Below are positions 1 through 64,000 of a stretch of 64,000 nucleotides of DNA, in pieces; the stretch's first letter is position 1; every line of letters begins with the position of its first letter. The position numbers were made by a program, and so were the translations under genes. The stretch lies in assembly GCA_031292625.1 (NCBI GenBank), contig JARLGU010000015.1, forward strand, positions 62,001 through 126,000, given 5' to 3'. Under the pieces are notes generated by a model. It was given only the letters and a program-made list of their open reading frames with translations. It made no database searches and was not told the origin of the DNA. The stretch comes from Capsulimonadaceae bacterium. Its GTDB lineage: Bacteria; Armatimonadota; Armatimonadia; Armatimonadales; Capsulimonadaceae.

Positions 1-119
1 CGCGAGCGGTAAGCGATCTGATGATCGTCGATCTCGCAGCGTTACGACGCCGCGCTGTCCTTGAGTTGCGTGCAAACGCTGAGTCCCGAAGCGCGCATTT
101 GGGGGTACACTTACGCTGA
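1..119. other. Left window edge, possible tail of an upstream gene
   Basis: One plus-strand frame (starting at base 3) is open from the window edge to a TGA at 117-119, directly next to the ATG at 120. It could be the last codons of an upstream gene, but the arginine/leucine-rich translation is too short to recognise. A TACACT hexamer at 106-111 lies 8 nt before the ATG at 120 and may be a -10 box. Confidence 0.3.
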
Positions 120-1226
120 ATGGAAGTTATCGAACTCACCACCTCCGACCGATCTCGCTGGAACGACTTTGTGGCGCGCAATCCTCATGGCGATGTATTG
201 CAGTGCTGGGAGTGGGGCGAGGTAAAGGGCGAGGGCGGAGACTGGACGCCGATTTGCATGGCGGCCACGGACTCCGCTGGCGCGATCCGTGCGGGCGTGC
301 TGCTGCTGCGTCGCCGCGTGCCTCTGGTTGGCGCGTTTTATTATGCGCCGCGCGGACCGCTCATGGACGATTGGAGCGACGCGCGCACGCTTAAGCTTCT
401 TATCGACGCGGTAGAAAAGCGCGCCCAGGCCGATGGCGCGGCGTTTCTCAAGATCGACCCAGCGGTGCCGGTGGATGACGAGCGCGCGGAGATCGCGTTA
501 AGCGCACTTGGGTTCCATAATCCGCCGACCGTCGATCCGCAAGGGTTTGGCGGGACACAGCCGCGTTGCGTGATGGTGCTGGATGTCAAGGGCAAGGACG
601 ATGCGGCGCTTCTGGCGGACTTTAAGGCGCAGTGCCGCCGCAACATTCGCAAATCGGATAAGTTCGGCGTCGAGGTCATTGAAGAGACGACGCGCGAGCA
701 TATCGATCCGTTTTACGAACTGCTCAGCGTCACCGCCAAGCGCGATGGCTTTACGGTGCGTCCGAAGCGCTACTACGAAACGATTTGGGATAAGCTGGTC
801 GAGGCTGGCTACGCCAAGCTTTTCTTAACCAGACACGAGGGCGTATACCTTTCCGGGGCGCTGTGCTTCGTTATTGGCGACAAGTGCTGGTACGTCTACG
901 GCGCATCGTCCAACGAGAGCCGGGACGTCATGCCAAACTATGGCATGCAGTGGGCGATGATCCGCTGGGCGCGCGAGCAGGGTTGCCGCGTGTACGATTT
1001 TCGAGGCGTTTCGCCGAGGCGGCGTCAAGAGGGCGAGGACGCTCAGGCGCTGGAGCAGGAAGATCACCTGCAGGGTCTTAACCGATTTAAGGAAGGCTTC
1101 GGCGCTCGTTACGTCGAGTATATCGGCGAGCGCGATCTTGCGTTCAATGTCGTCAAATACTGGACGTGGAACAACGCTAAGCCGGCAGCGGCCGCTTTTC
1201 TCCGCAGGCTGCGCGGAAAACGGTAG
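120..1226 (+). CDS. FemAB-family peptidoglycan bridge aminoacyltransferase
   Basis: The 368-residue protein looks like the FemA/FemB/FemX family. These cytosolic enzymes use aminoacyl-tRNA to add residues to the lipid II stem peptide. The N-terminal GNAT-like half has an opening typical of the family (a Q-x-W-x-W-G-x-x-K-like segment near residues 28-36), and the C-terminal half contains the conserved YGASSNESRD and YDFRGV stretches. Length fits the family. No clear Shine-Dalgarno lies before the ATG; a TACACT -10-like box ends 8 nt upstream, so a very short or absent leader is possible. The next genes encode a polysaccharide exporter, so the product may modify a cell-wall or envelope polymer. 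Family assignment is confident; the amino acid donor and acceptor are unknown. Confidence 0.8.
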   Translation: MEVIELTTSDRSRWNDFVARNPHGDVLQCWEWGEVKGEGGDWTPICMAATDSAGAIRAGVLLLRRRVPLVGAFYYAPRGPLMDDWSDARTLKLLIDAVEKRAQADGAAFLKIDPAVPVDDERAEIALSALGFHNPPTVDPQGFGGTQPRCVMVLDVKGKDDAALLADFKAQCRRNIRKSDKFGVEVIEETTREHIDPFYELLSVTAKRDGFTVRPKRYYETIWDKLVEAGYAKLFLTRHEGVYLSGALCFVIGDKCWYVYGASSNESRDVMPNYGMQWAMIRWAREQGCRVYDFRGVSPRRRQEGEDAQALEQEDHLQGLNRFKEGFGARYVEYIGERDLAFNVVKYWTWNNAKPAAAAFLRRLRGKR

Positions 1227-1318
1227 GGCGGCGCGGGCCGTTGGGCCTGTGCCGGAGATGCGCGTTGGCAGGGCTCGCGGCGAAGAGAGCATAGGTCATT
1301 CACTTTTACAAACGAGTC

Positions 1319-2257
1319 ATGTCCGTACCATCGTTCAACCGGCAATCCACTCTTATTCAGCCCGCGCGTTCCGCCATGGCGACCGTTGGCGAAGATCTGC
1401 GCGAGTTATGGCAGTATCGTAGGCTGATCAGCGTCCTGGCGGCGCGTCAGTTGCGGCTGCGTTACAAGAACTCCGCCATCGGCGTTGTCTGGTCGTTGAT
1501 TATCCCGTGCGTGCAGGCGTTTGCGATGACTTTTGCGGTGGGCTTTATTCTAAACTCCGGCCCTCGCAATATGGGGTCGTTCGTCTTCTGCGCCCTGCTT
1601 CCCTGGACATTTTTTACGAACGCCGTACTGGATGGTTCGTCATCGGTGCTGACCTATCAAGACCTGCTTAAAAAGGTCTACATGCCGCGCGAGGTGATGC
1701 CGATTTCGACGGTTCTGTCGAACTTGTTTCATTTTGCGATGGCCATGATCGTCTTTCTGGTATTTCGCTATGGGCTGACGACTCTTTTCAGCGGCTGGCC
1801 GGGGTGGCCGCCTCTTGCAATCCTCTGGTTTCCGGTGGTGCTCGCAATCCTGATGGCGTTTACGCTCGGCGTGACATTCTTTCTTTGCGCATGGACGACT
1901 TTTTACGAAGACGTGAAATACCTTGTTTCCACCGGTATGAACCTCTTGTACTATTTTGTTCCCATCATCTACTTCGCGGAGAACATCTATTATTCAACTC
2001 GTGTAGAACCGGCTCGACTGCGCCACACGCTCTACTACGTTTATCTCCTTAATCCGATGGCTTGGGTTGTAACGGCATTCAAGCAGATGTTTTTCGGGCG
2101 TCAGGTGATCTCGAACCGGACAGCTGGCGCGATCTATCAAAGCGCTCCGTTCGATTGGCGTTTATGCGCCGTCACGGGAGTCGTATCCGTCGTTTTCCTT
2201 GTTGCCGGATATCTTCATTTTAACCATATGAAGTGGAAGTTCACGGAGAGGCCCTAA
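1319..2257 (+). CDS. ABC-2 type polysaccharide export permease (TagG/Wzm/RfbD-like)
   Basis: This 312-residue integral membrane protein has about six hydrophobic segments and the ABC-2 export permease layout. The N-terminus (TLIQPARS, then ELWQYRRL, then LRLRYKNSAIGVVWS) matches the opening of TagG/Wzm-type permeases of O-antigen and teichoic-acid exporters. That match supports the ATG at 1319 over the one at 1376. The partner ATPase starts 2 nt after the stop, so the two are translationally linked. Together they would export an undecaprenyl-linked polysaccharide across the inner membrane. The substrate cannot be read from sequence. Confidence 0.88.
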   Translation: MSVPSFNRQSTLIQPARSAMATVGEDLRELWQYRRLISVLAARQLRLRYKNSAIGVVWSLIIPCVQAFAMTFAVGFILNSGPRNMGSFVFCALLPWTFFTNAVLDGSSSVLTYQDLLKKVYMPREVMPISTVLSNLFHFAMAMIVFLVFRYGLTTLFSGWPGWPPLAILWFPVVLAILMAFTLGVTFFLCAWTTFYEDVKYLVSTGMNLLYYFVPIIYFAENIYYSTRVEPARLRHTLYYVYLLNPMAWVVTAFKQMFFGRQVISNRTAGAIYQSAPFDWRLCAVTGVVSVVFLVAGYLHFNHMKWKFTERP

Positions 2258-2258
2258 C

Positions 2259-3056
2259 GTGAACGTAGAAAATGCCCCGCCGGCTATCGAGGTGAACGGC
2301 CTCGTCAAGGACTTCCGGATCTACCACCGCTCGCACGGCAAGTTGAAAGCATTGCTTGCAGGTTTGGCGAACTCGATCCTCGGCCGCAATGGCGCGACGG
2401 GTTACTCAATGTATCGAGCGCTGGACAATGTTACATTCGATGTGCCGTTTGGGCAGGCGGTCGCACTGATCGGGCACAATGGCTCTGGCAAGACGACGTT
2501 GCTTTCGGTTCTGTCGCGAGTCTATCTTCCGACTGCTGGCTACGCGCGGCTGAATGGGCCAATGATCAGCCTGCTAGAGCTTGGAGCCGGGTTCCACGGC
2601 GAACTAACCGCCGAGGAGAATGTTTTCTTTACCGGCGCGATCCGTGGGTTGAGCGAAGAGCAGGTCCGGGAGCGCTACAATGACATCGTCGATTTCGCCG
2701 AGCTGAAAGCGGCCCAGATGGATTTGCCGGTGCGCATGTTTTCGAGCGGTATGCACCTTCGCCTGGCGTTCGCAGTTTCGGTCAACATGGACGCAGACAT
2801 TCTGTTGATAGACGAAGGGTTGGCGGTAGGCGACGAAGCGTTTCAGGAGAAGTGTTTCCGGAAGATCGAGGAGTTCAAGGCGCAGGGGAAGACGCTGGTT
2901 ATCGTGACGCATGAACTCGATCACGCCGAGCGTCTGGCGGATCGCGTCCTCTGGCTTGAGAGAGGGCGTCTGATCGCCGACGGAGCGACGGGTAAGATCC
3001 TCGGGGACTACCGTCGCGCGATGATGGATGAGGCGAATGCGGCCCATTCGGGTTGA
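2259..3056 (+). CDS. ABC polysaccharide exporter ATP-binding subunit (TagH/Wzt-like, short form)
   Basis: The 265-residue nucleotide-binding subunit starts with GTG just after the permease stop. Walker A (GHNGSGKTT) lies at residues 72-80, the signature FSSGMHLRLAF around 161-171, Walker B ILLIDE at 181-186 and the H-loop histidine near 218. The extended N-terminus before Walker A is typical of polysaccharide exporters (Wzt, TagH, RfbE). The protein ends soon after the NBD, so it lacks the C-terminal carbohydrate-binding domain of long Wzt proteins and cannot select chain ends that way. It acts with the upstream permease. Confidence 0.9.
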   Translation: MNVENAPPAIEVNGLVKDFRIYHRSHGKLKALLAGLANSILGRNGATGYSMYRALDNVTFDVPFGQAVALIGHNGSGKTTLLSVLSRVYLPTAGYARLNGPMISLLELGAGFHGELTAEENVFFTGAIRGLSEEQVRERYNDIVDFAELKAAQMDLPVRMFSSGMHLRLAFAVSVNMDADILLIDEGLAVGDEAFQEKCFRKIEEFKAQGKTLVIVTHELDHAERLADRVLWLERGRLIADGATGKILGDYRRAMMDEANAAHSG

Positions 3057-3116
3057 TCGCCGCAAACAAGCTTGCCCTTCGGAAGCGGGGCGTCAAAAGA
3101 AAGAAGGAGTTATTCT

Positions 3117-4466
3117 ATGTTGCCTCTTAAGTTGGATTATCGCTATCTTCAACCGGAGATCAGTGCCGCATCGATTGAATCTTGGCAGGCCGAGATCGAT
3201 CTTGCGGACAGCCGGGTGACAAAAGGCACGGGGCTTGGAAGCGATTTCTTGGGCTGGGTCGATCCGTCCGCGATCGTCGCGAAGGACGAGGTTGCGCAGA
3301 TCAAGACGCTTGCGAAGCGAATACAGGACAACAGCGAGCACCTGGTCGTCGTCGGAATCGGCGGTTCGTACCTGGGCTCGAGGGCTGTTATCGAGGCCCT
3401 GGGAACGGGAGCGGGCCCCGAGGTGCATTTCGCCGGCAACTCGCTCTCGGCGCACTATCACACGAGCCTCCTGAACAAGATTTCCGGAAAGCCTTACTCG
3501 ATCAATGTGATCAGCAAGTCGGGCACGACGACCGAGCCCGCCGTTGCGTTCCGTTTGGTTCGGGCCGCGCTGGAAGCGCAGGTCGGCAAGGATGAGGCGC
3601 GCAAGCGGATTGTCGCCACGACGGACGAGAAGAAGGGCGCGTTGCGCCATTTCGCCACCCAGGAAGGCTATGACACTCTCCGCATCGCGGACAACGTCGG
3701 CGGACGCTACTCCGTGCTTTCCCCGGTCGGCTTGCTGCCGATCGCGGTTGCCGGCATCGATATCGATGCGCTGCTCGCGGGAGCGATCGACACTGCGGCG
3801 GCGACCAAGGATGCCAAGGTTTTGAGCAATCCTGCGGCGTTTTATGCGGCGGCGCGCAACCAGCTTTACCGGCAGGGCAAGGAGATTGAGATCCTGGCCT
3901 CGTTCGAGCCGCGCCTGCACTTCGTGGCCGAATGGTGGAAGCAGCTTTACGGCGAGTCGGAAGGCAAAGACAACTCCGCGCTCTTCCCGGCATCGGTGGA
4001 CTTCACGGCGGACCTTCACTCGATGGGCCAGTGGATTCAACAGGGCCGTCGCTCGATCATCGAGACATTTTTGATTGTCGATGGCGGGGAACCATCGATG
4101 ACCATTCCAGCTGGCGGCAACCTGGACGAACTGGGCTATCTGGAAGGCAAGGAACTGGCGTACGTCGGCGACGCTGCTTATCGCGGCACCGCGCTTGCGC
4201 ATCGCGACGGCGGCGTGCCGAGTATGACGATTCACCTGCCTGAGCTGTCCGCGTACAGCCTGGGCGCGCTGCTCTACTTCTACGAGCGCGCCTGCGGGAT
4301 CAGCGGCTACCTGCTGGGGGTCAACCCGTTCGACCAGCCGGGGGTCGAGGCGTACAAGAAGAATATGTTCGCGCTTCTCGGCAAGCCCGGATCGGAGAAG
4401 GCGACGACTGAAGTTAAGGCTCGCCTCGCGGCGCAAACCGGCGATACGACGGTTAAGTTCGCGTAA
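3117..4466 (+). CDS. pgi: Glucose-6-phosphate isomerase
   Basis: The 449-residue enzyme interconverts glucose-6-phosphate and fructose-6-phosphate in the cytosol. Visible family marks are GIGGSYLGSRAV and SKSGTTTEPA (sugar-phosphate binding), DNVGGRYSVLSPVGLLP (PGI signature 1) and NPFDQPGVEAYKKNMF near the C-terminus (signature 2). Length matches the roughly 450-residue Bacillus-type enzyme. The start is the ATG at 3117, because AAGAAGGAG (3101-3109) sits 7 nt upstream; an in-frame TTG at 3072 would add 15 unlikely residues. Confidence 0.96.
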   Translation: MLPLKLDYRYLQPEISAASIESWQAEIDLADSRVTKGTGLGSDFLGWVDPSAIVAKDEVAQIKTLAKRIQDNSEHLVVVGIGGSYLGSRAVIEALGTGAGPEVHFAGNSLSAHYHTSLLNKISGKPYSINVISKSGTTTEPAVAFRLVRAALEAQVGKDEARKRIVATTDEKKGALRHFATQEGYDTLRIADNVGGRYSVLSPVGLLPIAVAGIDIDALLAGAIDTAAATKDAKVLSNPAAFYAAARNQLYRQGKEIEILASFEPRLHFVAEWWKQLYGESEGKDNSALFPASVDFTADLHSMGQWIQQGRRSIIETFLIVDGGEPSMTIPAGGNLDELGYLEGKELAYVGDAAYRGTALAHRDGGVPSMTIHLPELSAYSLGALLYFYERACGISGYLLGVNPFDQPGVEAYKKNMFALLGKPGSEKATTEVKARLAAQTGDTTVKFA

Positions 4467-4479
4467 GTTAGCGCTCGGT

Positions 4480-4513
4480 CCGGTCCGCGCATCGTGAAGG
4501 TCGCGCGGGCCGG
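4480..4513. terminator. GC-rich hairpin after pgi, weak terminator candidate
   Basis: CCGGTCCGCGC (4480-4490) pairs with GCGCGGGCCGG (4503-4513) with one G-T wobble and a 12-nt loop. No T-run follows, so intrinsic termination is uncertain. Confidence 0.35.
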
Positions 4514-4564
4514 ATCGGTCTAAGCATCGGGTGAGCCGCGCCTTATGCGGCTGAACGTGAACGA

Positions 4565-5911
4565 ATGACGTCAATGGGAGCGCCTCTCGCGGCCCCTAAG
4601 TGGGACCCTTATATGGATGCCATGCCGAATTGCACTCGTTGCGGCCAACCGATCACATCGGACGCCAAGTACTGCGCCCACTGCGGCGCGCGCCTGTCCG
4701 TCGAGTCGATGCCTGAGTTTGTGCCGTCGATACACGGCGCGAACGAAGTTCGGCGAGAGGAGAGCATTCGCAGACTGCTCGATATGGCGTTCTGGCACAA
4801 CGATTCGGGCAACACAGGCTCGGCCATGCGTGCGTGCGCCGCGATTCTTGCAATCGATCCCAACAATGTCTCGGCACTGTCGCTGCTTGGCTGCCTTTAC
4901 GAGAAGCAGGGCGCAATTGACGATGCGATCGAGGCATTCGAGCGCGTCGTTGCGCTCAGCCCGGAGTCGACAGCGGACGCAGCGAAGCTCGATCAACTCT
5001 ACAGCGGCAAGGAAAAGACCGAGATGACTCCTCCTGCCGCATACCGGTGGATTCCTCCGGCTCTTGTCCATGTCGTGCTTAAGCCATGGTTTCGACCTGC
5101 CGCGGTAGGCTTTGCGGTGTTCGTCGCCGTCTTCGCTGTTGGCCTAAGCGTTCTGCAGGCGATCGCGGGCGGGGGACAGAAGCCGATACAGCCGGTTGTA
5201 AAGGAACCTGTTGCTGCAATGCCGACGCCGCCCGTCGTGACGTCAGCGCCAGCCGCTGCGCCGCCGCCTGCCCAGCCGTCGCTGGTTATCCAGCCTCGTG
5301 TCGATGCGCCCGCGCCGCCGCCTGCATCGGCTGCTGCTTTGAATTCCGCTGTCATGGGCCCCTTTACGTCGCCTGGGATTAAACTGACCGGCGCCCGGCA
5401 GCATTCCGCTGACCGGGAGTCTCCCGTCGCTCCGCTTCCTGCCGCGGATTCTCGGGACATTCCGTCGCTGCGCGCGGTCAAGCCCATCGATATGAAGCCA
5501 CAGGCGGCGATCGAGGAGACGACGCCCACGCCGCGGCACACGGTGGTGGTAACTGCTCCGATTGCCCCTGTCGCGGCCCCCGTGCTTGGGGAATCGGCGC
5601 CGATTGCTCCTCCTCCTCCGCCGCCGCATATCGAGATCCATTTTCATACGTCGCAACCCGTTGGAGCAGGCGCATCGCGCATCCCGGCTTCTTTAAGCCC
5701 CCGCTCCTCGCTTTCGGGCAAGGGAACCGATTACCAGGCTAAGGCGCTTAAGCTGCAGAATCAGGGCGACTACGATCAGGCGGTTGCTTCGTATAAGAAG
5801 GCCATTGAAGCATACAAGGCCGATCTCGCTGCCGGCCGTGATGGCGACTTCGCGCGGCGCGGCATTGCCGCTTGTCAAACGGGAATCAGTATTTGCAACC
5901 AGAGCCAGTAA
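4565..5911 (+). CDS. Zinc-ribbon, TPR and single-TM protein with proline-rich linker
   Basis: The protein of up to 448 residues starts with a zinc ribbon (CTRCGQPI and YCAHCG, cysteines 23, 26, 37, 40). It continues with tetratricopeptide repeats at about 70-135 and one membrane segment at about 178-200. A long alanine/proline-rich linker follows, then another TPR-like helix pair near the C-terminus (YQAKALKLQNQGDYDQAVASYKKAIEAY). The layout places zinc ribbon and first TPR in the cytosol and the last TPR outside. Starts at 4565, 4613 and 4622 are all possible; 4622 begins MPNCTRCG and is attractive. The next TPR gene starts 14 nt after the stop. The function is unknown; a scaffold role is inferred from TPR content only. 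Confidence 0.75.
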   Translation: MTSMGAPLAAPKWDPYMDAMPNCTRCGQPITSDAKYCAHCGARLSVESMPEFVPSIHGANEVRREESIRRLLDMAFWHNDSGNTGSAMRACAAILAIDPNNVSALSLLGCLYEKQGAIDDAIEAFERVVALSPESTADAAKLDQLYSGKEKTEMTPPAAYRWIPPALVHVVLKPWFRPAAVGFAVFVAVFAVGLSVLQAIAGGGQKPIQPVVKEPVAAMPTPPVVTSAPAAAPPPAQPSLVIQPRVDAPAPPPASAAALNSAVMGPFTSPGIKLTGARQHSADRESPVAPLPAADSRDIPSLRAVKPIDMKPQAAIEETTPTPRHTVVVTAPIAPVAAPVLGESAPIAPPPPPPHIEIHFHTSQPVGAGASRIPASLSPRSSLSGKGTDYQAKALKLQNQGDYDQAVASYKKAIEAYKADLAAGRDGDFARRGIAACQTGISICNQSQ

Positions 5912-5925
5912 TTGAATATTCCGCA

Positions 5926-7713
5926 ATGAGGAGGTGCTTGAGCCTTACGGCCGCGTGGACCGCCGTAACTGTAAAGCGCATCGCCGGTGTTTTCGCGCGC
6001 GGATTGTTTCTGTTGCCTCTTCTCGCGCTCGTTAGCCCGATGGTTCACGCTCAGGATTCTGCCGATAGAGTTACGGAGATTACTCTGGCGGTCTATCCTG
6101 TTCCGTATTCGACGAAAGGGGATCTGCGAAATCAGGCGATGGCGTTACGCGACGAGCTTCGTAAAGAACGGCGTCTGGTTGTGCTGCTCTATAATCCGGA
6201 TACGCCGACATTTCAAATGGCCGCCCGCAGCGCCGACCCGGCGATCTCCCTGGATCACCCGCTGAGCCAGCCGGAACTCGATTCGCTTACTGGCAGCGCG
6301 GGAGCCGGATATCAGGTGATTGTAACGCACAGCGACAGCGGCGGCGCAAAGAGCATGAGCGTTTCGCTCGACCGCGTCGGGCAAACGGTCGCGCGCGGAA
6401 TTTGGCATTGGACGGGAAAGGATATGAAGCAGGCGGCATCGCAGCTTCGCGATGCGCTGCTTGCGCCGTCTACGCTCCAGCCTTCGCCGCAACTCGATGC
6501 TCCTCCCGCGCCAATAGTCTCGCCGACCGTCCCGGACCGGCTGCCCGCCGCGCCTCAAGCAGCGCCGGAGCCCGCGCCGGTGAACCTCGGAGTGATAGCG
6601 CCTCCAGCAGAACGCCCTTCGAGCGTCGCGGTTAAGGTGGACATTCAGCCGTTGACGCCGACGCCTGTCGTCGTTGCCCCTCTGCTGCCCGCTGGCGGGG
6701 ACGCCGCATTGCCGCCGTTGCCGGCCGAGGCTCCCGTTCCTGCAGAGGTGATCGCATCCGATCGCCCGCCGGCGGCGTCCAACAAGCGCCCTTCGCGCGA
6801 TCACGGAGAGCTGGGCGATGAGGCGCGCCGCAAGATGAATCAGGCCTCGATGTCGCTGCAGCAGGCGGATATACTCGGTGCGATCGATGCCTACCGCGAT
6901 GCCGTTTGTCTTGCGCCGTATGCCACGCAAATCCGCCTGAAGCTTGCGGATGCGTACGTGCAGGCCGGGTATCCGAAAGAAGCCGTTGATGAGGCGCGCC
7001 GCGCAATGACGCTCGATCCGCGCAGCCGGGAAGTTGGCGAATTCTTGAAACGGATGAGCGAGAAGGGCCTCCTGCCTGCGGGAGATCCAACCGCCTTGCT
7101 CGCCGCGGTCAGTCGCGACCCTGACAATACATCGGCCTGGATCGCGCTTGGCGACGGCTATTTGGCGGCCGGGCAGCCCGATATGGCGAAGGGCGCTTAC
7201 GAGCACGCGGCATCCTTGCAGCCGGAGATGCCGGATCCGCAGATTAAGCTGCTCAGCCTCTCGATTGGCGCTGGGCAGTTTGAACAAGCTTTCACCGCCT
7301 ACGGCAAAGCCGGCGTGATTGCTTACCCGGAGACCCTGCGGATCGTCTTGGCAGCGGCCGACAATCTCTTCAACGCGATCAAACAGGCGTCGGCCGATTA
7401 TGAGGCCGGCAAGAGCACTCGCGAGGGGTACTACCGGATAGCCATGCAGTCCGACGCTCAGGCGCGCGGCCTACAGGGTTTTGTGTCGCGAATCACGCCG
7501 CCGGACAGCCAGAAGGTTGGTTATCTGCACCTCTCGCTTGGCGCGCAACTCGCCTCCCAGGCGACCGCCGCTTGGGTCGGCTATATCGAGACCAACGACC
7601 AGCAATATCGTGAACAGGCCGATCCGTTGCAGGAAGATGCTCGACGAGAGTTGAAAACAGCCGTAATCGCCGCGAAGATCCTTTCTGAGATGTCCGAGAC
7701 TCGCGTAAAGTAG
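5926..7713 (+). CDS. Exported TPR-repeat protein
   Basis: The 595-residue product has an N-terminal signal (hydrophobic GLFLLPLLALVSPMVHA, likely cleavage after residue 42). A globular region and a proline/alanine-rich linker follow, then two TPR blocks at roughly 295-375 (AIDAYRDAVCLAP and AVDEARRAMTLDP) and 395-460. The start is taken as the ATG at 5926, 14 nt after the preceding TPR gene, since it gives a compact signal peptide; an in-frame TTG at 5872 would overlap that gene. It probably works outside the membrane with the membrane-bound TPR protein encoded just before it. Specific function unknown. Confidence 0.75.
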   Translation: MRRCLSLTAAWTAVTVKRIAGVFARGLFLLPLLALVSPMVHAQDSADRVTEITLAVYPVPYSTKGDLRNQAMALRDELRKERRLVVLLYNPDTPTFQMAARSADPAISLDHPLSQPELDSLTGSAGAGYQVIVTHSDSGGAKSMSVSLDRVGQTVARGIWHWTGKDMKQAASQLRDALLAPSTLQPSPQLDAPPAPIVSPTVPDRLPAAPQAAPEPAPVNLGVIAPPAERPSSVAVKVDIQPLTPTPVVVAPLLPAGGDAALPPLPAEAPVPAEVIASDRPPAASNKRPSRDHGELGDEARRKMNQASMSLQQADILGAIDAYRDAVCLAPYATQIRLKLADAYVQAGYPKEAVDEARRAMTLDPRSREVGEFLKRMSEKGLLPAGDPTALLAAVSRDPDNTSAWIALGDGYLAAGQPDMAKGAYEHAASLQPEMPDPQIKLLSLSIGAGQFEQAFTAYGKAGVIAYPETLRIVLAAADNLFNAIKQASADYEAGKSTREGYYRIAMQSDAQARGLQGFVSRITPPDSQKVGYLHLSLGAQLASQATAAWVGYIETNDQQYREQADPLQEDARRELKTAVIAAKILSEMSETRVK

Positions 7714-7754
7714 CACGTAGGCGAGAGCCGCGTATTGGAGAAGATAGTTCGAGC

Positions 7755-8519
7755 ATGTCGATTCTTTCGTTTTTCCATTTTAAGAAGACGCCCGCTTCAA
7801 AGACCATACCGTCCGACGAAGTTGAGCACTCAACTCGCTACGGCACTCCCGTTGCGGGCGACGTGCTTATGCTGGAGTTTGGGCCGGAAAACTCGCCCGC
7901 TATTCCGGCGCGCTATCAGGCGACCGTACAGGGGGTTGGCTTGAGGCGTCTCGTAATCGGCCCCGTTCGTCCGCTCGTTCCGGGCCTGCCCGCGAACCCG
8001 TTTATCAGCAAACACCAGCTTATTCGCGTCTCGTACTCTCGAGGAACCGCGTTGTACCGATTTGAGGGACATCCCGTGCCATGCGGCAAGGAGTGGGCGT
8101 TGGCGCGTCCAAAGCGCGTCATGCGCATCGAGCGGCGCTCGTACTATCGGATGATGGTCGAGACGAATACGTACTTCCGGCAGGTGACGGATCCGCGCGA
8201 CGCGAAAATACCCGGACGGATCAATAATCTCTCGGCTGGCGGCCTTCTCCTGGTGACGCCGCATGCGCTGACCGCTGGTCAGCGCATCTGGGTGGCGCTG
8301 CCGGCAGGCAAGTCCGGCGGATTTGTGGATGTCGCGGGAGATGTGCTTGAAGCTCTCGTGCAAAGCGATCACGGCCGCGTCATTCATATGGCGCGCATCC
8401 GGTATGTTGCCACGGGCGTCATGGCGATCCACCCGGATACGCGCGAAGAGATCGTCGCCTATATCTTCGAGCAGCAGCGGCTCATGCTGCGCACGCGCAA
8501 GCTGATGCAAGGCGCGTAG
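7755..8519 (+). CDS. PilZ-domain c-di-GMP binding protein (YcgR-like)
   Basis: The 254-residue protein has the two-domain layout of YcgR-type effectors: an N-terminal beta-rich domain (about 30-120) and a C-terminal PilZ domain. The c-di-GMP binding motif is complete, with R128-S-Y-Y-R132 (RxxxR) and N158-L-S160-A-G-G163 (NxSxxG). Known YcgR-type proteins adjust flagella, type IV pili or exopolysaccharide output when c-di-GMP rises. It follows the two TPR genes by 41 nt and is closed by a strong terminator, so it is likely the last gene of that unit. Its target is not evident. Confidence 0.85.
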   Translation: MSILSFFHFKKTPASKTIPSDEVEHSTRYGTPVAGDVLMLEFGPENSPAIPARYQATVQGVGLRRLVIGPVRPLVPGLPANPFISKHQLIRVSYSRGTALYRFEGHPVPCGKEWALARPKRVMRIERRSYYRMMVETNTYFRQVTDPRDAKIPGRINNLSAGGLLLVTPHALTAGQRIWVALPAGKSGGFVDVAGDVLEALVQSDHGRVIHMARIRYVATGVMAIHPDTREEIVAYIFEQQRLMLRTRKLMQGA

Positions 8520-8538
8520 CCGCTGCCCACGCATCGAT

Positions 8539-8567
8539 GCCCCTCGTCTCGCACGAGGGGCTTTTTA
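8539..8567 (+). terminator. Rho-independent terminator after the PilZ gene
   Basis: GCCCCTCGT (8539-8547) pairs perfectly with ACGAGGGGC (8553-8561) around a 5-nt loop and is followed by TTTTT at 8562-8566. It separates the PilZ unit from the LacI regulator promoter. Confidence 0.92.
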
Positions 8568-8575
8568 ATGAGGCG

Positions 8576-8613
8576 TTGATTAATTTATCGTATTGATTGA
8601 CAAAATTAATCAA
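8576..8613. promoter_or_regulatory. Palindromic operator over the LacI-regulator promoter
   Basis: TTGATTAATT (8576-8585) and AATTAATCAA (8604-8613) form a perfect 10-bp inverted repeat spaced by 18 bp. A nested repeat, ATTGATT (8592-8598) / AATCAAT (8608-8614), covers the -35 box and spacer. The position suits autorepression by the LacI-family protein encoded directly downstream. Binding is inferred. Confidence 0.65.
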
Positions 8614-8625
8614 TCGTCTTATAAT
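8597..8625 (+). promoter_or_regulatory. Full consensus sigma-70 promoter, leaderless GTG start
   Basis: TTGACA (8597-8602) and TATAAT (8620-8625) are both perfect and separated by the ideal 17 bp. The GTG start codon is at 8632, only 6 nt after the -10 box, so the transcript should begin at or next to the start codon. Confidence 0.85.
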
Positions 8626-8631
8626 GTCTTC

Positions 8632-9768
8632 GTGCCTACCCAGGAAACAACCAAGCGAGTCACGCTCAAACAGGTCGCGGACCTGGCGAATGTTTCCGTG
8701 CCGGCGGCCTCGACCGTCCTTTCCGGTCTTACAAATAGCGTGCGCGTTCCAAAGCAGACGCAGGATAGGATCCGCGAAGCAGCGGAGACGCTTGGGTATC
8801 AGACGCGCTCCAGCCGATTGAAGCGCCAATCCGTCGAGGGGAGCGACGCCTCGACGGGACAAAAGCTGCTCCATGTCGGCGTCATTACGGAATACGATAC
8901 CGGGATCGCTTTCCCTTCGGCTGCGCGAAATCCTTGGGAACACGATATTTCAACTGGCATCGAACTCGCATTTGCGGGAAGCGGTCGCGCGAGGGCAAGA
9001 TTTTTCAACAGGAGAAGAGTGAACGAACGGCCGATTCCGGTCTTGGACGCGGTGTCGGCGCTTGCGAAGAACGGTGTCGATGCGCTTGTCGTGATCGACT
9101 TTGACCAGATCGAGTTCGTGTCAAACTATATCCCGGCCCTCGAAGCGTACGGACTGCCATTCGTGGTCGTTAGCGCCGGACCGCTCAGCGCTCCGGTTGC
9201 GAACGTTTGCTACGATAACCGGGCGGCAGGTTATATGGCCGCGTCGCACCTGATCGAACTGGGACATCGAGAGATCATGTTTCTCTCGACGTTTGAGGTT
9301 GACTGGGGTGCGCGGCGCGTCGAGGGCATAGTCGATGCGATGCGTGTATACGGCGTGCCCGCGTCTTGCTTCTCGATTTATCCGGCGGTTCGCAAGCCGT
9401 ACGGCGCTGCATCGGACTTTCGCGCAGTGCCGGTCCATACGCCTGCTGCGCTTGCTGCATCCAAGGCCGCAATAGATGAGGGCATCTCGGCGACCGCTGT
9501 CATTGGCGTGAACGACGAAGTCGCATTGGCATTCATGAAGACGGCAAAGGAGATTGCGCCGGGGGATCGCCGGTACGCAGTCGTCGGATTTGACGATATT
9601 CCCGAAGCGCGGTTTCAGAGCCTGACAACGTTTCGAGCGCCAAGGGAGGCGATGGGCCGCGAAGCAGCTTCGCTTGCTTTGCAGTTGTGTGGCGATCCGG
9701 GTGCGCGAAAGCAGATTTGTTTACAATCAGATCTGATGATTCGATCCTCGACAGTCGAGTTTGTATGA
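8632..9768 (+). CDS. LacI-family transcriptional regulator
   Basis: The 378-residue protein has an N-terminal LacI helix-turn-helix ([18 protein letters not shown]) with the hinge-helix region after it, then a type I periplasmic-binding-fold sensor domain. The sensor segment [19 protein letters not shown] and the effector-side [10 protein letters not shown] and [12 protein letters not shown] are typical. A TTG at 8593 is in frame but lies upstream of the promoter -10 box, so the GTG at 8632 is preferred and gives the usual short N-terminus. The gene is 13 nt from a prepilin-like gene and in the same unit as a large secreted glycosidase. It probably senses a sugar released by that enzyme and controls its own operon. 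Confidence 0.92.
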
Positions 9769-9781
9769 TATGGAGGTAGCT

Positions 9782-10654
9782 ATGAATAGTCGAAAGAGAG
9801 TCCGCTGTAGCGGATTTACTTTAATTGAACTCCTCGTTGTTATTGCGATCATCGCGATATTGGCCGCAATTCTATTTCCCGTGTTCGCAACCGCGCGCGA
9901 GAAGGCGCGGCAGACGTCGTGCGCTTCAAACATGAAGCAACTTGGAACGGCCGTTATCCAGTACGTTCAGGATTATGACGAGCATTTGCCGAGCGGAACC
10001 AGCCCGAGCAACGGATATAACGGGACCAATCCAGCTGGCGTCGGTTGGGCAGGGCAGATATACCCGTACATCAAGAGCAAAGCTGCCTTTACGTGTCCAA
10101 GCGACACAACGCAGGCGCCAAACATCTCTTACTCCATGAACTACCTGCCCGTCGGCGGCACCCTGCCGCCAGCTTCTGGATCCTATGTGATCGGAGGCGC
10201 TGGCGCTTATTCATCACTCACGGCTGCGTCTCAAACAGTTATGTTTTGTGAAGTAGCTGGAGAGACATCGATCGATCCGTCAGCGGATACGGCGTCACCG
10301 TTTTCACCAACGACTAACGGACTAACAATTCTCGCTGGCGTATCGCCGGCTGGGCTCTTGGACACGGGATGGGCTGCAGGATTTTCGTCTTCCAGTGGCA
10401 CTGCACACTTCAAATCCCAGTATGGACGTCACTCAATGGCCTCGAACTATACGGCGATGGACGGTCACGTCAAATGGCTGCCTGGATCGAAAGTGAGCGC
10501 AGGGTACTATTCATCGGCAGGTGCCGTAGGGTTACCGTCTCCGTGGAATAACGTCAGCTCTGTAGGGGCCATGGCGGAGTGTCCGGAAGCGAACTCTTTT
10601 CCTGGCTGCGATGTTGCGACCTCGCCCGTATCGTTGACGTACAGCCCTATATAA
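9782..10654 (+). CDS. DUF1559 prepilin-like protein with H-X9-DG motif
   Basis: The 290-residue protein starts at the ATG at 9782, preceded by GGAGGT (9772-9777). A type IV prepilin leader is present ([19 protein letters not shown]), with cleavage expected after the glycine before FTLIE. Next come [16 protein letters not shown] and [20 protein letters not shown], characteristic of the DUF1559 family. Near the C-terminus [12 protein letters not shown] matches H-X9-DG exactly. The family is abundant in Planctomycetes and Armatimonadota; its function is poorly known and may involve a pilus-like or secretion-related fibre. It sits between a sugar regulator and a secreted glycosidase, and an equivalent gene at 46996-47913 has the same neighbours. 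Confidence 0.92.
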
Positions 10655-10678
10655 TCACGTACCGCAACCTTTTTGTTG

Positions 10679-10705
10679 CCCCGCGCCGGATCTACCGGAG
10701 CGGGG
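10679..10705 (+). other. Hairpin between prepilin and glycosidase genes
   Basis: CCCCGC (10679-10684) and CCGG (10686-10689) pair with CCGG (10695-10698) and GCGGGG (10700-10705), with one G/A mismatch. No T-run follows, so it may set differential expression or RNA processing within the operon and not termination. Confidence 0.4.
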
Positions 10706-10735
10706 TACCCGTTCGTTCTAGAACACAGGATACCT

Positions 10736-13700
10736 ATGAACCTTCAATCGCGCGTTCTGCGCATCTCCCTTGCGACATTCGTTGTCATCGCCGTTGGCGC
10801 CCTCGTAGTCGCCTTTCCCGCGTCCGCGGATGTTACCACGCCTTCCCCGAACGCGGTCGTTAACCCGGGCTTCGAGAAAGGTGTCGATGGTTGGAACTGG
10901 TACATCTCGAAGGCCGATGCAACGGGATCGGTTGAGCAGACGCAGGTACATTCCGGGCTTGGCGCGTTTCGTATCTCGAATCGCTCCGCCTACGGACCGA
11001 ACGTTTACGGATCGCTCCAGCAGAATGTGACGGGCCTTAAGCCTGATACCGAGTACGAGCTGAGCCTGTGGGTGAAGGCCACGAATGCGGAGGTTAACTG
11101 GTTCGGCGGCGGTCCCGGATGGACAGTGCGCCAAGCTTTGCCGGTGAGTACGGCTACGTGGGAGCGTCACGCTGTTCAATTTAGGACTGGCAAGGACCAA
11201 ACGTCGTGGTTTGTGATCATCAATTCGGACGGTCCAACCGAAGAACTTCTGATTGATGATGTCGCGGTCGTGGAGGCAGGAGTCCGGCGCGCGTGGATCT
11301 ACGCACCAAGCGTTGTCCCGATTCTTGCAGGCGCGCCACGGGGCAAGTTCGTGCTGGCGGCTGGCGATTACGATCCTCGGTCGTACGATACATCCGAGGA
11401 TGTTAGCGGGTCTGTTTCGTTCCCGCTGGCGGCTGGATATGCTGGAGGACGGATCGAACTGGTCGCGCGCGACGGGAGCGGTGCAGAGAAGCCGATCGGC
11501 GCGGTCGACGTGCCGGCCGTTCGCAGCGCATCCGTTGCGTCGCTGCCCTTTTCGATTCCGGCGGACCGCTTTACTCACGGCGTCAACACGCTGGGAGTGC
11601 GTCTCGACGGGGCGAATGCGCTGGTTGCGAGCGTCGACGTGACGCGGCGCGACATTGCCGAGATGCTTGCCGACATTATTCATCGGCAAGAGCTTCGCCT
11701 GAAACACGTGCGCGCCGAGGCCGTGTCGCGAAAGGTCGACGGCAACGCCTATGTGCGCCTCGGACTGAATATCGCGCAACGTTATCTCGATCGGGTTCGC
11801 TCGCCAAAGACGAAGGAACTTCAGGACGATTCGTGGAGCTGGCTGCAAATCCGCGAAACGGACCAGGTTCTCGACGCCACCGAGCGCTTGTTGCGGACGC
11901 CAGTTGGCGATGCGCCTTCCCTTACGGCGGTTCGTCCCGCAATCGACCGGGGCGTTTTCGTGGCGGGCGGATCAAGCGCGGGCAGGCCGGATTTTTGGGG
12001 AGGGTACGGCGCGTTCGATCAGGCTATAGCCGATATTCCTAACTTCCCTGGGCTAGGCGCATCGATTATTCAATCCGAGATGGGGCCTACCGCTCTGAAT
12101 GCCGATGGGGCGGATTCCGGGAATGTCGCTTCTTTGATGAGCCGATTCACGAAGGCGGCCGCATCCGATGTTAAGATCGACCTGCTGCTCTCGCCGCACT
12201 ACTTCCCACAGTGGGCGTACGACAAGGATCCTGCTGTCAAGCTGCCGGATAACCCTGGATTCATTAAGTTCGATATCGATAATCCAGTTGCCAGGCAGGC
12301 AATCGAGCAATGGATCAAGCGAGTCGTTCCCGCCGTGAAGGATCAGTCCTCTCTCTTCTCAATCTGCCTTTCTAATGAACCAACCTATGCATCGAGCGGG
12401 CGAACCGATTACTCGCGCCCGTTGTGGATCGATTACCTCAAACAAACTCACGGATCCATCGAGATGCTCAATGGGCTTTACGGGACGTCCTACACTAGCT
12501 TCGACTCCGTGCCAGTGCCGCCATCAGCCGTCCCCGCATTGACAGAGCCGATCGGGAAGCTGCGCGCCTATTACGATTGGGCGACATTTAATGCGCGGCA
12601 TTTTGCGGATTGGCACAGGTGGATGAACGGGCTCGTTAAAGCCGGGGCGCCCGATGTGCCGACGCATGCGAAGATCATGGTGTTCAGCACCGTTCAGCGC
12701 TCTGAGTACAATCAGGGAACCGATCCCGAACAGTTTTGCGCAATTACCGATATTGCCGGTAACGACGACTATACACGCTCGGCGGGGGATGGCGGGGTCG
12801 GAGATTACGCCTACCTGTGGCAGACCGAAGAGCTTTCGTACGATCTTCTGCGCTCGTTCCATCAGCAACCGGTCTTTAACTCCGAGAACCATCTCATAAA
12901 CGATCGCTTCACCGGCTCGGTACCATCCGATTTCGTCCGGTCGGTGATGTGGCAGGGCGCTTTGCACGGGCAGGGAGCGACCGTTACCTGGGTATGGGGA
13001 GAGGCACAGGACAAGAAGAGCGATCTCTACGGCTGCATCTATTTCCGGCCAGCCGACGTCTTTGGCGCTGGCCGGGCGTGGCTAGACGCTCGCCGCTGCG
13101 GGTCGCAAGTGGCGTCGGTCATTCGCGCTAAGCCGCATGTCGCGATCCTCTTCTCTCGCACGTCGCTCTTCTGGCAAGCGAACTACGAAGCGTCGATGCG
13201 TGCAGCATACAGTGCGCTGACTTTTCTTGGCGAACCGGTAACGTTCGTTACCGAGAAGGAGCTCGCGAACGGCACTGTGCCGCCGGTGCAGGCAATCGTG
13301 CTTCCGCAGGCGACACACGTCGGAGACGCCGCTGTAGACGCTCTGGCGCGCTTCGTGAAGCATGGCGGCAAGCTGATTGCGCTGGGCGACGGAAATCTGG
13401 CGAACGATGCTTACAGTCGGCCGCGCGATCTGCCGGCGGGCCTTCGGATGGCGTCGCTTCCGTTTAGCGGCGACGATCGCAAGGTGTTCGACCAGCTGTC
13501 TCCGATCGCGCAAAGTCTTGGCGTTCAGGGCGAGTTGGTCGACGCGAAGACCGGTCATCGCCCATTTGGCGTCGAGTATCGTATCGTCACCGATCAGGGC
13601 AGGACATTCCTCTCGGCGATCAATTTGCTCAGGGCTCCGTTGACTGTCAAGGCTCCCGGCGGTCATGCTGGGCACGGGCAGGACCTGCTGTCTGGAGAGG

Positions 13701-13765
13701 TCGTAGACGTCGCCGCGATTGTCTTGAATCCAATGCAACCCCGGCTCGTCGATCTCGGAAAGTAG
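10736..13765 (+). CDS. Secreted multidomain glycoside hydrolase (GH42-like) with N-terminal CBM
   Basis: The 1009-residue exported enzyme has a signal peptide (cleavage likely after PASA, residue 31). A CBM4/9-like jelly-roll follows at about 40-185 (VVNPGFEKGVDGWNWY, then SGLGAFRISN). A linker with beta-sandwich sequence leads to a clan GH-A TIM barrel with the acid/base candidate in SNEPTY (E548) and the nucleophile candidate in FNSENHL (E717). A trimerisation-like Rossmann domain comes next (HVAILFSRTSLFW, then FVKHGGKLIALGDG), as in GH42 beta-galactosidases. It is larger than most GH42 enzymes because of the added CBM. Substrate is unknown; a galactoside-type glycan is the default guess. 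Co-oriented with the LacI regulator and prepilin genes. Confidence 0.82.
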   Translation: MNLQSRVLRISLATFVVIAVGALVVAFPASADVTTPSPNAVVNPGFEKGVDGWNWYISKADATGSVEQTQVHSGLGAFRISNRSAYGPNVYGSLQQNVTGLKPDTEYELSLWVKATNAEVNWFGGGPGWTVRQALPVSTATWERHAVQFRTGKDQTSWFVIINSDGPTEELLIDDVAVVEAGVRRAWIYAPSVVPILAGAPRGKFVLAAGDYDPRSYDTSEDVSGSVSFPLAAGYAGGRIELVARDGSGAEKPIGAVDVPAVRSASVASLPFSIPADRFTHGVNTLGVRLDGANALVASVDVTRRDIAEMLADIIHRQELRLKHVRAEAVSRKVDGNAYVRLGLNIAQRYLDRVRSPKTKELQDDSWSWLQIRETDQVLDATERLLRTPVGDAPSLTAVRPAIDRGVFVAGGSSAGRPDFWGGYGAFDQAIADIPNFPGLGASIIQSEMGPTALNADGADSGNVASLMSRFTKAAASDVKIDLLLSPHYFPQWAYDKDPAVKLPDNPGFIKFDIDNPVARQAIEQWIKRVVPAVKDQSSLFSICLSNEPTYASSGRTDYSRPLWIDYLKQTHGSIEMLNGLYGTSYTSFDSVPVPPSAVPALTEPIGKLRAYYDWATFNARHFADWHRWMNGLVKAGAPDVPTHAKIMVFSTVQRSEYNQGTDPEQFCAITDIAGNDDYTRSAGDGGVGDYAYLWQTEELSYDLLRSFHQQPVFNSENHLINDRFTGSVPSDFVRSVMWQGALHGQGATVTWVWGEAQDKKSDLYGCIYFRPADVFGAGRAWLDARRCGSQVASVIRAKPHVAILFSRTSLFWQANYEASMRAAYSALTFLGEPVTFVTEKELANGTVPPVQAIVLPQATHVGDAAVDALARFVKHGGKLIALGDGNLANDAYSRPRDLPAGLRMASLPFSGDDRKVFDQLSPIAQSLGVQGELVDAKTGHRPFGVEYRIVTDQGRTFLSAINLLRAPLTVKAPGGHAGHGQDLLSGEVVDVAAIVLNPMQPRLVDLGK

Positions 13766-13770
13766 AAACT

Positions 13771-13809
13771 GGCCTGCATACCGTCTTTTAACAAGGCGGT
13801 GTGCAGGCC
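13771..13809. terminator. Bidirectional terminator hairpin between convergent genes
   Basis: GGCCTGCA (13771-13778) pairs with TGCAGGCC (13802-13809), extended inward by ACCG (13780-13783) pairing with CGGT (13797-13800). It lies between the GH42-like gene (plus) and the SEDS-PBP gene (minus), with an A/T-rich stretch after it on the plus side. Confidence 0.7.
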
Positions 13810-13823
13810 CAATTTATTGCCGG

Positions 13824-16820
13824 TTATTCGTGGACGCACGTCCTGACGATTTCGCGGCAGACCGATCCGGCGGCGTCGCGTCCGTGCCCGCCGTTTTCGA
13901 CGATGCACGCGAATGCTACAGACGGGTGAGATGCCGGCGCAAACCCTGCAAACCAGGAATGCGGGCGTCCCGATGCAAGCTGAGCGCTGCCCGTCTTACC
14001 GGCGACGTCTACGCCCAGGCCATCGAATACCCCGCGTGCCGTGCCGCTAGCGACGACTCTTCGCATCATCGAGCGCAACACCGCCGCGTTCGCCTCCGTA
14101 AGCGGCTGCGTTGCGGGGAGATCCATCGGGCTTTCCCGAACGAAGCGGCTTGGAGGCATCGATCCGCCGTTCGCGATGGCTTCTGCGATGCGCGCCATTT
14201 CGTAAGGCGTCGCCAGGATGGTTCCCTGCCCGTAGCCGCAATCGGGCAGATCTTCCGCGAGCTTGCCAACGGAAGGACAGTGGTTCAACTGAAACGCCCC
14301 AATCTCGCGGTCGAGAATGTTTGGCCCGAGTTCGACGGCCAATGCTGCGTAATACACGTTGCATGAGACGCTGAGAGCCTTTGCGAGATCTTCGACGCCA
14401 TGCGGGCGCATTTCCGATTCATCGGTGACAGTGGCGCGCGAGTAATGGTTGCCATTGTAGCTCCAGAGAATGTTGTGCGCCGTATGGCGGCAATCGAGCG
14501 TGAAGTCGCCGCGATGGGATTCGAGAGCGGCGGCGGCCGTGACGAGCTTGAACGTCGAGCCGGGCGGGTAGACTCCCGAGAAGGCGCGGTTCATGAGCGG
14601 GTTCGCCGGATCGCCGCCTTCATGCAGCGCGTTCCAATCTGCTTTTGAGATGCGTTCAGGATCGAAGGTCGGCGTTGTCGCGGCCGCCAAAAGATCGCCA
14701 GTGCGCGCATCGATGACAACGGCAGCGCCACGCCCGCTGCCAGCTTTGCGCGCTGCCCGATCCAAGGCCGTCTGTGTCGCCTGCTGAATGTCGATGTCGA
14801 TGGTTAGGTGCACGTCGCTGCCGGACAGATGTTTGCGATCTGGCAAGTCTTTGCCCCGGTACATCGTCAACAAGGCTGCGCTGTTGCCAAGTCCGCTCAG
14901 TTCTCCATCGCATCCAAGCGGGTTCGACGGCGAGCCCGGCAGTTCGGCCGCCAGAAGTATGTTGGCTGCGGCGCGGCCGTATGGATAGACGCGCGGCCGT
15001 CCGGCAAGGATCCTCGTTCCCTGCTCATTCGCCAACGGCTCGCGCGCGAGGACGCGGCCCCGGCGGTCGAGGATGCGGCCGCGCGGCGTCTCGTTGATCA
15101 ACGCGAGCAGGCGAGGGTTGATGTGGGGCCGCCGTACGCCGTCAGCATCCGGGATTGTAAGCGTCCGGCTGGCCAGAGCCTCGTCCGCAATGCCCTGAAT
15201 GTAGACCAGCCGGCCCCCAATTATGAGCAGCAGCGCGGTGCAGAGGCCAGTGATAACGGCCCGCGACGCGGCGGGGTAGACGCTTGGCAGCGCTTGGGGG
15301 ACATCGTCCGGCAGTCGTTTCGCGGATATTCGCAGCAGAAGCCCGAGCGAGAAGAAATCCGCCGCAAGCGACGATGTGCCATAAGAAACGAACGGAAGCG
15401 TGACGCCGGTCAGCGGCGCGACTCCCGTGGAACCCGCTGTGATGACGATTGCCTGGATGCCGATCAGCGTCGTGAGGCCCGCAGCGAGTAGCCTGTCGAA
15501 ATCGTCGGCGGCGTTGCGCGCAATCCGATAGCCTCGATGGACGATGACGGCGTACGCGACCAGGACGGTAAGCGTTGCCAGCACGCCGCCTTCTTCGCCA
15601 ATGGTTGTAAACACCATGTCTGATCCGGAGCGCGGCACCGCTGCCGGATCGCCTAATCCAAGACCAGTGCCGAATAGGCCGCCGGTAGCCAGCCCCCACA
15701 GTCCCATGGCAAGCTGACCGCCCAGCCGTTGCGCGTTATCCCATGGGTGCAGCCACATGTCGACGCGAGTCGCAAAAAAGCCCAGGTGTGCGTAGTAGCC
15801 AGCGACGCCGGCAAGCAGGATCAGCGCGGCTGCGGCAACCGGATAGAACGCGCGCCCGGTCACCAAGTAGACGACGGCAACGAGCGTTGCGTACAGAAGC
15901 ACCGCGGGCCCCATATCCTTGACTACGGCGAAGAGGAGGAGGACAAAGAGGTAGAGCAAAGCCAGCGGAACGATGTCAACCAGTTCAGGCCAACGTCCGC
16001 CAACGGTCCCCGCGCCGATATGCGACGTGCGCCGTTCAGCAAGGTAGGCGGCCATAAAGAGGACAAGAAGTATTTTGATCGCCTCAATCGGTTCAAATCC
16101 AAGCGCGGTTACCTTCGCGCCGCCGGGGCCGTGTCCAAGCGGGCTCATCAAGACGATCATCAAACCCAGCGCTGCGATTGCGTAAGCGAATCCATACCTG
16201 TGGAGGCGTAGGCGCGAGAAGGCAGGCAGGAAGGGAAGGGCGGCCGCAATTATTCCCACAATGACGACGCCGCGTGTTTGAGTCAGGAATGACATCGCGT
16301 CGCGCAATGGATCCTTGACCGAATAGATGGCAATCAACCCGATGCCGCTCAAGAATATCGCCAACGGCAATAAGTACGGGTCCGCGTCCGGCGCTTTCCG
16401 CGTGAGGAGTAAATGCCCGAACCATGCGGCAGCGAGGAAGAGCAGGGAGCACGTCAGGGCGGCGCGGCTACTATCCTCAGGCGTGTGGACTACGAGAGCG
16501 GACGATGCGGGACGATTGGCGGGATCGACTGCGGACAGAATAGGATCACGCTGGGCGCTGTATACGCTGGTGAACTTGCCGCCAGGGAGGGCATGGCGGC
16601 GTTCAATCACCGTGGCCGCCTTTTCGACCGGGATACGATACGCGGCGGCGATCTGGTTCACGGAGGCCGCGTTCAGGTTGATCGTGGAGGACGTAATCGG
16701 CGCCGTAATCTCGGGAAGCTTCTTTGCGCCGTAGACAAGCGCAAAGCCAAGGGCTAGAACAGCGGATACAAGGGTAAGCAATAGGCGTTCGACATAGCGT
16801 CGATTCCGGCTTCGTCGCAT
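13824..16820 (-). CDS. SEDS glycosyltransferase / class B PBP transpeptidase fusion with HhH insert
   Basis: One 998-residue protein combines both halves of a peptidoglycan synthase that are usually separate (RodA/FtsW plus PBP2/FtsI). TM1 is at about 12-31. An external segment at 47-97 resembles a ComEA-like helix-hairpin-helix (INLNAASVNQIAAAYRIP, then GGKFTSV). The polytopic SEDS domain runs from about 147 to 520, with catalytic aspartate D401 in SDMVFTTIGEEGG and the late STGVAPLTGVTLPFVSYGTS motif. A further TM at about 530-550 leads to the transpeptidase domain, with STFK (S755), SCN (S819) and KTG (K942). All key residues for polymerisation and cross-linking are present. The ATG at 16820 is chosen over one 21 codons upstream because it starts MRRSRNRRYV just before the first membrane segment. 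Confidence 0.93.
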   Translation of the reverse strand: MRRSRNRRYVERLLLTLVSAVLALGFALVYGAKKLPEITAPITSSTINLNAASVNQIAAAYRIPVEKAATVIERRHALPGGKFTSVYSAQRDPILSAVDPANRPASSALVVHTPEDSSRAALTCSLLFLAAAWFGHLLLTRKAPDADPYLLPLAIFLSGIGLIAIYSVKDPLRDAMSFLTQTRGVVIVGIIAAALPFLPAFSRLRLHRYGFAYAIAALGLMIVLMSPLGHGPGGAKVTALGFEPIEAIKILLVLFMAAYLAERRTSHIGAGTVGGRWPELVDIVPLALLYLFVLLLFAVVKDMGPAVLLYATLVAVVYLVTGRAFYPVAAAALILLAGVAGYYAHLGFFATRVDMWLHPWDNAQRLGGQLAMGLWGLATGGLFGTGLGLGDPAAVPRSGSDMVFTTIGEEGGVLATLTVLVAYAVIVHRGYRIARNAADDFDRLLAAGLTTLIGIQAIVITAGSTGVAPLTGVTLPFVSYGTSSLAADFFSLGLLLRISAKRLPDDVPQALPSVYPAASRAVITGLCTALLLIIGGRLVYIQGIADEALASRTLTIPDADGVRRPHINPRLLALINETPRGRILDRRGRVLAREPLANEQGTRILAGRPRVYPYGRAAANILLAAELPGSPSNPLGCDGELSGLGNSAALLTMYRGKDLPDRKHLSGSDVHLTIDIDIQQATQTALDRAARKAGSGRGAAVVIDARTGDLLAAATTPTFDPERISKADWNALHEGGDPANPLMNRAFSGVYPPGSTFKLVTAAAALESHRGDFTLDCRHTAHNILWSYNGNHYSRATVTDESEMRPHGVEDLAKALSVSCNVYYAALAVELGPNILDREIGAFQLNHCPSVGKLAEDLPDCGYGQGTILATPYEMARIAEAIANGGSMPPSRFVRESPMDLPATQPLTEANAAVLRSMMRRVVASGTARGVFDGLGVDVAGKTGSAQLASGRPHSWFAGFAPASHPSVAFACIVENGGHGRDAAGSVCREIVRTCVHE

Positions 16821-16922
16821 GGGTGTGAGGATTATACCTCCTGCATGCGCGCCCTGAAGGAGCGCCGTTGAGCAGCCTGCCACGCCCTCGTTCGGCGTTC
16901 TAGCCCATAATGTTAGTCACGG

Positions 16923-17789
16923 TCAACAGGTTGCCAGGAACTGCGCGCCTTCGATGAGGCCGCGTTGCTGCGCCTCGTCGCTGCCGTGGTAGTCTCTGTC
17001 CTCCAGTTCGATCGAGATGGCGCCCGTGTAGCCTTGATCCGCGAGGATCTTGCAGATTGCGAGCCAATTCGATCCGCCGTGGCCGGGGATTGTGTAGCGC
17101 CAGGCCGCGCTGCCGAAGGCCGGGTTGGGCTTGAAGGCGGCAGGCAGCTCGACGCCGTATTCGTAGACGTCATCGAGCACGATTTCGGTATCCTTGCCGT
17201 GAACGTGCCCCACGCGCGAGGCGAATTCGTTCAGGAAGCGAATCGGGTCGATCCCCATTCTGAGAAGATGGGAGGGATCGTAGTTGATGCCGATCGCCAT
17301 CGAAGGGCATTCGCGGAACGTTGCTCTGTACGTTTCCGGAGTGCAGCAAAGCGCGCCTGGGCCAGGCCAACCTTCGATGACGAGGCGGCCTCCCGCGGCT
17401 TCAAGAGTGGGCGCGAGGGCGTTGAGACCGTCGACCATGTACGTGAAGTTTTCGCTGCGCGGCTTCGTGGGATCTTCGGGAAGCATCACCGCAAAGTAGT
17501 TCTGCGCACCGCCCACCTTAATGAACTCGGCGTTTCGGGCGACCGCGTCGGCGCGCTTGGCCTTGTCGGCGGATATGAGCCCCTGCCACTCGAGCAGGTC
17601 CACCGAACCGACGCGAAGGCCAGCCTTGATGACCGGCTTAACTTCGGACGCGTTGCGACCTAAGTCGATAACGCCGAATCCGTGATTGCTTGCCCATTCG
17701 ATCGCGATTGCCAGGTCGCTTTGCCACGCCCAGCCCCCACGGCGAAATCCTATGGGGAACTTGCCCGTTTTTGTTTTCAAATGTGTCAT
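16923..17789 (-). CDS. Sugar phosphate isomerase/epimerase (xylose isomerase-like TIM barrel)
   Basis: The 288-residue protein belongs to the AP-endonuclease-2 / xylose isomerase-like TIM-barrel superfamily. These are metal-dependent isomerases or epimerases, often in inositol or uncommon sugar catabolism. Likely metal and catalytic positions are the E in LVIEGWPG, D and H in NYDPSHL, H in VGHVHGKD and E in AISIELED. The start at 17789 follows an AAAGGA ribosome-binding site on the minus strand. It is divergent from the GH65-like lipoprotein gene, with about 220 bp between, so the pair may share a control region. Substrate unknown. Confidence 0.82.
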   Translation of the reverse strand: MTHLKTKTGKFPIGFRRGGWAWQSDLAIAIEWASNHGFGVIDLGRNASEVKPVIKAGLRVGSVDLLEWQGLISADKAKRADAVARNAEFIKVGGAQNYFAVMLPEDPTKPRSENFTYMVDGLNALAPTLEAAGGRLVIEGWPGPGALCCTPETYRATFRECPSMAIGINYDPSHLLRMGIDPIRFLNEFASRVGHVHGKDTEIVLDDVYEYGVELPAAFKPNPAFGSAAWRYTIPGHGGSNWLAICKILADQGYTGAISIELEDRDYHGSDEAQQRGLIEGAQFLATC

Positions 17790-18012
17790 GAAAAGATATT
17801 CCTTTCGCGCTAACTGGTACAACGCAACAGGGGATTGTTCCTTCCTCCATTTACGAGATGGGAGGGAGCTATCGCGAGTTAGTTCACCTCTCGATTTTCG
17901 TGAGCGCATTCAATATTTACGTTGGAATGCGATGGAACAAAGCGATGCGCTCGTAGGGACCGCTATTCAGAGGTAAAATAACAAAAGGCCGCCTTGGCCG
18001 CTACCTACAGCT

Positions 18013-19716
18013 ATGAACACCTCACAAACCCTTTTAAAGATTATTGCGGCACTCTCGCTCGCAGTGGTTCTGCCGGGATGCCATCACGACGAAACGGCGT
18101 CTCCGGCCTTTGACAGTGCGGGCGGTGTCGTCGCCAATCTTCGCGCTCCTGTCGAAACGGCGCACAACGAGTTTACTGGACAGAAATCGTTCGATCCCTG
18201 GGTCCTTACGACGACCGATCCCAAGGGCGAAATCCCGGCGTACCTGGGAAACGGCGCGACGGGAGTAACCTATGGGCACGACGGGATGCCGAACGGCACG
18301 ATCGCGGCGGGACAGTACAAGGGCGGGGCGCTTGTCGTCTCGGGCGCGAATGCAATGAGGCCGGCGCTGGGCGACGCCTATAAGCAAACGCTCGATCTGC
18401 GTACGGGGATTTTGCAAACAGTTGACGCCGGTAAAACGGTGACGGCACAGGTCTCAGGAGCCGATTGGGCGTCGATTTGGAAGGACGCCGATATATCGAT
18501 TGCGGGCGATCCTGAGGCGCAGCAAGTTACGCATGCGAACCTTTTCTATCTGCTATCGTCGATTGCGCCCAAAACGTCAAACTCCATTCCGCCGATGGGG
18601 CTGTCCGGAAACATTTACGGCGGGCATATTTTCTGGGATGCCGAGATTTGGATGCTCCCTGCGCTGCTTCCGCAGTTCCCGGATCGAGTTCGCTCGATGA
18701 TCGACTACCGGTTCAAACGCCTTGCACAGGCGAAGGCTAATGCCGCGGCGCACAAATACCAGGGCGCTGAGTATCCGTGGGAATCGGCGGATACGGGCAA
18801 GGAGGAGGCTCCCGCGGAGTTTGCCGCCGAGCGGCATATTACGGCGGATGTCGCTTATGCCGCGTGGCAATATTACCTTTGGACAGGCGACAAAGATTAT
18901 CTGAACAACGAGTGCGTGCCAATCCTGGTTGCTAACGCCGATTATTGGGTTTCGCGCGCGAAAAAGGGCGCGGACGGCAAGTACCATATCACGAAGGTGC
19001 TGTCCCCGGACGAAACGGCCGATCAGGTCGACGACGATGCTTGGACAAATGGCGTCGTCATCGAGTCGCTGAAGGCGGCGATTGCGTCGGGCGCTCCCGT
19101 AAAGCCCGCGTGGCGCGATCTTGTTAACGGATTGCAACCCGTTTTCGACTCGCATGCGAAGCGGTACCTGGAGCATGCGGGCGCTAACGACAAGCTAATC
19201 GCGAAGCAAGCGGACACGCAAATGCTCGTCTATCCGCTGGATCTGTCGATGCCGGCTGAAGTAGCGGCGAACACTTTGGACTATACGTTGGCGCACACTA
19301 TGAAGGTCGGCCCAGCAATGACGTCGAGCATCGACGCCACGGTATCCGCGCGGTTGGGCAGGGGACAGCAGTCGTTGGACCTCTTCCATGATTCGTACCG
19401 GCCGTTCATGCGGTCCGGTCTGGCTGCGTTCTCGGAGAAGCGGACGGCGAATCGGGTCTATTTCTGCACGGGGATGGGTGGTTGCTTGCAGCCGGTGCTC
19501 TACGGCTTCTGCGGTCTGAACGTCGCATGGGGGCAGCATAAGCCGCACGGCGCGCTTGTTGCGAAGGCGGACGATGCATCGCTTTATGCGGACCCGCATT
19601 TGCCGCCGGGATGGACCTCGCTCACTCTTAAGGGCGTCAAGTTTCGCGGATCGAGCTACACGCTGCAGGTTGGACCGGCGAATAGACTTACGGTCACAAA
19701 GGATGCTCGTCCGTGA
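18013..19716 (+). CDS. GH65-like lipoprotein glycosidase, N-terminal domain shortened
   Basis: The 567-residue lipoprotein has a lipobox (VVLPGC) after a hydrophobic signal, so it should be membrane-anchored outside the cytosol. The (alpha/alpha)6 catalytic part matches GH65-type proteins (maltose/kojibiose phosphorylases and acid trehalase-like glucosidases): GGHIFWDAEIWMLPALLPQF, then SPDETADQVDDDAWTN with catalytic glutamate E334. GH65 members usually have about 750 residues with a large N-terminal beta-sandwich. Here only about 170 residues precede the barrel linker, and the sequence jumps from DLRTGIL to GADWASIW, as if most of the sandwich were deleted. Hydrolase against phosphorylase activity cannot be decided. 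The K+ channel gene overlaps its stop by 4 bp. Confidence 0.8.
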   Translation: MNTSQTLLKIIAALSLAVVLPGCHHDETASPAFDSAGGVVANLRAPVETAHNEFTGQKSFDPWVLTTTDPKGEIPAYLGNGATGVTYGHDGMPNGTIAAGQYKGGALVVSGANAMRPALGDAYKQTLDLRTGILQTVDAGKTVTAQVSGADWASIWKDADISIAGDPEAQQVTHANLFYLLSSIAPKTSNSIPPMGLSGNIYGGHIFWDAEIWMLPALLPQFPDRVRSMIDYRFKRLAQAKANAAAHKYQGAEYPWESADTGKEEAPAEFAAERHITADVAYAAWQYYLWTGDKDYLNNECVPILVANADYWVSRAKKGADGKYHITKVLSPDETADQVDDDAWTNGVVIESLKAAIASGAPVKPAWRDLVNGLQPVFDSHAKRYLEHAGANDKLIAKQADTQMLVYPLDLSMPAEVAANTLDYTLAHTMKVGPAMTSSIDATVSARLGRGQQSLDLFHDSYRPFMRSGLAAFSEKRTANRVYFCTGMGGCLQPVLYGFCGLNVAWGQHKPHGALVAKADDASLYADPHLPPGWTSLTLKGVKFRGSSYTLQVGPANRLTVTKDARP

Positions 19717-20801
19717 GCCAAAGCTTCGAGTTTCGGGGTTTCGGCCCTCGACGTCTTACAGACAAGCTCTCCTTTCCTCTCTTTCGCCTTCGTTTGGCGG
19801 TGAGCGCCTTCACGTCTCTTTTGGTAATCGGGACGTGTGGGTACCACTTAATTGAGCGCTGGTCGTTTCTCGACTCGGTGTTTATGACGGTGATCACGCT
19901 GGCGGCAGTCGGGTTTGGCGAGGTTCACCGGCTTGACGATAACGGGAAGATATTTACGATCTTCCTGATAATGTTCGGCGTCGGCATTGCCGCGTGGGCG
20001 TTATTTACGATGGTCGAGGTGTTCGTGAGCGAGGCTGGCATACGAGACCTTGAACGACGGAGGATGAGACGTTTGATCAGCTCAATGAAGAATCATTATA
20101 TAGTCTGCGGCTACGGGCGGATCGGACGATCGATTGTCAAAGGCTATGTTCGCAATAACGTTCCGCACGTTGTGGTCGAAAGCGATCCTGAGCGCGTGGA
20201 GGCGGCGCGCGCGGACAGCGTTCCCTATATTGAGGGGGATGCGACCAGCGACGAGGTCTTGGAACTTGCCGGGATAGCCTCCGCAACGGGGCTTATCGCG
20301 GTGACGCCTAACGACGCGCTCAACACATTCGTAGTCCTCACGGCGCGCGGTTTGCGCGAGGATCTCATGATCGTTGTCCGCGCGGACTCGCAGGCGGCAA
20401 TACCGAAACTGTATCGCGCAGGCGCGAACAAGGTCGTTTCGCACCATGCGCTTGGCGGTTGGTGGATGGCTGTGACGGCGATCAATCCCGCGGTTACGGA
20501 CTTTATGGAAGGGCTTAGCCTGGCGGATCAGCGAATCAACTCAATGTTCGAGTTTGTCGCAAGCGAAGCGTTGAACGGGGTTCCGTTTGGCTCACTAGAG
20601 TTTAAGAGCAAGACGGGAGCATTGGTTCTCGCAATTCGTCGCGGCGGGGAGTTTATCGCGAATCCTCAAGACACGTTTCCGCTCGTAACCGGCGACGCAT
20701 TGATCGTGCTGGGAAGCCCTGCTCAACTTCGCAAGATGGCTCCCCTGTGCAACCCGGGCGCTCCCATGACTATCAAGTTGCCGTTCGAGCTCTTTGAGTA
20801 A
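19713..20801 (+). CDS. Two-TM potassium channel with cytosolic RCK/TrkA domains
   Basis: The 362-residue protein has an MthK-like plan. TM1 (about 25-48), a pore loop with selectivity filter TLAAVGFGE (filter residues about 65-70), TM2 (about 80-103), a TrkA-N/RCK Rossmann domain with GYGRIG at 133-138, and a C-terminal TrkA-C domain. It would pass K+ and be gated by a ligand binding the RCK domain. The filter reads AVGFGE where many channels have TVGYGD, a known type of variation. The GTG start overlaps the TGA of the GH65-like gene (GTGA), so the two are translationally coupled although functionally unrelated. Confidence 0.9.
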   Translation: MSQSFEFRGFGPRRLTDKLSFPLFRLRLAVSAFTSLLVIGTCGYHLIERWSFLDSVFMTVITLAAVGFGEVHRLDDNGKIFTIFLIMFGVGIAAWALFTMVEVFVSEAGIRDLERRRMRRLISSMKNHYIVCGYGRIGRSIVKGYVRNNVPHVVVESDPERVEAARADSVPYIEGDATSDEVLELAGIASATGLIAVTPNDALNTFVVLTARGLREDLMIVVRADSQAAIPKLYRAGANKVVSHHALGGWWMAVTAINPAVTDFMEGLSLADQRINSMFEFVASEALNGVPFGSLEFKSKTGALVLAIRRGGEFIANPQDTFPLVTGDALIVLGSPAQLRKMAPLCNPGAPMTIKLPFELFE

Positions 20802-20919
20802 CGGGGCGGCGTTCGCCTGATATTTAGCTTCTCATTCTTACAAGGATCGCGATCCAGGCTAACCTGGCCCTAATGGAGTCTAAGTACTTATTACCGGTAT
20901 TTGAAGGAAGGTTCTTGCA

Positions 20920-21390
20920 ATGAAGTTTGCAGAAATTATCAACCGTCTTAACGGCCTGAATTGTCCCATCGCTGGCCAGTCGTGGACGCCGCCGGAGGCG
21001 GATGTCGTCGCGGCGCAACGCGTCATTCGATATCTCGGCGACCGGCGCGTGCTTTTCCACGAGTTCGCTTGGGAAGTGCCGGAGCAGTGCTTGCGCACGG
21101 CCGGGGACATTCAGACGTATCTCACCAACGAGATGCGCACTCTTACGGAAGGCAGTGCGCTCGCGGGATCTCTGAAGTCCATCCGGGGAGCTTCCCGGAA
21201 GTTTGTCGACGACAATGAGCACTATGCTCGAACAAGGTCGCGCCCAGATAACCACGCGGACTATTTTACGTCTCTTGGCGAATGGCGCGCGCGTTGCGGC
21301 GTCTACGTGGCGTTGATCGCCGTGCGATACGGCGTGGATGTCGACGATGACCTTGCGACGATCCTGCCGGCCGAGGATGCAGGCGAATAA
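20920..21390 (+). CDS. Hypothetical protein (DUF6650-like)
   Basis: The 156-residue soluble protein has a good AAGGAAGG ribosome-binding site before the ATG at 20920. The opening MKFAEIINRLNGLNCPIAG followed by SWTPPEADVVAAQRVIRYLGDRRVL resembles small uncharacterised proteins sometimes labelled DUF6650; this is from memory of the family and not proven. No transmembrane segment or catalytic motif is evident. The upstream gap contains a 12-bp palindrome GGATCGCGATCC (20844-20855). Confidence 0.65.
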   Translation: MKFAEIINRLNGLNCPIAGQSWTPPEADVVAAQRVIRYLGDRRVLFHEFAWEVPEQCLRTAGDIQTYLTNEMRTLTEGSALAGSLKSIRGASRKFVDDNEHYARTRSRPDNHADYFTSLGEWRARCGVYVALIAVRYGVDVDDDLATILPAEDAGE

Positions 21391-21417
21391 CCGGCGGTGT
21401 GAGGCGCTTTCACTGCG

Positions 21418-22026
21418 CTAGATCCCACGGTAAAGAGGCGAGAGCCGGGCGATCACGAACTCCAGCCATTCGCGCTCGGAGTTCGTGACGCTCTCCGCGA
21501 CGGAGCGCTCCCGGCCGTCGAATAGACGTATGACAAGTCTGTTTTGGGCAATGTCGGGCATTCTCCCCTCCACCAGAATGTCGCTCATCTCATTCCAGCG
21601 AACCTGCAGCGTCTCATGCTTCCACCATCCATCTCGCCGCCAGGCTATCCCCTTGTGGTTCAATTCGATACTCTCTGTTGAAATCTGGGGGATCCATACA
21701 AGCCCAAGAATTGCGACCATCGCGCCGATCGCAAAAATCCAGCCTGTCGCCACTTGCCACAGCCATCGCATGCGTGCCGCCGGACTGGAGAAGACAGTGG
21801 AGGGATCGGGCAAACCGGTAAAAAGCGCCACGTGGAAGCGCATGTAAAGAACGCCCATTACGATTATGAAGAGGACGGATCCGACGTTAAGGGCAAGAAG
21901 CAGCCGCAAGATAGAACTGAGTTTTCGCGGCGGCAGGAAGATAACGGCGCGATCCGAATCGTGCGAAATCTCGATCAGGCAATCGGCCGGCGCTTCGCGT
22001 CCCGTGAGAGGATCAACTTGCTTCAT
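21418..22026 (-). CDS. Two-TM membrane protein with possible PH-like tail
   Basis: The 202-residue protein has two transmembrane segments (LRLLLALNVGSVLFIIVMGV and WIFAIGAMVAILGLVWIP). A cytosolic C-terminal beta-rich part follows (IELNHKGIAWRRDGWWKHETLQVRWNEM), which reads like the PH-like fold of bacterial two-TM proteins. The start at 22026 is preferred because an upstream in-frame ATG at 22188 would lie deep inside the J-like gene. It is the last gene of the minus-strand pspA unit. Function unknown; a membrane-stress partner of PspA is inferred from context. Confidence 0.65.
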   Translation of the reverse strand: MKQVDPLTGREAPADCLIEISHDSDRAVIFLPPRKLSSILRLLLALNVGSVLFIIVMGVLYMRFHVALFTGLPDPSTVFSSPAARMRWLWQVATGWIFAIGAMVAILGLVWIPQISTESIELNHKGIAWRRDGWWKHETLQVRWNEMSDILVEGRMPDIAQNRLVIRLFDGRERSVAESVTNSEREWLEFVIARLSPLYRGI

Positions 22027-22063
22027 GGCTCTCCCGGATTGGCGGAGTCGACCGCTGTATGCG

Positions 22064-22579
22064 CTAGATCTCAAGCCGGTCGAACCGGTCGCCTTCTGGG
22101 CGCAGTGTGTTGGCAAGCAGCATGTACGCCGCCGTCGAGCGGCGCTGGATGCGGTTCGCGCGCTCAAACTCGGTACTGCCCGGTTCAAACTTGAGCGCCG
22201 CAGTCCGTTGACGCAGCGTGTCGTAGGCCTTGCGCACGGCAGCGAAGTCTGAGCCGGGGGCGATGCCGAGTACGCGGTATGCGGCGTCTAACGTGCTGTT
22301 CTGGCTGGGCGGCGACATCTGCGGGATTGGCGGTTCGTAGCCGGGAGGCAAGTCCTTTAGCGTGTCGCGAATGGGTTCCTGCGTTCGTGGAAGCTGAACT
22401 CTTCCCTGGGCTTGCGCTGACTCGACTTTCTTCTGGGCGCGCTCCCAGGCGCTAAGTTCCGGCGACTCGACATAGCCGTCGAGTTCGCGTCTTGCTTGCT
22501 CGTCGATTTCGTCCCACCTCTGCGACGCCTTGTCAAGGTATCCCTTGGCTATGTTGTAAACACGGTCCGCTAGTCCCAT
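22064..22579 (-). CDS. J-domain-like protein lacking HPD
   Basis: The 171-residue protein has a charged, coiled N-terminal region and a C-terminal segment matching a DnaJ J-domain in outline (AAYRVLGIAPGSDFAAVRKAYDTL, then AAYMLLANTLRPEGDRFDRLE). The HPD tripeptide that stimulates DnaK is replaced by sequence around LKFEPGS, so it should not activate DnaK in the usual way. It lies between pspA and a membrane protein on the same strand. It may be a protein-protein adaptor for PspA, analogous to cases where J-like proteins help VIPP1 disassembly; that role is inferred. Confidence 0.7.
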   Translation of the reverse strand: MGLADRVYNIAKGYLDKASQRWDEIDEQARRELDGYVESPELSAWERAQKKVESAQAQGRVQLPRTQEPIRDTLKDLPPGYEPPIPQMSPPSQNSTLDAAYRVLGIAPGSDFAAVRKAYDTLRQRTAALKFEPGSTEFERANRIQRRSTAAYMLLANTLRPEGDRFDRLEI

Positions 22580-22622
22580 AGATCGTACATCTACCTAAGA
22601 TGCTCCTGCCCGTAATATCCCG

Positions 22623-23411
22623 CTAAGCTTTGGGCGTGCTTGTGCCGGAGTTGATCTGCTGCTCTAGGGCCGCCAACTCTTGCTCGGCCGCGGACGCTGC
22701 CGTGGAGGCTGCCGCGCCAGTGGTCGCGCTGGCGGTTGCTGGCGACGCGAGGCCGAGCTTTTGCTCAAGCCTGCTCAGTTCATCGTCCGCCGCGTTGTGC
22801 GCCTGGGCGTCATTTAGCTCGGCCATCTGAGTGCTCAGGCGGCCTTTGGCGATCTCCGTCCGCGCGGAGGACTCCGCCGTGAGCGTGTTGATCTTGGCCT
22901 GTGCGCGCTGAAATGCCTCATCCTGACCGCCGACGGCCTCCATCTTGTCGAGCGCCTGGTTGATCGAGTTTTCGATCTGCGCCTGCTTCCATTGGGTCTT
23001 CATGGCCATGGCCTGAGCGGCCTTGGTGCGGATTGCTTCTTCCTCGCGCTGCATGGCGACCTTGATCTGTTCGGACACCTGATTCGCGTTTGCGAGCGAT
23101 TCATTGAGCGTACCGAGGGTTGCTTCAAGCGTTTGCTTCTCGACGAGAAGCTGGCGGGCAAGATCACGGTTTCCGTTCTTGAGGGCGAGTTCCGCCTTAG
23201 CCTGCAGGTTTTGCACCTGCTTATTGGTGTCGTCAACCTGCTGTTGAAGAAGGTTCTTCTGCGTAATCGCCTGAATCGCGCGCTCGCGGTTCTTTTGATG
23301 CGCTTCTCGCATCTCATCTTGCGCTTGTTTGAGCAGGACTTCCGGATCTTCCCATTGATCGAGCTTAATGCCAAAGAGCGCTTTAAGATAGTTTAGAATA
23401 CGCGTGAACAT
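22623..23411 (-). CDS. pspA: PspA/IM30 (VIPP1) family membrane-stress protein
   Basis: The 262-residue protein is almost all helical with long heptad coiled coils, and starts with an amphipathic helix (MFTRILNYLKALFGIKLDQW) typical of PspA/VIPP1. EDPEVLLKQAQDEMREAH and the Q/E/K-rich helices that follow are family marks. The alanine/threonine-rich linker near 225-245 and a short last helix (EQELAALEQQI) resemble the VIPP1-like C-terminal extension. These ESCRT-III-like proteins polymerise on stressed inner membranes. A GGAGGAG site precedes the ATG, and a 17-bp palindrome lies about 55-70 bp upstream of it. It heads an operon with the J-like and two-TM genes. Confidence 0.92.
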   Translation of the reverse strand: MFTRILNYLKALFGIKLDQWEDPEVLLKQAQDEMREAHQKNRERAIQAITQKNLLQQQVDDTNKQVQNLQAKAELALKNGNRDLARQLLVEKQTLEATLGTLNESLANANQVSEQIKVAMQREEEAIRTKAAQAMAMKTQWKQAQIENSINQALDKMEAVGGQDEAFQRAQAKINTLTAESSARTEIAKGRLSTQMAELNDAQAHNAADDELSRLEQKLGLASPATASATTGAAASTAASAAEQELAALEQQINSGTSTPKA

Positions 23412-23465
23412 AGTACGGAATCTCCTCCAATCCCGATGTTAGAACCGGGAGGCGCAAGAAAGTTG

Positions 23466-23482
23466 CGGTTCATCATGAACCG
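23466..23482. promoter_or_regulatory. 17-bp perfect palindrome upstream of pspA
   Basis: CGGTTCAT-C-ATGAACCG is an exact palindrome with a 1-bp centre, between pspA (start 23411, minus) and a -10-like TAGAAT (minus strand, 23497-23502). Downstream of a promoter, this is a plausible repressor site for a stress operon. The binding protein is unknown. Confidence 0.5.
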
Positions 23483-23578
23483 TTTGATTCGAGACCATTC
23501 TACCATAACCGGACCAGATCGCAGGTCGAATGCTTATATTCGCCGGGTCGCCAGCTTGGCACGCGCAATCAGCTCAAT

Positions 23579-24940
23579 CTATTTGCCGATGCAGAACCTG
23601 GAGAATATTTCGTTGATCACGTCGTCGGTGGTCGTGGCTCCGGTGATCTGCTCAAGCTCGACGATTGCGCCGCGGACATCGATTGCCAGAAAGTCTGGCG
23701 GCATTGCATGATCGATGGTTGCTTCCGCCTCGCCAATGCGATTTCGCGCGGCCGCAAGCGCCTCCCGGTGCCGCGCATGCGTCACCACGGCTTCGTCGAT
23801 TGCCGGCGCGCTCCCCGAGAGCAGGCGGTCGGCGACAGCGTCTTCCAGGGCATCGATACCGTCTCCTGTAAGCGCGGAGACAGGGATCGCCCCTGGCACG
23901 GGAGTTGCGTCGCCGGGGGCGGCGTCGGACTTGTTGGCGACAATTAAGCGCGGGCGAGAGGCTGATCCTTCCAGAACCTTGGCGTCCTCGTCCGTGAGCG
24001 GAGATGACGCATCGAGCACGACGAGCGCCAGGTCCGCATCCTTCGCCGCCGCATGGGTGCGCTCGACTCCAATCTTTTCCACCTCGTCGTCCGTCGCGCG
24101 CAGACCGGCCGTGTCGATAAGCCGCACGGGTATTCCGCGCAAGTTCAGCGTCTCTTCAATCGCATCGCGCGTCGTGCCTGGAATAGGCGTAACGATTGCC
24201 CGTTGCGTTCTCAGGAGAGCGTTCATTAGGGAGGATTTCCCGACGTTAGGACGGCCAAGCAGGACCACGCGCGCGCCCTGGCGGTAGAGGATGCCGCGTT
24301 TTGCCGTATCCAAGAGATGCGCGACCTCTGCGTCGGCCCGCCGGATTTCAATTCGGCAGGCGTCTATGTCTAGATCGCCGACATCCTCTGGAAAGTCGAT
24401 GCTCGCTTCGATCCTCGCCAACACGCCGAGCAAAATGTCTCGAATGGCGAGCACGGCCGCCGACAGAGCGCCGCGGTGCAAACTCCGTGCCGCTCGATGC
24501 GCCTCGTCGGTTTGCGCCGTAATAATGTCACAGACCGCCTCCGCCTGCGCGAGATCCATTTTGCCGTTTATATACGCGCGAAACGTGAACTCGCCCGGCT
24601 CCGCGACACGCGCGCCGGAGACGAGGAGCGCCTGCATGGTTTGTCTGAGCGGCAGCGGTCCGCCATGACAGGAGATTTCGACCACATCTTCGCCCGTATA
24701 CGATCGCGGTTCATGGAACACGGCCACGAGAACATCGTCGATCGGGGTTCCCGTGCGTGGATTGGCCACAATGGCGCGGTGAAGGGTGTGTCCGCGATAG
24801 CGCCGGGTGGGGCGCGCATGACGCAGGACGGCATCGGCGACTGCAAATGCGCGCGTCCCGGAAAGCCGCAGCACGCCGATGCCTCCGGATCCCGGCGGCG
24901 TCGCCTGCGCGCAAATTGTGTCGTCGCTCGGTTGTAACAT
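23579..24940 (-). CDS. mnmE: tRNA modification GTPase MnmE
   Basis: The 453-residue protein has the MnmE arrangement: an N-terminal formyl-THF-binding domain, helical domain, and an inserted Ras-like G domain at about 220-375 with VLLGRPNVGKSSLMN (G1), DTAGLRATDDEVEKIGVERT (G3 region) and NKSD (G4). The C-terminal CIGK box carries the catalytic cysteine. With MnmG it makes cmnm5U34 in the wobble position of certain tRNAs. MnmG is not in the window. Length is normal. Confidence 0.96.
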   Translation of the reverse strand: MLQPSDDTICAQATPPGSGGIGVLRLSGTRAFAVADAVLRHARPTRRYRGHTLHRAIVANPRTGTPIDDVLVAVFHEPRSYTGEDVVEISCHGGPLPLRQTMQALLVSGARVAEPGEFTFRAYINGKMDLAQAEAVCDIITAQTDEAHRAARSLHRGALSAAVLAIRDILLGVLARIEASIDFPEDVGDLDIDACRIEIRRADAEVAHLLDTAKRGILYRQGARVVLLGRPNVGKSSLMNALLRTQRAIVTPIPGTTRDAIEETLNLRGIPVRLIDTAGLRATDDEVEKIGVERTHAAAKDADLALVVLDASSPLTDEDAKVLEGSASRPRLIVANKSDAAPGDATPVPGAIPVSALTGDGIDALEDAVADRLLSGSAPAIDEAVVTHARHREALAAARNRIGEAEATIDHAMPPDFLAIDVRGAIVELEQITGATTTDDVINEIFSRFCIGK

Positions 24941-24950
24941 CGTCTTAGCG

Positions 24951-25005
24951 CCGCGAAAAATGAAACCCCGCTTTCGGCAACCAGCAATGGCGTCCGAAAG
25001 CGGGG
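24951..25005 (-). terminator. Terminator of the mannose-1-P guanylyltransferase-like gene
   Basis: On the minus strand CCCCGCTTTCGG (25005-24994) pairs perfectly with CCGAAAGCGGGG (24977-24966) over a 16-nt loop and is followed by a T-rich tail (TTTCATTTTTC). Confidence 0.75.
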
Positions 25006-25018
25006 GCCTGAGACCGGA

Positions 25019-27523
25019 TCAGCCGCGCAGGGCGGTCACCTTTAGTTGGAAGCGATGGGCGAGCTCATCGGCGACATCCTGCGTTGGGCCTTCGGCGTAG
25101 ACGTGAACCAATGGCTCATTGGCATCTGGCAGCACCAGAACCCAGCTGTTGTCGTCTTGGTAGATCTTGATGCCGTCTACGAGCTCGGTATGTTCTCCCG
25201 CGGATTCTTCCGTGAGAACTCGCATGACCTTGCCCTTCGACTCCCATGGGCAGCGAACGATCGCCTGGCACATATGCATTGCCGGCAAAGATCGGCGGAC
25301 GTCCGAGAGCGTGCTGTGCTGAATGGCCAACATTTCCAGCGTTTTTGCGAAGGCAAACAGCGCGTCGGGCGCTGGATGGAAGCCTGGGAAGATAAATCCG
25401 CCGGCCGCGTCGCCGGCAAATCCAGCGCCGTCCTTGGTGTCGAGCGTCGCCGACATGAGGGACCGGACATCCGTCTTGGTCCAGCGCACCTCGCCGCCGT
25501 TGGCTGTAATGGCATTTGCGAGACTGTTCGGTGCGGTAACCGGGAGCGCAATTTGAGAACCCGGCATCGATCGAACGGAGAGGAGAGCAAGCGCGGACAG
25601 GAGCTCATTGCCGCTGAAGACATGGCCGGTTTCGTCGACCAGCGTGAGCCTCTCTCCGTCTGCCGCCAGCTGCACGCCGACGTCGGCTTTGAGCGTGAGG
25701 ACAATCTCCGAAAGCGTCTTAATCAGAATCTCGCGGTCTGCATGGGTGCGAGGCGCCTTTTTGCCGTCCGTATAGGCGTTAAGCGCGATGGTTTCAATGC
25801 CGAGCTGGCCGAGCATCTGCGGCAAAATCCCTGACAGCGGGCTGTAGGCGTAGTCGACGACGACCCGGAAGTTCCGGTCGGCGACGGCTGCGGTGTTCAG
25901 TTGCCGGAAGAAGTCCTGGCTGTATTGCTCGATTGCGCGCGGTACGAAATCGATATGGCCGACGCTGTCAATGTCGGTTCTGCCGAAGTCTTCCCGGTAG
26001 AAGATGCTTTCGATCTTGCGCTGCTGGTTGCTAGAAATATTGATCCCGCTCTTGTCAAAGATCTCAATGAGTGCGACATTTGGAGAATCGGGAGCGAGAC
26101 GGACATGGATGCCGCCGACGGCGTTGTTTGCGCGGATCGAGTGCCGCGTAATTGGGACGGGCATTTCCTGGTTGTCCAAAATGTTCACGCCAACGGATAC
26201 AAGGCCCGCGACGAGGCCGCGCTTAATCATCCGGCATACGGGCGTCGCATCGCGGGAGCTGAGTACGGAAGCGCCCTTTTTCAGGAATGCGCCGTAGGAT
26301 GCCCCTAGCTTGGTCGCGAAATCCGGGGTCATCTCGACATTGGCGATTCCGGAGACGCCGAGCGTATTGAAGAGCGAGCCCTGCCAGCGGCTTCCCCATA
26401 TTAGCGACATCGTGACCATGGAGCCGGCTTCGATAACCTTGTCCGGCCAAAGCTTGATCAGCGGACGAATAGATGCTCCGTTTTCGATGTGGCAACGGTC
26501 GCCCACGACCGCGCCCTCCTGGATGTTAACATCGTTCTTGATCGTGCAGCGAAAACAGACGGTGCAACCGTTGAGCCGTGTGTTCTGACCGATATAGTTG
26601 CTATCCCAGACGATTGCCTTCTGAAGCGTCGCGCCTTCCTCGATAAGGCAGTTGTCGCCGATTACCGTTTCCGGGCCGATATGCGCGCCGGACTTGATCG
26701 TGCAGTTTTTGCCGATAAGCACTGGACCGGTGATCTGGGCCGACGGATCGATACGCGTGTTTTCGCCGACGTAAATATCCTTGCCTTCGTGGTGCCCCTC
26801 AATCGGGAGGGTCGTGCGTCCTTGCAGCATTTCGTACTGCGCCTGGCGGTACTGCTGAAGGGATCCTACGTCCGTCCAGTATTCATCCATGACGTAGCCG
26901 TACATCGGGCGGCCTTCGCGAAGGAGCGTTGGGAAGATGTCCTGGGACCAGTCGTAGTTGACGTTGGGTTCCATATAGTCCAGGATTTCCGGCTCAATAA
27001 TATACATGCCGGTGTTGACGGTATCGCTAAAGACTTCGCCCCATGACGGCTTTTCGAGAAACCGCCTGACCTGGCCATCGTCGTCGGTGATTACGACTCC
27101 AAATTCGAGGGGGTTTTCTACATGTTGCAGGACCAGGGTGGCGAGAGACTTCTTTTGGCGGTGGTATTCAAGCGCCTTCTCGACGTTGATATCGGTCAAC
27201 GCATCGCCAGAAACGATGATGAATGTATCATCCTTGAGAATATCGTGCGCTTGCTTGACCGAACCGGCCGTGCCGAGCGGAGTGTCTTCGATCGTATAAT
27301 GTAGCTTGACGCCAAGGTCGGAGCCATCGCCGAAAAAGCCCTGAATCTCGTCGGCGAGATAATAAAGCGTGACAATAATCTCGTCAATCCCATACCGCTT
27401 CAGCAACTCGATCGAGTGTTGCATGCAGGGCTTATTCAGGATTGGAACGAGCGGCTTGGGTCTATTCGACGTCAACGGGCGGAGCCGCGTCCCTTCCCCT
27501 CCAGCCATGACGACTGCTTTCAT
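25019..27523 (-). CDS. Mannose-1-phosphate guanylyltransferase-like / phosphomannomutase-like fusion
   Basis: The 834-residue protein has an N-terminal nucleotidyltransferase domain ([18 protein letters not shown], residues 3-20), left-handed beta-helix hexapeptide repeats (about 255-345), and a C-terminal phosphohexomutase-like region. The same fused family occurs in cyanobacteria and relatives. In the mutase part the usual TASHNP phosphoserine loop is replaced by sequence reading [13 protein letters not shown], so phosphotransfer by the standard mechanism is unlikely; the mutase part may be regulatory or structural. The enzyme would supply a nucleotide-activated hexose for polysaccharides. 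It starts at the ATG at 27523, preceded by GGGGGAAAG. GDP-mannose as product is likely but not proven. Confidence 0.85.
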
Positions 27524-27606
27524 TTAATCTTTCCCCCAATCTAAATTCGACACACACTACGCAAGCGAAACCTTGTGCACTCCCTCTATTCTCAAAGGTA
27601 CATAGT

Positions 27607-28683
27607 CTATTTATTGAGTTTAGCGCGTGCAGGCATAATTCCTGCGTCACTTCGCGAAATATGAAAGCGTGGCGATGCGTGTGCTGCGGCATGGAGTGCC
27701 GGTAAGACTTTACCCATCTTAGCGGCATTTAGCTCCGCCGAAGCGTGACTATCGCTCGGGTATCTGAGACAAAGCAGCAGAAGGACTGCGATCGCCGCCA
27801 CGGTGTAGCGAGCAACTGGGGTTGGCATGTCGCCGGCAAGCGCAGGCAGAACTCGCGCTATGCCTGACGCAGCAATCAAATAGGCCGCGACGAAGGCGGG
27901 AGCCATCGACGAGAGTGAGCCCGTATTGTCGGTTATGCCGGCTAGGCATACAAACAGCAAGAGCCACGTCGCGGCGGGAAGCCATCGCTCTCGAGTCGTA
28001 TTGCTGAGAAGATCCGTAAGAAACGCCGTAATAAACCAGAGGATCGCAGGTCCGCATGCCCAAAGGACGGTTACAGGGCCGTGGCCGGCAATTTCGTCGA
28101 CTTCCGGAAGGCGTTGGCGCGTCCAAAAATGCGCCGCAAGATACGCGACCATCGCAACGACGTAGATCGCCGTGGCAGTTCCAGCCTCGCGTTTTTTCAA
28201 CCAGATGCCATATCCAAGCGCGACAATCCCCAGCAGCAGCATGTCAAGCCGGCAGATTGCCGCAAGCGCGGCAGCCACGGCAGCCGCAATCAGCCATCCT
28301 CGCTCGCAAAGCAGCCAGAGTCCCGCGATCGTTATGATGGGTAGGACATCGGCGGGATGAAGCACGGCTACCGAAGACAGGGATAAGCTCGTTGCCACGA
28401 GCGCGCCTGCGACGACTGCGGCGTACCGGTCTCGCAAATTAAGGGCTGAGTAGTAGATGATGACGGTGGCGGCGACGTGTCCGAGTACTCCGCACGGCCA
28501 AAGTTTCGGATGCCCCATATTGCGGGCGGCCAGCGCGGCAACGCCGAGCGCGAGAGTAGCAAGAACGGTCATCCATGCCCAGTCGGCCCCAATGAGGCGA
28601 GCCTCGGCAGGACGCCTCCGATCGGCGCTTCGAGGAAGAGGTCGCCCGGGCAGGGATCGCGAGGGTAAGGGCGGCGTGGACAT
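27607..28683 (-). CDS. Polytopic membrane protein (glycosyltransferase 39/87-like topology)
   Basis: The 358-residue protein has about nine to ten hydrophobic segments and arginine-rich cytosolic ends. A short conserved-looking segment (LRDRYAAVVAGALVATS) and an ICRLDMLLLG stretch after several TMs recall dolichyl-phosphate-mannose-type glycosyltransferases, but the signature acidic loop is not clear. The start at 28683 is 5 nt from a minus-strand TACACT box, so the mRNA is probably leaderless. A 15-nt longer start at 28698 lies over that box and is less likely. Function unassigned. Confidence 0.6.
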   Translation of the reverse strand: MSTPPLPSRSLPGRPLPRSADRRRPAEARLIGADWAWMTVLATLALGVAALAARNMGHPKLWPCGVLGHVAATVIIYYSALNLRDRYAAVVAGALVATSLSLSSVAVLHPADVLPIITIAGLWLLCERGWLIAAAVAAALAAICRLDMLLLGIVALGYGIWLKKREAGTATAIYVVAMVAYLAAHFWTRQRLPEVDEIAGHGPVTVLWACGPAILWFITAFLTDLLSNTTRERWLPAATWLLLFVCLAGITDNTGSLSSMAPAFVAAYLIAASGIARVLPALAGDMPTPVARYTVAAIAVLLLLCLRYPSDSHASAELNAAKMGKVLPALHAAAHASPRFHISRSDAGIMPARAKLNK

Positions 28684-28688
28684 GCGAA

Positions 28689-28694
28689 AGTGTA
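28689..28694 (-). promoter_or_regulatory. -10 box abutting the start of the polytopic protein
   Basis: Minus-strand TACACT ends 5 nt before the ATG at 28683. A TTGCGC hexamer lies 18 bp upstream and may serve as -35. No ribosome-binding site fits between, which points to a leaderless transcript. Confidence 0.5.
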
Positions 28695-28773
28695 GCATAC
28701 GAGCATGCGAGCGCGCAAGTGAGCGGCGCGGCGCGAGACAAAATTCGTGCCGCGCCGCCGGTTTGCGCCTGCT

Positions 28774-29244
28774 TTACGGCATTTTCTTGTCGCCATAAAG
28801 CGTCTGGATGTAGGCGATCTGACCCGTGTGGTACGTTTCGTGATAGAAGACGTTGAGCATAATTTCAGCGAACGTACGCGTTACGCCGGGGCCAAACGGC
28901 ATGACGATCGTCGCGTCGAGCCGGTCCTCGGGAAACGCGTCGATTTGAGCGACGACAGCATCCGTACTGGCTTTGAGCGATGCAATCGCCTTTTCGAGCG
29001 TGTTGTTTTCTTCGCGGAACTTGGCGAACTCCTGCTGATCCCTGACCGGCACAGCTTGAGTCGCCAAAATCTTCGCGTGGAAGTAATTCGCTCCCGCGCA
29101 TTCAACGACAATTTCCAGAATCGGCCGGCCTGTTTCGGCAGGCTTCCAGGTGATGCGGTCGGCGGGAGTCGCATCGACGAAGCGGAGCAGTTCGGCGGTT
29201 GCGCGGCGGGTGAGATGCGCGGCGAGTTCTTTGACGGTAGGCAT
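28774..29244 (-). CDS. DinB-family protein
   Basis: The 156-residue four-helix-bundle protein resembles DinB/YfiT family metal-dependent enzymes, often thiol-S-transferases or damage-inducible proteins of unknown role. Candidate metal-binding histidines are one in the second helix region (NYFHAKI) and two in FYHETYHTGQI near the C-terminus. The ATG at 29244 is preferred because GGAG lies 7 nt upstream; the one at 29256 lacks a site. No functional partner is visible next to it. Confidence 0.8.
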   Translation of the reverse strand: MPTVKELAAHLTRRATAELLRFVDATPADRITWKPAETGRPILEIVVECAGANYFHAKILATQAVPVRDQQEFAKFREENNTLEKAIASLKASTDAVVAQIDAFPEDRLDATIVMPFGPGVTRTFAEIMLNVFYHETYHTGQIAYIQTLYGDKKMP

Positions 29245-29357
29245 TTGTTTCTCCATTTATCCGGGCGGGGTACGCTCTCGGCAGCGCTGCCGTGAGTGCA
29301 CGCGTTGCGAATATACTACCTCAGGCATCAGAGCGTCGCGCGGCGCAAGATCTGGCC

Positions 29358-29386
29358 TTGACATTTGATTGTGCCGCCGCTAATAT
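29358..29386 (+). promoter_or_regulatory. Sigma-70 type promoter upstream of mscL
   Basis: TTGACA (29358-29363) and TAATAT (29381-29386) are spaced by 17 bp. Transcription from here would give a leader of about 95 nt before the mscL GTG at 29488. Confidence 0.65.
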
Positions 29387-29487
29387 TCAAGCGGCTGTAA
29401 TGGTTTGACAATGCGCCGTTTCGATGCGCAATGGGCGCCATATGGTCTGGAATCTTAAAGCGATAATATACGAAGGGGGATACGATT

Positions 29488-29901
29488 GTGAGCGTTGCAA
29501 AAGAGTTCAAAGAGTTTGTTCTGCGAGGGAACGTTGTCGATCTCGCGGTCGGCGTTGTAATCGGCGCGGCTTTTGGCGACGTGGTGAAGAAGTTCGTTGC
29601 GGATCTGATTACTCCTCTCGTGGGAATAGCGGGCAAGTTCAACTTCGCGGACTGGAAGTTTTCCGTTAACAGCAGTCAGTTCTTGGTGGGAGATTTTGTC
29701 AATTCGGTGCTCAGCTTCATCATCATATCCGCCGTCATATTCTTATTCGTGGTAAAACCGGTGAACTGGTTGATGTCGCGTAACAAGCCGGCGGCCGCGG
29801 AGGAACCCGTCACGAAGGAATGCCCGGAATGCTTGAGCTCGATTCCGGTAAAGGCTACGCGTTGCGCATATTGCACGGCTCCGGTCAAGGCGGAAGGTTA
29901 A
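29488..29901 (+). CDS. mscL: Large-conductance mechanosensitive channel with C-terminal zinc ribbon
   Basis: The 137-residue protein has the MscL pattern: N-terminal amphipathic helix (KEFKEFVLRGNVVDLAVGVV), TM1 with the glycine/valine constriction (IGAAFGDVVKKFV), a periplasmic loop and TM2 (SVLSFIIISAVIFLFVVKPV). It opens under membrane tension to release solutes during hypo-osmotic shock. The C-terminus adds a CPEC...CAYC zinc ribbon in place of the plain cytosolic helix of E. coli MscL. The GTG start at 29488 follows a GGGGGAT site. Confidence 0.95.
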   Translation: MSVAKEFKEFVLRGNVVDLAVGVVIGAAFGDVVKKFVADLITPLVGIAGKFNFADWKFSVNSSQFLVGDFVNSVLSFIIISAVIFLFVVKPVNWLMSRNKPAAAEEPVTKECPECLSSIPVKATRCAYCTAPVKAEG

Positions 29902-29913
29902 GGACGGCGCGGG

Positions 29914-29942
29914 CCGGTGAGGCCTGGAGGCGGCCTCACCGG
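29914..29942. terminator. Hairpin between convergent mscL and glycine-zipper genes
   Basis: CCGGTGAGGCC (29914-29924) pairs perfectly with GGCCTCACCGG (29932-29942), with a 7-nt loop. It lies in the 50-bp gap between convergent genes. A U-tract is missing on both sides, so termination efficiency is uncertain. Confidence 0.5.
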
Positions 29943-29951
29943 GAGTAACCC

Positions 29952-30707
29952 TTAGAAGTTGCTCATGTGCGTAGCGCCATACTTATGTATGATCGCCTGC
30001 GCCTGCACGGCATCGACGGAGTTGGATGGCACCGTAATTGCCAGAATGCCTCCGCCGTTTGTAATTGTCTCGTTATAGCGGCGCGCAATATGAGCGTCGA
30101 CGCCCTGGTCGATGAAATAGCCGGTTATTCCTCCAGCCAGCGCGCCAGCGGCTGTAGCGCTGAAAGCGACGCCAATAGCGGAGGCGAGGGCTCCGCTGCC
30201 AACTACGATCCCGGCGCCTGGAACCACGAGGGCGGCAAGGCCGGCGAAGACCCCGACGCCAAGCCCTATCCCCGCGCCTTTGGCTGCGCCGGCCGTGGCG
30301 TCGTAAGCGGTCGTGGTGCTGATGCCGATTTTCGCAGCGCGTTCAATGTTCCATGGTTTTGCGCTTTGCGGCTTTTCTTCGGCGTCGTAAGGATTAGCAA
30401 CGGGATAGGCGCCCGCATCGTAGCCGGATCCAAGAGCTGGCGTTGCGGCCGATCCGGTCGGCCTATCGATTGATGACGGTCGGGTTGCGCCTCCGCGCCA
30501 GCCGCTGGTCGTTTCACCCGAGTCTGTTTCGCCGGCGGCGTCGCCGGGTGATTCCGCATCATATTGGCCGCCGGACGAGCGGGTCGCCGCCAAGCTATTG
30601 GCGACAAGACTAAGGTCTATCGCGCGGGCTCCATGGTCCAAAAGTGCGCCAGCGGCCCGTTCGCATTGCGCAGCATCAGCAAACGAAGCATATATCGTTT
30701 GTGCCAT
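29952..30707 (-). CDS. Glycine-zipper hydrophobic stress-type protein
   Basis: The 251-residue protein opens with MAQTIYASFADAAQCERAAGALLDHG, similar in style to the YflT-like module of general stress proteins. A low-complexity Ser/Thr/Gly/Asp linker follows, then a glycine-zipper hydrophobic block (GAAKGAGIGLGVGVFAGLAA through GALAGGITGYFID), and the C-terminal part returns to a small alpha/beta domain (GGILAITVPSNSVDAVQAQAI). AAGGAGAG precedes the ATG. It may insert in or sit on the membrane under stress. Function is inferred from composition only. Confidence 0.7.
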   Translation of the reverse strand: MAQTIYASFADAAQCERAAGALLDHGARAIDLSLVANSLAATRSSGGQYDAESPGDAAGETDSGETTSGWRGGATRPSSIDRPTGSAATPALGSGYDAGAYPVANPYDAEEKPQSAKPWNIERAAKIGISTTTAYDATAGAAKGAGIGLGVGVFAGLAALVVPGAGIVVGSGALASAIGVAFSATAAGALAGGITGYFIDQGVDAHIARRYNETITNGGGILAITVPSNSVDAVQAQAIIHKYGATHMSNF

Positions 30708-30826
30708 AAGGCTCTCCTTTCCGCATCGCGCATCAAGTTACATCAGTTTGTTCCCTGGGCAAAGGGGGCGCAAACGCCCGGGGAGACGAAGCGACGGCGG
30801 ATCTCGCGCGGCTCGGCGAATTGGTG

Positions 30827-30856
30827 ATCCTCGCGAGGATTGTGCTACACTATAAA
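30827..30856 (+). promoter_or_regulatory. Promoter and 14-bp palindrome before rmlA
   Basis: ATCCTCGCGAGGAT (30827-30840) is a perfect 14-bp palindrome that covers the expected -35 position of a promoter whose -10 is TATAAA (30851-30856). A GGAGG site (30862-30866) and the ATG at 30872 follow. Repression at this site is plausible but untested; palindromes of this length also arise by chance. Confidence 0.45.
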
Positions 30857-30871
30857 CTGTTTGGAGGCATC

Positions 30872-31942
30872 ATGAAGGCTCTTATCTTGAGCGGCGGCCG
30901 GGGAACGCGACTTCGTCCGATCACGCACACCAGCGCGAAGCAACTCGTGCCCGTTGCGAACAAACCGATCTTGTACTACGCAATCGAATCGGTTAAAAAC
31001 GCAGGCATCGATGAGGTCGGCATCATCGTCGGCGATACTCATCAGGAGATACGCGCTGCTTGCGGCAATGGCGAGCAATTTGGGTGCCGGATTACCTATT
31101 TGCAGCAAGATGCCCCGCTGGGACTGGCTCATGCCGTGAAGATCGCCGAGGATTACATGGCCGGCGATTCGTTCGTAATGTATTTGGGCGACAATCTCGT
31201 TCCGGATGGAATTACCGAACTCGTGAAGGATTTTCAGGCAGGCAGCTATAACGCGCAGATCCTGCTTGCTCATGTGCCCAAGCCAAACGAATTTGGCGTC
31301 GCGGAGCTCGATGAGCGGACGGGGCGCGTCGTTAGACTCGAAGAAAAGCCCGCGAAGCCAAAGTCAGATCTCGCGCTTGTCGGGGTCTACATGTTCGACA
31401 AGAGCATATTCACTGCGGTAAATGCGATCAAACCGTCCGCCCGCGGCGAACTGGAAATCACGGACGCCATCCAGTATCTTATCGATAACAACTACCGCGT
31501 CCAATCGCACATCATTCGCGGCTGGTGGAAGGACACAGGCAAGCTCGAGGACATGCTGGAAGCGAACCGCATCGTGCTCGACAGCTTGTCTCGCGAGGTG
31601 CTTGGCGATGTGGATGAGACGTCGCAAATTCACGGCAAGGTGCGCATCGGCCCGGGCGCCCGGATCGTGAACAGCGTCGTTCGCGGGCCTGCAGTGATTG
31701 GCGAAAATTGCGTAATCCGGAATGCCTATGTTGGTCCGTTTACGTCAATCTCGTGCGGCTGTATCGTCGAGAACAGCGAAGTCGAGCACAGCATCGTGCT
31801 CGAGGGCAGTTCAATCCAGGATATTGGCGGACGCATCGAAGACAGCCTTATTGGCAAGAACGTTTTAGTAGGGCGGAGCGCTAATCGTCCGAGAGCTTTT
31901 CGACTGATGCTTGGAGACAATTCCCAGGTTGGCTTAATCTAG
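30872..31942 (+). CDS. rmlA: Glucose-1-phosphate thymidylyltransferase, long form
   Basis: The 356-residue enzyme makes dTDP-glucose from glucose-1-phosphate and dTTP, the first step to dTDP-rhamnose and other 6-deoxy sugars. The N-terminal nucleotidyltransferase shows ILSGGRGTRLRPITHTSAKQ, YLGDNLVPDG and FGVAELDERTGRVVRLEEKP. The C-terminal left-handed beta-helix (residues about 245-350) identifies the long StrD-like form. The ATG at 30872 follows GGAGG by 5 nt; a frame extension to 30821 has no site and overlaps the promoter. rmlB and rmlD are not in the window. Confidence 0.93.
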   Translation: MKALILSGGRGTRLRPITHTSAKQLVPVANKPILYYAIESVKNAGIDEVGIIVGDTHQEIRAACGNGEQFGCRITYLQQDAPLGLAHAVKIAEDYMAGDSFVMYLGDNLVPDGITELVKDFQAGSYNAQILLAHVPKPNEFGVAELDERTGRVVRLEEKPAKPKSDLALVGVYMFDKSIFTAVNAIKPSARGELEITDAIQYLIDNNYRVQSHIIRGWWKDTGKLEDMLEANRIVLDSLSREVLGDVDETSQIHGKVRIGPGARIVNSVVRGPAVIGENCVIRNAYVGPFTSISCGCIVENSEVEHSIVLEGSSIQDIGGRIEDSLIGKNVLVGRSANRPRAFRLMLGDNSQVGLI

Positions 31943-32025
31943 CGGACGGCCTGGTTTGTGAGGCCGCTATCGCGTCTGAAAAGCCTTGCGCGAGAAGTTG
32001 CGGAGGCTGATCCCACACACGAATT

Positions 32026-32580
32026 ATGAAAAACAAACTTACGCTTGCCGATTTCGGCTCTGATTTTGAACAACTCATCACAACGCAATCGTACGACAAA
32101 CCCCCGCAAATCGAAGGGGTTCGCGTGATCGATCTTCGTCTCATGGTTGACGACGGGGGATCCTTCGCCGAAGTGGTTCGATTGAATGAAACCGGCAGCC
32201 TTGAAGCCTTTCCTGAGTTCCAGGTCCGGCAGACCTCGTTTTCAACGGTGCTTCCCGGCGCGATCAAGGCGTTTCACCTCCATTTCAATCAGGAGGATGT
32301 CTGGTTCGTTCCGCCGTACGACCGGCTTCTGATCGGCCTGGTCGATGTACGCAAGACGTCGCCGACCTATAAGGCTTCCATGCGATTCGTCTTAGGCGGC
32401 GGGCGAGCGAAGCTAATGTATGTCCCTCGGGGCGTCGCACATGGCTGCGCGAATATCTGGGACAAGGCAAGCTCCGTGTTCTACTTCGTTAATCAACAGT
32501 TCGACATAACCAATCCGGATGAACGTCGCCTATCGCATACGATCGTGCCCGACGATTTCTGGAGGATTACACCGGGCTAA
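32026..32580 (+). CDS. dTDP-4-dehydrorhamnose 3,5-epimerase-like cupin protein
   Basis: The 184-residue protein has the RmlC-type cupin core. FQVRQTSFSTVLPGAIKAFH aligns with the family QxNxSxSxxGxLRGLH segment, HLHFNQEDVWFVP with the phosphate-side strands and VPRGVAHGCANI with VPxGFAHG. The usual RGLH is changed to KAFHLH, so the arginine that grips the dTDP phosphate is replaced by lysine. This suggests a divergent epimerase or isomerase of nucleotide sugars and not certain RmlC. It follows rmlA by 83 bp on the same strand. Confidence 0.75.
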   Translation: MKNKLTLADFGSDFEQLITTQSYDKPPQIEGVRVIDLRLMVDDGGSFAEVVRLNETGSLEAFPEFQVRQTSFSTVLPGAIKAFHLHFNQEDVWFVPPYDRLLIGLVDVRKTSPTYKASMRFVLGGGRAKLMYVPRGVAHGCANIWDKASSVFYFVNQQFDITNPDERRLSHTIVPDDFWRITPG

Positions 32581-32584
32581 TCGT

Positions 32585-33097
32585 ATGCCAAGATTTCCCC
32601 GGACACGACGCGCTTCGTGGATGCAGGACTGCTGGTTCGTCGCCGGACCGGCGGCGCCGCGCGATTGTTCGGAAGCGTTTCAGGCCGTTCTTGTGTTTGC
32701 ATTTTATGGCGATTGGATCGTCCTCGCGAATATTGCCGGTCGCGGCGCGACCACGCCGAGCGGGCATATCGAACAAGGCGAATCTCCGGAACAGGCGGCG
32801 ATCCGGGAAACGTATGAAGAGACTGGCGGCCGCATCGCATCCGGTTCGCTTAGAAGGATCGGCTATCACGCTTACTCCCCGCTCACCGGCGAGCGGCAGG
32901 GACGGGTGCTCTACTGCCCGGCTTATGTCGCCGAAATAGAGCAATTCGATCCCCTCCCGGCAGGCAGCGAATCGCTGGAATGCCTTCTCGTGCGTCCAGA
33001 GGATCTCGCTGGGAGATACTTCCTGTGGGACGATCTCGCGCGAGATCTCTTCGAATTTGCGGCGGAGGAAAGGGCGATTCAAGAAATCCATGAGTGA
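32585..33097 (+). CDS. Nudix hydrolase
   Basis: The 170-residue protein carries a full Nudix box (GHIEQGESPEQAAIRETYEE followed by TGG), matching GX5EX7REUXEEXGU. It should hydrolyse a nucleoside diphosphate linked to another group with Mg2+. The ATG at 32585 starts 4 nt after the RmlC-like stop, which favours it over in-frame codons upstream; an ATG at 32621 is an alternative. The gene overlaps the next kinase gene by 8 nt. The substrate is unknown; a dTDP-sugar or oxidised nucleotide is possible. Confidence 0.85.
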   Translation: MPRFPRTRRASWMQDCWFVAGPAAPRDCSEAFQAVLVFAFYGDWIVLANIAGRGATTPSGHIEQGESPEQAAIRETYEETGGRIASGSLRRIGYHAYSPLTGERQGRVLYCPAYVAEIEQFDPLPAGSESLECLLVRPEDLAGRYFLWDDLARDLFEFAAEERAIQEIHE

Positions 33098-34934
33098 GCC
33101 AGAGAATCGAGTTCGACGACCTGACCGTCTACGTTCCGGCGACTGTGTGACGGGCGCCGGCCGGCGTGCGCTTGTGTCGCAGCGGCATCTCCGTCTTGTC
33201 AGCAAAAGGAATCTGATTCGGGAGTCCCTACAGGTCGAGCGCCTTAACGCGACGTTGCGAATCGCTCAGCAAGAGTTGACTGAGGCAAGGCAGCAGCTTC
33301 GCCAGATCGAGCATGCGCACGACGAGCGAAATGCTGAAGCGGAAGCTCTCCGAAAAGTGGGCGAGGCGGTAGGAGCCTTGTTCGATCTCGAAGAAATGCT
33401 GCGTCTGGTAACGGGTATCTCCGTTCAGGTGACCGGCACGGATTCCTGCCAGGTTTACCTGATGAACGACACGCGCGACGAACTTGTCTTGCGCGCAACG
33501 GACAACGAAAAGGCGGCCCCTGGCGTCGTCGGCAAAATTAGGCTCAAGGTCGGCGAAGGATTGGCGGGGTGGGTGGCGTTGCAGAAGCAAGCCGCCGCCG
33601 TGAGCCATCATGCCTACCAGGACTCCCGGTTCAAGCTTGTCCCGGAACTCGAGGAGCATAAGTATCAAAGCATGCTCTCGGTTCCCCTCATTTGCCGCAA
33701 CGAGGTGATCGGCGTTATCAATGTCCGCACCGAAAAGCCGCACGAGTACACGCAGACCCAGGTTCGCCTGCTCCAATCGATCGCATCGCAAATCGCCGGC
33801 GCCATTGAGAACTCACGTCAGTACCGCAAGCTGGAACGGCGCGCCTCACAACTTTCCACGCTCAGCGAGGTCTCCAAGACGATTACGTCCGACATGTACC
33901 TCGAAGAGATCCTCCAACTCATCGTCGCCGCAACCGCGAAAACGATGAACTTCAAGATCACAACGCTGATGCTGGTCGATGAAGAGCGCGGCGAATTGGT
34001 CATCAAGGCGACGCAATCCAAGAGCAAGGAGTACACGCGCAAGCCAAACGTCAAGATCGGCGACAGTATTGCCGGTAAAGCGATTCTGGAAGCGAGGACG
34101 GTGACCGTTAGCGACGTGCGGCGAGCGCCGGGCTACAAGTTTCCCGATATCGCCCGCAAGGAGAACCTGTGCTCGATGGCCGCCGTGCCGCTTCAAGTGA
34201 AGGGCAAGATTATTGGCGTGCTGAATTGTTACACGGATCGCCCGCATAAGTTTACCGATGAAGAAATCGGCTTTCTTACGGCTCTGGGCAACCATGCCGC
34301 GATTGCGATCGAGCACGCCAAGTTGATGGTAAAATCGGCGATCATTCAGGAGATGCACCACCGCGTCAAGAACAACTTGCAGCAGGTGGCGTCTTTGCTG
34401 CGTTTGCAAATGCACTACGTTGGCCAGCGCAGCGTCGAGCAGGTTTTGACTGAATCGCTCAATAGGATTTTGGCGATCGCGTCCGTACATGAGCTTCTTG
34501 CGCGGGAAGATTTGGATATTATCTCGGTCAAGCAGATCGCCGAGAGCATTTTGGCGGCGACGAAACAGAGTCTTATTGCGCCAAACAAGCACATCGCAAT
34601 GAGTATCGAGGGGCCGGATATCTTACTGGCATCATCGCAGGCGACGAGCCTCGCGCTCATTCTCAACGAGGTGGTGCAGAACGCGCTGGAACATGGTTTT
34701 GGAGACGGCTACGATGAGGGCAGCATACTGATCACGCTTCAGGAGAGCCCCAGGGAAGTCGAACTGACGGTCGTCAACGAAGGCAAACCGCTCGCAGCGG
34801 ACTTCGACATTCGGCAGACGGACTCGCTTGGCTTGCAGATCGTTGAGTCGTTGGCCCGCGGGGACTTGCAAGGCCAATTCTCTTTGGAACTCAACGAGGG
34901 GAAGACCAGGGCGCGGTTGGCCTTCCCGAAGTAG
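33090..34934 (+). CDS. Cytosolic GAF-GAF-HisKA_2 sensor histidine kinase
   Basis: The 614-residue protein has an N-terminal coiled coil (LQVERLNATLRIAQQELTEA), two GAF domains (about 90-240 and 255-410), a HisKA_2 dimerisation box with phospho-acceptor histidine in MHHRVKNNLQQVASLLRLQM, and a HATPase_c_2 domain (ILNEVVQNALEHGFGDGYDE). It has no membrane segment, so it senses a cytosolic ligand or redox cue. HisKA_2 kinases often signal to ANTAR RNA-binding regulators, but no response regulator is adjacent. The ATG at 33090 overlaps the Nudix stop, indicating translational coupling. Confidence 0.92.
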   Translation: MSEPENRVRRPDRLRSGDCVTGAGRRALVSQRHLRLVSKRNLIRESLQVERLNATLRIAQQELTEARQQLRQIEHAHDERNAEAEALRKVGEAVGALFDLEEMLRLVTGISVQVTGTDSCQVYLMNDTRDELVLRATDNEKAAPGVVGKIRLKVGEGLAGWVALQKQAAAVSHHAYQDSRFKLVPELEEHKYQSMLSVPLICRNEVIGVINVRTEKPHEYTQTQVRLLQSIASQIAGAIENSRQYRKLERRASQLSTLSEVSKTITSDMYLEEILQLIVAATAKTMNFKITTLMLVDEERGELVIKATQSKSKEYTRKPNVKIGDSIAGKAILEARTVTVSDVRRAPGYKFPDIARKENLCSMAAVPLQVKGKIIGVLNCYTDRPHKFTDEEIGFLTALGNHAAIAIEHAKLMVKSAIIQEMHHRVKNNLQQVASLLRLQMHYVGQRSVEQVLTESLNRILAIASVHELLAREDLDIISVKQIAESILAATKQSLIAPNKHIAMSIEGPDILLASSQATSLALILNEVVQNALEHGFGDGYDEGSILITLQESPREVELTVVNEGKPLAADFDIRQTDSLGLQIVESLARGDLQGQFSLELNEGKTRARLAFPK

Positions 34935-34945
34935 CGTTTCGCTAC
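34931..34945. other. Small hairpin at convergent gene ends
   Basis: GTAGCG-TTT-CGCTAC contains the kinase stop codon (34932-34934) and reaches the stop of the convergent small gene (34942). It could affect RNA 3-prime ends on both strands. There is no T-run. Confidence 0.35.
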
Positions 34946-35172
34946 GCGTGCAGATCGATGTTGGCGCCGGTCTCGTTAGGCGGCACGGTTTCCCGAGCCG
35001 TCCGTTCGAACTCGTCTTCTTCGGCCGTGAGTGATATGAGCCTCGAAGCAGTGTCGCTCTCGGTCGTGATTACTCCAGCGAGCACTTTGCTCTTGACTCC
35101 TGCCCCGGCGACGGCGACGGCGACTTGCGGATTGTAGGCCGCGGTTGGCGCGGCCGGGTTTGCGATATTCAT
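34942..35172 (-). CDS. Small hypothetical protein (YjfB-like?)
   Basis: The 76-residue product starts MNIANPAAPTAAYNPQVAVA and is rich in Ala, Val, Thr and Glu. A strong AGGAGG lies about 10 nt before the ATG on the minus strand, which supports it as a real gene. The layout (short N-terminus, then a helix with A/V spacing) weakly recalls YjfB-type putative motility proteins, but no motif confirms this. Nothing else near it points to a role. Confidence 0.5.
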   Translation of the reverse strand: MNIANPAAPTAAYNPQVAVAVAGAGVKSKVLAGVITTESDTASRLISLTAEEDEFERTARETVPPNETGANIDLHA

Positions 35173-35573
35173 CCGGCTGCCCCTCCTGCTTTGAGCGTCC
35201 CGGCGACGCGCTGGGCATCCCGGGTCCGTGGGGGCTGAGAGAGAGGAGCTTCGCTTGCCTCTCGAAGCTCCTCGTTGGCCACGGTGAGTGCGATCTCTTC
35301 ACCCGCCATTGCATTTCTCTGGAGAAAAAGACTCTCCCCAATGGATGAGTACGATCTGGCGATCGCTGCACAAAATTACGTCTCGCGGCGAAATCGCGGC
35401 ATTGGACGAACTCGGTCGATTCCGTCCAGAGCGGCATCGACAGTTAAAGTATCGGGACCGTGATTCTCACGGATAACTGCATGTAATACTGGTTTACTAT
35501 TAATCGGCGAAGGAAATGCGCTGCGTGGACTAAAGCGCCACACTTTTCGTCCCATGTTGACTAAGTCAGCGGT
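35173..35573. other. Intergenic region with an 11-bp perfect inverted repeat
   Basis: This 400-bp gap lies between the small gene at 34942-35172 and the end of zwf, both on the minus strand. No convincing gene is seen. GAGGAGCTTCG (35243-35253) pairs exactly with CGAAGCTCCTC (35263-35273) across a 9-nt loop; no T-run follows in either direction. It may be a structured RNA element or protein site. Confidence 0.5.
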
Positions 35574-37157
35574 TTAGCGGTCCAGCCACCTGCGTCGCGG
35601 GTTGCTGTCGCGAATGAGAAGGCTGGCCGATTCCGGTCCCCAGCTTCCCGCCATGTACGTCTGGATCGGCGATACTTCGGGATCTCTCCACGCCTCGATG
35701 ATCGGCGTCGCGAATGCCCACTCGGCCTCCACTTCGTCGTCTCGAGTAAACAGCGACGCGTCGCCGTTCATCGCGTCTAGAAGCAGCCGCTCATACGCGT
35801 CGTGCATGCGCTGCCCGAATGACGCTCCATATGTGAAATCAAGATCCACCGGGACTACGCGCATCTTGAGACCAGGAGGTTTCGTTCCGAGCCGCATGGA
35901 AATGCCTTCGTCGGGCTGGATGCGCACCGTGAGAACGTTTGGCTCGACGCCCTTATAGGACATACGCGCAAGCAGAATCTCGGGAATGTTCTTGAAGACG
36001 ATGTTGATCTCGGTGACGCGCTTCGGCAGACGCTTACCCGCGCGAATGAAGAACGGGACCCCCGCCCAGCGCCAGTTCTCGACGGAACAGCGCATCGCGA
36101 CGTATGTTTCCGTCAGGCTTTGCGGCGAGACGCCGTTCTCCTGCAGGTAGCCGGGCACGGCCTTGCCTTCGGCAAGACCGGCTACGTATTGCGCGCGGAT
36201 CGTTCGCGCGGCGATTTCCGCGGCTTTCATTTGGCGAAGGCTGCGAAGAACCTTGACCTTTTCATCGCGGATCGCGTTGGCCTCGAGCGAGACTGGCGGT
36301 TCCATTGCGACGAGCGTTAAAATCTGCAACGCATGGCTTTGCACCATGTCGCGCAACTCACCCGCCTGGTCGAAATAACCCGCGCGGCTTTCGACGCCGA
36401 CTGTTTCTGCGACGGTGATCTGGACGCTATCGATAAAGTTCTGGTTCCAGATCGGCTCAAAGACCGCATTGGCAAACCGGAATACGAAAATATTCTGTAC
36501 CGTTTCCTTGCCAAGGTAGTGGTCGATGCGGTAGACCTGTGCTTCGCGGAAAGAATTGCGGACCTCGGCGTTGAGCGCGCGTGCGCTGGCAAGGTCCTGA
36601 CCGAACGGCTTTTCGATAATGATGCGGCTAAAGTTGCGCTTGGACGCATCCGGGGAAAGCTGCTCGTTGAGACGCGCCTTCCGGAGCTGGAACACGACCT
36701 GGGAATAGGTTTGCGGGGGCGTGGCGAGATAGTAAAGCCTGTTGCCGTTCGTGCCGAATTCCGTGTCGAACGCATCGAGACGGTTTTTGAGCTCGTTGTA
36801 GCCATCCGGGCTATCGTAGTCGGAGCGATGGTATACGATCCGTTGAGCGAACTCGGGCCAACGCTTCGCTTCGTCGCGCCAGAGGTCTTTCGCGAAATCT
36901 TCGACGCTTTTACGCATCTTTTCGCGGATGAGATCATCGGTTAGGTCTCTGCGAGCAAACGCGACGATTCGCGCTTGCGGCGCCAGCGAGCCCTGACAAT
37001 GCAGCGAGAAGAGCGCGGGGATCAGTTTCCGGTTGGTAAGGTCGCCCGTCGCGCCAAAGATAATGATGTTGCACGGTGGGGCGGCCGGATCAGCGCCGTT
37101 GCCATCCTCGAACGCCGCATACTCATTGATTACCCCATCGTTACCGAAGTCCGCCAT
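35574..37157 (-). CDS. zwf: Glucose-6-phosphate 1-dehydrogenase
   Basis: The 527-residue enzyme oxidises glucose-6-phosphate to 6-phosphogluconolactone with NADP+, entering the pentose phosphate path. The nucleotide-binding GATGDL is at 35-40 and the catalytic signature RIDHYLGKE at 210-218. The C-terminal part (FFIRAGKRLPKRVTEINIVF) is also typical. The ATG at 37157 is chosen over a GTG at 37166 because GGGGTGA is correctly spaced before it. It follows gnd by 21 bp, forming a gnd-zwf operon on the minus strand. Confidence 0.97.
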   Translation of the reverse strand: MADFGNDGVINEYAAFEDGNGADPAAPPCNIIIFGATGDLTNRKLIPALFSLHCQGSLAPQARIVAFARRDLTDDLIREKMRKSVEDFAKDLWRDEAKRWPEFAQRIVYHRSDYDSPDGYNELKNRLDAFDTEFGTNGNRLYYLATPPQTYSQVVFQLRKARLNEQLSPDASKRNFSRIIIEKPFGQDLASARALNAEVRNSFREAQVYRIDHYLGKETVQNIFVFRFANAVFEPIWNQNFIDSVQITVAETVGVESRAGYFDQAGELRDMVQSHALQILTLVAMEPPVSLEANAIRDEKVKVLRSLRQMKAAEIAARTIRAQYVAGLAEGKAVPGYLQENGVSPQSLTETYVAMRCSVENWRWAGVPFFIRAGKRLPKRVTEINIVFKNIPEILLARMSYKGVEPNVLTVRIQPDEGISMRLGTKPPGLKMRVVPVDLDFTYGASFGQRMHDAYERLLLDAMNGDASLFTRDDEVEAEWAFATPIIEAWRDPEVSPIQTYMAGSWGPESASLLIRDSNPRRRWLDR

Positions 37158-37178
37158 ATATGTCACCCCAGATCGAGA

Positions 37179-38156
37179 CTAATCGCCCGTTCCCATCGTT
37201 GCCTCGGAGACTCCGGTTTCGACACTCGATGATCCGGATCCCGTGGCATCCGCAACGGATTGGTGAAGCACGGCATGTCCGCCAAATTGGTTGCGTAGAG
37301 AGGCGATCACTTTGGCGGAAAACGAGTCGGGCTTGCGCGAGTGGAACCTCTCGTAGAGAGATGCGGTAATTACGGGCGCAGGTACATTATGCTCTATCGC
37401 TTCTTGAATTGTCCATCGTCCTTCGCCCGAATCCTCGACATATCCTTTAACCCGTTCGAGGTTGGGATCGGCTTCGAACGAGCGCGCAAGCAAGTCGAGC
37501 AACCAGGATCGTACGACGCTTCCGTTGCGCCAGGCCTGCGCAATCTCCAGAAGGTTGAGCGGGAACTCGCTTGCTCCGAGAATTTCAAACCCTTCGCCAT
37601 AGGCCTGCAGGAGGCCGTATTCGATGCCGTTGTGCACCATTTTCGTGTAGTGACCGCTTCCCGGCGCGCCAGTATGTACGAGGCCGCCTTCGGGAGCAAG
37701 GGCCTCCAATATCGGCCTTACGCGATTGTAGGCGTTTGTTTCGCCGCCGACCATGAGGCAATAGCCGTTCTCAAGCCCCCAAACGCCCCCTGACGTTCCG
37801 CTGTCAATGAGGTAGATGTCATCCTGGCGCAGGCTTTTGGCGCGTCGAACCGTGTCTTTATAGTAGGAGTTCCCTCCGTCGACGATGATATCTTCCGGGT
37901 CCAAATGGAGACGTAAATTGCAGATCGTTTCATCAACCGGATCGCCAGCCGGGACCATCGCCCAGACGATGCGCTCGCCCCCCGGCAACGCAGCGGCAAG
38001 CTCCTCGAGGCTGGATACGCTCGATCCGCCGGCCTCGCGAAGGGCGGCTTTACGGTCTTCGCTCATGTCGTAGCCGACGACCGAATGCCCGCCGCGCATA
38101 ATGCGCTGCGCCATGGGCAGACCCATTTTTCCAAGGCCGATTAATCCAATTAACAT
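37179..38156 (-). CDS. gnd: 6-phosphogluconate dehydrogenase, decarboxylating, short type
   Basis: The 325-residue enzyme converts 6-phosphogluconate to ribulose-5-phosphate and CO2. Visible are the Rossmann GLGKMG (residues 7-12), VDGGNSYYKD (92-101), DSGTSGG (118-124) and the active-site segment KMVHNGIEYG with K172 and N176. It lacks the long C-terminal dimer tail of the E. coli enzyme, as in the short GntZ/YqeC type. The ATG at 38156 follows AGGAGGAC on the minus strand; earlier in-frame codons add an unlikely tail. It is first in the gnd-zwf operon. Confidence 0.96.
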   Translation of the reverse strand: MLIGLIGLGKMGLPMAQRIMRGGHSVVGYDMSEDRKAALREAGGSSVSSLEELAAALPGGERIVWAMVPAGDPVDETICNLRLHLDPEDIIVDGGNSYYKDTVRRAKSLRQDDIYLIDSGTSGGVWGLENGYCLMVGGETNAYNRVRPILEALAPEGGLVHTGAPGSGHYTKMVHNGIEYGLLQAYGEGFEILGASEFPLNLLEIAQAWRNGSVVRSWLLDLLARSFEADPNLERVKGYVEDSGEGRWTIQEAIEHNVPAPVITASLYERFHSRKPDSFSAKVIASLRNQFGGHAVLHQSVADATGSGSSSVETGVSEATMGTGD

Positions 38157-38400
38157 ACATGTCCTCCTGTATGGATATGTCCGAGACCAGATATTGATGT
38201 TTGCGGGGCGCAACGTTGCGTAGAAGCTGAATTGGCGCGATCACATATTCTTTCGATTATCTAACAGCGTCGATAGCCCGGATGCTCCTGGAAACCGTGC
38301 ATTTTACGAGGATATTTCATATCCTTGATCGCAGACGTTCTCTTTCATGCGTAAAGAAGTGTTTGCTGTTCTTCGCTTAGGGCTGCAATCGAGCGTGAGG

Positions 38401-38406
38401 TATAAT
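38401..38406 (+). promoter_or_regulatory. -10 box immediately upstream of dusB
   Basis: A perfect TATAAT ends 7 nt before the dusB ATG (38414). No ribosome-binding site fits, so transcription probably starts at the codon. A clear -35 box is not visible. Confidence 0.55.
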
Positions 38407-38413
38407 CTGGCTG

Positions 38414-39403
38414 ATGTTAGCCGCCGCCAATGCGCTCCAGCCGATCTCGATCGGCAATGTTCGTATAGAGACTCCGCTGGCGCTAGCGCCGATGGCGGGG
38501 GTGACGAACCATGCGTTTCGCGTAATCTGTCATCGTCTTGGCGCGGGGCTGGTCGTCACGGAACTCCTTTCCTCGCATGCCATCCACTACAAGAACGCGA
38601 AGACCTTTGGCATGTTCGACTGGGATGATGCGGAGCGTCCGGTGAGCGTTCAGCTGTTTGGCGGTGATCCTGATCTTATGGCCGAGGCCGCTCGGGTTGT
38701 CCAGGAGCGCGGGGCGGATATCGTCGATCTGAATATGGGGTGCTGGGTGCCGAAAGTGGCGCGGTCCGGCGCTGGCGCAGCGCTCATGAAGGATGTTTGC
38801 CTTGCGCAGAGCGTTGTCGCGGCGATGTGCAAGGCGGTGACAATTCCGGTTACCGTAAAGGTTCGCTCTGGCTGGGACCAGGCGAATACGACGGCCATCG
38901 AGTTTGCCCAGCGTGCGCAGGACGCCGGAGTCGCCGCAATTGCGGTCCACGGACGGTATGCGTCGCAGGGATTTGCCGGAAGCGCCGATTGGTCCATCAT
39001 TCGGCGGGTTAAGGATGCAGTCACGATTCCAGTGATCGGCAACGGCGATGTTCAGACGCCGGAAGATGCGCGCAGGATGATTACGGAAACTGGCTGCGAC
39101 GGCGTGATGATCGGGCGTGCCTCGGTGGGCAATCCGTGGCTGTTTCGTGAGACCGCCCATTTTTTGCGAACCGGAGAGCGGCTCGATCCGCCTTCGTTTG
39201 GCGAGCGCGTCGACGTCGCGTTGGATCACGTGCGAACGCTCGCCTCCGATCCGGCCGTCGGCGAGGAGCGAGCGGTGCGCGAAATGCGCGGACAGCTTCC
39301 ACAATATTTCAAGGGTTTCCCGGGCGTTTCGAGGTTGCGGTCGGAGCTGGTCCGCCTCGAATCGATTGCGGCAATCGAGTCATTTTTAAACCGGAGCAAT
39401 TGA
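38414..39403 (+). CDS. dusB: tRNA-dihydrouridine synthase
   Basis: The 329-residue FMN enzyme reduces uridine to dihydrouridine in tRNA. It has the Dus TIM barrel with LAPMAGVTNHAFR (substrate/FMN loop), VQLFGGDP, catalytic cysteine C110 in LNMGCWVPKV, HGRYASQGF and VIGNGDVQTPEDA. In most Dus proteins the cysteine is followed by proline (NMGCP); here it is tryptophan. Length and order match DusB. A TATAAT box ends 7 nt before the ATG. It starts a same-strand run of six genes with gaps or overlaps of a few bases. Confidence 0.95.
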   Translation: MLAAANALQPISIGNVRIETPLALAPMAGVTNHAFRVICHRLGAGLVVTELLSSHAIHYKNAKTFGMFDWDDAERPVSVQLFGGDPDLMAEAARVVQERGADIVDLNMGCWVPKVARSGAGAALMKDVCLAQSVVAAMCKAVTIPVTVKVRSGWDQANTTAIEFAQRAQDAGVAAIAVHGRYASQGFAGSADWSIIRRVKDAVTIPVIGNGDVQTPEDARRMITETGCDGVMIGRASVGNPWLFRETAHFLRTGERLDPPSFGERVDVALDHVRTLASDPAVGEERAVREMRGQLPQYFKGFPGVSRLRSELVRLESIAAIESFLNRSN

Positions 39404-40344
39404 TGAGCGTTCAAGAGGGTGGGGTTGAGAAGGCGCTGGAGAGCGGGAATGCGCAGCATGGCGTGCGCAACGCGGAAGTGACGCGGGTTGCTCTTCTGGC
39501 CGTGTTATCGTACATCGCGTTTTCGGTGGGAATTCCGCTGATCTCGTTGCCGCACGTCGCCGGTCCCTGGATTGGGCCCGCGGCGTTGCTCGCGACGCTG
39601 ATTACGACGTTTGTGTTTATGTTCCTGCAGCTGTGGGTGGCGCGCTCGCTGGTGAACGTGGGGACGCGCGCGCTGGGCGCTGCCATAGCGGTAGTCGCGT
39701 CTACATTGCTGTGGTACTTATGCTTCGTATTGAAGACGCACGAGCAGTTGCTCCGGCGCCTGCCTGAGGACCCGTTGATGGTCATGGGCGTTGCCGGCAT
39801 GGGCGTGACGCTGACGGTTGGTCTCAGTTACCTGGGCATCGTGTTGTCGCGGATCATTCGCGAGCCGAACGTTCTGCTGCCAGTGGCATTTGTGGCCATG
39901 CCAATCGATTATCTCGGCGCGATGACCCCGACGGGATACACGGCGGACATGGTGAAGCATCATCCTCACGCCGTGCAGAATGTGATGGTGAGCGTACCCC
40001 ATGTGCAAGGCCTAATGCCAATCGGCTTTATTGGGCCAGGAGACGTTCTGTTTGTCGCCTTCTTTCTGGCGGTCGTTCAGCACCTCTCGCTTAACGAACG
40101 TGGTACGTTCCGCTGGATGTACATCCTGCTGACCGCGACCATGGTCGTCGTTGCGATCGCGCCGATCCCCATTAACATCGCGGCGCTCGTGCCAATGGGA
40201 CTCGCCGTGCTGATCGCGAACTTCCGGCATTTCAAACTGCAGAGGTCTGAGGTGTTTGCGTCGATCTACGCCGCGATTATCGTGATCGCGTTGGCATTCG
40301 GGTTCTATACGTATTCTCACCATCATTTATTCGGAGGCAAATAG
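39403..40344 (+). CDS. Polytopic membrane protein, possible presenilin/SPP-like protease
   Basis: The 313-residue protein has about eight hydrophobic segments. Two aspartates lie in membrane contexts: one in FVAMPIDYLGAM (segment 5) and one in GFIGPGDVLFVAFFLAVVQ (segment 6), about 42 residues apart, and IAALVPMGLAVL follows in the next long segment. This spacing and the GxGD form recall A22 intramembrane aspartyl proteases (YD, GLGD, PAL motifs), but the match is loose and no family is certain. It starts at the ATG at 39403, overlapping the dusB stop (TGATG). Confidence 0.6.
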   Translation: MSVQEGGVEKALESGNAQHGVRNAEVTRVALLAVLSYIAFSVGIPLISLPHVAGPWIGPAALLATLITTFVFMFLQLWVARSLVNVGTRALGAAIAVVASTLLWYLCFVLKTHEQLLRRLPEDPLMVMGVAGMGVTLTVGLSYLGIVLSRIIREPNVLLPVAFVAMPIDYLGAMTPTGYTADMVKHHPHAVQNVMVSVPHVQGLMPIGFIGPGDVLFVAFFLAVVQHLSLNERGTFRWMYILLTATMVVVAIAPIPINIAALVPMGLAVLIANFRHFKLQRSEVFASIYAAIIVIALAFGFYTYSHHHLFGGK

Positions 40345-40575
40345 ATGCAGCGTCGAGTCGTACTTTTGAAAACCGATGAGCGCGCGGGTCTCGTCGCCGA
40401 TTTGGCCGAGGTTTGCCGCCAAAAGAGCGTCTCGCTCGAGATCTCAACCGGTCCCGGGCATGTATTGCTCAGCTTTGTCGCGGATGACGATGTTAACAAA
40501 GCCGCCAAGGCGGCGCTTGAGTCCATCACGGGCGTGCAAAGCGTTCATGACTACACCGTAGCGTCGCTCGGCTAA
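40345..40575 (+). CDS. Small ACT-like domain protein
   Basis: The 76-residue protein reads as one beta-alpha-beta-beta-alpha-beta unit (RRVVLLKTDERAGLVADLAE, then HVLLSFVADDDVNKAAKAAL). It starts right after the membrane protein stop and follows GGAGG (40333-40337). ACT modules bind amino acids or other small ligands. A partner enzyme is not obvious; the same operon encodes glutamate formimidoyltransferase further down. Confidence 0.7.
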   Translation: MQRRVVLLKTDERAGLVADLAEVCRQKSVSLEISTGPGHVLLSFVADDDVNKAAKAALESITGVQSVHDYTVASLG

Positions 40576-40601
40576 TCGTGTGTCTTCGAGGAACAGGAAC
40601 G

Positions 40602-40964
40602 ATGACAAACGAGGAACTCGCACTATTTCGCAGCGCATTGGACGATCTTGCGAACGGCGACCTGTCCGGGGCGCACTCGGCCGTGCAGCGTTTGGAGGGA
40701 ATTCCGATTGCCGATGCGGTTCACGCGATTATCCACCGGCGCGACGGCGATTATGGCAACAGCGCGTACTGGTGGAGCAGCGTTGGCAGCGCCCTTCCGG
40801 CGGATCTCCTAGACTTGTATGACGGCGATCCGCTAACGTTCGTGGATCTTTGCCGCCGGGCGCTTCCGGGCAGTCCGGACGCTGCCCGGATCTCGAATGT
40901 AGAACGCTTGGAAGTGGAAGTCCTGCGCGGCATGCTTCCGGCCCGTTCAAGCGAGGGGGCGTGA
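40602..40964 (+). CDS. Hypothetical protein in dusB-ftcD operon
   Basis: The 120-residue acidic protein starts at the ATG at 40602 (AGGAACAGGAAC before it); a GTG at 40578 is in frame but less likely. It has a helical N-terminus (MTNEELALFRSALDDLANGD) and the segment DAVHAIIHRRDGDYGNSAYWWSSVG, which is distinctive but not matched to a family here. The stop overlaps the ATG of the formimidoyltransferase by one base, so translation is coupled. A link to that enzyme is possible. Confidence 0.7.
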   Translation: MTNEELALFRSALDDLANGDLSGAHSAVQRLEGIPIADAVHAIIHRRDGDYGNSAYWWSSVGSALPADLLDLYDGDPLTFVDLCRRALPGSPDAARISNVERLEVEVLRGMLPARSSEGA

Positions 40965-41818
40965 TGCCTTATCTCCCAGGGGCGCTCGTACAGAGTGCGC
41001 CTAATTTTAGCGAAGGGCGCGATCAGACCGTCATCGAGGCGATCGTGGCTGCCGCGGACGGCATCGAGGGCGTCCGCGTCGCCGATTGGAGCGCGGATAC
41101 GGATCACAACCGGATGGTTGTGACGCTTGTCGGAGCGCCGTGCTCCGTGCTGAATGCGGCGATTGCGATGGCGGGGGCGTCGGTGAGGTTGATCGACCTA
41201 TCGAAGCACGAAGGCGTGCATCCGCGCCTGGGTGCAATCGACGTGCTGCCGTTCGTTCCCCTCGTGGATATTACGCTCGACGAGTGCGTGTCTTTGGCCC
41301 GCGACGCCGCTAAAGAGATCGCGTCGCGCTTCGATCTTCCTGTCTTTCTTTACGAGGCTGCGTCTCCGTTGCATCGGGCATTGCCTTCCATTCGCAAGCG
41401 CGCATTTGTAGATTTCGGCCCGGATTTTGGACCGTCGAAACCCCATCCGACGGCTGGGGCAGTCGTTGTGGGGGCTCGAAGCCCTTTGATTGCGTATAAT
41501 CTGGATCTCGGCTGCAACGATTTGTCGCTTGCTCGCTCGGTCGCGCGAGAACTTCGACGGCGTTATCCTGATTGCGTCCGAGCGTTGGGCCTCGCACTGC
41601 CGTCTCGCGGCATCGTCCAGGTTTCGATGAACATAATTTCGCCGGAGAACGTCTCGTTGCCCGAGATCATCGCCTTCGTGTCCGAACGCGCTCCGGTGCT
41701 GCGGGGCGAGTTGATCGGCGCGCTGCCTGGGTACACTGCCTTTGATGCTGTCAAGTCGGCGCTGAAGCTAGGCGACTTGAAACCGGGACAAGTATTGCTC
41801 GAAAACTGGATTCGATAG
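40964..41818 (+). CDS. Glutamate formimidoyltransferase
   Basis: The 284-residue protein matches the formiminotransferase part of FTCD. It moves the formimidoyl group from N-formimidoyl-glutamate to tetrahydrofolate in histidine degradation. The N-terminal SAPNFSEGRDQTVIEAIVAA, HNRMVVTLVG, the KHEGVHPRLGAIDVLPFVPL segment and the SMNIISPENVSLPEI region are characteristic. The cyclodeaminase domain of the fused enzyme is absent. The ATG overlaps the preceding stop (TGATG) after a GCGAGGGGG site. N-formylglutamate amidohydrolase for another histidine branch is encoded about 16 kb away. Confidence 0.92.
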   Translation: MPYLPGALVQSAPNFSEGRDQTVIEAIVAAADGIEGVRVADWSADTDHNRMVVTLVGAPCSVLNAAIAMAGASVRLIDLSKHEGVHPRLGAIDVLPFVPLVDITLDECVSLARDAAKEIASRFDLPVFLYEAASPLHRALPSIRKRAFVDFGPDFGPSKPHPTAGAVVVGARSPLIAYNLDLGCNDLSLARSVARELRRRYPDCVRALGLALPSRGIVQVSMNIISPENVSLPEIIAFVSERAPVLRGELIGALPGYTAFDAVKSALKLGDLKPGQVLLENWIR

Positions 41819-41840
41819 CGTCGCGTATGAGGGGCTGAGT

Positions 41841-42485
41841 ATGCCGGACCCAAACGCATTTGAAATCGCGATTAAGAGCAAGGATTCGCAAGCCGCTATT
41901 CGGCTGGTTCGCCAAGACGCCATGCTGCTGAGCGCGCCGGTATCCGGGGGACTGTCGCCTATTCAAGCGGCCGCGTATGCGGGTCTCTGGGATCTCGTTC
42001 GGTGGCTCGCGGAGGTGGGAGGCATTGCCTCCCTTGCTGACGCGATTCTTGCCGATGACGCCGCGCTGCTGAAGACGCTGGTACATGCGCATCCGGAGCA
42101 ATTGAACGCCTACACCCATGACGGTTTTACGCCGCTCCATCTGGCTGCGTTTTTCGGTCGCGATTCAGTTGCGATGGATTTGATCTCGTTCGGGGCGGAC
42201 GTGGACGCAGTTTCGCAAAACGAGCTGTGCAATCAGCCGCTGCATGCCGCGATCGCGGGCGCGGCGGGCGATGATGTGATTGCGGCGCTGATCGGTCGCG
42301 GCGCGGATGTCGCGAGCGGCGATCCGCCTCCGCTGCACATCGCCGCGGCGAATGGTCGCGGCACGATTGTCCGACTCCTTCTCGCAAAGGGCGTGGACCC
42401 CGGCGCGCGCTCCCACGATGGCCGGACCGCCGCCGATCTTGCGACTGACGCAGGCCATATCGAGATCGCGGAACTTCTCCGGTAG
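41841..42485 (+). CDS. Ankyrin-repeat protein
   Basis: The 214-residue protein is made almost wholly of ankyrin repeats, including GLSPIQAAAYAGLWDLVRWL, DGFTPLHLAAFFGRDSVAMD, the PPPLHIAAANGRGTIVRLLL repeat and DGRTAADLATDAGHIEIAEL. Soluble and probably cytosolic. It follows the formimidoyltransferase gene by 22 bp and is the last of the operon. The binding partner is unknown. The convergent GH gene ends 6 bp beyond its stop. Confidence 0.88.
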   Translation: MPDPNAFEIAIKSKDSQAAIRLVRQDAMLLSAPVSGGLSPIQAAAYAGLWDLVRWLAEVGGIASLADAILADDAALLKTLVHAHPEQLNAYTHDGFTPLHLAAFFGRDSVAMDLISFGADVDAVSQNELCNQPLHAAIAGAAGDDVIAALIGRGADVASGDPPPLHIAAANGRGTIVRLLLAKGVDPGARSHDGRTAADLATDAGHIEIAELLR

Positions 42486-42490
42486 GCGCG

Positions 42491-44512
42491 TTACGCGTCG
42501 CTTTCCCAGCGGCCATTCGTGCGCCGCCCGCTGACGCGTCGATTGTTCGGAAGCGAGACGCGGGAAAACTCGATGTCGCCCCAGCTTTGCGGCGCCGCCC
42601 CGCCGATACTCGCCTCGCCGTTCGCGTCGCGCACGATGGCAGCGACGATTGCGCGGACGAAAACTCCGGCATTCGTAATGAAGTACGCCCCGCCGACGGG
42701 GTTAGTCGCTTCGTAGTGTTGCAGGGCTTCGGCATCCACGGATTTACCTGCGAGCGTGCGATTCAACTCATAGTCCAGCCCGTCCCCGTCGCCTGCGTTC
42801 GCTGCGGCAAGCCAATAGGATGCCTGCGTCCAACCGTACATAAATCCCTTTTCGTCGCCGTCGCAAAGCGTGTGGCGTGCGCGGTACGCGGTCATTGTGG
42901 GGGCGTCCGGTTGGGCCGCCGGCAGGTACGTAAGAGGCGTCAGCTGAATGGGATGCTTCTGTAGGCCGAATCGTTCTCCTCCGGCGGCCGCTTCGGATAC
43001 GCCATAGATTCCTCGTTCGGCGTTCAGTAGCTTTGGGAACGCAAGGCCGTATTTGAGGATCAACTCCCATTGAGATACATCCTCCTTCGCGGCGTCTAGC
43101 TCGCGGCCGAGAGACGCGGCCGCTGCAAGCGTGAATTGCGCCGCAAAAAGCGCGCATAGGTAGTTTGGCGCGTTCATGCCGCCGAACTCGTCCTGCCCCA
43201 TTGAAGGCGTAACGTGAATGCCCCAGTGCGCGCCATCGCGCTTCAGAAGGCCTGTGAAGAACCGGGTAGCTTCTCGCACGATCGGCCATGCAACGTCGCG
43301 GGTCCACGTGGGATCCGCGAGATAGCGCGACGTTTCATAGGCTATGTAGGCAGGGCATGCGGCGTTGTGGATCTGGTAGACGTAGGGGCTTTTCTTGGCT
43401 TCGAGATTCTGGATTGCTCCCGGTCCGATAGGATGTTCCCAGGCGAAAAACGCCCCATCGACATTCCACGTGCGGCGAGCTGCGTCGCGCGCTTCGTCAA
43501 GGCGCGATCGGTAGAATTCGACGATTGCGCGCGCGATGTCGTGGTGCCCTGTCGCTAGAAATGCTGGCTGGAGAAACGATATATCCTGCGGAAAATGGCG
43601 ATCCCATCCGTTGCCGGACCAGCCCATCGGAGCAGCGGGCGCGGCGGGTTCGGGGGCGTGCGTCGCGAGAAGCTGGAACATCGAGCGCGCCCACAGGGAT
43701 TGCACTTGCGCGTTGTCTATGCGGACATAGGACGATCCCCACCGCCTGTGCCACGCGGCCGCGGCATCGGCGAGTGGTTCACGGCCAGCGAGGACGCGAG
43801 CGAACTGATCGTCGAGCTCGTGCCGCCGTCCGTAAGACGACACTCCGACGCAAAGCAGATGGCGGCCACGCGCGGAATCGAACGTGATGCGCATGCCGGC
43901 GCGGGATTGCTGCATTGACGCGCTGCCGGCTTGCGATACCAGCGAAAGCGCGACGGCGGTGTCCGACGAACCCGAGCGAATACGCAGTCCGGCCACGCCC
44001 GGCGTTTCCCAATCGCTAAGCGAGTCCACGGATGTCGAAATCGGGTCACCCAATTTCGGATCGACTATGTCGAGCAGAATATCCGCCTGAGCGCTCGTCG
44101 TTGCTTCGTATTCGAGTTCGACGAGAAGGATGTCGCGGTAATGCGGATGGAACGTTGAAGTAACTACGAACCGTCCGTGCTGCGTACGGCCGTCCGTACG
44201 AAGCGTGCCATCGTAGAGCGAAAGGCGCTGCAGATAGCCCTCGTCTTGCAGCGCGGGTTGGGGATCACTCCATCGGAGGCGTGCGAGGGGCATCCAGTGA
44301 TCGTATCCGAGCGCATCCCGATGCCAGTGATCCGTGTGCATGAGCGCGCCGGCGTTGTGTTCGTTTGCCGGGACAGGGCGCATCAGGCCCGATGAATCGA
44401 AACACCCGCCCATGCGGCCATTTCCGAGGTAGAGGTCGAGCCGATCCGCCGGTTGCTCGGGTAAGCATCGGCGGATGACATCGCCAGGAAGAAGCGCATC
44501 AGAGATCGTCAA
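42491..44512 (-). CDS. GH65/GH95-like six-hairpin glycoside hydrolase
   Basis: The 673-residue protein lacks a signal peptide, so it is probably cytosolic. An N-terminal beta-sandwich (LYLGNGRMGGCFDSSGLM opening, as in GH65/GH95) leads to an (alpha/alpha)6 barrel with SGNGWDRHFPQDISFLQPAF and TPSMGQDEFGGMNAPNY; E442 lies at the GH65 catalytic position. Family level is uncertain between GH65, GH95 and relatives. The start is TTG at 44512, with GGAG 8 nt before it and no better in-frame ATG. It follows a secreted GH on the same strand (43-bp gap), suggesting it finishes degradation inside the cell. Confidence 0.78.
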   Translation of the reverse strand: MTISDALLPGDVIRRCLPEQPADRLDLYLGNGRMGGCFDSSGLMRPVPANEHNAGALMHTDHWHRDALGYDHWMPLARLRWSDPQPALQDEGYLQRLSLYDGTLRTDGRTQHGRFVVTSTFHPHYRDILLVELEYEATTSAQADILLDIVDPKLGDPISTSVDSLSDWETPGVAGLRIRSGSSDTAVALSLVSQAGSASMQQSRAGMRITFDSARGRHLLCVGVSSYGRRHELDDQFARVLAGREPLADAAAAWHRRWGSSYVRIDNAQVQSLWARSMFQLLATHAPEPAAPAAPMGWSGNGWDRHFPQDISFLQPAFLATGHHDIARAIVEFYRSRLDEARDAARRTWNVDGAFFAWEHPIGPGAIQNLEAKKSPYVYQIHNAACPAYIAYETSRYLADPTWTRDVAWPIVREATRFFTGLLKRDGAHWGIHVTPSMGQDEFGGMNAPNYLCALFAAQFTLAAAASLGRELDAAKEDVSQWELILKYGLAFPKLLNAERGIYGVSEAAAGGERFGLQKHPIQLTPLTYLPAAQPDAPTMTAYRARHTLCDGDEKGFMYGWTQASYWLAAANAGDGDGLDYELNRTLAGKSVDAEALQHYEATNPVGGAYFITNAGVFVRAIVAAIVRDANGEASIGGAAPQSWGDIEFSRVSLPNNRRVSGRRTNGRWESDA

Positions 44513-44555
44513 CGCGAATACTCCTGCATTCGTTTTCGGCCAAAGGCCGTTCGCC

Positions 44556-46820
44556 TCAGTTCGCTACGTTCAGCGCATAATAGGCCGGACCGACAAGCGC
44601 GCGACCGCTTGAATCCGGGACATGCGGCGAATCGACGTTTACGAGCGAGTCGAGTCGCAAAGGAAGGTGCTGAAGGCCGTCGCTCGCGCCGCCCCACGAG
44701 TATACCTGCGTGCGCAGCGTGAGATGCACGGCGCGCCAGCCTTCCGTGTCGGTGCGTCCTAGACCAGGTTGGAACGTCTGCTTCGTCGCGTCGAGGTAGC
44801 GCGAGCCCAAACCGCAGTTGTCGACGGTCGATTTAATCCACAGGACGATCTCGGTAGCGTCGTCGGGAATCTGCAAGGTCGCGTGCGGCTTGAGAAGCGT
44901 ATAAAGCCAAGTTGGCGCGATCTTATACGGGTACTCGATTGCGTAGGGAGACGGAGCATCTGGGCCGGCGGGCACGACGTTTGCCGGCGCCGGGGTAGCC
45001 GGAATGTTCATCGGGCATGGAACGATGTCGAAACCGCCCGTATCGGACGCGGTGCGCGGCATCCCGGGAAGGAGGACATACCGGGTTTTGGGCAACTGCG
45101 CAATAATGCGATCCTTTTCGTCAATTAACGAAACCTGCACCGTGGTTTCAGGGTTTCCAGGCACAAAGAGCGTCTTGGTCTCAAACGCATTGAAATCGAC
45201 CGGCACACGCTTTGCTCCTGCTGGCGTGGTGATCTTCAGCGCTCCGTGGAACGGCATGACGAAAGACTGCGCGACGACCTGGAAGCCATCGGTGCGGGGG
45301 TTTAGCGTGACGTCGACCAGATCCGTCGCGGCCGCCCGGATATTGGGTAGATCCGTGACCGGTTCGCCGTTCCAGATTACTTTCACGGGCGCTTCCAACG
45401 ATTGGCCAAGCGGCATTTTATCGAACAGGGCAGCGGTAAATGCTTTTGTGGCGCCGGGCGCGAGGGTGAGCGTCGTAGTCGTCGATCCCAGGGTTAAGAC
45501 GACGCGCGCGGGGACGGATTCGACGTTTGTTACCGTGATCGCCGGCCGGGCAGGAGCCAGAGTCGTGAACGCGACCAGGCCGGCGTGGTAGTCGACCGCT
45601 GCCGCCCGCAGCAAGTTGCGATAGTCCGGGTCCGTCGATGCGACCAGGCGAATCGACGGCGTTGCTTCGGCATCCGTGGCCGTCAACGCGTTGCTCCATG
45701 CTACGACTGCTAAGGATTGGCCCTTCCGGAAAAGGAGACGCCAGTCCGTAGGCGAAGCGCTCGCAAGGCGGTGGGCGAATTGATAGCCGTTTAACGTTGA
45801 AATCAGCTGCTTAGCCGCCGCGCCCGACGGTTTCAGGGAGAAGTCGTTGTGGAGCGTGCCGAAGTTGGCCTCTTGATCGGCGGGATCCTTGCCGTCGTCG
45901 CGCCAGTCATAGAAGATTGTGAGGTCGACCCCCATCGCCATGTTCGCCAGCCACTCGCGCACCAGATAGCGCGCCTGTGCGTCTTCGCTGCAGTTCCACT
46001 TCGCCGTGGTCGCGTAACCCCATTCAGACGCGATGATCGGGCGGATCGGGGCGCCGGGCGGGGTGTACTGGGCGATGATCTTGCTCATGCTGTCATATTG
46101 CGCGGCGACTGTTTCTGGCGCGCTATGGCGATAGGGATGCCACGAGACGGCGTCGATGTATTTTAAGATGCCGCTTTTGAGGACAGTCCGCAAATATGGA
46201 ACGTTGTAACCGGCAAGCCCTGGCGCAAGGATGGTCGCAGACGGGTCGGCCTGACGCATTTCCTTCGCCGCTTCGAGCGCCATTGTGGTGTACTCGTCCG
46301 CGCTTGGCGTAGGCTTCCAGAACGTTACGCCGTCAGGCTCGTTCCAGATCTCCCAGATTACTCCCCGTCCGCGGAAATGCGCGGCCGCGGCCGCGGCGAA
46401 CCTGGCGTAGGCAGCGACGGCCTGCGGCGTGCGCGGCGGCGCGTATGGACCCTTAATTGCGGCATGGGCGACCGCATCCGGGTCGTAGATCGGATTGCCG
46501 TATGTCATCGTGTACAACGGCTTGCAGCCGATGGACGCAAGTTGGGCGGTCATCTTATCCCATGTCGAGAAATCGTAGACGCCAGGCTGCTTTTCGATCT
46601 GATCCCATTTGAAGTCAGTTCGAGCGTAGCCATAGCCGGTGTCGCCCAGGCGCGGCAGAATGCTGTCCGGTATCGGCCGGTAGTGTATATTGACGCCGCA
46701 GCTTTGCGGGATGCCGGGACTGGACAGGCCGTCGGCGCTCAGCGGGGCCGGGAAGCCATATGACAGCGATGCCATCAGGATTGCCGCGAAGGGCAGCGTG
46801 ATTACGCGAAGAAGTTTCAT
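44556..46820 (-). CDS. Secreted clan GH-A glycosidase (GH39/GH5-like) with beta-rich C-terminal domains
   Basis: The 754-residue exported protein has a signal peptide (LLRVITLPFAAILMASLSYG). A TIM barrel follows with acid/base E161 in IWEIWNEPDG and nucleophile E266 in PIIASEWGYA; the spacing fits clan GH-A, most like GH39. Residues about 370-750 are beta-sandwich domains, including a late carbohydrate-binding-like part (PDDATEIVLWIKSTVDNCGL). The start at 46820 gives a compact signal; an ATG at 46832 is possible. The gene follows the DUF1559 prepilin gene by about 175 bp, parallel to the 9.8-13.8 kb locus. Substrate unknown. Confidence 0.83.
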   Translation of the reverse strand: MKLLRVITLPFAAILMASLSYGFPAPLSADGLSSPGIPQSCGVNIHYRPIPDSILPRLGDTGYGYARTDFKWDQIEKQPGVYDFSTWDKMTAQLASIGCKPLYTMTYGNPIYDPDAVAHAAIKGPYAPPRTPQAVAAYARFAAAAAAHFRGRGVIWEIWNEPDGVTFWKPTPSADEYTTMALEAAKEMRQADPSATILAPGLAGYNVPYLRTVLKSGILKYIDAVSWHPYRHSAPETVAAQYDSMSKIIAQYTPPGAPIRPIIASEWGYATTAKWNCSEDAQARYLVREWLANMAMGVDLTIFYDWRDDGKDPADQEANFGTLHNDFSLKPSGAAAKQLISTLNGYQFAHRLASASPTDWRLLFRKGQSLAVVAWSNALTATDAEATPSIRLVASTDPDYRNLLRAAAVDYHAGLVAFTTLAPARPAITVTNVESVPARVVLTLGSTTTTLTLAPGATKAFTAALFDKMPLGQSLEAPVKVIWNGEPVTDLPNIRAAATDLVDVTLNPRTDGFQVVAQSFVMPFHGALKITTPAGAKRVPVDFNAFETKTLFVPGNPETTVQVSLIDEKDRIIAQLPKTRYVLLPGMPRTASDTGGFDIVPCPMNIPATPAPANVVPAGPDAPSPYAIEYPYKIAPTWLYTLLKPHATLQIPDDATEIVLWIKSTVDNCGLGSRYLDATKQTFQPGLGRTDTEGWRAVHLTLRTQVYSWGGASDGLQHLPLRLDSLVNVDSPHVPDSSGRALVGPAYYALNVAN

Positions 46821-46995
46821 ATGTTGTCTCATTCGTTGTTTTGATCTACCGTACCTGCAGCACCTCGACCTTGAGGAGGGCGTCTTCAATCGCGGTTGCA
46901 ACAAGAATGGCGAGTTCGGCCGATTGATCGGGCGTAAAGTGGACGTCTCCTGGTTTCCGTGAGAATCGACCTGATACGTATCCGTGCTATTGTGC

Positions 46996-47913
46996 CTATT
47001 CGATTGCGAACGTGGCAGTATATGGGAAGCTTGAGCACGTAAAACCGACGGCATTGGTACCCTGGTTGCCGCAGCCCGATGGCTGAACAGGACCTGGCGT
47101 TCCCATGATCGTATCGTATCCCGCCGAGACTTTGGTCGGAAGAAGCCATTTCGCGTGGCAGTCCGCCATAAGGTAGTTGCCTCCGGCGTTGTGGACGCCG
47201 GTCGGGCTCCAATAGTAGGAGTTCGTTCCGTTAACCGTGGAAAAGCTCTGCACGCATCCGGACCCTGACGTGTTCTCCAGGCATTCGTTGGCCGGCAGGC
47301 CCATGTTGTACTTTAGACTTTGCGCCGTTTCGGTAGGGGACGTTGCAATCGTGCCGCCGTTGAGTCCTTGCAGATTGTTGTTGCGGTCGTTGCCGTTGCC
47401 CGTTGGGGAATATTGCTTCAACGCATCCATTGCGATTGTCCAGCCCGCTGGGCGCGCTGTCGCAACAAAGCCGCAATTGATGACCTCGAACAGTTCCACC
47501 GTCTGACTCGGGCTGGTCATCTGCGACATTTGGGTCGGAATGGGCAGCGGGACCGCGCTGTAACCGACGAGATTAGCGTTGATCGCATAAGAAAACACGT
47601 CAGCAGGATTGGTGTCGTCTGGACAGACGTATGCGGCGTCGGATTTGACGTATGGGTAGATCTGTCCCGCCCATCCGCTGCCCCAGCCCCAACTATTGTG
47701 ACCGCACGGCACGACTTCGTCGTAGTCCTGTTGGTACTGGGCCATGCCTGCGCCGATCTGCTTTAGGTTTGAGAGACAGGCGGTTTGCCGCGCCTTTTCC
47801 CTCGCCGATGCAAAAACCGGAAATAGAATAGCCGCGAGAATTGCAATAATTGCGATAACAACGAGGAGCTCTATAAGCGTGAAACCATTCCGCTGCATCT
47901 TGACTCGAATCAT
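46996..47913 (-). CDS. DUF1559 prepilin-like protein with H-X9-DC variant motif
   Basis: The 305-residue protein has a type IV prepilin leader and hydrophobic helix ([20 protein letters not shown]), the family segment [20 protein letters not shown] and a [10 protein letters not shown] stretch. Near the C-terminus [17 protein letters not shown] has H-X9-D followed by Cys where DG is usual. The ATG at 47913 follows AGGAGG by 7 nt. It is the second DUF1559 gene in the window and again lies between a type I PBP-fold regulator and a secreted clan-A glycosidase. Confidence 0.92.
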
Positions 47914-47972
47914 CTTGTGCCTCCTGCCGTAACCCGCTACGGCGTCAACCATTCACTGTTGTCGATTTTAGG

Positions 47973-49178
47973 TTACAACGCCGCCGGAGCGCCTATCGCC
48001 GACTTCGCTGGCTCGACGTGCGATCTGTCGGTGGATGCGCGCGCGACGAGGTGCGGACGAACACGGATCTGCGTCCCCACATGCTGTCCTCGCACCGTTG
48101 CGACAAGCAGGCGGATCGCTTCTTCGGACATCGCTTCCCAGGGCGGCTGCAAACTCGTCAAGCCGCAGCCGCGCGCTTCCTCAAGGTTGTCAAAGCCGAC
48201 GATCACGTAGTCCAAGCCTGGCTTAAGCCCAAATTGACTTGCAGCCTCAATATAACCGATCGCGGCGGCATCGTTCATTGCGACGATCGCTTCGGGCGCG
48301 CCTTGTTCGCGAATCAGCTTAATACAGGGCTCGATCACCGCATCAACGGTCATGCGATAGGTGACGCGACCGAGTTGATCGACAGAAGGGGCATCGTCCC
48401 ATGCCGGATAGAACGCGAGGGCGTTGGAAGCGAGATCGGCCTCCGCGACGGCTTGGCGCAAACCGGTCGCACGGGCTCTGCCCCACGACGAACGGAACGG
48501 GGCGAGAAACGTAATCTTCTTAAAGCCTTTATCGATCAGGTGACGGCCTGCCTGGTAGCCTGCAAACGTATTGTCATAAAAGACGTGCGGAATAATCCCG
48601 GGAAGCTCGACCGACGTCAGGCAAACGACCGGCTTCTTTGCATCGCGTGCAGCCTTGACCAGATCGTCAGGCGTTTCGAGGTTCTTAGCGACCCCGACCA
48701 GCACCACGCCTTCGGTCGCTTCCCAGTCTATGCGGGAAACGGTGGTAGTAAACGGCTCCCAGTCAACTCCGGCCATTTGCCGGCTGTAGAAAGCCGCCGT
48801 TGCCTCGAACTCGCCGCACGCTCGCTCAAGCGACGTCACGAGCGCGGATATTCCCACATCGGTTCCGGATGGAGTGTCGGGCGGGCGCAGCCCGGCGACG
48901 ATCGCCAGGCGCATGGATGAAGCGGCCCGCGCAATAGGATCGGAAATCGTCGGAGAATCGATCACGAATGTCCCGCGTCCTGGAACCGAGCGGACAATCT
49001 CGGCGGTTGCCATCGATCGGATCGCCTGATGAACGGTCCCGACAGCCACGGCATATTCGGACGCCAACGTTTGGCAACTTGGCAACGCGGCGCCGACTGG
49101 CCAGTCGCCGCGACGAATGCGGTCGCGGAGTCTGTGCTCAACTTCTTGATAGGCTGTCCGGCTTAACTTCGGTCTCAT
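47973..49178 (-). CDS. GntR-type HTH / LacI-type sensor transcriptional regulator
   Basis: The 401-residue protein has an N-terminal GntR winged helix (YQEVEHRLRDRIRRGDWPVG, then LPSCQTLASEYAVAVGTVHQ), as in AraR-type regulators. A LacI-like ligand domain follows (HVFYDNTFAGYQAGRHLIDK and VIVGFDNLEEARGCGLTSL). An upstream in-frame ATG at 49217 overlaps the promoter -10 box, so translation should start at 49178, downstream of the transcription start. It probably represses its own operon through the adjacent palindrome and releases it on binding a sugar. Confidence 0.92.
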   Translation of the reverse strand: MRPKLSRTAYQEVEHRLRDRIRRGDWPVGAALPSCQTLASEYAVAVGTVHQAIRSMATAEIVRSVPGRGTFVIDSPTISDPIARAASSMRLAIVAGLRPPDTPSGTDVGISALVTSLERACGEFEATAAFYSRQMAGVDWEPFTTTVSRIDWEATEGVVLVGVAKNLETPDDLVKAARDAKKPVVCLTSVELPGIIPHVFYDNTFAGYQAGRHLIDKGFKKITFLAPFRSSWGRARATGLRQAVAEADLASNALAFYPAWDDAPSVDQLGRVTYRMTVDAVIEPCIKLIREQGAPEAIVAMNDAAAIGYIEAASQFGLKPGLDYVIVGFDNLEEARGCGLTSLQPPWEAMSEEAIRLLVATVRGQHVGTQIRVRPHLVARASTDRSHVEPAKSAIGAPAAL

Positions 49179-49195
49179 TGGTTGTCGTGAATGAC

Positions 49196-49213
49196 CATTC
49201 AGATTACTGAATG
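49196..49213. promoter_or_regulatory. Palindromic operator at the GntR/LacI promoter
   Basis: CATTCAG (49196-49202) and CTGAATG (49207-49213) form a perfect 7-bp inverted repeat with a 4-bp centre. It lies just downstream of the -10 box, over the expected transcription start, the usual site of an autorepressor operator. Confidence 0.65.
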
Positions 49214-49215
49214 CC

Positions 49216-49244
49216 ATTGTACACTGTCCCGTTTGATCTGTCAA
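49216..49244 (-). promoter_or_regulatory. Sigma-70 promoter of the GntR/LacI regulator
   Basis: On the minus strand TTGACA (49244-49239) and TACAAT (49221-49216) are separated by 17 bp. It rules out the ATG at 49217 as start codon, since that codon lies inside the -10 box. Confidence 0.8.
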
Positions 49245-49246
49245 GC

Positions 49247-49276
49247 GAAATTCGACTGAGTGAAATTCGACTGAGT
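49247..49276. repeat. 15-bp tandem direct repeat upstream of the regulator promoter
   Basis: GAAATTCGACTGAGT occurs twice head to tail (49247-49261 and 49262-49276), with a partial third copy (GAAAA) following. It lies just upstream of the -35 box and could be an activator site or a recent local duplication. Confidence 0.7.
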
Positions 49277-49454
49277 GAAAATGCGCGTATAAGATGTTAA
49301 TGAAGCCGCTGGAACGTCGCGTCCGTTTGACGTTCTCTCAACGCAACATCCGTGCCACGCCAAGCTCGCGGCGTCACACGCTGCCGGGGCATGACTCTCG
49401 CGAGTTAGCCTTTGCGGAGGGCCTGGAAGGAGCTGACGGGATACGAGACGGACG

Positions 49455-50459
49455 CTATGATCCTTTTGTAGGGTCGCGCTGGCAGGTTCGCAAGGGGATC
49501 GCCACGTTGAAAGTGTGCATGCGTCTCTGATTTGTGTCGGGATCGCAGGCGCAGAACAATACGCGAGGCACGCCGTCTTCGAGATAGATTTGAGGGCGCT
49601 CGAGGTAGGCAACGGGTTCCACGCGGCCATCGGCCCAAGTTAGCTCCTTACGAAACGCGAGCGGGTGATCGCTCGGAAGCCAGTTTATGCCGTCGGACGA
49701 TTCCATGAACGCGATGGTGTGAGGCTCATCCTTCGTGTAGTCGCCGTGGAAATCCTTGACCAGACAATAGATCCTGTCCGCCTCCCGCCAGATAAAGGCA
49801 TCTTCCACCGACCAGGATCGGTTTGGGACGGCGATGACTGGGGTAGGGTGTTTGACGAATGGTCCGAGCGGGCTCTCGGCAAAGGCTGCGCCGTATACGA
49901 CTCCGGCGCCTTGCGGCATCGGCCCGTCGCCGACCCCTTTGTACAGCATCAGAAAGCGGCCGTCGCGAAGGCGCGTGCATGTCGGGTTGCTGGTCATCAG
50001 GCTGTCCCACGCGCCGGACGCGACGTCAATCAGCGGCTTGTCGAAGCGCGTCCAAGGTCCGGCGGGGTGATCCGCAACGGCGACGCCGATCCGCTGGTTG
50101 TTGCGGTGGGACCAGAACGTCCCATCGCCCCAGTTCCCCATGTAGTAGAGATAGAACTTGCCATCGACCGGGATAATGCTGGGGTTGTGCGTGCAGTCCC
50201 GATCCCAGCGATCGCCTCCCGCCCCGGGCAAGGCGACGCCTTGGTACGCGTATGGTCCGGCCGGCTGGCTGGCGACGGCGTGGCAGATCTCCGAACGCGT
50301 TACCCATCCGTCCATGCCGAGGTCTTGCGGCCATCGGGAAAGGAGCAAATGGTACAGCCCATCGTTCGCGCGCGCCATTGAGCCGCACCAGACATAATAG
50401 CCGGGCATCTCAAAAATGTTCTCTTGCGTTATCGGGAGCATGAGGTCGGAAAACTTCAT
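49455..50459 (-). CDS. GH43/GH117-like five-bladed propeller glycosidase
   Basis: The 334-residue protein has beta-propeller repeats: ARANDGLYHLLLSRWPQDLG, RDCTHNPSIIPVDGKFYLYY, the SNPTCTRLRDGRFLMLYKG blade and SWSVEDAFIWREADRIYCLV. This pattern matches the glycosidase clan that includes GH43, GH32, GH68 and GH117. No signal peptide is evident, so it may be cytosolic. The catalytic acids cannot be assigned with certainty. It is about 275 bp upstream of the GntR/LacI gene on the same strand but ahead of that gene's promoter, so the two are probably separate units of one catabolic locus. Confidence 0.72.
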   Translation of the reverse strand: MKFSDLMLPITQENIFEMPGYYVWCGSMARANDGLYHLLLSRWPQDLGMDGWVTRSEICHAVASQPAGPYAYQGVALPGAGGDRWDRDCTHNPSIIPVDGKFYLYYMGNWGDGTFWSHRNNQRIGVAVADHPAGPWTRFDKPLIDVASGAWDSLMTSNPTCTRLRDGRFLMLYKGVGDGPMPQGAGVVYGAAFAESPLGPFVKHPTPVIAVPNRSWSVEDAFIWREADRIYCLVKDFHGDYTKDEPHTIAFMESSDGINWLPSDHPLAFRKELTWADGRVEPVAYLERPQIYLEDGVPRVLFCACDPDTNQRRMHTFNVAIPLRTCQRDPTKGS

Positions 50460-50603
50460 GGGTAATCACGTGGGCGTCGGATTGGCAATATGGCCGCCGT
50501 CCCTACGTGTAGATTTAGCCATCGGCATCGAGTTTTCCTGATTGCGCTTGCGGAAACGTTCGAGACGGCCCATGGATTGGGCGAAAGCGCACCTGGGAAG
50601 ATC

Positions 50604-50609
50604 TATAAT
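50604..50609 (+). promoter_or_regulatory. -10 box next to the sensor protein start
   Basis: TATAAT ends 5 nt before the ATG at 50615. With no room for a ribosome-binding site, the transcript is likely leaderless. A strong -35 is not seen. Confidence 0.55.
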
Positions 50610-50614
50610 AGATC

Positions 50615-51445
50615 ATGAAATCGCTCGTTGTGGTTGGAGTGCATGATTACGGCTTTTTCGATCGGTGCCTGGCGGCAATCAAGCTCCGAGCCGCTAAGAT
50701 GCGCGTCGATGTAACGTGTGAGATCGTTACGGCGGACGACGACATTTCGACAATTCAGAATAGGCCTGTCTCTCCTGGAACGGCGTTCTTCTTTTTCGGG
50801 CCGCGCTTTGCTTCGGCGGCGAAAGCGCTGCACGCGCGCGGACTACACGTTGTCGTAATGGGCACCCCGCCGCTCGACGAGGATCCTGGCATTCCAATCG
50901 TCCATGGGGACCACGAAAAGGGAGGCTATCTCGCGGCGCGGCACTTAATCGAATTAGGGCATCGGCGCATTGCCTACGCAAACTATTATCCGGACGTCAC
51001 GCCGAATCATCCTCGCTGGCTCGGATTTCAGCGCGCGGCGTACGAAGAGCGGCTCAGGGCGGGCCGGGTGAGCGGCAGTTTCATCGAGCAGAGCCGCGTC
51101 GAGGCTTGGATTGGCGATCCCAGTTCGGCAAGGTCGTTTCTCATGACGGAAGAAGCGCCAACTGGAATTGCCGCCTGGAACGATTTCGAGGCCGTCCGTT
51201 TGCTGACTGTTTTCAATCAGGCGGGCATCTCCGTGCCGGGGGACGTTTCTCTCCTTGGCTACGACGCGCTTCCTCAAGCGGAACTCTGCGATCCTCCCCT
51301 AACTACGATCGATGCGGGCATTGACGAGCAGGTCGATGCAGCCCTCTATCTTCTTGATCATCCGTCCTACGAGGTCGACTCGTCGTACGTCGTCGCGGTG
51401 CCGTCGCTCATTCGACGTGGTTCCACCGGTCCTCCGCGGTCGTGA
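50615..51445 (+). CDS. LacI/GalR ligand-binding domain protein without HTH
   Basis: The 276-residue protein is a type I periplasmic-binding-fold sensor domain: VHGDHEKGGYLAARHLIELG and TGIAAWNDFEAVRLLTVF, ending VAVPSLIRRGST as in LacI regulators. It has no DNA-binding helix-turn-helix. The upstream bases carry no helix-turn-helix coding sequence, and the ATG lies 5 nt after a TATAAT box, so truncation of the annotation is unlikely. There is no signal peptide, so it stays in the cytosol. It may bind sugar and act on another regulator, or be a decayed regulator. PurF follows by about 100 bp. Confidence 0.8.
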   Translation: MKSLVVVGVHDYGFFDRCLAAIKLRAAKMRVDVTCEIVTADDDISTIQNRPVSPGTAFFFFGPRFASAAKALHARGLHVVVMGTPPLDEDPGIPIVHGDHEKGGYLAARHLIELGHRRIAYANYYPDVTPNHPRWLGFQRAAYEERLRAGRVSGSFIEQSRVEAWIGDPSSARSFLMTEEAPTGIAAWNDFEAVRLLTVFNQAGISVPGDVSLLGYDALPQAELCDPPLTTIDAGIDEQVDAALYLLDHPSYEVDSSYVVAVPSLIRRGSTGPPRS

Positions 51446-51519
51446 GATCGGCCTTGGCCGCGCATCCGCGCGTGCAGCGCGAACGTCCCGCCGCACGACG
51501 CCACTCTGGCGATTCAAGG

Positions 51520-51525
51520 TATAAT
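51520..51525 (+). promoter_or_regulatory. -10 box and RBS before purF
   Basis: TATAAT (51520-51525) is followed by GGAGGG (51531-51536), 7 nt before a TTG (51544) and 13 nt before an ATG (51550). The spacing favours the TTG as start codon. Confidence 0.55.
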
Positions 51526-51543
51526 CAATCGGAGGGCGCTGCA

Positions 51544-53154
51544 TTGAGCATGACAGAAGACGGAGCCCGGCTGATGGACATCCACGCCGGAAAACCGGCC
51601 GCCGCGAATGACTTGCAAGCAAGTGTCATCGACGGACAGGGTAAGAGCGGATACGAGGAAGACGATTCGCCTAAGGAAGAGTGCGGCATCTTCGGCCTTT
51701 ACGCGCCTGGCGTGGAGGTGGCTCGCCTCACATATTTCGGCCTCTTTGCGCTTCAGCATCGTGGACAGGAGTCCGCTGGCATTGCGGTCTCCGATGGCAA
51801 TACGATCCGCATGCACAAGGATATGGGCTTGGTCGCTCATATCTTCAACGAAGATACCCTCGCGAAGCTTCCCGGCCATATTGCCATTGGCCACACGCGC
51901 TATTCAACCACCGGCAGCAGCGTCTTGCGTAATGCTCAGCCTCTCCATTGCGTCTGGGGCGGCGGAAACCTTGCGGTCGGCCACAATGGCAACCTGATTA
52001 ATGCGGGGGAATTGCGTTGCGAGCTGGAGGCCCAGGGCGTGCCTTTTGAGACGAGCAATGACAGCGAAGTAATTGCCCGGCTCATCGCATCGCAGGCCAC
52101 ATCGAGCCTCGATGAAGCCGTCGCACGCACAATGGCGCGCATTAAAGGCGCGTACTCCCTTGTTATTCTCAGTGAAGATACCCTCATAGGCGTCCGCGAT
52201 CCGTATGGCGTTCGGCCGCTGTGCGTTGGGCAGCTTGCGGGCGGTCACTACGTTTTGGCCTCTGAAACCTGTGCGCTGAACACGGTTGGCGCTGAGTTCA
52301 TTCGTGAACTCGCGCCGGGCGAAATCGTTACCATCGACAAGGACGGCTTGCGGGCCAGGCATGGTCAGCCCATGGCGCGCCATGCGATGTGCATGTTCGA
52401 GTTCATCTATTTTGCACGTCCTGACACCTCCCTTTATGGCCGCGAGTTGCATCAAGTTCGACGGCGAATGGGGCGTGAACTGGCTCGGGAGCATCCGATT
52501 CGCGGAGAATTTGCGGATGTTGTAATCCCGATCCCCGACACTGGCATTCCCGCCGCAATCGGCTTCGCGGAGCAGAGCGGCATTCCCTACGGCGAAGGCG
52601 TCATCAAGAATCGTTACATTCAGCGCACGTTTATTCAACCCGATCAGCGCATGCGGGAGCTTGGCGTCCGCATGAAGCTCATGCCGATCAAGGAGGCACT
52701 CACCGGAAAGCGCGTCGTGATGGTCGATGACAGTATCGTGCGCGGAACGACAACGAGTCAGATCGTGCGAATGCTGTTCGAGGCAGGGGCTTCGGAGGTG
52801 CACGTGCGGATTACGGCGCCGCCGATCAAGTTTCCTTGCTTTTACGGCATCGACATGGCCGACCAGGATCAGCTTGTCGCCGCTCACCAGTCGGTTGAGG
52901 ACATCCGGGCAACGATCGGGGCGACGACACTGGGCTACCTTTCGATCGATGGTCTAAGCCGGGCAATCGGTCTCAACCGCGACCAATTCTGTCTTGCCTG
53001 TTTCAACGGACTTTACCCGATCGAGATTCCCGATCGGCTAAAGGTTTCAAAGTTCGCGCTCGAGCTCCCGGTTTCTGCACCGGCGCTTGCCGCGAAGGCG
53101 GGCGCGAAATCGCCGATCTGGAGGGAGACGGTTCCGGCGGAAAGCGTCCCTTAA
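51544..53154 (+). CDS. purF: Amidophosphoribosyltransferase
   Basis: The 536-residue enzyme makes phosphoribosylamine from PRPP and glutamine, the first step of purine synthesis. The Ntn nucleophile C47 begins CGIFGLYAPG, exposed after a propeptide of about 46 residues, long for the family. The PRPP-binding loop is VVMVDDSIVRGTT. Iron-sulfur ligand contexts MCMFEFIYFARPD, CFYGID and CLACFNG match the Bacillus-type 4Fe-4S enzyme. TTG 51544 has the best spacing from GGAGGG; ATG 51550 is an alternative. A longer frame upstream overlaps the sensor gene and is unlikely. Confidence 0.96.
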   Translation: MSMTEDGARLMDIHAGKPAAANDLQASVIDGQGKSGYEEDDSPKEECGIFGLYAPGVEVARLTYFGLFALQHRGQESAGIAVSDGNTIRMHKDMGLVAHIFNEDTLAKLPGHIAIGHTRYSTTGSSVLRNAQPLHCVWGGGNLAVGHNGNLINAGELRCELEAQGVPFETSNDSEVIARLIASQATSSLDEAVARTMARIKGAYSLVILSEDTLIGVRDPYGVRPLCVGQLAGGHYVLASETCALNTVGAEFIRELAPGEIVTIDKDGLRARHGQPMARHAMCMFEFIYFARPDTSLYGRELHQVRRRMGRELAREHPIRGEFADVVIPIPDTGIPAAIGFAEQSGIPYGEGVIKNRYIQRTFIQPDQRMRELGVRMKLMPIKEALTGKRVVMVDDSIVRGTTTSQIVRMLFEAGASEVHVRITAPPIKFPCFYGIDMADQDQLVAAHQSVEDIRATIGATTLGYLSIDGLSRAIGLNRDQFCLACFNGLYPIEIPDRLKVSKFALELPVSAPALAAKAGAKSPIWRETVPAESVP

Positions 53155-53270
53155 GGGCGGGGCGCTCGGCCGTTCAAGCTTTCGTGACCTTTGCGCTCGC
53201 GGGCTGCTTCTGGACCAATATGCCATAGGTCCGCGTCACCGTTCGGGCGCCATATGCCCGCTAACTCCTC

Positions 53271-53813
53271 ATGACCGATACGAATAGCGAACCAGGTTCT
53301 CCGGTTATCGTCAGCGTGCGCGTCGATGGCGAGGGGGAAGATGCGGCGCTTCAGTTCGGCGGCCCAGACGGTCCCCTGCGGATTTTTCAGCAACCGAAAC
53401 TCAACCAGACACCCGCACAGAGCGCGGCCCTTCTCAAGACGCGCGTGACCACGGGAAACGAGATCGATTTTCAGGACGAAGCCGGCATAATCCGGGCGAC
53501 GCTGCGATTTAGCGACGATGGCGATGCGACTCTCTCGATGTTTGACGCAATGGGACGCTTAGAGTGGAGCGCTCCCATTCGGGCTGAACACGTTGTCCCC
53601 GATACCCCCGCGCTTCTCCCTAAGCGCACTCGTCGATACCGCATGATCGCCGGATCGTTCATGCTGTTTCTTCTGGTCTTGACTGCGCCCTTTATTCTTA
53701 TCACTCCCTCGGCAGGGCCAGACTTCGTCGTGCGCGCATCGATCGGTCTGATAATCGCGGTCATGGCTTCTATCTTCGTGCTGCAGGTTTTTCGCGGCCG
53801 CCACCACCTGTAG
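53271..53813 (+). CDS. Hypothetical two-TM membrane protein
   Basis: The 180-residue protein has a soluble beta-rich N-terminal part (about 1-120) and two C-terminal transmembrane segments (MIAGSFMLFLLVLTAPFILI and IGLIIAVMASIFVLQVF), joined by a short outside loop. There is no known domain or signal. It is followed after 45 bp by an alpha/beta hydrolase gene in the same direction, so the two may be co-expressed. Confidence 0.65.
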   Translation: MTDTNSEPGSPVIVSVRVDGEGEDAALQFGGPDGPLRIFQQPKLNQTPAQSAALLKTRVTTGNEIDFQDEAGIIRATLRFSDDGDATLSMFDAMGRLEWSAPIRAEHVVPDTPALLPKRTRRYRMIAGSFMLFLLVLTAPFILITPSAGPDFVVRASIGLIIAVMASIFVLQVFRGRHHL

Positions 53814-53858
53814 GATAACGTCGCGGATTTGGGTTTCACTTTAGAGCGGAGGCTGCAC

Positions 53859-55037
53859 TTGGCAAAAATCATGTTCGTTCACGGAGCCGGCTTTCGCGAG
53901 CCCGCTTATACGAACACATGCAACATTATTTCCACGGGCTTGCGCCTCATCGATGAGCGGCACGAGCTCATTCCCTGCTACTGGGGCGACGACTATGGCG
54001 CGGTTCAACCAAAGCTGTCGATCCCGACGGTCACGAGCCAGTCCGTCGAGGTGCACTATCGCGAGACAGCGGACGCATTGTGGCTCTTGCTTTACTCGGA
54101 TCCGTTGGTTGAACTCCGTATCCTTTCCGCCGAGGGCGTGCGTTCGGACGCATCGACAGCCGACGAAAGCGGTGAGAAGCTTGCGGGTACGGTGCGCACC
54201 TTCGAGCCTTCGCCTAGTCTGCTCAGCAAATTCGACTCTCTTGGCATTCTTAACTCCTTTAAGCAAGCGCGCGAGGAGATCCCCTTGCTTGCGCAAATGA
54301 ACAGCCTGCTGAACATCAAAACACGCGATCCCGCTCCCTACAGGCAGGCGCTTACGCGGGCGGTGATTGCGCGGACGCTCTCGCTCGCATACGGCCGCGA
54401 GCGCGCGGAGATGCTCTCGGCAGAAGACCGCGAAGCGCTCGTCGAGGATATTCTCAAGCATTTTGGCGACCGGCCGGGAGGCATTACGGGGCTGGTCGAG
54501 ACAATTTGCAGAGGAATTGCGTTTGGCATGGTCACGAGCGGCGCGGCGCACAATCGGGAGGCCCTGACCGAATACGCGTCGCCGATTGCGGGCGACATAT
54601 TGCTTTACCAGGCGCACGGCGAGCCGATTCGGAACTTCATTAAGCAAGCGGTACTCGCACTTGAGGGACCGGTGGTCGTCTTTGCGCACAGTCTCGGGGC
54701 GATCGCCGTGCTGGAGATGCTCGTGGAGTGTGCGGATGAAGATCTGCCAATCCCTCTGTTAGTGACATTGGGTACACAAGTCTCCTATCTGTACGAAATT
54801 GGCGCGTTGACGACCCTGAATCCTGGCGATCCGCTTCCTGAGCGCTTGCCTACCTGGATAAATCTTTATGACCCGTCCGATCTTTTAAGCTATGTTTGCG
54901 GACCCGTTTTTCCAGGCCGGGTCCGCGATGTCGAAATCGCCAGCCACCAGCCTATTCAGTTTGCGCACGGCGCCTACTGGACCAACCCGGCCACCTGGTC
55001 GGTCATCGCGGATGCGTTGAAGGAGTTGGCGGAGTGA
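53859..55037 (+). CDS. Alpha/beta-hydrolase fold protein
   Basis: The 392-residue protein starts with MAKIMFVHGAGF (first strand and oxyanion HG loop). The nucleophile elbow is VFAHSLGAIAVLEML (GxSxG written AHSLGA), and a C-terminal HGAYW may supply the catalytic histidine. A long helical insertion (about 80-250) lies between the first strands and the elbow. The start is TTG at 53859, with GGAGG exactly 6 nt before it, and not the in-frame codon 10 residues upstream. It resembles lipase/PGAP1-like serine hydrolases; substrate unknown. Confidence 0.75.
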   Translation: MAKIMFVHGAGFREPAYTNTCNIISTGLRLIDERHELIPCYWGDDYGAVQPKLSIPTVTSQSVEVHYRETADALWLLLYSDPLVELRILSAEGVRSDASTADESGEKLAGTVRTFEPSPSLLSKFDSLGILNSFKQAREEIPLLAQMNSLLNIKTRDPAPYRQALTRAVIARTLSLAYGRERAEMLSAEDREALVEDILKHFGDRPGGITGLVETICRGIAFGMVTSGAAHNREALTEYASPIAGDILLYQAHGEPIRNFIKQAVLALEGPVVVFAHSLGAIAVLEMLVECADEDLPIPLLVTLGTQVSYLYEIGALTTLNPGDPLPERLPTWINLYDPSDLLSYVCGPVFPGRVRDVEIASHQPIQFAHGAYWTNPATWSVIADALKELAE

Positions 55038-55271
55038 AGCAACGCGCACGCCCATTGTGAGCCGGGGACGGTGTGGCGACGGCCGGGCAAATATCCCGGT
55101 GCGCGCTCCGCTGCGGGCTTAGAGAGCCTTGAGGCTCCGAGTATTGTCGCGGAAATCGCCCGAAACGAGCGTGCCCGCCGCTCTAATTTGCGAAAGTGCA
55201 AGGAATGCTGGGCGCACATGGCGTATTGGCGCTTTATTGTGTTATGAAAAGGACGTCGCAAAGTTCGATAT

Positions 55272-56552
55272 ATGCAGCCATTTAATGATCTCAGAGATTG
55301 GTTTGTCCAAAAGCAGTTTGGCCTGTTCATCCACTGGGGGCTTTACGCAATCCCTGGTTGGCACGAGCAGCATCAGATGCGGGCGCGGGCGCCTTATGAC
55401 GAGTATGTGAAGCTAGCTGAGCAGTGGAACCCGGTGCGTTTCAATCCGAATTCGTGGCTCGATCTGATGGAAGAGGCCGGCATGCAGTATCTGTGCCTTA
55501 CGACCAAACACCATGACGGCTTCTGTTTATGGGATTCGGCGCAGACGACCTATAACACGATGAACACGCCGTATGGCAAGGATGTGCTGCGAGAAGTCGC
55601 GGATGCCTGCCACAAGCGGAACATTCCGCTCTGCCTGTACTATTCCTGCGTGGACTGGCATCAGCCAAACTACCCGAATCAGGGTCGGCACCACGAACTT
55701 CCCGGTCCCGTCCCGGGCGGCGTTCCGGATCATGCGCGCTATATGGAGTTCGTCCGGGAGCAGGTTCGGGAACTGTGCACGAATTACGGGGAAATCTCGG
55801 GATTCTGGTGGGACATGAATGTCGAGCAGCACGTGGATTCATCGATTAACGGCTTGATCCGCTCGTTGCAGCCGTCGGCCGTCATTAACGACCGAGGATA
55901 CGATGGCGGCGACTTCGGCACGCCGGAGCGCGACTTCGACGAAAACCCGCTAAACGGCGCGGCGTCCGGCAAGCGCCTGGAAGCCTGCCAATCCGTCAGC
56001 ACGGAAAGCTGGGGATACCGCAGGGACGAGTCGTACTATGCGGACCGTCACCTATTGCGCGGGATCGATCGGTTCCTCGCGAACGGAGCCAACTATCTGT
56101 TGAATGTCGGTCCGCGACCCGATGGAACGATTCCCGAGGACTCCGCCGCGATCCTGCGCCGGATCGGTCAGTGGTACCGTACCGTGCGCGAGGCGGTATT
56201 CGACGTTAGCCCAGCCTCGCAGTTAACTGCGACCAAGGAAGTGCTGCTTACGAGGCGCGGAAATACGGTGTACGTTCATCTGCTGCACGACCCGATCGCA
56301 GATTCGGTCAAATTAGGGCCGATCGCCTCGCTTCCAAGATCGGCGACGCTTCTCAATACCGGAGAGCCGGTGCGCTTCACCGTTGACGTGCCTCCGAGCG
56401 AGTGGCACGCGAACGTGCCGAGCCTCCGGCTTCAGGGCCTCCCCGTTAACGAACTTGGAAACACGGTGATGGTTGTGAGGCTAGAGTTCGACGACCTTCC
56501 AGACGCCGTTGCAACACCTGCCGCGGATGCGACGAACATCCACGTGCGATAG
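55272..56552 (+). CDS. Alpha-L-fucosidase, GH29
   Basis: The 426-residue enzyme removes terminal L-fucose. The barrel shows FGLFIHWGLYAIPGWHEQ, YLCLTTKHHDGFCLWDS and GFWWDMNVEQHVD, with nucleophile D181 in WWDM (WFDG-like in many relatives), then LLNVGPRPDGTIPEDS. A C-terminal beta-sandwich follows (about 320-426). No signal peptide, so it acts in the cytosol on imported oligosaccharides. The adjacent genes encode other catabolic enzymes, suggesting a shared pathway. Confidence 0.92.
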   Translation: MQPFNDLRDWFVQKQFGLFIHWGLYAIPGWHEQHQMRARAPYDEYVKLAEQWNPVRFNPNSWLDLMEEAGMQYLCLTTKHHDGFCLWDSAQTTYNTMNTPYGKDVLREVADACHKRNIPLCLYYSCVDWHQPNYPNQGRHHELPGPVPGGVPDHARYMEFVREQVRELCTNYGEISGFWWDMNVEQHVDSSINGLIRSLQPSAVINDRGYDGGDFGTPERDFDENPLNGAASGKRLEACQSVSTESWGYRRDESYYADRHLLRGIDRFLANGANYLLNVGPRPDGTIPEDSAAILRRIGQWYRTVREAVFDVSPASQLTATKEVLLTRRGNTVYVHLLHDPIADSVKLGPIASLPRSATLLNTGEPVRFTVDVPPSEWHANVPSLRLQGLPVNELGNTVMVVRLEFDDLPDAVATPAADATNIHVR

Positions 56553-56712
56553 CCGACGCCCAATGCTGGGGCATCAACGTATCAAGGACGCATAACGAGC
56601 AGGCGCGGAACTACTCCGGAGGGGCGCGAATGCGGGCGTGTTCGACCAGAAATTGGAGGGCGGCTTGGCATAGGCGCCTCGAATGTGCGCCTATGCTATT
56701 GGAGCGGAAAGA

Positions 56713-56961
56713 CTAGACTGCGTCGGCGGTTACGGCTTGTGCGGCCAAATCATGCTTCTGACAGTGGAGTTTGGAATCGGTAAGACGCCAGTAATGGATC
56801 GGCTGTCCGTCGTCATCCAATTCGACTTTTCCGTTCACGCGGACGACCCATCGGTCGATCGGCGCGGGCTGCAGCCTAAGCTCGTAAGAGCCAACATGAC
56901 CGGTTGAAGAATAGGTTCCATCCGGTTTTCGAGTCCAGACAAGCTTTTGCGGTGACGACAT
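56713..56961 (-). CDS. Small hypothetical protein
   Basis: The 82-residue protein begins MSSPQKLVWTRKPDGTYSST and reads as a compact beta-rich fold (VVRVNGKVELDDDGQPIHYW). A TAGGAG lies 12 nt before the ATG, and A/T-rich sequence upstream may hold a promoter. No known family is recognised. Confidence 0.5.
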   Translation of the reverse strand: MSSPQKLVWTRKPDGTYSSTGHVGSYELRLQPAPIDRWVVRVNGKVELDDDGQPIHYWRLTDSKLHCQKHDLAAQAVTADAV

Positions 56962-57441
56962 TGTGACGATGCTCCTAACTAATGACTACTATTATTATCA
57001 CTCAAAAAGTCACAATAATCAATGGACACCCGCGCCGTTTCCAAGGCCAAGCGTGCGTGAACGCGCCCGATTCCTGCTTTAGAAGCGGCAGAATGGTTAT
57101 TTGCTGCACAGAAAAGGCTTTTTAAAAAAACTTCTTATCCAGCCGTATGGATCCTTGCACGGACATCTTCAACCGGTTCGCTTAGGGGCGGCCGCCGGGG
57201 AAATGCCGGCTCTTGTCTCCGCGCCGCCGGGCTTCTGGCTGCCCCACACTGCCAGCGCTCGCACGTTGTACGCGGCGCAAGAGGGTGCTTCCTGTTTCTT
57301 GACAATTGCGTGAAACCCGTCGGGAGATTGCTGCTGGCTTAGTTCAGAATCAGTATTGGCGGATTTTAGGGGATTTTGTACTATAATCGACATGAATAGA
57401 TGTCCTAATGCTCCTCTGGCGCATCAGGATTTGCTAGAAAC
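56962..57441. other. Intergenic region with A/T-rich segment and promoter
   Basis: This 480-bp gap holds an A/T-rich tract (about 56985-57020) near the start of the small minus-strand gene and a TATAAT box at 57382-57387. Open frames at 57101-57313 (plus) and 57169-57393 (minus) have no supporting sites or motifs and are not called. Confidence 0.5.
57382..57387 (+). promoter_or_regulatory. -10 box upstream of the N-formylglutamate amidohydrolase
   Basis: TATAAT ends 4 nt before an ATG at 57392 that opens a short reading frame, and about 55 nt before the amidohydrolase ATG at 57442. Confidence 0.5.
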
Positions 57442-57484
57442 ATGCAGCCCATACTCATCCACATTCCCCATTCATCGCCCTTGA
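57392..57484 (+). CDS. Possible 30-codon leader peptide
   Basis: The frame MNRCPNAPLAHQDLLETCSP continues ten more residues to a TGA at 57482-57484, overlapping the amidohydrolase start by 43 nt in another frame. It starts 4 nt after a TATAAT box, as for the leaderless genes in the window. It may be a regulatory leader or may be chance. Confidence 0.3.
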   Translation: MNRCPNAPLAHQDLLETCSPYSSTFPIHRP

Positions 57485-58242
57485 TCCCCAATGAGCTTCG
57501 TTCGCAGTTCTGCGTCGACGACGATTATCTTCGAGATGAGCTGCTTAAGCTAACCGACTGGTTTGTCGACGATCTGTTCAATGCCGACGGATTCGATTCG
57601 ATCGTTTTTCCGGTGAGCAGGTTTGTCGTCGATGTTGAGCGGTTTGCTTATAAGGCGGCTGAACCGATGTCAAGCGTCGGAATGGGCGTCATCTATACAA
57701 ATGGGACGGACGGGACGCCAATCCGGAACACGCTAAAGCCACAGGCCCGCGAGCGGTTGTTCCGGTGTTACTATTGCCCCCATCACGCTTATTTGAATTC
57801 GTGGGCGGATGACGCCCTCGCGGAATACGGGGCGTGTTTAGTGATCGACGCCCATTCCTTTCGCTCTTCGCCCTTGCCGTGTGATTTGGACCAGGAGCCG
57901 GAGCGCCCCGATATCTGTGTGGGCGTCGATCATTATCACACGCCGCCGGAGCTGGAACGCTGTGTCGTTGATCGTTTCCGGAGCTTCGGATACACTGTCT
58001 TCGTAAACAAGCCATCGACAGGCGCCCTGGTTCCTTCTTCGGTCTGGAAGAAGGACAGTCGCGCTTGGGCCATCATGATCGAAATCAACAGGGCGCTCTA
58101 CATGAACGAGGCTGACGGAATGCGCGCCGCCAATTACGATCGCGTTAAAGAGCACGTCGCGAGCGTCCTCGACGCTTGTCGTGAAATCATTCCGTCGCCG
58201 GCGGCAACAAAAGTGCAGGCACAGCTCACGCTTGAGTTCTAG
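57442..58242 (+). CDS. N-formylglutamate amidohydrolase
   Basis: The 266-residue enzyme hydrolyses N-formylglutamate to glutamate and formate, the last step of one histidine-degradation route. Family marks are ILIHIPHSSPLIPNEL at the start, the VVDVERFAYK segment, CLVIDAHSFRSSPLPCD and the late EINRALYMNEADG. It shares its path with the formimidoyltransferase at 40964-41818, although the two belong to alternative branches. No hut genes are seen next to it; its neighbours are glycosidases. Confidence 0.92.
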   Translation: MQPILIHIPHSSPLIPNELRSQFCVDDDYLRDELLKLTDWFVDDLFNADGFDSIVFPVSRFVVDVERFAYKAAEPMSSVGMGVIYTNGTDGTPIRNTLKPQARERLFRCYYCPHHAYLNSWADDALAEYGACLVIDAHSFRSSPLPCDLDQEPERPDICVGVDHYHTPPELERCVVDRFRSFGYTVFVNKPSTGALVPSSVWKKDSRAWAIMIEINRALYMNEADGMRAANYDRVKEHVASVLDACREIIPSPAATKVQAQLTLEF

Positions 58243-58404
58243 AATGGCGTCGCGCAGTGACGTAACGCACAATGGGCGCTTTTATACGCTAGAGCAGTCG
58301 CCTTTGTGTCATTTACTTGCACTTGGCAGGGAGTTCGCGCATAAATCTCGAACTACTGGGCATCAATCCGTCGTAAGGCGGCGAGGGAGAGTAGTTCGTT
58401 CGTT

Positions 58405-59922
58405 ATGAAGATTGACCTGCGCGACGGAGAGTGCTGGTGGGGTGGATTTGTTCAAGACGGGGTCGCAATGCCGTTCGGGCGTGAGCCTTTCGATCGCGAC
58501 CTGACTTCGCCGAAGCAGAGCAATCAGGCAGCGCCGTTGCTCGTGTCGAATTCTGGCCGGTACGTATGGTCAGAAAGGCCGTTCGCGTTCGCCTTTCGCG
58601 ATGGCTGCCTGGAGATCGATTGCCGCGCCTCAGTGAACCTTTGCGATGGCGGGAGCACTCTGAGAGAGGGTTTCCTGGCCGCGTCAACCGCGCACTTTCC
58701 GCCGTCAGGCGCGTTTCCGGATCCTCGTCTTTTTAGCGCGCCGCAATACAACCTCTGGATCGAGACGCTTTATGAGCCGACGCAAGAAAAGGTGCTGGCC
58801 TATACGGATGCTCTTATTGCGGCCGGCTTTCCGCCAGGCGTCTTGATGATCGACGACAATTGGCATGGGCCGTACGGCGATTGGCGATTCAACCGGCTTG
58901 CGTTTCCAGATCCAAAGGCGATGATCGACGAACTGCACGCCAAGGGCTTTCTCGTAATGCTCTGGGTCTGTAACTTTATCTCTCCGGACACCGCCGTCTT
59001 TCGCAACCTGCGCGAGCGAGGCTACCTCCTGCTGAGCGAGGACGGAACCCCGGCGATCCGTCGATGGTGGAATGGCTACAGCGCAATCCTGGATGCGACA
59101 AACCCCGCGGCAGTCGACTGGCTCTGGACGCAACTTGACAAGCTCCGGACGGAATGCGGTGTCGACGGATTCAAGCTGGACGCGGGCGACTTCGTCGGTT
59201 TTCGCGATACAGACATATCCTATGTCCCTACCGATCCTAACGGTCATTGCGAGGCGTGGGCGCGGGTCGGACTGCACTTTACGCTGAACGAATACCGGGC
59301 CTGCTGGAAGCTTGGCGGGCAGCCTCTCGCTCAGCGTCTTTCGGATAAGCTTCACTCGTGGGCTGACTTTAATGGATTGGGGAGTTTGATTCCGAACGGT
59401 CTCGCGCAGGGGCTTCTTGGCTATGCGTATACGTGTCCGGATATGATTGGCGGCGGAGAGTTCCGCAGCTTTCTCGATCACAGCGATTCACTTGATCAGG
59501 AGCTTTTCGTCAGAATGGCTCAGTGCTCGGCCCTTTTCCCTACGATGCAGTTTTCGGCGGCGCCGTGGCGTGTGCTCGATGATGAACATCTTGCGATTGT
59601 CTTGCAGGCCGCTAAGATTCACGTTGAGCATGGCGATGAGATCCTTGCTCTTGCTCGCGACGCGTCCCATACTGGCGAGCCGATTATCAGGCACATGGCA
59701 TATGTCTTTCCGGACTGCGGCTTTGAGGCCGTCAAGGATCAATTTATGCTGGGAAATGATTTATTGGTCGCCCCCGTGGTTACGAAGGGCAGCCGCCGCC
59801 GTGTCGTCAAGTTTCCTCCGGGAACGTGGCAGGGCGATGACGGCAGCATGGTCGCCGGACCGTGCGTCGAGGAAGTTTCCGCGCCGCTTTCGCGCTTGCC
59901 GCGATACAGGCGGATCGATTGA
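58405..59922 (+). CDS. GH31-family glycosidase
   Basis: The 505-residue protein has the GH31 barrel with GVLMIDDNWHGPYGDWRFN, nucleophile D259 in DGFKLDAGD, HSWADFNGL as the likely acid/base region, TCPDMIGGGEFRSF and a C-terminal beta domain (GNDLLVAPVVTKGSRRRVVK). The short N-terminal domain and no signal indicate a small intracellular enzyme, possibly an alpha-glucosidase, alpha-xylosidase or alpha-galactosidase-type GH31 member. It is followed after 51 bp by a Gfo/Idh/MocA oxidoreductase. Confidence 0.9.
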   Translation: MKIDLRDGECWWGGFVQDGVAMPFGREPFDRDLTSPKQSNQAAPLLVSNSGRYVWSERPFAFAFRDGCLEIDCRASVNLCDGGSTLREGFLAASTAHFPPSGAFPDPRLFSAPQYNLWIETLYEPTQEKVLAYTDALIAAGFPPGVLMIDDNWHGPYGDWRFNRLAFPDPKAMIDELHAKGFLVMLWVCNFISPDTAVFRNLRERGYLLLSEDGTPAIRRWWNGYSAILDATNPAAVDWLWTQLDKLRTECGVDGFKLDAGDFVGFRDTDISYVPTDPNGHCEAWARVGLHFTLNEYRACWKLGGQPLAQRLSDKLHSWADFNGLGSLIPNGLAQGLLGYAYTCPDMIGGGEFRSFLDHSDSLDQELFVRMAQCSALFPTMQFSAAPWRVLDDEHLAIVLQAAKIHVEHGDEILALARDASHTGEPIIRHMAYVFPDCGFEAVKDQFMLGNDLLVAPVVTKGSRRRVVKFPPGTWQGDDGSMVAGPCVEEVSAPLSRLPRYRRID

Positions 59923-59973
59923 CGGCTGGGTTATTGGCGACTGAGAGCTCATCGTAGGAGGCGAGACGAAGCC

Positions 59974-60963
59974 ATGGCGACAGAGGGATTGCGGATCGGT
60001 ATCATTGGCGCGGGGGGATTTGCGCGTACGCACTTCATTCTTCTCTCGCGTATGCCGGATGTGCATATTGTCGCTGCTTGCGATACGAAGGAGAATGCCC
60101 TGCGCGTTGCGGTAGAGGAATTTGCCGTACCGGGCCGCTACAACGACTATCGAAAGCTGCTTGAAGAGGCCGACGTCGACGCCGTTTATGTTGCCGTCAG
60201 CCCGCGCGCGATGTTCGGAATTACGATGGATGTTATCGCATCGGGAAAGCACGTCTTCGCGGAGAAGCCGCTAGGGTCGAACATCGAACAGACGCGCGCG
60301 CTTGTCGCTGCCGCAGAGACCGCCGGGATCAAAACCGCCGTGGGCGTCAATCGACGATATTGTGCGGTGATCCGGAAGGCGAAAGAGGTTGTCGAACAAC
60401 GCGGCCCGATTTCCGGAGTGCTCGGCGAGTTTCATAAGAACTGCGCGGAGACTCTTTACGGCATGAGTATCCTGCATTGCGATGGGCTGCATGCGCTGGA
60501 TGCCTTGCGTTATATTGGCGGCGATGTCGCATCCGTTCACGCGCAAGCCGATCGCTGGTACCGATCCAGCGGTTGGGAAGGGCTCAACAACGTCTTTCAC
60601 GCAATGATCCGCTTTGAAAGCGGAGCTTCCGGCATCTTCATTGCAAATCGGCAGGGCGGCGCGCGTCGAGAGTACTTCGAGATCCATGGAAGCGACATCT
60701 CCGCCTATATTTATACGCCAAACCGGGCGGAGATTTACCGCGCCGGAGTATCGCGTCCGGAGATTATTCGCGGCGAGGAGTTGACGGGCAGCAGCGATCC
60801 TCTCGTAACGTATGGCTATGAGGCGGAGAGCCGGGACTTTATCGACGCCATACTCAACGATGGCGTATCACAGACCAACTTTGCGGACAATCTCAAAACG
60901 ATGCTGCTTTGCGATCAGATCAATGCCGGTGACCACGTGGAGCGCGTGGAAGCGGGGCGATGA
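59974..60963 (+). CDS. Gfo/Idh/MocA-family sugar oxidoreductase
   Basis: The 329-residue protein has an N-terminal NAD(P)-binding Rossmann fold (IGIIGAGGFARTHF), the EKPLGSN motif after the cofactor domain, and a C-terminal alpha/beta substrate domain (LHCDGLHALDALRYIGGDV). These enzymes oxidise or epimerise sugars or inositols. A GTAGGAGG site precedes the ATG. The gene between GH31 and glpD suggests a role in processing a released sugar. The substrate is not clear. Confidence 0.9.
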   Translation: MATEGLRIGIIGAGGFARTHFILLSRMPDVHIVAACDTKENALRVAVEEFAVPGRYNDYRKLLEEADVDAVYVAVSPRAMFGITMDVIASGKHVFAEKPLGSNIEQTRALVAAAETAGIKTAVGVNRRYCAVIRKAKEVVEQRGPISGVLGEFHKNCAETLYGMSILHCDGLHALDALRYIGGDVASVHAQADRWYRSSGWEGLNNVFHAMIRFESGASGIFIANRQGGARREYFEIHGSDISAYIYTPNRAEIYRAGVSRPEIIRGEELTGSSDPLVTYGYEAESRDFIDAILNDGVSQTNFADNLKTMLLCDQINAGDHVERVEAGR

Positions 60964-61021
60964 GCAGCTAGTGAACCCGGCGATTTCGTCTTTCGGGCGA
61001 AATGCCGATTTGGAAACCATA

Positions 61022-62734
61022 ATGAAAACCTTATCTCAAAGCGATAGACAACAATCGCTTGAATTGATGGGATCAACTCCCGTCGACGTTCTGGTAATTG
61101 GCGGCGGAATTACAGGAGTTTCCGTCGCATTCGATGCCGCCCTGCAGGGCTATTCCGTGGCGCTTGTCGAGAAGAGCGATTACGCTTCGGGGACGAGCAG
61201 CAAATCGACGAAGCTCGCGCACGGGGGTATACGGTATCTGCCTCAACTCGATTTCGGCCTTGTGCACGAGGCGCTTATCGAGCGCGGGCGATTATTTCGA
61301 AATGCGCCGTGGCTGGTGAGGCCAATATCTTTCGTTTTGCCTCTCTACGATTGGTCGAAACGTCCGTTGGGTCTCCCGATAGCTCCGCCATGGGGGATCG
61401 GATTGCCTGCGATTGTGAATATTGGTCTTTCCCTGTATGACCTGCTCGCTGGCAAGCTCAATGTCCGCAAGCACTCGCGCCTTTCTTTCGAGGATCTCAA
61501 GTCCGCGGCTCCGGCACTCGCCACACGCGGGATCCGGGCAGCCTTTGCGTATCATGACGGCCAGACCGACGATGTCCGGCTTACTTTGGCCATATTGCGC
61601 AGCGCCGCGAATGCCGGTGCGCTGACCGCGAACTATGCGGAAGTCACCGGATTTGATATCGATTCTGGCGCAATCCGATCCGTTCGCGTGAGGGACAGTA
61701 TCCTGGGGCGCGATTACACGGTGCGGGCTCGCCACGTTGTAAACGCCACCGGGGTTCACGCGGCTCGTATCGAGGAACTGACGGGCCGCGCATCTCAAAT
61801 CACGATCAGCCCATCGAAAGGCGTACACCTAATCGTGGATGCGCGGACGCTTCCGGTAGGCGATCACGCCATCGTGCTGCCGGAAACGGACGATGGTCGC
61901 CTTATGTTCATTATTCCGTGGCGGGAGCGCGTCCTGATTGGCACTACCGACACCGTCGGCGACGATATCGATGAGCCCGTTACGACGCAGGACGACGTTG
62001 CGTACTTAATTGACCACTGCAATCGCTACCTCAACTTTCGCTTGCGACCTGAAGACGTAATCAGCACGATGGCCGGTTATCGTCCGCTCACAAAGCGTGC
62101 TGATAATGGCTCGACGCGCAGCTTGTCGCGGCGTCATTTGCTTCACGACGGTCCGTGCGGCATGATTTCAATAACCGGGGGCAAACTGACGACCTGTAGG
62201 ATTATGGCCGAGGAGACCGTCGCGCACATTAATCGTCGCGAAGGGCGTCGCGGCGGCGCGCGGACAGTATCCGCTTTGCTCGATGGCGGCGAAAATTGGC
62301 CGATAGATTGGGCCGGAACCGTTGCCGCCGTCGCTGTAGGGGCATTGCCTACCGAGCTCACGCGGCATCTGGAAGAGACCTACGGCGGCAATGCCGTCAA
62401 GATCGTCGAGATGATAGCGGAGCGCCCGGAATGGGCTGCTAAGATCGTCGATGACCTTCCTTATGTGGTCGCTGAGGTTGCCTATGCCTGCCGTTACGAG
62501 CAGGCCCTAGTCCTTGAGGATGTCTTGGAGCGCCGGATCCGTATTGCGCTTGAGCGTTGCGATCACGGTATTGCCGTCGCGTCAAAAGTCGCGGCCTTGA
62601 TGGCGGCTGAACTTGGGTGGAGCGACGCCCGGGTGAAAGCCGAGATTGGGTCGTTTGAGGCCGGATGTGCAAGGCGTTACGCTGCCGTGGCTACGGATGC
62701 CGCAGGCGCAATCGCAACCCAAGAGACCTTGTAA
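61022..62734 (+). CDS. glpD: Aerobic glycerol-3-phosphate dehydrogenase
   Basis: The 570-residue FAD enzyme oxidises glycerol-3-phosphate to dihydroxyacetone phosphate and passes electrons to quinone at the membrane. The N-terminal VDVLVIGGGITGVSVAFDAA binds FAD; TSSKSTKLAHGGIRYLPQLD, HHVVNATG-like segments and the C-terminal GlpD domain (YACRYEQALVLEDVLERRIR) are conserved. The ATG at 61022 is taken; an in-frame start far upstream would overlap the oxidoreductase gene. It lies 58 bp after that gene. Confidence 0.95.
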   Translation: MKTLSQSDRQQSLELMGSTPVDVLVIGGGITGVSVAFDAALQGYSVALVEKSDYASGTSSKSTKLAHGGIRYLPQLDFGLVHEALIERGRLFRNAPWLVRPISFVLPLYDWSKRPLGLPIAPPWGIGLPAIVNIGLSLYDLLAGKLNVRKHSRLSFEDLKSAAPALATRGIRAAFAYHDGQTDDVRLTLAILRSAANAGALTANYAEVTGFDIDSGAIRSVRVRDSILGRDYTVRARHVVNATGVHAARIEELTGRASQITISPSKGVHLIVDARTLPVGDHAIVLPETDDGRLMFIIPWRERVLIGTTDTVGDDIDEPVTTQDDVAYLIDHCNRYLNFRLRPEDVISTMAGYRPLTKRADNGSTRSLSRRHLLHDGPCGMISITGGKLTTCRIMAEETVAHINRREGRRGGARTVSALLDGGENWPIDWAGTVAAVAVGALPTELTRHLEETYGGNAVKIVEMIAERPEWAAKIVDDLPYVVAEVAYACRYEQALVLEDVLERRIRIALERCDHGIAVASKVAALMAAELGWSDARVKAEIGSFEAGCARRYAAVATDAAGAIATQETL

Positions 62735-63023
62735 TTTCGAGCAAGGCGATTGCGGGCCTTTGCGGCGCCTCCGCCAGGACGCGATTTGCCCGCGCCAAAA
62801 TGAAATCTCCTGGAAGTCACAATGGCTGATTATTGCCGGTTCTCGCTTTAAATCTTTTCGTCGAGCCTCCTTGAATTCGCTGAGTTTTACCGTTTGCTGG
62901 TCATTCGATGCACGATCGCGGTTGATAATGGCACATAATAGGGTATGGCGTGTTATCAGGCATTACGCAAGGCAGCGACTCTGCCGGTACGATCCCATTG
63001 CGGCAAAACGGAATAGAGGAGAG

Positions 63024-64000
63024 ATGAACAGACAGGAAGATAAACGATCATGGCCTGTCGTCGCGGCGGCATTGGCGCTTGTGGCGGCTTTGAGCCTCAC
63101 TGCGGCAACCGTTCATCAGCGCGGTATTTCGAGTCGTGCGGTTCGGCATGTACCGGTCGCACGTCAAACGACGGTCGTCCATGCGACGGCGCATCGGACG
63201 CAATGCTTAACGCCGCCTGTGCGCGTCCACATCGCATACGGTCCGCACGCGATGTTCGCTCCGTTCACGCGCGCTCAGGTCGTTGCCGTCATGATACGAT
63301 GGAAAACGACGCCTCCGGTGGAAGTGCGCTCGACGGGACTCGCGTTTTCGAGCCGGTACGAGCAGTGGAAGCAGCGCGCACGTGCCTACGCGAACGCCTT
63401 GCAGGCGCGCGGCGAGATCGACGAGGCCATCGCGTCGCGTCGTTGGATCGCAAGCTATGAGAACCACCAGCGCGCCGCCGGCTTTTCTGCTTTGGCGCCC
63501 ATCCCCGATGATCTGGCGTTGGCCGCTGGAGGCAATCCGCCGCGCGTATTTCGCGGCGTCTGCAACGAGTACACGGTTTATCTTCCGGGGATTGTCCGGC
63601 CGTTCGTTTACCAGGATCATCCTGTCGACCCTGATTACCCGTACCTCGTAAACGATACGGGCGTCGCTGACGAAGGAACGCCCCTCGCGCGTCGTCCAGA
63701 TGCTCCGCACCTTATGCGCGCGGCGGGCCTGACGCACGAGCAGAGGGTCGTGCTGTTGAAGGTCTCCGAGCGTGAAGGGGGCTTCGAGGCGGTCAATACC
63801 TACGACACGGGATATGTCTCGATTGGCTTTATCCAGTTTGCGGCGATGCAATCCGGCACGGGAAGTCTTGCAAAGCTCCTTGAGAAGATGAAGACCACGT
63901 CACCCGGCGAGTTCCGGCATTACTTCCAGAACTTCGGCATTGACGTGGACGATCAGCATTGTCTTTGCGCGATCGATCCAGCTACTGGCAAAGTGCTGCA
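63024..64000 (+). CDS. Exported lysozyme-like protein, partial (cut by window end)
   Basis: A frame from the ATG at 63024 (AGAGGAGAG before it) stays open to the window edge for 325 codons. It has a signal-type N-terminus (WPVVAAALALVAALSLTAAT), an alkaline linker, and a globular part with SEREGGFEAVNTYDTGYVSI followed by GFIQFAAMQSGTGSLAKLL. That E-G-G-F...N-T-Y-D...G-F-I-Q-F pattern resembles lysozyme-like or transglycosylase domains of phage-endolysin-type and cyanobacterial secreted proteins, with the glutamate as the likely acid. The C-terminus is outside the window. Other frames overlapping this stretch are not supported. Confidence 0.7.
   Translation, partial: MNRQEDKRSWPVVAAALALVAALSLTAATVHQRGISSRAVRHVPVARQTTVVHATAHRTQCLTPPVRVHIAYGPHAMFAPFTRAQVVAVMIRWKTTPPVEVRSTGLAFSSRYEQWKQRARAYANALQARGEIDEAIASRRWIASYENHQRAAGFSALAPIPDDLALAAGGNPPRVFRGVCNEYTVYLPGIVRPFVYQDHPVDPDYPYLVNDTGVADEGTPLARRPDAPHLMRAAGLTHEQRVVLLKVSEREGGFEAVNTYDTGYVSIGFIQFAAMQSGTGSLAKLLEKMKTTSPGEFRHYFQNFGIDVDDQHCLCAIDPATGKVL

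Follow-up and report, generated by a model that had tools for sequence, protein, structure and literature searches.

A single gene of Capsulimonadaceae DNA (13824–16820 of the window, i.e., of the whole stretch of 64,000 nucleotides which was analysed) encodes in one chain a SEDS polymerase and a class B penicillin-binding protein (PBP), which are usually two partner proteins. The product is probably a fused synthase of the RodA-PbpA type, additional to FtsW/FtsI and RodA/PBP2, whose external helix-hairpin-helix (HhH) domain would most likely be a docking or regulatory surface and not a DNA-binding module. The fusion, its active-site residues, the fold, the clade and the synteny in relatives were computed here. 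That polymerase and cross-linker occur naturally in one chain argues strongly for a SEDS protein working in fixed pairing with this class B PBP; the fusion also provides a ready-made single-gene target for work on structure and activity. In Armatimonadota and Acidobacteriota, phyla whose growth machinery, to our knowledge, has hardly been studied, the conserved HhH domain on the outside suggests that wall synthesis receives an input not yet described.

Architecture and active sites

Coordinates of the features are collected in Table 1. The open reading frame ends with the stop codon at 13824–13826; an alternative in-frame GTG start is possible at 16883. Two complete Pfam domains were found in the protein, SEDS (PF01098, E 5e-51, 174 bits versus a cut-off of 26.4) and transpeptidase (PF00905, E 1e-47, 163 bits versus a cut-off of 22.1); the GT51 domain (PF00912) was absent from its Pfam matches with E values of up to 1. 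The best NCBIfam models were PBP2 (MrdA) and FtsW, each scoring under its own cut-off. The AlphaFold2 model of the whole protein, for which the input alignment contained 54 sequences, had a mean pLDDT of 90.5 and a pTM of 0.85. Thirteen transmembrane (TM) segments fit the model helices and the hydropathy, namely two extra helices, ten of SEDS and one of the PBP. The N-terminus (MRRSRNRRYVER) is positively charged and is therefore placed inside; with this orientation, the TM1–TM2 loop and the transpeptidase would both be located outside. The initial annotation had put the HhH domain outside, provided that the N-terminus is inside, and both the charge and the helix layout agree with this predicted topology.

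Residue D401, which belongs to the TM7–TM8 loop, aligns with the catalytic D255 of Thermus thermophilus RodA; the RodA chains 6bas and 6pl6 have alanine in this column. All eight catalytic positions which were checked are invariant in the aligned fusions (54/54), including S755–K758 (SxxK), S819–N821 (SCN) and K942-T943-G944 (KTG). Pfam domains and motifs are thus in accordance with the first description of the chain as SEDS and class B PBP with D401, STFK, SCN and KTG, and the fusion is predicted from its sequence to be enzymatically active.

Table 1. Features of the fused gene and its product in the window
Feature	Position	Strand	Details
Whole gene: SEDS-class B PBP fusion, probably of RodA-PbpA type, with HhH domain on the outside	13824..16820	(-)	998 aa, ATG start
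TM1, residues 13-33	16722..16784	(-)	hydropathy; model helix 3-33
External ComEA/GspK-like HhH domain, residues ~46-110, short strand at each end	16491..16685	(-)	profiles, models, superposition
TM2, residues 114-142, additional helix preceding SEDS core	16395..16481	(-)	model, hydropathy
Glycosyltransferase core (SEDS) with ten TM helices, residues 150-500	15321..16373	(-)	PF01098, model helices
Catalytic Asp401 codon (= T. thermophilus RodA D255)	15618..15620	(-)	alignment; invariant 54/54
PBP-half TM, residues 514-544, links inside end of SEDS to outside PBP	15189..15281	(-)	model, hydropathy
Probable short pedestal of PbpA type, residues 568-680 (RGRILDRRG...RVYPYG)	14781..15119	(-)	PF21922/PF03717 in relatives; PbpA structural match
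Transpeptidase domain, residues 698-992	13845..14729	(-)	PF00905
STFK active-site motif, Ser755 to Lys758	14547..14558	(-)	invariant 54/54

Distribution and type of the fused synthase

Homologues were searched in 61 genomes, the source genome and 60 of the same phylum. The same fusion was present as one open reading frame in many of them, the strongest matches being 33–49% identical over most of the length. A scan of named genomes recovered it from Capsulimonas, Chthonomonas and other Armatimonadota, and also from Acidobacteriota (Bryobacterales and relatives); single-frame fusions were seen in dozens of genomes of the two phyla, and the three-part arrangement noticed in the window extends across both. 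A mis-joining of two genes in the assembly, which the initial annotation had borne in mind, is practically ruled out, since the same layout, with intact motifs, occurs in many independent assemblies, in proteins 32–48% identical to that of the window.

Some occurrences are of interest in themselves. A fused SEDS reading frame of 955 aa (L125, G054:C30) lies outside the main fusion clade and possibly represents an independent second fusion event. A contig labelled Nostoc sp. CHAB 5824 (L039) carries a Chthonomonadaceae-like fusion, probably due to contamination of the cyanobacterial assembly, and MAGs bearing the names Rhodothermaceae and Opitutaceae (L076, L088) contain fusions of the acidobacterial type, which could stem from transfer or mis-binning.

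In the tree, the fused SEDS parts of both phyla were united in a single clade (SH-aLRT 98), which clustered neither with the FtsW nor with the RodA of the phylum, and the separate SEDS genes of the source genome (L001, L002) grouped with the other unfused SEDS sequences of the phylum. Family searches in the source genome yielded a SEDS gene near a PBP_dimer-type PBP gene (FtsW/FtsI-like) on contig 28, a RodA-like SEDS on contig 41 and, on contig 6, a PBP2-like protein with a full PBP_dimer domain, adjoining a class A PBP. Separate RodA and PBP2 genes, for which a look elsewhere in the genome had been advised, are therefore present, and the original reading of the fusion as a joined RodA-PBP2 or FtsW-FtsI pair had to be given up; the fusion constitutes a third SEDS-PBP system. 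Its candidacy as the sole elongation synthase is ruled out by the same separate FtsW, RodA, PBP2-like and FtsI-like genes.

The nature of this third system is indicated by structure and by synteny. When the whole model was submitted to Foldseek, the top ten rows consisted of nine chains of Mycobacterium tuberculosis PbpA and one Eggerthella PBP, and the PBP half could be aligned structurally with M. tuberculosis PbpA over its full length. Next to their fusions, an armatimonadote (L087) and acidobacteria (L064, L065) have genes for FhaA/FHA proteins, PP2C and a Ser/Thr kinase. Another genome of the phylum (G049) possesses the order FhaA-FHA-PP2C-SEDS-PbpA, in which SEDS and PBP are two unfused genes that abut at 3914; this is likely the precursor layout of the fusion. 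The homologous locus of actinobacteria is pstP-rodA-pbpA-pkn-fha (PMC6554272). The fusion was assigned to the RodA-PbpA type because it stands apart from FtsW and RodA, has these FhaA/FHA-PP2C-kinase neighbours in relatives and contains a PbpA-like PBP half. A plain elongasome fusion of RodA and PBP2, performing MreB-directed elongation, would be compatible with the presence of MreB and with the NCBIfam ranking, in which MrdA/PBP2 comes first for the PBP half; it is judged distinctly improbable, in view of a separate RodA-like SEDS and a PBP2 with full PBP_dimer, of a fused SEDS outside their clade, of the reduced pedestal, of PbpA as the structural match and of the FHA/PP2C/kinase synteny in relatives.

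At the window locus itself, neighbouring FHA, PP2C and kinase genes are absent; the fused gene stands alone among non-wall genes. FhaA is encoded elsewhere on the same contig, at a distance of about 69 kb, and the data suggest that the wall-phosphorylation module persists in the source genome, though scattered. The fusion may be regulated by this Ser/Thr-phosphorylation module (FhaA, PP2C, kinase). The gene for the FhaA-like FHA protein (G000:C41:146147-149105; L149:4148-7106) is immediately adjacent to murJ, which encodes the lipid II flippase. An open reading frame starting with a type IV prepilin-like N-terminus was noted at 9761–10654 of the window, and a similar one near FhaA (L149:2716-3558).

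The external HhH domain

With the window protein alone, the Pfam model HHH_3 remained below threshold (E 0.15, 12.6 bits versus a cut-off of 27); 13 of the 15 aligned family members matched it with E values no higher than 0.5, the best being 9.7e-9, and the two others have almost no TM1–TM2 loop. A profile of eight loops matched EEPD1 (4e-17), GspK (1e-7) and ComEA (9e-6) in the PDB. The loop modelled alone (pLDDT 88.8) could be superposed on GspK with a Z of 8.2 and an rmsd of 1.7 Å over 55 residues, and on ComEA with a Z of 7.7; among small helical domains, a VIA-align Z of about 8 is no more than average, and it carries weight here since the top rows, GspK, ComEA and Tex, are all HhH proteins. 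Foldseek with the HhH domain alone gave no match at E < 0.001 (best 0.16, GspK), and the fold assignment rests therefore on the profile search and the Z-scores. The comparison with ComEA which had been proposed thus confirmed an HhH fold between TM1 and TM2; its extent had to be corrected from residues 47–97 to about 46–110.

The HhH domain is kept in most fusions. Between the acidobacterial and armatimonadotal loop profiles a moderate match was obtained (hhalign E 7.5e-6, probability 84%), the former being more divergent, and seven armatimonadotal loops were 20–29% identical to the window loop. A few armatimonadotal fusions, with a loop of 16–22 aa, are without the domain, which is therefore not needed in all; in one sub-clade (L045:58-105, L046:5974-6021, L048, L050, L052, L055) it was lost, with a loop of 16 aa and SEDS and PBP retained, and this sub-clade would be a natural control for HhH function. 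Some fusions of Chthonomonadales have an external loop of about 150 aa (L037:5845-6285, L035:5794-6264), which matched the HhH part of the profile twice, apparently by tandem duplication.

The initial annotation had pointed out that HhH modules usually bind DNA. Canonical HhH hairpins carry Gly-hydrophobic-Gly, and GspK is a minor pseudopilin. ComEA cannot bind DNA without a conserved lysine, K164 or its equivalent (PMC9747964); its placement within the HhH motif is our reading of the alignment. Counts for these motifs covered 18 armatimonadotal HhH domains. Both hairpin glycines were found together in one of them, the window protein having Arg-Ile-Pro at this site, and the lysine equivalent likewise in one, which is the window protein itself. 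Net charges of the loop are around zero in these domains and +2 in the window loop. Since neither Gly-h-Gly nor the DNA-contact lysine is conserved and the closest fold is that of GspK, DNA binding appears unlikely as the conserved role; the domain may instead be an external docking or regulatory surface. A true nucleic acid-binding domain of the ComEA kind, which would tether extracellular DNA or couple wall synthesis to DNA uptake, could draw on the family profile matching ComEA and EEPD1, on ComEA as second by Z, and on the lysine and positive loop of the window protein; it is considered very improbable because of the motif counts, the neutral charges and GspK as closest fold, and competence genes were not recognised beside the fusion in the loci examined.

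It had also been suggested that the domain may take the place of the PBP pedestal as an activation surface. The PBP_dimer match of the window protein is weak (17 residues, E 0.34); at E up to 0.5, relatives matched PF03717 in 14 of 15 cases and the PbpA dimerisation domain PF21922 in 9 of 15, and the whole length of the PBP half corresponds to PbpA. A short pedestal of the PbpA type thus appears to be retained, and its replacement by the HhH domain is not supported; the domain may nevertheless act as an activation surface.

A domain which by topology is on the outer face near both active sites, and which most of the clade holds, could conceivably bind peptidoglycan or lipid II, sensing the wall or acting as a processivity clamp instead of docking proteins. 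We know of no HhH domain which binds glycans, and the loop sequences vary strongly (see the identities above), which a lineage-specific partner would explain better than an invariant ligand; this role is thus regarded as unlikely. Perhaps, and tentatively, the two-phylum clade has its own external regulator, in which a repurposed GspK/ComEA-type HhH domain would receive an activating signal or partner, as an internal counterpart of MreC or FtsQLB.

Proposed working and comparison with known systems

The SEDS half would polymerise lipid II on the outer side of the membrane, and the glycan strand would then be cross-linked by the transpeptidase to which SEDS is covalently joined; because of this attachment, it is proposed that polymerase and cross-linker are always present 1:1 and unable to act apart. 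The outward HhH-fold domain, carried by the loop which connects the two extra helices, would most likely serve as a docking or regulatory surface for a protein partner. The fusion would work beside FtsW/FtsI and RodA/PBP2, within the Ser/Thr-phosphorylation wall module.

Natural SEDS-PBP fusions in single reading frames have been mentioned already (PMC10449877, Nat Commun 2023, citing the Rhodococcus RHA1 genome), and synthetic RodA-PBP2 fusions are functional (PMC6207328; PMC10449877). For SEDS proteins with an HhH domain, no report was found in the open-access literature. The SEDS-PBP fusion itself is therefore known; the HhH domain is more surprising, and the combination appears to be new.

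FtsW-FtsI and RodA-PBP2 share with the fusion the catalytic logic and the active-site residues, but are encoded by separate genes elsewhere in the source genome, and the fused SEDS belongs to another clade. In the engineered RodA-GGGS-PBP2 of Escherichia coli (PMC6207328), the SEDS C-terminus is likewise joined to the PBP N-terminus, and such a chain can work; it differs in being artificial, with canonical RodA and PBP2, a full pedestal and neither extra TM helices nor HhH. The natural fusions of PMC10449877 also have SEDS and PBP in one reading frame; an HhH domain is unreported for them, whereas the fusion described here forms a two-phylum clade. The minor pseudopilin GspK/XcpX and ComEA possess the HhH fold and act outside the cytoplasmic membrane; in contrast to both, the HhH domain of the fusion is a loop of a polytopic enzyme, and the family is without the DNA-binding signature of ComEA. 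The actinobacterial pstP-rodA-pbpA-pknA/B-fhaA/B system resembles the fusion in its SEDS and PbpA-type class B PBP, PbpA being the best structural match, and in the FHA, PP2C and kinase neighbours of the fusion's relatives. RodA and PbpA are two genes there, whereas the fusion is one chain, has a first external loop which holds a large HhH domain and, in the source genome, is detached from such a locus.
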